Shown here: in pieces, positions 1 to 20,876 of the stretch | Numbering within the stretch: position 1 is the stretch's first letter | How the letters are laid out: the number at the start of each line of letters is the position of its first letter | Source of the DNA: a virus | DNA: 20,876 nucleotides | IMG/VR virus record: IMGVR_UViG_3300036045_000505 | Span: 1-20,876 of that record | Direction: 5' to 3' (one strand) | Notes under the pieces: model-generated | Told to the model about the DNA's origin: nothing | Database searches by the model: none | What the model saw: only the letters and a program-made list of their open reading frames with translations | Program-made: the position numbers and the translations under genes

Positions 1-423
1 GTAGAGCGCGACCAGGCCGACGCCTGGATCGCCGCCCAGCACGCCGAGAAGTTGGAGCGTGGGGCCGAGCGGGTCGAGGTCGAGATCCATGGCCAGCGGA
101 TCGAGACGACCGCCGTGGGCGGCGTCGAGCTGCGGGGCGACCACGGCGCGGCGACGCCGGGCGCGCCGGTGCGGCCGCCGGTCGAGACCGTGACCGGTCA
201 GCCAGTGCTTGAGACCGTCGTGCCGGGCGCACAGCTCGGCCAGACCGATCAGGCGACGGTGACGGAGGTGGTCGTTCCGAACGAAACGACAGCCGACGCG
301 GTCGTACCGGTCCCCGGCGCGGAGCCGGTCGAGATCCCGCCGGTGGTGGTGGTCGAAGAGCCCAAAGAGCAGGCTCCGGACGGCCGGCAGCGATCTCGCA
401 AGACCGACAAGCCGGCGAGCTAA
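1..423 (+). CDS. 3' part of a small phage protein (5' truncated)
   Basis: The frame is open from base 1 and stops at TAA 421-423, so the true start lies upstream of the window; the TTG at 52 is internal. The visible beginning (DQADAWIAAQHAEKL) resembles the end of the short phage proteins that often sit between the major capsid gene and the head-tail connectors. The rest is a Val/Glu/Pro/Thr-rich, probably disordered tail with a basic C-terminus (RQRSRKTDK). It lies 3 bp before the connector gene in the same direction, so it belongs to the late operon. No catalytic motif is visible. The position suggests a head-related accessory role, which is inference only. Confidence 0.6.
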   Translation, partial: VERDQADAWIAAQHAEKLERGAERVEVEIHGQRIETTAVGGVELRGDHGAATPGAPVRPPVETVTGQPVLETVVPGAQLGQTDQATVTEVVVPNETTADAVVPVPGAEPVEIPPVVVVEEPKEQAPDGRQRSRKTDKPAS

Positions 424-426
424 CCG

Positions 427-1299
427 ATGCCAGCGGTCCAGCACCTCCTACGCGGCGTGCCCGGAACCCTCTCGGTGACCTACGAGAACGCCGAGGGGGC
501 AGCGGCCGATCCTGGCGTGGTGACGGTCACCGTCACGCGCGCCGATGGGACGGTGCTGGTCAGCGGCGTGAACGCGACCGGAACCGGCGCGACGCCCCGG
601 ACCTACGGGCTCTTGGCGGCGCAGGCCGGGCAGCTCGACGTGCTGACGGTGAGCTGGTCCAGCCCGACATTGGGGACGCTGACGACGACGGTCGAGATCG
701 TGGGAGCGCTGCTCTACACGGTCGGCGAAGCGCGAGCGTTCCACGACGGGGCGATGAGCGACGCGACCAAGTACCCGGCCAGCCGGATCGAGCAGGCCAG
801 GGTGCGAATCCTCGACGCGTTCGAGGAGATCTGCCAGGTCGCCTTCGTGCCGCGCTACCGGCGAGAGCGGCTGAGCGGGAGCGGGACGAACCGGCTGATC
901 CTGCCGACCAAGCGAGTGAGCGCCGTGCGGGCGGTCGAAACGCGCTCCGGCGCGATCTGGACCGCCTTCGGGCCTGCCGACGTGGCTGACCTGCTGATCG
1001 AGCCGTGGGGTCAGGTGACCCGTGAGTCGCTCGGCCTGTTCCCGGCCGGCGAGCGCAACGTCCGGGTGGCCTGGGAGCACGGCTATAGCCAGCCGCCAGA
1101 CGAGATCCGCCGGGCGGCGCTGATCGTGACGCGCTACCAGCTCGTGGAGTCCAACATCCACGACCGGGCGACGGCGATGAGCGTCGAGGGCGGCACGTTC
1201 TCGCTGGCGACGGCCGGGATGCGGGGGGCCTGGTACGGGCTCCCGTTCGTCGATTCGGTGCTCCAGCGCTACTCAGAACGACTGCCGGGGGTGGGTTGA
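427..1299 (+). CDS. phage head-tail connector protein with N-terminal Ig-like domain
   Basis: 290 residues from ATG 427, just after the preceding TAA. Residues about 1-95 form a beta-rich, Thr/Val-rich Ig-like segment. From about residue 97 the sequence switches to a helical connector-type domain containing ARAFHDG, SRIEQARVRILDAFEEICQVAF, then RLSGSGTNRLILPTKRVSAVRAV and GYSQPPDEIRRAALIVTRYQLVESNI. This layout is typical of gp6/gp15-type head-tail connectors, which form a ring under the portal. The fused N-terminal domain is longer than in minimal connectors and may be displayed. It is followed with one base of overlap (TGATG) by the next gene, indicating translational coupling. The connector assignment is by fold-pattern recognition. 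Confidence 0.7.
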   Translation: MPAVQHLLRGVPGTLSVTYENAEGAAADPGVVTVTVTRADGTVLVSGVNATGTGATPRTYGLLAAQAGQLDVLTVSWSSPTLGTLTTTVEIVGALLYTVGEARAFHDGAMSDATKYPASRIEQARVRILDAFEEICQVAFVPRYRRERLSGSGTNRLILPTKRVSAVRAVETRSGAIWTAFGPADVADLLIEPWGQVTRESLGLFPAGERNVRVAWEHGYSQPPDEIRRAALIVTRYQLVESNIHDRATAMSVEGGTFSLATAGMRGAWYGLPFVDSVLQRYSERLPGVG

Positions 1300-1748
1300 T
1301 GGAGGCGGAAGTCAGCACGGTTCCGGCCTTCAAAGTTGGCCTACGGGACCAGTTGCGGGCGCGGCCCGGCCTGGCCGGGGTGACGGTTGTGACAGCCGAG
1401 CTCGGGGCGGACACGCCACGCGAGGCGCTGATCCTCGGGAACATCCCAGACGGTGACGAGACCTGGGACGTGCTCGGCAACATGCGACGGGAGGAGACCT
1501 ATCGAGTGCGTTGGCACGTCTGGATCGTGAAGCCGGGCGCGGGTGAGGACACCATCGTCGCGGCGCGCGACCGGGCCTTCGCCATCGCCGCCGAGCTGGC
1601 CCGGCAACTCCGGGGCGATCCACGGGTCAACGGCACGGTCAAGTTGGCCGAGTACAAGCCGGGAGCGATGGACGAGGGGATTCACCCAGACGGCCGCTTC
1701 TGTCAGCTCGACGGCCAGGTCGCGGTCACGGCATATCTAGAGAGCTAG
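1299..1748 (+). CDS. probable tail terminator / tail completion protein
   Basis: 149 residues from the ATG at 1299, which overlaps the upstream TGA by one base; a TTG at 1296 is possible but less likely. The protein starts with a helix (FKVGLRDQLRARPGL), then has strands around EALILGNI and EETYRVRWHVWIV, a long helix (AARDRAFAIAAELARQLRG), and ends in a strand-rich part (RFCQLDGQVAVTAYLES). This alpha/beta pattern and length fit the small tail terminator family that caps the tail tube where it joins the head. It sits between the connector and the tail tube gene, the expected place. No residue-level signature proves it, so the call rests on position and size. Confidence 0.6.
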   Translation: MEAEVSTVPAFKVGLRDQLRARPGLAGVTVVTAELGADTPREALILGNIPDGDETWDVLGNMRREETYRVRWHVWIVKPGAGEDTIVAARDRAFAIAAELARQLRGDPRVNGTVKLAEYKPGAMDEGIHPDGRFCQLDGQVAVTAYLES

Positions 1749-1754
1749 GGTGAG

Positions 1755-2015
1755 ATGCGAAAGATCAAATACGTCGGACCATTCCCAGACGGCGTGGCGA
1801 TTCAGGTCTCGGCCGAGGAGACCATCGTCGCGGAGCACGGCCAGGCGGTCGCGGTGCGCGATGAGCTGGCCAAGAGCCTGGTGGAGCAAGCGGACATCTG
1901 GCGACCGGTCGGCTGGAAGCCCGACCGCGAACAGGACGAAGCCCCGTCCGAGCCTGAGAGCGCTCCCGAGGAGCCGCACGGGCGGGTCGAGAAGGATGAG
2001 GTGAGCGATGCCTAA
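1755..2015 (+). CDS. small acidic hypothetical protein
   Basis: 86 residues from ATG 1755, six bases after the preceding stop. The first half (KIKYVGPFPDGVAIQV, then ETIVAEHGQAVAVRDELAKSLVEQADIWRPVGW) resembles the short phage structural proteins that often accompany capsid or tail genes. The second half is a charged Glu/Pro/Asp tail of low complexity. It overlaps the tail tube gene by 8 bp, so the two are probably translationally coupled. Function is not recognised; an accessory head or tail role is inferred from position alone. Confidence 0.6.
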   Translation: MRKIKYVGPFPDGVAIQVSAEETIVAEHGQAVAVRDELAKSLVEQADIWRPVGWKPDREQDEAPSEPESAPEEPHGRVEKDEVSDA

Positions 2016-3003
2016 TCTCGGGTCGGGCCTCTCGGCCCAGTTGGGGGTCAAGAAGGAAACGACGTGGGGGACGCCGGTTACCGTCGATCGCTTCTGGGAG
2101 ATCGAGCCGGAAGCGGCGTTCGAGACCGAGATGGTCTACCCACTCGACAACACGCCCTTGCTCGGACGGGGGATGCACCAGCGTTCCGACCGGGCGCGCT
2201 CGGTGAAGGTCGGCGCGAAGTCGAAGTTCAACTTCGTGCCGATGACCAAGGGCTATGGGCTGCTCTTCCAGATGCTGCTGGGGACGGCCGCCATCGCTCA
2301 GGTGGGCGCGACGGCCGAGTGGAAGCAGACATTCACCCCAGACACGGTGAACGGGATGCGCGGCCTCGGCGCGACGGCCCAGCTCAACATCCCGTCGAGC
2401 GACGGCAACGACCGGCCGTTCACTGGCGAGGGCGGCAAGATCTCGAAGTGGAAGCTGATCGCCGCGCTCGACGAGCCGCTGAAGTTGCAGACCGAGTGGC
2501 TCTTCGAGGATGTGGTCACCAGCACGGCGCTGGCGACGGCGAGCTACCCGACCGGGGCCGAACCCTGGACCTTCAACGAGATCCTGATCGACGTGTTCGG
2601 GACGGCGACGCCGCTCAAATCGGTGGAGATCGAGGGCGTGAACGGGATCGCCGAGAACCGGCGCGCGCTCCGCTCATCGGCGCTCCGGCGTGAGCCGCTG
2701 GCCAACGCCCGCTGGCCGATCAACATCAGCCTAGAGGGGGAGTTCGAGGATCTCACGGCCTACAACGCCTGGATCGCCGGGACGCAGGGGGCGCTGATCC
2801 TGACCGCGACCGGGGCGAACATCCCGACGACCTCCGCGCCGTACAAGCTGGTCGTGACGATTCCGGCGATGGTGTACCGGGGTGAGAACCCCAAGGTCGA
2901 GTCCGAGGACATCATCATGATGCCGCGCAAGGCCATCGCCTTGAAGAACGCGGCGGACCCGATCATCAAGATCGAGTACCACAGCGATGACACGGCGGCC
3001 TAA
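2008..3003 (+). CDS. phage major tail tube protein
   Basis: 331 residues from ATG 2008, overlapping the upstream gene by 8 bp. The start (GLSAQLGVKKETTWGTPVTVDRFWEI) is the recognisable opening of the tail tube/major tail protein family: a beta-strand followed by the TTWGTPV stretch. Later features include PMTKGYGLLFQMLLG, a 'KISKWKLIAALDEPLKLQTEWLF' type strand pair (about residues 148-170), and a C-terminal beta-rich domain. These proteins stack in rings to form the tail lumen around the tape measure protein. The gene is followed by TAATG coupling to the gp10-like gene. Confidence is fairly high because of N-terminal pattern, length and location before the chaperone and tape measure genes. 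Confidence 0.75.
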   Translation: MPNLGSGLSAQLGVKKETTWGTPVTVDRFWEIEPEAAFETEMVYPLDNTPLLGRGMHQRSDRARSVKVGAKSKFNFVPMTKGYGLLFQMLLGTAAIAQVGATAEWKQTFTPDTVNGMRGLGATAQLNIPSSDGNDRPFTGEGGKISKWKLIAALDEPLKLQTEWLFEDVVTSTALATASYPTGAEPWTFNEILIDVFGTATPLKSVEIEGVNGIAENRRALRSSALRREPLANARWPINISLEGEFEDLTAYNAWIAGTQGALILTATGANIPTTSAPYKLVVTIPAMVYRGENPKVESEDIIMMPRKAIALKNAADPIIKIEYHSDDTAA

Positions 3004-3431
3004 TGAGCGCGGCGTCGGCCACGCGGATCGACGTCATTGGGCTGAAGGAGCTACGGCGTGACCTACGCAGGCTGGCGGACGACGGCCACTGGCGGCCGCG
3101 GCTCAGGGAGACGAACCTCCGGGCGGCCGGGATCATCGCCAGCGACGCGCGGAGCCGAGCGTTGTCGCGGTCGAGCCCCCGGATGGGGTCGGTCGCGTCC
3201 GGCACGATCCGCCCGCTCGCGGCGCAGACGAAAGCCTACGTCGCGGTGGGACTGGCTAGCGTGCCCTGGACGATGGGGCACGAATTCGGGAGCGCGCGCT
3301 ACTTGCAGTTCCCGGCGGTTCGGAAGGGCGGCTACAACGTGTTCCCAGCCGTCGCCGAGCGCACTGACGACGTGATCGATGTGTACGGAAGACTCCTGGA
3401 CGATGTCGCGAGAGAGGCGTTTCCAGGATAG
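3003..3431 (+). CDS. HK97 gp10-like minor structural protein
   Basis: 142 residues from ATG 3003, which overlaps the TAA of the tail tube gene by one base. It begins with the typical gp10 pattern: a strand plus helix (IDVIGLKELRRDLRRLADD), a second helix (LRETNLRAAGIIASDARSRA), a 'GSVASGTIRP' segment, then a strand-rich part with MGHEFGSARYLQFPAVRKGGYNVFPAVAER and a final helix. Proteins of this family act in head-tail joining or tail completion. In HK97-like genomes this gene normally precedes the tail terminator and tube genes; here it follows the tube gene, a small reordering. It ends 13 bp before the chaperone start. Confidence 0.75.
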   Translation: MSAASATRIDVIGLKELRRDLRRLADDGHWRPRLRETNLRAAGIIASDARSRALSRSSPRMGSVASGTIRPLAAQTKAYVAVGLASVPWTMGHEFGSARYLQFPAVRKGGYNVFPAVAERTDDVIDVYGRLLDDVAREAFPG

Positions 3432-3444
3432 GGAGGCAGGACCG

Positions 3445-3804
3445 ATGTCCACGGCAGTCGCGACCAACATCCATGTTCGCCCGCTCAAGGGGCGGGATAT
3501 CTTCGCCCTAACGCGGGTCATTCAGAACAGCCGGGGCGAGCTCAAGCGGCTCATCACCGACAGCCGCCAAGCGGGTGGCGGGCTCAGCATCGACGACACC
3601 GAGCTGGCGTTGACGGTGTTGTTCTCGCTGATCAGCCAGGCCGAGAGCGAGATCCGTCCCTGGCTGGCCGACATGGCCGGGATCACGCCCGAGGCGTTCG
3701 ATGAGCTAGAGATGACGCAGGTGATGGACCTGCTCGAAGGGATCGTCCGGCAGGAGGACTGGCCGGCTTTTATCTCGCGGCTCAAGAAGATGCTGCGGTC
3801 CTAA
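3445..3804 (+). CDS. tail assembly chaperone, G-like short product
   Basis: 119 residues. The start at ATG 3445 is chosen over the upstream in-frame ATG at 3379 because a GGGAGG ribosome site (3431-3436) precedes it and 3379 would overlap the gp10-like gene by 53 bp. The protein is largely helical (RPLKGRDIFALTRVIQNS, TELALTVLFSLISQAESEI, MTQVMDLLEGIVRQEDWPAFISRLKKML), matching the G-type chaperones that coat the tape measure protein before tail tube polymerisation. Location directly before the tape measure gene supports this. The end of the gene overlaps an open -1 frame that extends into a T-like region, as in lambda G/GT. Confidence 0.75.
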   Translation: MSTAVATNIHVRPLKGRDIFALTRVIQNSRGELKRLITDSRQAGGGLSIDDTELALTVLFSLISQAESEIRPWLADMAGITPEAFDELEMTQVMDLLEGIVRQEDWPAFISRLKKMLRS

Positions 3805-4157
3805 CGGCCGGCCGCGACCTGATCCAGGCCCGCTACGGCTGGACCGACGCGACCGTCGACGAGCTCTCGATACCACGGCTGATCGAGCTGATCGGGATCT
3901 GTGGACGGGCGGCCGAGCGGGAGGAGATCGAACGATGGCAGTTGGCGGCGTTCACCGGCTGGCAGATCGTCAGCGTCGTCCAGGGCGCGCTGAAGGGCAA
4001 GCCGAAGCCGTTCAAACAGTATCTACAGACGTTAGGCCTTAGCGATGAGCAGATCCGACAAGCCCGAGATCGACCCGGCGCTGCGAGCCCTGCTGCTCGG
4101 CCTACTCCGGGCGCTCGGCACGGCGTCGGACGCGATTCGACAGTATCTGGGGATTGA
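3445..4157 (+). CDS. tail assembly chaperone G-T fusion made by -1 frameshift
   Basis: The frame one base back from the G-like gene is open from 3705 (after a TGA at 3702) to the TGA at 4155-4157. Beyond 3804 it reads as a plausible protein: RDLIQARYGWTDATVDEL, RLIELIGICGRAAEREEIERW, then QLAAFTGWQIVSVV and KPKPFKQYLQTLGL, the last being typical of T-type chaperone extensions. There is no ATG or GTG in this frame between 3771 and 3942, only a TTG at 3942, so independent initiation is unlikely. A slip at the four T bases 3768-3771 (GCT TTT ATC) would give about 237 residues. The last 30 residues are low complexity and overlap another small ORF. That a frameshift occurs is inferred; the exact slip site is less sure. 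Confidence 0.65.
3768..3774 (+). promoter_or_regulatory. candidate -1 ribosomal slippage site
   Basis: In the G-like frame the codons are GCT TTT ATC; a Phe-tRNA on TTT (3769-3771) can re-pair perfectly with TTT at 3768-3770, after which the -1 frame continues TAT CTC. It is the only four-T run within the permitted overlap 3705-3804. It is not a perfect X XXY YYZ heptamer, since the A-site codon would not re-pair. A second, weaker option is AAG AAG at 3784-3789. Confidence 0.4.
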
Positions 4158-4173
4158 GAAGCCGGACGACTAG
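4045..4173 (+). CDS. 42-residue helical protein overlapping the T-like extension
   Basis: ATG 4045 to TAG 4171-4173 in the same frame as the G-like gene. The product (MSRSDKPEIDPALRALLLGLLRALGTASDAIRQYLG.. then IEKPDD) is a single amphipathic or hydrophobic helix flanked by charged ends, and reads as more protein-like than the Arg/Ala/Pro-rich -1 frame over the same bases. Similar tiny proteins between the chaperone and the tape measure gene occur in other phages. No clear ribosome site is visible, so expression may rely on coupling to the upstream genes. Function unknown. Confidence 0.5.
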   Translation: MSRSDKPEIDPALRALLLGLLRALGTASDAIRQYLGIEKPDD

Positions 4174-4199
4174 GACCGGCTGACAGGAGAGAGGGGTCC

Positions 4200-4256
4200 G
4201 GCCTCGCCATTCGGCCACGCCGCGACCTGACAGGGCCTCGCCAGACCGGCCACGCC
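4200..4256 (+). repeat. imperfect direct repeat upstream of the tape measure gene
   Basis: Two copies, 4200-4221 and 4234-4256, both starting GGCCTCGCCA and ending CGGCCACGCC, with a short variable centre (TT versus GAC). Each copy can also fold through its two GGCC blocks. They lie in the 120-bp gene-free gap 4174-4293 in an otherwise gapless operon. Confidence 0.6.
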
Positions 4257-4293
4257 CTCGGGACATGAGCCCTCCGGGGCGCGTGACTGAGAC

Positions 4294-7113
4294 GTGGCGG
4301 TGGCCGGCAAGCGCGTCGTCAAAATCGAGATCCTGGGGGACGCCAAGGGGGCTCGGCAAGCGTTCGGCGAGGTCGAACGCGCCGGCGGCTCGATGTCGAC
4401 CAACCTCGCCTCGGTGGGGGCCGGGCTGACGGCCGGCATCACCGCGCCGATCCTGGCCATCGGCGGCAGCGCCCTCTCGACGGCGGCGAATTTCGAGTCC
4501 GCGCTCAACGAGATGGGGGCCGTCTCCGAGGCGACCGACGGCCAGATGGCCCAGATCTCCGAGACGGCGATCAACCTCGGCAACGACATGTCCCTGCCGG
4601 CGACCTCAGCGACCGACGCCGCGCTGGCGATGGTCGAGCTGTCCAAGGCCGGGCTCTCGGTCGAGGACTCGATGGCGGCCGCCAAGGGCGCGCTCCAGCT
4701 CGCGGCGGCGGGCCAACTGGATGAGGCCGAAGCCGCCCAAATCACGGCTCAGGCGCTCAACGCCTTCGGACTCTCCGGCGATCAGGCCGTCCGGGTGGCC
4801 GACCTGCTGGCGGCCGGCGCGAACGCCAGCGCGGCGTCGGTTGACGACCTCGGCATGGGGCTCCAACAGGCTGGGTTCGCTTTCCAGGCCAGCGGCCAGC
4901 CAGTCGAGCACCTCGTCACCTCCCTGGCGGCGCTGACCAACGTCGGGCTGACCGGCTCGGACGCCGGCACGGCGCTCAAGAACGCCATGATCCGGCTGAT
5001 GTCGCCGACCGACCAGGCGGCCGGGATGATGGAGCAGCTCGGGATCTCGGTGTTCGACGCCAACGGCCAGATGCTGCCGCTGCCGGACATCATCGGCACC
5101 CTCAACAGCGCGATGGCCGGGATGACCGACGAGCAGCGCAACGCGGCGCTGGAGACGATCTTCATGTCGGACGGCATGAAGGCGATGCTGCCGCTGCTCG
5201 ACCTCGGCAAAGAGGGCTTCCTCGATCTGGAGTCTCAGGTATCCCGCCAGGGCGCGGCGGCCGACCTGGCCTCGGCCAAGACCAAGGGGCTCAAGGGCGC
5301 GCTCGACGGGCTGAAGAGCCAGCTGGAGACGCTGCTGCTCAAGGGCGGTATGCCGTTCCTGGGCTTCCTGGAGGACGGCGTCCGATACGTCGCGGAGCTG
5401 ATCCCGCGCATCGCCGAACTCAACCCGACGATCCTGGCCGGCGCGGGCGCGTTCCTAGCCGTCCTGGCGGCGGCGGGACCCGTCCTGCTGGCTATCGCCG
5501 GCATCGGCGCGGCGGTGGCGTTCCTGCTCTCGCCGGTCGGGCTGCTGGTGCTGGCGATCGGTCTGCTGGCGGCCGCCTTCGCGACCAACTTCATGGGCAT
5601 CCGCGACGCGGTGATGCCGGTGCTCGGCGCGCTGTCCGACGCGGTCAACCGCATCGTCTCGGCCTTCCAGTCCGGCGGGCTGCAAGGCGCGCTGGACGAA
5701 GCCAAACGCATTTTCAGCGAGTGGGCCTCAATCATCGGGCCGATGGTGCCGGTCGTCCTGGAGCAGCTCAAGGGCCTCGTCGCCGAGGTCGGCGGTTGGA
5801 TCATCAATACCGGCGTGCCAATGCTGGCCTCTCAGCTCGCGGCCTGGGCCGACCAGTTCGGAGCGTGGGCGGTCGTGGCCGTGCCGCCAATGCTGGCCGC
5901 GCTGGCTGGACTGCTGGAGGAGCTCGGGGCGTGGATCGCCGACGTAGCCGCGCCGGCCATCGGCGACAAGCTCCTGGCTTGGGGAGCGGCCCTCGTCGAT
6001 TGGGTCGGGCCGCGCATCGTCCCGGTCCTCACCGCGCTGTGGGAGCTCTACTACGCCATCGAGAAGTGGCTGATCACCGAGGCGCTGGCCGGCATCGTCT
6101 CGAAACTGCTGGAGTGGGGAACGGCCTTCGTCTCGTGGGTCGGGCCGCAGATCCCGCCGTTGCTGGCTGAACTCGGAGCCTTGCTAGTCGAGGTCGGGTC
6201 GTGGCTGATCAACACCGGCGTCCCGACACTGGTGAGCACGCTCTTGGCGTGGGGCCTGTCCTTCGTCGCCTGGGTCAACCCGCAGATCCAGCCGTTGATC
6301 GCCGAGCTGGGGCTGCTGCTGGCCGGCGTCGCGGGCTGGATGCTGACCGTCGCGTTACCAGCCATCGTGAGCAACCTCGCCCAGTGGGGGCTGGCGTTCC
6401 TCACCTGGATCGCGACGGATGTCCTGCCCTTCCTGGTCACGAAACTAGCCGAGATCCTGGTCGCGATGACGGGCTGGATCCTGACGACCGCCCTGCCGGA
6501 GATCGTCAGCAAACTGGCCGAGTGGGGGCTGGCCTTCCTGGAGTGGATCGCGACGGATGTCCTGCCGCAACTGCCGGAGAAACTGGCCGAGATTCTCTCG
6601 ACGATATCGGGTTGGGTCGAGTCGGCCGGTGAGGCGCTGCTCGGCTACGGGGCCCAGATCGGCCAGAAGATCGTCGACGGCTTCAAGGGCGCTTTGGAGG
6701 CCGGCATCAACGCGGCCATCGACATCGTCAATGGGGCCATCGGCGCGATCAACAACGCCCTGTCGTTCGAGATCCCCGGCTACGACCCGCCGGGGCCAGG
6801 TCCGAAGTTTGACGGCTTCTCGGTGGATGCGCCGGACATCTCGACCGTGGACCGGGTGGCGCTGGCCAAGGGCGGCATCGTCATGCCCCGGCTGGGCGGC
6901 GTCCCGGCGCTGCTGGCCGAGGCCGGCGTGCCGGAGGCGGTGATCCCGCTCGACTCGGCGATGGCGCGTTCGCTGTTCGGCGGCGGGGGACAGCAGGGGC
7001 CAATCGTCCTGCACTACACGCACATCAGCCAGATCGACAGCCGGGAAGTGGCGCGCGAGTCGTCCAAGCACATCATCAACGACGTGCCGGCTCCATTGGT
7101 GACGGGAGGCTAG
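4294..7113 (+). CDS. phage tail tape measure protein
   Basis: 939 residues from GTG 4294, the first start after an in-frame TGA at 4288; no strong ribosome site is seen, and GTG 4300 is an alternative. Residues about 30-330 form the TP901-type core (SALSTAANFESALNEMGAVSEAT, SVEDSMAAAKGALQLAAAGQL, NVGLTGSDAGTALKNAMIRLM). Residues about 387-433 are a long hydrophobic segment that could span a membrane, as in many tape measures that help DNA enter. Residues 501-772 are six tandem Trp-rich repeats of 45-46 residues. The C-terminus (GGIVMPRLGGVPALLAEAGVPEAVIPLD) is a common tape measure ending. This protein sets tail length during assembly and is ejected at infection; the chaperones just upstream would keep it soluble. 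Confidence 0.92.
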   Translation: MAVAGKRVVKIEILGDAKGARQAFGEVERAGGSMSTNLASVGAGLTAGITAPILAIGGSALSTAANFESALNEMGAVSEATDGQMAQISETAINLGNDMSLPATSATDAALAMVELSKAGLSVEDSMAAAKGALQLAAAGQLDEAEAAQITAQALNAFGLSGDQAVRVADLLAAGANASAASVDDLGMGLQQAGFAFQASGQPVEHLVTSLAALTNVGLTGSDAGTALKNAMIRLMSPTDQAAGMMEQLGISVFDANGQMLPLPDIIGTLNSAMAGMTDEQRNAALETIFMSDGMKAMLPLLDLGKEGFLDLESQVSRQGAAADLASAKTKGLKGALDGLKSQLETLLLKGGMPFLGFLEDGVRYVAELIPRIAELNPTILAGAGAFLAVLAAAGPVLLAIAGIGAAVAFLLSPVGLLVLAIGLLAAAFATNFMGIRDAVMPVLGALSDAVNRIVSAFQSGGLQGALDEAKRIFSEWASIIGPMVPVVLEQLKGLVAEVGGWIINTGVPMLASQLAAWADQFGAWAVVAVPPMLAALAGLLEELGAWIADVAAPAIGDKLLAWGAALVDWVGPRIVPVLTALWELYYAIEKWLITEALAGIVSKLLEWGTAFVSWVGPQIPPLLAELGALLVEVGSWLINTGVPTLVSTLLAWGLSFVAWVNPQIQPLIAELGLLLAGVAGWMLTVALPAIVSNLAQWGLAFLTWIATDVLPFLVTKLAEILVAMTGWILTTALPEIVSKLAEWGLAFLEWIATDVLPQLPEKLAEILSTISGWVESAGEALLGYGAQIGQKIVDGFKGALEAGINAAIDIVNGAIGAINNALSFEIPGYDPPGPGPKFDGFSVDAPDISTVDRVALAKGGIVMPRLGGVPALLAEAGVPEAVIPLDSAMARSLFGGGGQQGPIVLHYTHISQIDSREVARESSKHIINDVPAPLVTGG
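5794..6609 (+). repeat. six tandem 45-46-residue repeats within the tape measure gene
   Basis: Tape measure residues 501-545, 546-590, 591-635, 636-680, 681-726 and 727-772 align as repeats with the pattern xWxxxxxxPxxxxxLxxWxxxxxxW, followed by a Pro and a Leu-rich helix. The last two are most alike (both contain IVSxLAxWGLAFLxWIATDVLP), suggesting recent duplication. Nucleotide identity has drifted in the others. Confidence 0.8.
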
Positions 7114-7114
7114 C

Positions 7115-9532
7115 GTGGCGACCGAGCTGCTGCTGTCGGTCGGCGACGGCACGACCACCGGCTACCTGGACCTGATCGAGCCGCCCTATGGGCTGGTCGA
7201 GGGAAGCTGGGACACCTCCGAGCCGGGGAGAGTGCGCTTCACGCTAGAGATCTCCGGCACGAGCGGCAACGACCTTGACCTGAACATTGCGGCGATCCTG
7301 ACCAAGCTCCGGCAGGCCGAGAACGCGGCCCAGCCGGGGGCCTACGGCGATTGGGTGACGCTGGGCGTGGCGCTCGGCGGGATGTCCAAGCGCGTCTACT
7401 ACGACATCCTGAACGGGACCGTCACGATCCGGCCGGAGAGCCACACCGCGCCGATCCTCGAGGTCTCTCACACCGTCCTGGCCGACATCGAGCTGCGGAC
7501 GCTAGAGCATCCCCGCGGCGAGAGCTACGCCCAGACGCTGAACGGGACATTGACGAACGGGGCCATCGCCTGGCTGATCGAGAACGTGCCGGGGGACGCC
7601 GACGCGCTGGTACGGCTGGCGATCACCGACGTTTCGACAAACGGGAAATTCATCAACCGGCTGCGGTTTGCGTTGGCGAGCGCCGAGGGCATCGCGCTGG
7701 GCGATTGGGACCCGTGGGTGGACGTGACGGCGGTTAGCCCGGCGACGACCCAGGCCGACGCGAGCGCCTTCGGCGGCAACTACGCACGGCGCTCGATCAC
7801 GCCGGGGGGCGGCTACCTGGCCATCGCCCGGGCGGTGATGCCCTCGGGAGCCCAGAACAAGGGCCGCCGAAACGTGTGGATCCGGGCGCGCGACAACGCG
7901 ACCGCTATGAGCGCGCCGACCAGCTTCGACGGGACGGTCACCGAGAGCACGACCACGACGGTCGAAACCTCCGCGATCACGCCGGCGGTGCTATCGCTCT
8001 CCCAGGTCAAGACCGCGACGACGACCAGCGGCTCGACCATCGCGGCGACCTGGTCGCCGACGACGGTATCCGGCAACGGCTGGTTCGCGGCCATCGAGAC
8101 GCGCTGGAACACGGGGGCGGTCGACCTGGCGATCACGCCGCCGGCCGGCTGGACCTTCGTCGGGCGGCTGACGGCGGGGGTCGGAGCTGAGCGTACCTGG
8201 CTGCATCTCTTCGCCCGGGAGAACGCGCCATCCAGCAGCGCGTCGCAGAGCTTCAGCTTGAGCGAGAGCGCCACGCTGGTGCGGGCCGTCCTGATCATGG
8301 CCGAGGTCAATAACGCCATTTTGGCCGGGCTCATTGACCGCTTCGCGATGGAGGCGATGTTGACCGCCGACCTGGAGAACGGCGTCGTCAAGCTCGACGC
8401 CGGCGAGACGACCTTCCCCGGCGAGATGGTCCTGATGGTGGCGAGTCCACGCTGGGACTACACCGGGAGCGTCGGCGGGGGCTTCTCAGCCTGGCTCTCC
8501 GGGCAGACTGAGCAGGCCGACACGCAGTTCTTCGGGCTCGGCAGCCGGGTCTACGGCCAGGCTCAGACCGGGAGCACGCTGAGCGAGACGATCCCGGCCG
8601 TATCGAGCGGCACGGTGCTGGGCTACCTCTCGGCCGTCATCTCCCTGCGGCCCAAGCTAACGACCATCGTCAGCTCGACCGAGGTGCCCCAGGAGCCGTT
8701 CGCCGGCGACCTGCTGGCGGGCACCTACAGCCTGCGGCTTCAGGCGGTCGACGTATCCGGACGGGTCTCGAACGCGACGAGCACCATCATCGAAACAGTG
8801 ACGAAGCCAAACGGGAGGATCGATCTCACCTGGACGGCGCCGGCCGGCCAGATCAGCCACTACCTGCTGAGCTGGCAGCGCGGGGCCGTCATCCGCCAGA
8901 TCGCGACGCCGAACGCGACCACCAGCTACAGCCTGACGACCGAGACGGGGGCGAAGATCATCTCCGCTTTGCCGTCAACGGTGGGCGCGACGGCAAGCCC
9001 CAACCCGCTCCGGCTGCGGGCCGGGACGCTGAACGGGACGCTGTCCGCCATCGACCGGCAGATCCTGGTCCCCAGCGGGGGGCAGTGGTTCCTGGTGAAC
9101 GGCGGGCTCTTGGACCTGCCGCCGGTGGAGCGATTGGTGGACGGCTCGCGGCCCGACTGGGCCATCGAGATCGACGCGATCAGCGGGGGCGGCGCGGCGG
9201 CGAACGTCGAGGTGGACGCCGTGTTCCTGGCCCCGCACGACCATCCCCAGCTCACGGTGGAGGTTCCGGGACTGACCCTGGTCGCCCTCCGGAACTGGCT
9301 GATCGAGACCCACCGGAGCGGGAAGTCGATGAGCGGCTGGCTGCGGGACACCGGGACCAGTGCCGAGGCGGGCCGGATTACGCCGGTCGGCGTCCTGACC
9401 CTGCCGCCGGGCGACGTGATCCTGGCGATGGCGGCGGACGTGGTGAGCGGCGTCTCCGACATGGTGGACGCGAAAGTCCAGGCGGCGATGACCATCTACC
9501 CGCGCTTCAAGTGGCAGCGCGGGAATCGCTAG
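7115..9532 (+). CDS. large tail tip / adsorption protein with Fn3-like domain
   Basis: 805 residues from GTG 7115, two bases after the tape measure stop, with GGGAGG just upstream. Residues about 1-150 (GYLDLIEPPYGLVEGSWDTSEPG onward) are a beta-rich domain of the kind found in siphovirus distal tail proteins. Residues about 272-412 form a Thr/Ser-rich beta-sandwich-like stretch (GSTIAATWSPTTV, NGWFAAIETRW, GWTFVGRL). Residues about 515-610 look like a fibronectin III domain (YSLRLQAVDVSGRVSN, RIDLTWTAPAG, YLLSWQRG). The C-terminus ends in a strand segment (YPRFKWQRG). The order (after tape measure, before spike and fibres) supports a tail tip structural role with surface-binding modules. The exact family is uncertain. 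Confidence 0.65.
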   Translation: MATELLLSVGDGTTTGYLDLIEPPYGLVEGSWDTSEPGRVRFTLEISGTSGNDLDLNIAAILTKLRQAENAAQPGAYGDWVTLGVALGGMSKRVYYDILNGTVTIRPESHTAPILEVSHTVLADIELRTLEHPRGESYAQTLNGTLTNGAIAWLIENVPGDADALVRLAITDVSTNGKFINRLRFALASAEGIALGDWDPWVDVTAVSPATTQADASAFGGNYARRSITPGGGYLAIARAVMPSGAQNKGRRNVWIRARDNATAMSAPTSFDGTVTESTTTTVETSAITPAVLSLSQVKTATTTSGSTIAATWSPTTVSGNGWFAAIETRWNTGAVDLAITPPAGWTFVGRLTAGVGAERTWLHLFARENAPSSSASQSFSLSESATLVRAVLIMAEVNNAILAGLIDRFAMEAMLTADLENGVVKLDAGETTFPGEMVLMVASPRWDYTGSVGGGFSAWLSGQTEQADTQFFGLGSRVYGQAQTGSTLSETIPAVSSGTVLGYLSAVISLRPKLTTIVSSTEVPQEPFAGDLLAGTYSLRLQAVDVSGRVSNATSTIIETVTKPNGRIDLTWTAPAGQISHYLLSWQRGAVIRQIATPNATTSYSLTTETGAKIISALPSTVGATASPNPLRLRAGTLNGTLSAIDRQILVPSGGQWFLVNGGLLDLPPVERLVDGSRPDWAIEIDAISGGGAAANVEVDAVFLAPHDHPQLTVEVPGLTLVALRNWLIETHRSGKSMSGWLRDTGTSAEAGRITPVGVLTLPPGDVILAMAADVVSGVSDMVDAKVQAAMTIYPRFKWQRGNR

Positions 9533-9550
9533 TACAGAGAGGAGTTCTGG

Positions 9551-10513
9551 ATGCCTGAGTATCGGACACAGCCGACGGACGGATTGGCTGAGGCGATCAC
9601 CAGCCTGGCAACGGGAGACACGCTCGTCGTCGGGGCGGGCGAGTACGCCCAGGATGTCAAGGCGCGGCCGCCGGCCGGCGTCACGATCCGGTTCGATCCG
9701 GACGCGCTGATCCGCGGGCTCTATCACCTGAGCAGCGCCGAGGAATTCCGGGCGCTCGACACGCGGGTGGCTTGGCGGGACGGACTGCCGAGCACCGAGC
9801 ACATGGTCAAGTTCCAGGGGGGAAGCGGGTTCGAGGTCGCCGGCGGGGAGTTGTGGGGCGCGCGCTCCTTCGCGGCACTGGTGGTGACCGGGCTGGCCCA
9901 GGAGTTCGACATCCACGACCTGTACATCCACGACACCTACGCCTCGAACGGGAAGAACCAGGACCACCTGATCTATATCGCCGACGGAAGCCAGGGGCGG
10001 ATCCACCATAACCGGCTGAAGGGCGCGGCGAATGGGCGCGGGGTGAAGCTCGGCTCGACATCCAGCCGGGCGCTGCCGGTCGGGATCGAGGTGGATCACA
10101 ACACCATCGTCGATTGTCTAGGCCCATCGCCGGCGCAGTTTTCGAACCGGGCGGCCCAGAACGTCGCCCACCACAACATCTGCGTGAACTCGGCCGAGGA
10201 GACCTTCACCGTCCACGACCTGACCGGGCGGGACAACCGGGTCCACGACAACATCTACTGGGGGTCCACCGGACTCATGGAGACGTCGCCGGGCCTGATC
10301 GACGGCGGCGGGAACCGCATGGAGGACCCAGAGCTCGACGAGGAGCTGCGGCCCAAGGCGGATTTGATCGGGATCTACGGCCACGTCCGGGAGGGTGATG
10401 TGCTGGCGGACCTACGGGCCGAGATCACCCGGCTGAACGGGGTCGTCGCCGGACACGAGGCGGAGCTGGCGAGCTACCGGCCGATCAGCATCATCGGGAA
10501 GGTCGTCGGCTAG
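9551..10513 (+). CDS. parallel beta-helix tail spike, pectate-lyase-like fold
   Basis: 320 residues from ATG 9551, preceded by GAGAGGA at 9537-9543. Repeated short strands with stacked Asn/His positions (FDIHDLYIHDTYASN, GRIHHNRLKG, IEVDHNTIVDCLG, NVAHHNICVNS, RVHDNIYWGS) are the hallmark of a right-handed parallel beta-helix of the pectate lyase type; many phage spikes use this fold to bind or cleave surface polysaccharide. An opening stretch (DGLAEAITSLATGDTLVVGAGEYA) is the usual cap. Residues about 285-310 (VLADLRAEITRLNGVVAGHEAEL) form a short coiled coil, which probably drives trimerisation. Catalytic residues and substrate cannot be told from sequence. Confidence 0.8.
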   Translation: MPEYRTQPTDGLAEAITSLATGDTLVVGAGEYAQDVKARPPAGVTIRFDPDALIRGLYHLSSAEEFRALDTRVAWRDGLPSTEHMVKFQGGSGFEVAGGELWGARSFAALVVTGLAQEFDIHDLYIHDTYASNGKNQDHLIYIADGSQGRIHHNRLKGAANGRGVKLGSTSSRALPVGIEVDHNTIVDCLGPSPAQFSNRAAQNVAHHNICVNSAEETFTVHDLTGRDNRVHDNIYWGSTGLMETSPGLIDGGGNRMEDPELDEELRPKADLIGIYGHVREGDVLADLRAEITRLNGVVAGHEAELASYRPISIIGKVVG

Positions 10514-11227
10514 ATGGCATACCCGGTGATCCAGGGCAACGTCGTCGGCTCGGCGCTCAGCGTGTCCAGCTTCCTGCTGGATAGCTGGACACCGGGGGCC
10601 GACGATCTGCTCCTGCTCTTCCTGCACCTTCGGCAGACCCGGACGGCGACCGGCGTGACGGGCAATGGGCTGACCTGGACGCGGATCATCAACCGGCAGG
10701 ATGCCCAGAACCAGATCCACGGCGAGGTGTGGTGGGCGCAGGGCGCGAGCCCGAGCACCGGGCAGATCGAAGTCACGCTCGACGCGACGGCTGGATCGAT
10801 GCTGGCACGCGCCGTACGGATCTCTGGGGCCGCGAGCGGCACGCCAGCGGTCATCGCCTCGGCCGACACCGGCGGGACCGACACGGCGTCGCCGAGCGTG
10901 GGACTGACGACCGACGTGGCCGAGGCGGTGGTGGTCGGGACGATTGGCTGCCGTTCGCGGACGCTGACCTGGGGCTCGGGCATTACGGCCGTTGGGAGCC
11001 AGCAGGCGGTTGGCTCGGCCGGCGACGAGTTGAGGTTGGACACGGGATATCGGCAAGTGGCGAGCGCGAGCGCGACGACCATCGACGCAACGCTGTCCAG
11101 CGCCAACGACTGGATCGCAATGGCGGTGCAGGTCGCGCCAGTCGGTGCACCTCCGCCGGAGGGACAACCGATCCACCTCCGGCGGCCGGGGCTCTGGCTG
11201 CCGCCACAACTCGGAAGGGGGTTCTAG
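10514..11227 (+). CDS. beta-sandwich adsorption / fibre-associated protein
   Basis: 237 residues from ATG 10514, starting immediately after the spike stop codon, with GGGAAGG inside the upstream gene as ribosome site. The body alternates beta-strands with Thr/Gly/Ser-rich turns (DDLLLLFLHLRQT, NGLTWTRIINRQ, GQIEVTLDATAGSMLARAVRISGAASG), like the sandwich segment inside the 805-residue tail protein (about 272-412). It ends in a Pro/Arg/Gly-rich peptide (RRPGLWLPPQLGRGF), a type of ending seen on phage surface proteins. No enzyme motif is visible. The likely role is in the tail tip or as a decoration protein; family not identified. Confidence 0.6.
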   Translation: MAYPVIQGNVVGSALSVSSFLLDSWTPGADDLLLLFLHLRQTRTATGVTGNGLTWTRIINRQDAQNQIHGEVWWAQGASPSTGQIEVTLDATAGSMLARAVRISGAASGTPAVIASADTGGTDTASPSVGLTTDVAEAVVVGTIGCRSRTLTWGSGITAVGSQQAVGSAGDELRLDTGYRQVASASATTIDATLSSANDWIAMAVQVAPVGAPPPEGQPIHLRRPGLWLPPQLGRGF

Positions 11228-12082
11228 ATGGCTGCTGGAGATGGCCGGCCATTGCCACGCAAGAACGTCGCGTATCGCGTCTATCTACCGATCTTCGACG
11301 CCGACGGCGACCTGGTCAGCGGCGCGACCGGGCTGGACTCGGAGATCTCGAAGGACGGCGCGGCGTTCGCCGACTGCACCAACGAGGCGACCGAGATCGG
11401 CGCGAGCGGGGTCTACTACCTCGACCTGACATCGACCGAGATGAACGCCGACGCGGTGTGCGTGATCGTCAAGACTAGCACCAGTGGGGCCAAGACGACA
11501 CCGATCATCCTCTATCCAGAGGAGCAGGGCGATATCCGGATCGACCCAGCCCCGGTCGCAGATCAGGTCTGGGACGAGCTCCGGGCCGACCATGTTACGG
11601 CCGGTAGCTTCGGTCAGTACGCGCCAGCCAATGTGACCCACATCTCGGGCGATTCCGGGGCGGCCGACAACGCTGAGAGCTTCTTTGACGGGACCGGCTA
11701 CGCGGGGACCAACAACGTGATCCCGGTGGTGACGACCGTGAACGGCTTAGGGGCCGGGGTCATCACGGCGGCCTCCATCGCCGCGGACGCCATCACCGCC
11801 GCGAAGATCGCCGCCGACGCGATTGGGGCGTCCGAACTGGCGACCGACGCTATCACCGAGATCGTGACGGCATTGCTGACGACCGCCATGACCGAGAGCT
11901 ACTCAACCGATGGAGGTACCCGGACCTTGGCCCAAGCGCTCTATGAGATTTGCCAGCTCTTACAGGAGTCCAGCGTGAGCGGCACGACCGTGACGGTCAA
12001 GAAGGTCGACGGAACCACGACGGCATACACGCTGACGACGAACAGCGCGACGACGCCGACATCGGTGACGAGGTCCACCTAG
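11228..12082 (+). CDS. tail fibre-like protein with Ala/Ile repeat shaft
   Basis: 284 residues from ATG 11228, directly after the upstream TAG, with GGAAGGGGG as ribosome site. Residues about 1-95 (VAYRVYLPIFDADGDLVSG, LDSEISKDG, VYYLDLTSTEMNADAVCVIV) form a beta-rich domain of the kind found at the N-terminus of phage fibres. Residues about 178-212 are a short repeat run (ITAASIAADAITAAKIAADAI), typical of trimeric fibre shafts. The C-terminus (LAQALYEICQLLQE then a Thr/Val strand region) would fold as a small tip. It overlaps the next gene by one base (TAGTG). The fibre role is inferred from composition and place. Confidence 0.65.
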   Translation: MAAGDGRPLPRKNVAYRVYLPIFDADGDLVSGATGLDSEISKDGAAFADCTNEATEIGASGVYYLDLTSTEMNADAVCVIVKTSTSGAKTTPIILYPEEQGDIRIDPAPVADQVWDELRADHVTAGSFGQYAPANVTHISGDSGAADNAESFFDGTGYAGTNNVIPVVTTVNGLGAGVITAASIAADAITAAKIAADAIGASELATDAITEIVTALLTTAMTESYSTDGGTRTLAQALYEICQLLQESSVSGTTVTVKKVDGTTTAYTLTTNSATTPTSVTRST

Positions 12083-13353
12083 TGCCGGTCTCCGGGCTGG
12101 TTCTACGAGCTGGGGTTGGCCCGGAGGCCACGCCGAGCTTGCTCCTGCTGCGCGGTCTCAATCCGGAAGGGGTGCCGGCCCCAAGTGCGACGATCCCCGG
12201 CGAGTCCTCCGACCCGCGGCCGACCGTGGCGCTGGTGATCGCGAGCGCCCTGCCGGAGGGTCTCGCCCTGCCGGTGATCGACGTGAACCCGAGGGTGACG
12301 AGCGTCGAGGTGGAGACGCAGTTGCCAGGCGGGTTCGGACTCTGCCGGGTCGGGATGCTGCCGCCGGACCTGCCGAGGCCAGCCGTCTACCCCTATCTCC
12401 CGATGCCGGTCGAGGTGCAGGACCGGAGCCATATCGCGGTTCACGTCGGCGGATCGGTCGTCCACGAGGGCGTGCTGCAAGAGACTGATGAGCCGGGCGG
12501 GCGGGTTCACGGGCTCTCGTCGCTCGGCTACGGGCTGGCCGGGATGAACTGGGGCGTCTATGAGTCGGCCGGCAGCGACCTCACGACTTCGGGGGCCATC
12601 GTGCGGGACGTGATCCGCCAAGCCGCGCCGCTGCTCAGTCTAGCGGTGGGCGACGGCTTCGTCGATCCGGGCGTCCGGCATGCCTGGAGCGAGTACGACG
12701 GGCGGACGCCGGCCGAGGTGCTCGACCAGCTCACCCGCGAGGGCGGCGGCGACGAGAACACGCCCTGGCTGTTCACGGTCTACGAGGACCGGGCGCTGCG
12801 GTTCCTGCCGCAGGTGACGCCGAGCCAGGCGATCTACCGCGTCCCGGTCGATGAGCGGATGAGGATCCGGCGCTCGCTGGGCCACATCGTCGACGCGGCG
12901 CGAATGAGCTACCAGGACGCCGACGGCGAGGAAGCCTACACGCCTTGGTTCTACCGCGCTGGGGTGGATCGCTCCAGCCCCTATCTCCGGCGGCGGACGT
13001 TGAGTGGATCGGCCGAGACGGCGGCGATCCAATTCGTCCAGACCTGGCTACGGGAGAACAGCGCGGCGCGGCTGGCGGTCTCGCTGACGCTCTCCGACTG
13101 GGATGAGCTGGAGCTGGTCGGCGGCGGCCGGCGGCCGGGCTATCTCGTGCGGGCGAGCGAGCCGGCCGAGATCGAGGGGTACGGGATCGTCTTCATCACC
13201 CGGACTCAGGCGAACCTATCGACCGGCCAGGTATCGATTCAACTTGGGGATCTCATGTACCGGAGCCTTGGCAGCTTGCTGACCCGGCTCCAGGAGACGG
13301 ACAGCGCGGCGCGGACGGGCCGGTCGGCCGTGACGGGGGCGAGGAGCCGGTAA
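12082..13353 (+). CDS. putative baseplate / tail hub-type protein
   Basis: 423 residues from GTG 12082, whose first base is the last base of the upstream TAG. The frame is open further upstream (to 11950), but that part overlaps the fibre gene and reads as charged nonsense. Features seen: a strand-rich N-terminal half with PVEVQDRSHIAVHVGGSVVHEGVLQE, then RHAWSEYDGRTPAEVLDQLTREGG, LFTVYEDRALRFLP, and DAARMSYQDADGEEAYTPWFYR. This series (property-like beta domain, then a 'helix after Ser/Pro' domain and long strands) resembles tail hub or late-control-type proteins. Family assignment is tentative. It is the last tail gene before the lysis cassette. Confidence 0.5.
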   Translation: MPVSGLVLRAGVGPEATPSLLLLRGLNPEGVPAPSATIPGESSDPRPTVALVIASALPEGLALPVIDVNPRVTSVEVETQLPGGFGLCRVGMLPPDLPRPAVYPYLPMPVEVQDRSHIAVHVGGSVVHEGVLQETDEPGGRVHGLSSLGYGLAGMNWGVYESAGSDLTTSGAIVRDVIRQAAPLLSLAVGDGFVDPGVRHAWSEYDGRTPAEVLDQLTREGGGDENTPWLFTVYEDRALRFLPQVTPSQAIYRVPVDERMRIRRSLGHIVDAARMSYQDADGEEAYTPWFYRAGVDRSSPYLRRRTLSGSAETAAIQFVQTWLRENSAARLAVSLTLSDWDELELVGGGRRPGYLVRASEPAEIEGYGIVFITRTQANLSTGQVSIQLGDLMYRSLGSLLTRLQETDSAARTGRSAVTGARSR

Positions 13354-13379
13354 CGATGGGAATGAGCGAGGAGTGTGCC

Positions 13380-13673
13380 ATGACACAGCCGGAGTCGGAC
13401 GCGCTCCACCGGGAGATGATCAAGCTCGACGTCAAACTCGACGCCCTCGCCGATGAGTTCCGGAGCGGTCAGCGGCGGCAAGACGACGAGATCAGCGGGC
13501 TCCGGGCGGAGATGCATGGATCGCAGCTCCTCACCCAGGAGCAGATCGAGGATGCCGTTTGGGCGGGTGTCCGGCGGCTGCTGAGCCTGAAACGGCTCGG
13601 CGTAGTGTTTGGGGTATTCATCGCCGCCGCGGGGGCGGTCGATGTCATGATCAGGCTCATCGGAGCCTGGTAG
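13380..13673 (+). CDS. coiled-coil membrane protein, XhlA/holin-accessory type
   Basis: 97 residues from ATG 13380. This start is preferred over ATG 13356 because GCGAGGA lies exactly 7 nt upstream, the spacing seen at several other genes here. Residues about 8-45 form a charged coiled coil (LHREMIKLDVKLDALADEF, RQDDEISGLRAEM), and residues about 73-95 a single transmembrane helix (LGVVFGVFIAAAGAVDVMI). This layout matches XhlA-like hemolysin or holin partner proteins that sit beside holins and endolysins. Followed after 13 bp by the two-helix holin. Function is inferred from topology and neighbours. Confidence 0.65.
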   Translation: MTQPESDALHREMIKLDVKLDALADEFRSGQRRQDDEISGLRAEMHGSQLLTQEQIEDAVWAGVRRLLSLKRLGVVFGVFIAAAGAVDVMIRLIGAW

Positions 13674-13686
13674 AGAGGACCGCATC

Positions 13687-13917
13687 ATGTGGTTGTTCCG
13701 GAGGATTCAAGAAGATCCAGCCATGTTCTACGCGATCATCCAGGCGACTATCGCCCTGATCGTGATCCTCGGGCTGCCGATTAGCCGGGAGGCTGAGGCG
13801 GCCATCCTCGTGCTGGTGGCGCTGGTGATCGGCTTCCTGACCAAGCGGCAGGTGACGCCGACGGCGACGTTGCCGACCGACGTCCAGCGGCAGATCCGGC
13901 GGGACCGGCAGCTATGA
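13687..13917 (+). CDS. phage holin, two transmembrane helices
   Basis: 76 residues from ATG 13687, with GAGAGGA at 13673-13679. Two hydrophobic helices lie at about residues 14-31 (FYAIIQATIALIVILGL) and 39-53 (AAILVLVALVIGFLT), followed by a basic C-terminal tail (RQIRRDRQL). Small size, two membrane spans, a charged end and an ATGA overlap with the endolysin gene are what is expected of a holin that permeabilises the inner membrane at lysis. No family name is assigned. It may act together with the coiled-coil protein upstream. Confidence 0.75.
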   Translation: MWLFRRIQEDPAMFYAIIQATIALIVILGLPISREAEAAILVLVALVIGFLTKRQVTPTATLPTDVQRQIRRDRQL

Positions 13918-15488
13918 CCCTGACGCTGGCCGACGCGGTCCGTGGTCCGGTCGACCTCACCGAGCAGGGTATCGTCGCGGGGATCTTCGCCAAGGGCGTC
14001 CCGGCATATAGCCAACAGCAGGTGGGGGTCTACGCGCGATCGAACGTCTACTGGTCGCGGCTATTCGGCGTCCGGACCTCTGGCTGTGTCGGCCAGCAGA
14101 TGCACGAGACGGGCTGGCTCTGGTCACGGGCGAAGCCGAACCAGGTGGACCCGTCGCAGTTCAACTTCGGCGGCGTCGGGGCCGACAACAGCGGCGCGTC
14201 CGGGCTCCGGGCCGACACCATCGATCAAGGCGTCCTGATCTACTACTGCCACCTGGCGCTCTACGTCTATGGCACGCCTGACCGGTGGCCGGAGGCGGTC
14301 CAGCAGTACGCCAAGTGGGCGCTCCGGCTGAAAGACGTTCAGTGGGCGCATGCCAATAAAAAGAGGCCGGACGGCACCCGACTCAATTTCCTGGGCGCGA
14401 TGGAGACATACGGCGATTTCGTCAATGGCCGCTGGGCGCAGTCTGACCACATCCCCATCGGCTCACTCGAGAACGGGTACGCCGCCGGCATCGTCCGGGC
14501 GGCGAACGAGCTGTTGGGCTACAGCAAGGAGCAGGTGACGATGGACCCGACACGACGCATGATCGACCTGGCGCGGCAGGCGGGATTCGAGGTGCACGAT
14601 GTCCGGGGGCGGCTGCCGGTCAACAGCGCCGCTCCCTACCGGATGCTGGGGTTGGACCAGGTCCGCTACATCATCCACCACTGGACCGGGGACGCCTTCA
14701 CCAGGGCCACGATCAAGGCCATTACCGGGACCGACTACGGGGTGGACGTGATCAGCCCGCGGATGAGCGTCGATGACGAGATCGATCTGCTGACCTGGTA
14801 CGCGAACTACCACATCAGCCGCGATGGGCGGAGCTGGGGCGGGATCGCCTACGGGACACTGATTCTGCCGTCTGGCCGGATCTACGTGGCCTGGCCGATC
14901 GGCCAGCGGACCTACCACGCGTATCGAGCGAACGACCTGAGCTACGCGGTCTGCGCGCCGTTGGCGAACGCGGCCGCGCCGACGCCGCCCCAGATGGCCG
15001 CCTCGCAGGCCGTCTGGCGCATCCTGGCCGAGGAGACCCCGGAGATCCCGGCTGGGCGTGGGGATATCCATGGCCACGTCGAGGCGCAGTTCATCGATGC
15101 GCGGAACAAGACGAGCTGTCCTGGGCCGGTCTACCTCCAGGCGCTGAAAGACTTCCGGGCGGGCCAGTCCGCGCCGGCCCCGACGCCGCAGCCAGCCGAC
15201 CCGAACGCCTACCAGGACCCGGAGACGAGACACTGGATCGTCAACGCGCCGGGCGCGCCAATCCTGGACTTCTGGCGCGACGGCGGGGTCGAGCGCTGGG
15301 GCCGGCCGAAGGGCGGCATGAAGTTGCGTGAGGACGGCGTCTACGAGCAGCTCATGGAAAACGTCTTGATCGAGAGCTGGCCGGCCGGGTTCGGGCATCA
15401 TCGCGGCCCACACGTCCGCATCGGCGGGCTGGGCCAGCGGTATGAAGCGGCGCTGCTCCAGATCGAGGAGTTGCGGCGCGCGGCATAG
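13914..15488 (+). CDS. multidomain endolysin: lysozyme-like domain plus amidase
   Basis: 524 residues, ATG overlapping the holin stop (ATGA). Residues about 1-205 look like a lysozyme-fold glucosaminidase: SGCVGQQMHETGWLW places Glu65 where GH73-type enzymes keep the catalytic acid, followed by FNFGGVGADNSGA. Residues about 215-415 form an amidase_2/PGRP domain: RYIIHHWTGD (zinc ligand likely His255), SWGGIAYGTLILPSGRIYVAW, then HGHVEAQF (His386 or His388) and KTSCPGP (Cys402) completing the zinc site. A Pro/Ala linker (about 418-432) leads to residues 438-498 (APILDFWRDGGVERWGRP), resembling LGFP-like wall-binding repeats. It would cut both the glycan and the peptide link of peptidoglycan. 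No signal peptide is seen, so export probably needs the holin. Confidence 0.85.
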   Translation: MTLTLADAVRGPVDLTEQGIVAGIFAKGVPAYSQQQVGVYARSNVYWSRLFGVRTSGCVGQQMHETGWLWSRAKPNQVDPSQFNFGGVGADNSGASGLRADTIDQGVLIYYCHLALYVYGTPDRWPEAVQQYAKWALRLKDVQWAHANKKRPDGTRLNFLGAMETYGDFVNGRWAQSDHIPIGSLENGYAAGIVRAANELLGYSKEQVTMDPTRRMIDLARQAGFEVHDVRGRLPVNSAAPYRMLGLDQVRYIIHHWTGDAFTRATIKAITGTDYGVDVISPRMSVDDEIDLLTWYANYHISRDGRSWGGIAYGTLILPSGRIYVAWPIGQRTYHAYRANDLSYAVCAPLANAAAPTPPQMAASQAVWRILAEETPEIPAGRGDIHGHVEAQFIDARNKTSCPGPVYLQALKDFRAGQSAPAPTPQPADPNAYQDPETRHWIVNAPGAPILDFWRDGGVERWGRPKGGMKLREDGVYEQLMENVLIESWPAGFGHHRGPHVRIGGLGQRYEAALLQIEELRRAA

Positions 15489-15515
15489 ACCACTATCGCG
15501 TAGGGGCCAACGCGG

Positions 15516-15546
15516 GTGCTGGAGCAGCGCCCGTGTGCCAGCGCCC
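15516..15546 (+). other. hairpin after the endolysin gene
   Basis: GGGTGCTGG (left arm, from about 15514) can pair with CCAGCGCCC (to about 15546) with one G-T pair. It contains GTGTGCCAGC at 15533-15542, a motif that recurs in the accessory region. Confidence 0.4.
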
Positions 15547-15563
15547 CGAACCCTCCTTTCCCT

Positions 15564-15591
15564 GACGCCTCCGGCTACGGCTGGGGGCGTC
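15564..15591 (+). terminator. probable end of the late operon
   Basis: GACGCCTCC (15564-15572) pairs with GGGGGCGTC (15583-15591) over nine positions including one T-G pair, with a 10-base loop. It lies 76 bp after the endolysin stop. There is no immediate T run; a short AT-rich stretch begins about 15 bp later. Confidence 0.55.
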
Positions 15592-15617
15592 GTCTCATGT
15601 GTGGTTAAATTTTGAGC

Positions 15618-15689
15618 AGTGGGGTAGAGCAGCGGCAGCTCGTTGGGCTCATAACTCAAAGGTCGCGGGTTCGAGTCCCGCCCCCGCTA
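15618..15689 (+). tRNA. tRNA-Met (anticodon CAT)
   Basis: A full cloverleaf can be drawn: acceptor AGTGGGG (15618-15624) with CCCCGCT (15682-15688), one T-G pair; D stem GAGC/GCTC with loop AGCGGCA; anticodon stem TTGGG/CTCAA with loop CTCATAA, anticodon CAT at 15650-15652; variable loop AGGTC; T stem GCGGG/CCCGC with loop TTCGAGT. Position 89 (A) is the discriminator and CCA is not encoded. It reads as elongator Met, though CAT could also be an Ile tRNA read after lysidine modification. It sits between the lysis block and the minus-strand cassette. Confidence 0.92.
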
Positions 15690-15709
15690 CACACCGCGAT
15701 AGAGACGCC

Positions 15710-15742
15710 ACAACGCCCCTGGCGATGAGCCAGGGGCGTTGT
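15710..15742. terminator. perfect 14-bp hairpin, possibly bidirectional terminator
   Basis: ACAACGCCCCTGGC (15710-15723) and its exact complement (15729-15742) enclose the 5-base loop GATGA. It lies between the plus-strand tRNA and the convergent minus-strand gene ending at 15759, where it could stop transcription from both sides. No T run follows in either direction. Confidence 0.65.
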
Positions 15743-15758
15743 CTATCCCTGCGCCCCG

Positions 15759-16073
15759 TTAGTGACTAACCTCAACCTCGACGTTTTTGACGCAGGTCTG
15801 GGGCCGGGTGTGGTTTGGTGCACTATGCCACGCGCCTTCGCGGACCTCGACATTCGAGAGTCCGGCTAGTGGAATGCAGCGCCAGTTCTGCCTCTCATCG
15901 GCCGACAGTCCGGAGCTGCTCGATCCTCCGAACTGGTAGAAGAGCGCTTGCGCCTGTCCCTCTTTCCCGTGCCCGAGCGTATGTGGGCACATCTCGCGGC
16001 GATGGCCGTTATAGGTCGCGATGACCTGCTGCTTGTTCCGAATCGCGTCGGCAATGAGCGCGTAAGTGTCCAT
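15759..16073 (-). CDS. small hypothetical protein, WYL-like beta fold
   Basis: 104 residues. The start is taken at 16073 because AAGGAGG lies 4 bases upstream; the open frame runs on to 16169 only by reading through the CRISPR-like repeats. The protein starts with a helix (MDTYALIADAIRNKQQVIATYNGHRREMCP) and continues in strands (QAQALFYQFGG, NWRCIPLAGLSNVEV, QTCVKNVEVEVSH). The 'helix, then I-xx-Y-NG-xx-R-xx-P' pattern resembles the beta-barrel core of WYL-domain proteins, which bind nucleic acids or nucleotides. It would be co-transcribed with hicAB, 24 bp downstream of the CRISPR-like element. Function is unknown; a regulatory role is only a guess. Confidence 0.65.
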   Translation of the reverse strand: MDTYALIADAIRNKQQVIATYNGHRREMCPHTLGHGKEGQAQALFYQFGGSSSSGLSADERQNWRCIPLAGLSNVEVREGAWHSAPNHTRPQTCVKNVEVEVSH

Positions 16074-16094
16074 AGAGCCTCCTTCTTGTGCATA

Positions 16095-16181
16095 CCGGAA
16101 CACCCCCACAGGTGTAGGGACAGTTGCTGATCCAAACCGGGATCGGCGGTTTGTCTGGGACACCCCCACGGGTGTGGGGAC
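16095..16181 (-). CRISPR. two-repeat, one-spacer CRISPR-like mini-array
   Basis: Two 27-bp copies (16155-16181 and 16095-16121) match at 23 positions and are exactly 60 bp apart, leaving a 33-bp spacer (16122-16154). Read on the minus strand each contains GTCCC[C/T]ACACC and then [C/T]GTGGGGGTGT, forming a 6-bp hairpin with a 4-base loop followed by a GTGT[C/T]CC handle, which is how type I-E repeats look. Of the four changes, one keeps the stem as a T-G pair and one falls in the loop. The downstream copy is the less canonical one, as usual for the trailer end. There are no cas genes in the window. The spacer itself has a 7-bp inverted repeat (16133-16139 with 16147-16153), so a purely structural RNA element remains possible. 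Confidence 0.6.
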
Positions 16182-16190
16182 CCTGAGAGC

Positions 16191-16442
16191 TTATACCCCC
16201 GCGATCTCGGGGACCACCGGAGGCTCGATATCCAGGACCTCTAGCCGAACCGGACGCTCCTCAACCGGGACTGGATCGCCGCCAAGGCGAAGCGCGTAGA
16301 CGAACCCCCGAATCGCCTCTTCTGCCCGCTCCAGGGCCTCCTCCACGGTCCGGCCCTGGGTCACGCAGCCGGGCAACGCCGGCACGGTCACGGTATACAT
16401 GTCGGACTCCTCCGCGGGAGTCAGGACGACTGAATAGCGCAT
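16191..16442 (-). CDS. hicB: HicB-type antitoxin
   Basis: 83 residues from ATG 16442, with AAAGGAG 6 bases upstream and 13 bp after hicA. It has the HicB partial RNase H-like fold: a first strand (YSVVLTPAEE), a second strand with the signature YTVTVPALPGCVTQG, and the following helix RTVEEALERAEEAIRGFV. It should bind and neutralise the HicA RNase. The C-terminus (VPVEERPVRLEVLDIEPPVV) has no helix-turn-helix or ribbon-helix-helix, so this short form may not bind DNA itself. The gene ends 9 bp before the CRISPR-like repeats. Identification is by motif and by pairing with hicA. Confidence 0.88.
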   Translation of the reverse strand: MRYSVVLTPAEESDMYTVTVPALPGCVTQGRTVEEALERAEEAIRGFVYALRLGGDPVPVEERPVRLEVLDIEPPVVPEIAGV

Positions 16443-16455
16443 GGGTAGCTCCTTT

Positions 16456-16683
16456 CTAGAGCAATCGCCTGAGATCGTCGACCGTCAGCCCGGCTTGATC
16501 GAGGATCGAGTGCATGGTCTTTGGGAGCAGATCCTCGTTGCGGTGAACCGGGACCGTGACCTGGCCCGGCTTCGTGTCGTGCCGAAGGTAGTGGTGGCTT
16601 CCCTCGATGTGGGTTACGAACCAGCCGTCCTTGCGGAGGGCCTTGAGCATCTGCTTCCCACTGACCACTGGCGCTTTCGGCAT
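16456..16683 (-). CDS. hicA: HicA-type mRNA interferase toxin
   Basis: 75 residues from ATG 16683, the normal HicA length. It shows the double-stranded-RNA-binding-like fold of the family: SGKQMLKALRKDGWFVTHIEGSHHYLRHD followed by VTVPVHRNEDLLPKTMHSIL and a final helix. The Gly-Ser-His-His stretch holds the catalytic His of HicA RNases, which cut mRNA when not bound by HicB. AGAAGGGG 7 bases before the ATG is the ribosome site. It follows a strong sigma70-type promoter with an overlapping operator at 16710-16740 and is the first gene of the hicA-hicB pair. In phages such modules often act in maintenance or superinfection defence. Confidence 0.9.
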   Translation of the reverse strand: MPKAPVVSGKQMLKALRKDGWFVTHIEGSHHYLRHDTKPGQVTVPVHRNEDLLPKTMHSILDQAGLTVDDLRRLL

Positions 16684-16709
16684 TTCACAACCCCTTCTTG
16701 ACTACTCCT

Positions 16710-16735
16710 ATACTATAGCATACGTGCTAGAGTAT
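16710..16735. promoter_or_regulatory. palindromic operator at the hicA promoter
   Basis: Arms ATACTATAGCA (16710-16720) and TGCTAGAGTAT (16725-16735) are inverted with a single mismatch around a TACG centre. It covers the -10 box and the spacer of the hicA promoter, so bound protein should block polymerase. The core TAGCA-N4-TGCTA occurs again at 16986-16999. Confidence 0.75.
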
Positions 16736-16740
16736 GTCAA
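16712..16740 (-). promoter_or_regulatory. hicAB promoter, sigma70-type
   Basis: On the minus strand TTGACA (16740-16735) and TATAGT (16717-16712) are separated by exactly 17 bp, a near-consensus promoter. Predicted transcription start about 16705, 22 bases before the hicA ATG. Confidence 0.8.
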
Positions 16741-16759
16741 GGGGTTGGGATAAACAGTT

Positions 16760-16975
16760 TCACGATTCGCCCGGCGGCTTCCGGCGACGGCCGGGCTTCC
16801 AACCAGGGCGGCGATCCTCAACCAGCACAAGATCACTTGCCTTGATCATCCAGGGGCCGTGCTCGCCGAGTTTTTGGGCCGGGAGCCGCCCCTCGGCGAT
16901 GAGCGCCCGGACTCGGCTATGGTGCACCCCGAGCCGGGCGGCGGCTTGTTTGGTGGTCAGAATCGGATCGTCCAT
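16760..16975 (-). CDS. small helix-turn-helix DNA-binding protein, excisionase/MerR-like
   Basis: 71 residues from ATG 16975. The pattern LTTKQAAARLGVHHSRVRALIAEGRLPAQKLG then PWMIKASDLVLV is the winged-helix HTH of the excisionase/MerR-like family: helix, turn (LGV), recognition helix, and a short wing. The C-terminal tail is basic (RRPGWKPGRRRK) and would help DNA binding. It likely regulates transcription or recombination. Its own promoter carries the same palindrome as hicA, so autoregulation and control of hicAB are likely. The predicted transcription start falls on the ATG, giving a leaderless mRNA. It ends 20 bp upstream of the hicA -35 box. Confidence 0.8.
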   Translation of the reverse strand: MDDPILTTKQAAARLGVHHSRVRALIAEGRLPAQKLGEHGPWMIKASDLVLVEDRRPGWKPGRRRKPPGES

Positions 16976-16979
16976 GATG

Positions 16980-17005
16980 ATACTGTAGCACGGATGCTAG
17001 GACGC
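16980..17005. promoter_or_regulatory. second copy of the palindromic operator
   Basis: ATACTGTAGCA (16980-16990) matches 10 of 11 bases of the left arm of the hicA operator, and TGCTAG follows after a 4-base centre; the outer right arm is not conserved. It holds the same register to the -10 box as at hicA, and overlaps the stop codon of the upstream gene. Confidence 0.7.
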
Positions 17006-17010
17006 GTCAT
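16982..17010 (-). promoter_or_regulatory. promoter of the HTH gene
   Basis: On the minus strand ATGACG (17010-17005) and TACAGT (16987-16982) are 17 bp apart, a weaker version of the hicA promoter. Seven bases past the -10 box is the A of the ATG at 16975. Confidence 0.6.
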
Positions 17011-17420
17011 CGACGATCTCGAGCTGCTCGGCCTCGATCCGGCGGGCGGCCGCTTCGAGGATCTTGTAGGCGTCCTTCTCGGCGTAGAGCTTGAGGCCGT
17101 CCAGCACGAAGGGGCAGATGATGAACGGCTTGTCCCACGCCTTTGACAGCTCGTAGACCCGGTCGACGTCCGGGTGGTAGTCCGGCTTGACCGTCCGGCG
17201 GACCCACACCAGGCTTCCACCTTTGTCTCCCGGCCGTTCATGCATCACCGGATAGAGGGTGCTCTCCACCCGTTCGGCGATCTGGCGGGCGACCGGGGGA
17301 GAGCCGGTCAAGATCGACCTCGACCGGAGTAGCCAGCTTGCCCGGCCGCGTCCGGGGCGACGAAACGCGCTCCTTGCCTGAGTAGAAGCGAATGGTTTTC
17401 GTAGACTTGTCAGCAGCCAT
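16997..17420 (-). pseudogene. hypothetical protein interrupted by a one-base frameshift
   Basis: The gene starts at ATG 17420 after GAGAGGA-N8 and reads MAADKSTKTIRFYSGKERV.. ATPVEVDLDRLSP in one frame. The natural continuation (VARQIAERVESTLYPVMHERPGD, DYHPDVDRVYELSKAWDKPFIICPFVLDGLKLY, ending EQLEIVDDAS) is in another frame. Removing one base from the G5 run at 17295-17299 (C5 on the coding strand) restores a single frame of about 140 residues. The downstream part is clearly protein-like, with no internal stop, so the loss is recent, a sequencing error, or a slip during translation. No known family is recognised. The stop codon lies inside the operator of the HTH gene. Confidence 0.65.
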
Positions 17421-17456
17421 CGGAGGTATCCTCTCTGGTGGTGATCCCGCCCCGGC

Positions 17457-17469
17457 GGTGTGCCAGCAC
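17457..17469 (-). repeat. leader motif copy 1 (before the frameshifted gene)
   Basis: GGTGTGCCAGCAC on the plus strand, i.e. GTGCTGGCACACC in the direction of transcription, 36 bases upstream of the start codon at 17420. The same 13-mer precedes the gene starting at 17915. Confidence 0.6.
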
Positions 17470-17489
17470 TGCCGGGGCATCCTGTGTGA

Positions 17490-17915
17490 CTAGAGCGCGC
17501 CACGGCGGCGCAGCTCGGCGATCAGAACATCGGTATCGAACGCCGCGAGCGGGTTGTCTGCCTCATCCTCCTCTCCAGCGGCCTGAGCCGCGTGAAATGC
17601 CTCAATAGCCGGCCAGAGTTCGACCGCCCAGTCACGGGAATCGCCAGCCTCGGCGACGATCTCGCAGGAGCCATCCGCCAGGACGGTGAAGAGGGTGTAC
17701 TCCTTGTTCTGGTTCTTGCGGCTGCCGCCGATGCCGCAGTCGAGGTAGAGCCCGCCGACGACGTAGTTGTCGACCGCGTCCTTGCGCATGAACTCGCCGA
17801 GGATCGAGTAGCCGTTGACCTTGCTCTTGTCGAGGCCAGTCACGCTCTTGATCCAACCGCCGTTGTAGCGGGTGGTGTCGAGGATCGGCTGGGGGTTGAT
17901 CTGGACGTAGGCCAC
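17490..17915 (-). CDS. hypothetical phage protein
   Basis: 141 residues from GTG 17915, chosen because GAGAGGA lies 8 bases upstream exactly as at the sister gene (start 17420). The frame is open back to 18290, but the part just before the GTG has non-coding base composition and is a shared leader. The protein has a beta-rich N-terminal part (YVQINPQPILDTTRYNGGWI, VNGYSILGEFMRKDAVDNYVVGGLYLDCGIGG), strands through EYTLFTVLADGSCEIVAEAG, a helix (WPAIEAFHAAQ), an acidic linker, and an ending (AFDTDVLIAELRRRG) of a kind seen at the C-terminus of many phage proteins. Function is not recognised. Confidence 0.65.
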   Translation of the reverse strand: MAYVQINPQPILDTTRYNGGWIKSVTGLDKSKVNGYSILGEFMRKDAVDNYVVGGLYLDCGIGGSRKNQNKEYTLFTVLADGSCEIVAEAGDSRDWAVELWPAIEAFHAAQAAGEEDEADNPLAAFDTDVLIAELRRRGAL

Positions 17916-17946
17916 TGGAGGTATCCTCTCCGGCTTTGGATCGTGT

Positions 17947-17959
17947 GGTGTGCCAGCAC
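17947..17959 (-). repeat. leader motif copy 2 (before the 141-residue gene)
   Basis: Identical 13-mer GGTGTGCCAGCAC, 31 bases upstream of the start at 17915. It and copy 1 share a following GAGAGGATACCTCC block next to the start codon. Confidence 0.6.
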
Positions 17960-18058
17960 CGCCGCGATCCCACATCTGGGCGAGCCAGCCGGTGAGGTAG
18001 TCGCCGAGCCGCGGGATCTGGGGGCTACGTCCCCAGCCAGTCAGGGAGCGGAAGAGGT

Positions 18059-18211
18059 TCACCGGCGCGCCTCCCGTCGGACTCGCTCCCAGCAGCTCCG
18101 GCACCTGCCGAGCGAGAGGTGGGGCCGCTCGGTCGTCCCACAGGCGACGCAGGCATCGTGGTCCTGTGACCAGGTGCCGGCGCGGCCGCTCCAGATCCCG
18201 AGCGAGATGAC
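18059..18211 (-). other. Cys4 zinc-ribbon small ORF without a canonical start
   Basis: In this minus-strand frame the bases encode ISLGIWSGRAGTWSQDHDA, then CVACGTTERPHLSLGRCRSC and WERVRREARR before TGA at 18061-18059. Two Cys-x2-Cys pairs 12 residues apart form a clear zinc ribbon, typical of small phage proteins. No ATG, GTG or TTG exists in the frame back to the preceding stop near 18285. An ATG at 18213 lies in the neighbouring frame, so an early indel or a rare start codon is possible. The TGA overlaps a GTG at 18062 (GTGA) that begins about 30 coding-like codons (NLFRSLTGWGRSPQIPRLGD). Probably a decayed gene. Confidence 0.45.
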
Positions 18212-18330
18212 ATTGTGAGCAGTACGACAAGTGGTACTGCGGCCTTGGGCTGTTCGGTGTCCTTGGGTTGGGCCGACTGCGGGGCGTCAACGGGTCATAA
18301 GACCCTCACCACGACCCAGAGGGTACCCCG
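18212..18330. other. gene-free stretch with a small hairpin
   Basis: No convincing coding frame here. GGGTC (18292-18296) and GACCC (18301-18305) can form a 5-bp hairpin, and ACCCTC (18302-18307) can pair with GAGGGT (18319-18324). It marks the switch from the minus-strand cassette to the plus-strand module. Confidence 0.4.
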
Positions 18331-18475
18331 CCCTCTCCCGTGAACGGGAGAGGGGAGCTCTAACGCGGCGGCCGGTGTGCCAAGCACCTATCCCTGTCCC
18401 GGGAGCGGGAGAGGAGAACTAAGACGACTTCTCTTATTGTTCGGTCCCCCTTCTCCCGTAAGACGGGAGAAGGGG
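18331..18475. repeat. REP-like intergenic palindromes
   Basis: CCCTCTCCCGT (18331-18341) pairs perfectly with 18344-18354, and CCCCTTCTCCCGT (18447-18459) pairs perfectly with 18463-18475. Both share the core CTCCCGT..ACGGGAG. A degenerate third unit (TCCCGGGAGCGGGAGAGG, about 18398-18415) lies between them. Such palindromes are typical of chromosomal intergenic repeats rather than of compact phage operons. GGTGTGCCAAGCAC (18374-18387), a variant of the leader motif, lies inside. Confidence 0.7.
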
Positions 18476-18494
18476 CTAGGGGATGAGGGCACCC

Positions 18495-18878
18495 ATGAGC
18501 ATGTCTGGCAGTGAGAGCCTACGAATCGTTCAACTTGCCAACGCGGCCGCTTTGGCCGCGGGGGCGACGGCCGTCTACGGACCGGCCGATTGCACGCCCT
18601 ACCGGATGGGCGCGTTCCTCGTCGTCTGTGACCAAGACCACGACGACCGGGTCCTGGGCTGGTTCCAGGACAACAACGGCAACCCGAACCTGCCGAACGG
18701 GGCCTACCTCTTTGGGCCGGACAACGGCGAGATCAACGAGGCGGGCGAGACCGGCTCGGGATCGACCGGGCGCTGCTACCAGTTCTGGTCCTCGATGCTG
18801 ACCCGCTGCGCCGTCTCGGTTCGCAACAACGGGGCCAGTCCGGCCAACGTCTCGGTCTGGGTGGCGCTCTGGCTGTAG
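18495..18878 (+). CDS. small beta-rich hypothetical protein
   Basis: 127 residues from ATG 18495, with GAGGG 5 bases upstream; ATG 18483 and ATG 18501 are alternatives. The sequence alternates strands and Gly/Asn-rich loops (YRMGAFLVVCDQDHDDRVLGWFQDNNGNPN, YQFWSSMLTRCAVSVRNNG, NVSVWVALWL). It has three Cys in the mature part and no signal peptide. Position just before a portal gene and the compact beta pattern would fit a phage surface or decoration protein, but no family is recognised. Its start follows the REP-like palindromes by 20 bp, so it may be the first gene of a new transcription unit. Confidence 0.6.
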   Translation: MSMSGSESLRIVQLANAAALAAGATAVYGPADCTPYRMGAFLVVCDQDHDDRVLGWFQDNNGNPNLPNGAYLFGPDNGEINEAGETGSGSTGRCYQFWSSMLTRCAVSVRNNGASPANVSVWVALWL

Positions 18879-18905
18879 GGGCGGTTAGCGCGAGAGGAGT
18901 CCTCC

Positions 18906-20276
18906 ATGGCGACAGCCAACCCGCCGACCTTGGCACACCTGTTGGAGACCCAAGACGTCGAGCGGATGCAGCGCTACCGGGAGTACCTGGCCTTCTATCA
19001 GGGCGAGCAGTGGCGGGAGCGGCGGCGGGCCGGCGAAACGCGGCTAACGGTCAACTACGCCCGCGCCCTGGTCCGCAAGACGGCCAGCTACTTGATGCCG
19101 CGCCCGGCGACCTTCAACGTCCTGGCGTCTGACGGTGGCCCGTCGCCTCGATCGACCGCCGCCGAGCAAGCCCTGGCCGAGGTCCACGCCGCCAACGACC
19201 TACACATCCTCGATCTCCAGAGCGCGGTCGATAGCGCCGTACTCGGCGACGGTGCGTTCAAGCTGACCTGGAACGAGCGGCGGAACCTGCCGCTGGTCGC
19301 GGCGGTCGATCCCCAGACGCTCTGGGCTTGGTGGCCGCCCGGCAACCCCGGCAAGGTGCGCCGGGTGGTCCAGCGCTCGGAGCTGCCGGTCGAGGACGCC
19401 GCCGCCCTCTTTGGGTTGGCGTTGCCGGAGCGGCCGGCCCAGGTGACGGTGGTCGAGGAGTGGACGGCCGAGCGCTACCAGGTCGAGATCGGCAACCAGG
19501 TCGTCCGGGACGAAGCCAACCCCTACGGCTGGATCCCCTACGTCCTCTACCCCAACCTGGCCCGGCCGCACGAGTTCTGGGGCGCCAGCGACCTGGAAGA
19601 CCTGCTCGACATCTGCCGGGAGCTCAACCGTCGCATGACGACGGTCAGCCGGATCTTGGACGTCGCCGGCTACCCGATCACCGTCTTGGAGAACGTCACC
19701 GGCAGCGAGGGCATCCGGATCGACGCCGGGGCCGTCTGGGAACTGCCGGAGGACTCCCGCGCCTACTTGCTGGACCTCCTCCAGGGCGGCGGGGTGCGCC
19801 TGCACATCGACTACATCGACCTGCTCTACCGCCAGCTCCACGACCTGAGCGAGACGCCCCGGACGGCGTTCGGCGACTCCGGCCGGATGCTCTCCGGCGC
19901 GGCGCTGGAGGTCGAGATCCAACCGCTCGTCCAGAAGGTGATGCGCAAGCGCCGTGTCTGGGACCGCGTCTACCGGCAGCGCAACGCGATGATCCTGGAG
20001 ATGCTGGAGCGCTGGGGTGGACGGGACTTCGGCGGGCTGCGCCGGACCGAGACGATCTGGGGTGAGATCCTGCCGAGCGACCGCGAGGCGCTGACCCGCT
20101 CGGCGGTCAGCTTAGTCGAGGCCGGCATCCAGAGCCGCCGCGACGCGATGGCCAGCCTCGGCGACGCCAACCCGGAAGCGAGTTGGGCGCGAGTGCTCGA
20201 AGAGCGGGTGCAGGGGATCGGTTACCGAGAACCGGGTAACGCGAACGCTTCTTCGTTTTCAGCCGATCCCCGGTGA
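18906..20276 (+). CDS. phage portal protein, SPP1 gp6-like
   Basis: 456 residues from ATG 18906, with GAGAGGA 7 bases upstream. The opening (MQRYREYLAFYQGEQW, then RLTVNYARALVRKTASYLM) is the typical portal start: a helix, a Tyr-rich segment and the N-Y-A-R-x-x-V-x-K pattern of the SPP1-type family. Later parts include SAVDSAVLGDGAFKLTW, EFWGASDLEDLLDICRELNRRMTTVSRILD, the long helix and 'SGAALEVEIQPLVQKVMRKR'. It forms the ring at the capsid vertex through which DNA is packaged. The terminase expected upstream is absent; REP-like repeats and minus-strand genes are there instead. The tail and lysis genes lie on the other side of the window. Confidence 0.82.
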   Translation: MATANPPTLAHLLETQDVERMQRYREYLAFYQGEQWRERRRAGETRLTVNYARALVRKTASYLMPRPATFNVLASDGGPSPRSTAAEQALAEVHAANDLHILDLQSAVDSAVLGDGAFKLTWNERRNLPLVAAVDPQTLWAWWPPGNPGKVRRVVQRSELPVEDAAALFGLALPERPAQVTVVEEWTAERYQVEIGNQVVRDEANPYGWIPYVLYPNLARPHEFWGASDLEDLLDICRELNRRMTTVSRILDVAGYPITVLENVTGSEGIRIDAGAVWELPEDSRAYLLDLLQGGGVRLHIDYIDLLYRQLHDLSETPRTAFGDSGRMLSGAALEVEIQPLVQKVMRKRRVWDRVYRQRNAMILEMLERWGGRDFGGLRRTETIWGEILPSDREALTRSAVSLVEAGIQSRRDAMASLGDANPEASWARVLEERVQGIGYREPGNANASSFSADPR

Positions 20277-20306
20277 CCAGTAACCAGTACCCGAAAGGAG
20301 TTTCCG

Positions 20307-20876
20307 ATGCCCGCCCTAGCCGATATCCGCGCGCGGGTCCGCGCCCGGCTGGAGGAGCAGACGGCCGCCGTCTGGACCGACGCCGAGCTGGACGAGGTGA
20401 TCACCGCCAGCACCGAGGAGTACAGCCTGCGCTTTCCCCGCCAGCTCGCGACGCCGGTGGCGGTGGCGAGCGGCGCCTGGAGCTGTCCGGTCCCGGCTGG
20501 TTCGCTCGGTATCGTCCGGGTGACGTTGGCCGATGGCTACGTCGTCCCCAAGCGGGGCCGGCCGGCCGGCAAGACCTCGGACGAGTGGTTGGCCTGGGAG
20601 GAGTTCGCCGGGCTGATCCACTTCAGCCGGCCGTTGGCCGCCCAGACCTTGACCGTCTGGAGCTTGACTGGCCACAGCGTCGCCGAGGTGCCGTCGCCGG
20701 ACGTCGGCTTGCTCGTCGCCGGGGCGGTCTGGCGGGCGTTGGAGCAGCGCAGCGTCCAAGCCCTGAAGCGCGGCGGCCCAGCCAACGGCGTCTCGCTCAA
20801 CCTGGTGGTGCGCCAGGCGCGGGACGAGTACCAGCGGGTGTTTGATTTACGCTGCCGCCGTCTCCGTGCCCTCTGA
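20307..20876 (+). CDS. probable head-tail adaptor protein
   Basis: 189 residues from ATG 20307, with GAAAGGA 7 bases upstream, ending at the last base of the window. It starts with an amphipathic helix (LADIRARVRARLEEQ), then a Trp-Thr-Asp-x-x-L/E-D segment (VWTDAELDEVITASTEEYSLRFP), a pattern common in phage adaptor proteins downstream of portal genes. A beta-rich middle (VAVASGAWSCPVPAGSLGIVRVTLADGYVV, LIHFSRPLAAQTLTVW) and a long C-terminal helix (LNLVVRQARDEYQRVFDLRCRRL) complete it. The role, joining portal to tail, is inferred from position and pattern. 30 bp after the portal stop. Confidence 0.6.
   Translation: MPALADIRARVRARLEEQTAAVWTDAELDEVITASTEEYSLRFPRQLATPVAVASGAWSCPVPAGSLGIVRVTLADGYVVPKRGRPAGKTSDEWLAWEEFAGLIHFSRPLAAQTLTVWSLTGHSVAEVPSPDVGLLVAGAVWRALEQRSVQALKRGGPANGVSLNLVVRQARDEYQRVFDLRCRRLRAL

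Follow-up and report, generated by a model that had tools for sequence, protein, structure and literature searches.

A type I-E-like mini-CRISPR unit beside hicAB in a virus record and its possible role as an RNA decoy

Described systems and the unit beside hicAB

Virus-borne mini-CRISPR arrays, in which one spacer lies between two repeats in a viral genome with no cas genes and no recognised leader, have been described (Medvedeva et al. 2019, PMC6858448). The spacers of the published interviral mini-arrays match adjacent genes of close relatives, not those of the carrier (PMC6858448). RNA anti-CRISPRs (Racrs), tested type I-E Racrs included, are phage-encoded repeat mimics found in intergenic sequence beside small genes (Camara-Wilpert et al. 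2023, PMC10651486). They are solitary repeats; repeats within 100 bp of each other were clustered into arrays and set aside in the RNA anti-CRISPR survey, so that a two-repeat unit falls outside the Racr definition (PMC10651486). CreTA and CrePA have a pseudo-spacer between two degenerate repeats beside a toxin gene (PMC8501985, PMC12737573), and two-repeat CreA genes are common in CreTA modules (PMC8501985).

The unit analysed here is located in virus record IMGVR_UViG_3300036045_000505, the whole 20,876 bases of which are referred to as the window. The record carries portal, tail tube, tape measure, endolysin and hicAB genes. Since no capsid gene was recognised in its 20,876 bases, the window is probably a fragment of a phage genome. 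The unit shares with the viral mini-arrays its single spacer, its two repeats, its viral location and the lack of cas genes and of a recognised leader, but its spacer is self-complementary and has no virus match in the databases searched. It resembles the Racrs as a phage-encoded type I-E repeat mimic that is intergenic and beside a small gene, although its second repeat, 60 bp away, separates it from them. A place near an acr gene is a further mark of Racrs; the neighbour here is a 104-aa WYL-like gene. The pseudo-spacer between two degenerate repeats beside a toxin gene recalls CreTA and CrePA; unlike these, the unit shows no pairing of its seed with the toxin promoter, its toxin has a protein antitoxin, and no cas gene was found among the scanned proteins of the record. 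A sequence-only reading of this DNA had put the unit forward as a candidate for an undescribed system. That proposal is not supported, as viral mini-arrays and RNA anti-CRISPRs are already published and dozens of sister units were found. While these elements are established, a role of two-repeat units as decoys is less so.

Table 1. Features of the repeat unit and its neighbourhood in the window
Feature	Position	Strand	Description
R1, first repeat	16157..16181	-	reads GTCCCCACACCCGTGGGGGTGTCCC; stem CCCCAC/GTGGGG, loop ACCC, handle GTGTCCC
R2, second repeat	16097..16121	-	reads GTCCCTACACCTGTGGGGGTGTTCC; stem change pairs as G-U on the minus strand
Spacer	16122..16156	-	35 nt separating the 25-nt copies; a 28-nt repeat, as in type I-E arrays, would leave 32 nt (16125-16156)
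Spacer hairpin, 7-bp perfect	16133..16153	-	CAAACCG - CCGATCC - CGGTTTG
hicB-like antitoxin gene, 83 aa	16191..16442	-	Pfam PF15919, E 2.2e-10; phrog_497; ends 9 bp before R1
hicA toxin gene, 75 aa	16456..16683	-	Pfam PF07927, E 1.2e-18
Promoter-like site	16712..16740	-	TTGACA-17-TATAGT, extended -10, upstream of hicA
WYL-like small protein gene, 104 aa	15759..16073	-	AAGGAGG before ATG

The two hairpin repeats that the sequence-only reading had placed 60 bp apart are present (Table 1). They are 25-nt direct repeats, identical at 22 of 25 positions and spaced 60 bp from start to start. On the minus strand, each shows a stem of 6 bp closed by a loop of 4 nt, with GTGTYCC as its 3' handle. All the type I-E features tested, a TCCCC-type stem, a 4-nt loop and a GTGNNCC-type handle, are found in both copies. 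The window contains exactly two instances of the type I-E motif TCCCYRCNNNNGYGGGGNTGNNCC, whereas 100 dinucleotide shuffles gave none, and not one of 60 shuffles of the window produced a pair of 25-nt sequences spaced 55-66 bp and identical at 22 or more positions. The sole difference within the stem is a C-to-T change, which pairs as G-U when read on the minus strand but leaves a mismatch when read on the plus strand. Because pairing is kept on the minus strand, the change fits a minus-strand RNA and may be a small hint of selection on such an RNA. A 28-nt repeat conserved over its whole length was not found; the copies share 25 nt only, and two of the first three bases of the 28-nt repeat differ between them. 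The earlier count of one spacer is correct, and the length of 33 bp given for it (16122-16154) becomes 32 nt when the repeat is taken as 28 nt. The whole 120-nt stretch folds no better than its shuffles (z -0.38), no leader-like sequence was recognised at the unit, and tRNA was the sole match in an Rfam search. Mini-arrays are defined by one or two spacers between direct repeats in a virus, and the unit, in a virus record with no cas gene among the scanned proteins, falls within this description.

The repeats run in the same direction as hicAB and begin 9 bp after hicB (its end is at 16191), as had been claimed. They are 23 bp upstream of the co-directional gene at 15759-16073, and thus sit between this gene and hicB. 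The statement that no cas genes are nearby also holds for the scanned proteins of the 20.9-kb record; the remainder of the genome lies outside it. The site upstream of hicA is promoter-like by consensus match only (11/12 positions, 0.4 such sites expected). As a candidate promoter, it would transcribe hicA, hicB, the repeat unit and the 15759 gene. An inverted repeat, ATACTATAGCA-TACG-TGCTAGAGTAT at 16711-16736, overlaps the site and is a possible HicB operator.

The 15759 protein scores E 0.093 against WYL (PF13280), below the cut-off, and is 30% identical to a Deinococcus WYL protein. Its AlphaFold model, made from the 104 residues without an alignment, was unusable (pLDDT 38). The protein is also 53% identical to an unannotated ORF on small plasmids of E. 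coli and Shigella (colicin N plasmids in the two examined), a match that stands beside a GC-rich phage with an apparently distant host. No relatives were found via the endolysin or the 15759 protein, and the portal identified one, which is distant and without the repeat-unit region. The unit lies beside lysis genes. A tRNA-Met (CAT) gene at 15618-15690 adjoins the endolysin gene; the tRNAs closest to it, from Thermomicrobium and Peptoclostridium, are 90% identical, which is not decisive for the host. Elsewhere in the window, a pair of hairpins of the CTCTCCCGTGAACGGGAGAGG type (18329-18414) is spaced at exactly 61 bp, lacks a CRISPR handle and is probably a terminator or REP-like.

A search with a degenerate version of the repeat through 84,980 species, one genome each, identified 13 stretches. 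True arrays of roughly 61-bp period make up several of these (Actinomadura, Frankia and Lyngbya), and the others are single or edge-of-contig copies. Related repeats were also seen in Thermocatellispora, Streptomyces and Methylovulum in the species-genome scan. R1 is identical at 22 of 28 positions to the type I-E repeats of the Lyngbya, Frankia and Actinomadura arrays, with the differences mostly in the first four bases, and R2 at 24 of 28 to the Lyngbya repeat. Overall, the window copies agree with the array repeats at 20-24 of 28 positions, most mismatches falling within the first four bases, in the loop and at one base of the handle. The comparison with type I-E arrays that had been suggested therefore identified arrays of the same class, but the exact R1 core is in none of the 84,980 species genomes. 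Judged by these comparisons, the likeness of the repeats to type I-E is specific, and the stem-loop, the handle and the matching repeats in true arrays of about 61-bp period uphold the identification as a type I-E-like mini-CRISPR.

Sister units in viral contigs and cultured phages

Viral contigs were searched for two type I-E-like stem-loops at CRISPR spacing, identifying at least 119 stretches, about half of which are two-repeat units. At least 44 viral two-repeat units have a type I-E-like handle, with the window and L028 counted in. The spacing in the two-repeat I-E-like units is mostly exactly 61 bp, among the matches listed. For four pairs of related phages, R1 is identical at 24 to 28 of 28 positions, and the spacers agree at 21/34, 23/33, 27/33 and 29/33. 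Divergence is greatest in the spacer in three of these pairs and in R2 in the fourth (L088/L105). Separately, a solitary type I-E-like repeat that matches R1 at 23 of 25 positions is present inside the start of a phage gene (a 339-aa ORF; L003:9454-9478).

The perfect hairpin in the window spacer has a stem of a length reached in 1% of shuffles, and the fold of the spacer is marginal (z -1.7 to -1.9; p 0.05-0.07). Spacers from 35 viral two-repeat loci (L030-L148; the window and L028 left out) were compared with 207 long-array spacers. Their median dinucleotide-shuffle fold z is -0.86 against 0.13 (p=1.5e-5), and 8 of the 35 have z of -2 or below against 11 of the 207. The viral two-repeat spacers are more self-structured than the long-array spacers, a post hoc result, as the pattern was first noticed in the same spacers. 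Two-repeat units were also sought in 296 genomes of one phylum, which yielded mainly long arrays, and the fold enrichment thus rests on one set.

Cultured Propionibacterium freudenreichii phages of two genera carry a two-repeat type I-E unit: Anatole (L156), E1 (L160), Doucette (L158) and B22 (L157). The stretch of repeats and spacer is identical in Anatole, B22 and Doucette, with differences in B22 in the bases just before it, and the spacer is unchanged across the two genera. R1 of this unit matches the published host type I-E repeat at 23 of 28 positions and has an intact handle, the period is 61 bp, and the spacer is not unusually folded (z 0.1). The unit (L156:1440-1530) is next to holin/endolysin and repressor/integrase genes. 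It is like the window unit in its two type I-E-like repeats and its place beside lysis genes, and unlike it in that the R2 handle is lost and no hicAB is annotated alongside. The available passages of the phage genome paper (PMC5831693) make no mention of the repeat unit. Streptomyces phage Piccadilly and its relatives have six degenerate type I-E hairpins in tandem in a non-coding gap (L151:1444-1745), spaced at 61, 60, 58, 49 and 51 bp.

Possible roles of the unit

The usual reading of two-repeat CRISPR units in viruses is that they attack other viruses. A crRNA-like RNA engaging Cas6e or Cascade of the host is the likely product of the window unit, and the earlier suggestion that a viral mini-unit acts on host Cas proteins is plausible for a cas-less, type I-E-like unit in a phage. 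More tentatively, we favour the unit being a type I-E mini-CRISPR of the virus that is transcribed together with hicAB and serves mainly as an RNA decoy of Cas6e and Cascade. Following transcription with hicAB, host Cas6e would cut both repeats, and the cleavage would release an RNA that has the length of a normal crRNA and a correct 5' handle. These useless guides would occupy Cas6e and, once loaded, Cascade, so that host interference would be weakened. Such a decoy would act in the manner of an RNA anti-CRISPR, in a two-repeat form, with hicAB providing a promoter and an insertion point instead of being a functional partner. The decoy is preferred to a guide against other viruses because the searches gave no target, the guide can pair with itself, and the sister units mostly keep their repeats better than their spacers. 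Against it stand the P. freudenreichii phage spacer, which has no unusual fold and is conserved over two genera as mere filler need not be, the frequency of unmatched spacers in general, and the sister guides that resemble genes of their own genomes.

A guide against other viruses, the main rival of the decoy, with the crRNA directing host Cascade to competing related phages (superinfection exclusion) as in portogloboviruses and phage mini-arrays, is possible but on present evidence doubtful. The architecture of the unit is that of the surveyed phage mini-arrays. Among the matches listed, five or six sister units have a spacer that resembles sequence of their own genome beyond shuffles. In L028 the spacer agrees at 30/33 with the HK97 gp10-like gene next to it, of which it is a diverged copy, and this is what a guide of this kind would be expected to show, while the L065 spacer matches at 29/33, those of L052 and L115 at 25/33 each next to an AAG PAM, that of L134 beyond shuffles and that of L144 marginally. 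Because these five or six guides resemble own genes, some units of the class do appear to target, and their spacers would fit the published interviral mini-array pattern. The L028 unit is at 3063-3144 and its gene match at 3351-3383; a 12-bp inverted repeat, GTGCAGGGAGGC/GCCTCCCTGCAC, flanks the unit.

For the window, the guide folds upon itself, and nothing above chance matched its spacer in 50,697 phage records, 72,556 plasmids or its own 20,876-base fragment, nor was there any match, exact apart from every sixth base, in 2.9 million viral contigs. For environmental spacers, the lack of a match is usual. The absence of a self-like target is weak evidence, since the record, in which no capsid gene was recognised, is probably a fragment and such a target could lie in the missing part.

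It is improbable that the unit is a functionless relic, a piece of a host array gained by recombination. Both repeats do differ from every known array repeat, there is neither a recognised leader-like sequence nor a protospacer in the databases searched, and yet the unit retains its stem, loop length, handle and spacing, with a G-U pair at the changed stem position. The unit also sits in an operon, and its sister units are conserved across phage genera.

Still less probable is a regulatory guide of the CreR kind, in which a seed-only match would send Cascade to a host promoter, such as that of the cas operon, and shut immunity down. This implies a AGACANACCGC-like site with a PAM near the host cas promoter. 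Guides that need only a seed are known (PMC8501985). The first 16 spacer bases of L111 and L139 are identical with the rest scrambled, and those of L064 and L074 agree at 14 of 16; the pair L088/L105 shows the opposite, with 12 of 16 in the seed and the rest kept.

There is little to recommend a cis-acting element, in which the hairpins would make the 3' end of hicB more stable or regulate how the 15759 gene is translated and the CRISPR likeness would be secondary. The location between hicB and the next ribosome-binding site would suit it, but the handle and 60-bp period match CRISPR repeats beyond the stems, the stretch has no unusual fold, and the plasmid homologues of the 15759 gene are without such hairpins.

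The link to the toxin that had been raised, as a guard or in regulation, was not sustained. HicB is the expected antitoxin of hicA. Although the unit adjoins toxin genes as CreA genes do, a CreTA-like guard is unlikely, and a CreTA or CrePA guard of the hicA toxin itself is barely credible, because HicA accompanies 0 of 47 virus records with comparable units, no CreA-like seed was found over the whole window and hicA promoter (the best seed-plus-PAM site at that promoter has 7 of 11 matches, reached by 84% of shuffled spacers), the antitoxin role is already taken by HicB, and no cas operon was found nearby among the scanned proteins of the record. The adjacency of the unit to toxin genes looks incidental and is best explained by a phage accessory-gene site.

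Two-repeat units as RNA anti-CRISPRs

The decoy can be extended to the claim that phages encode a distinct class of RNA anti-CRISPR, comprising two-repeat, crRNA-length decoys with the guide locked in its own hairpin, the window unit included. This wider claim is unlikely as yet. If it were true, Cascade would be loaded but blind, and earlier surveys would have passed such pairs over as mini-arrays. Most of the surveyed two-repeat units have no recognisable self-like target, and a share of them have self-folding guides. With carriers in culture, the P. freudenreichii and Streptomyces phages, the decoy question is testable at once. If these units are decoys, RNA anti-CRISPRs would be more varied than the solitary repeats described so far.
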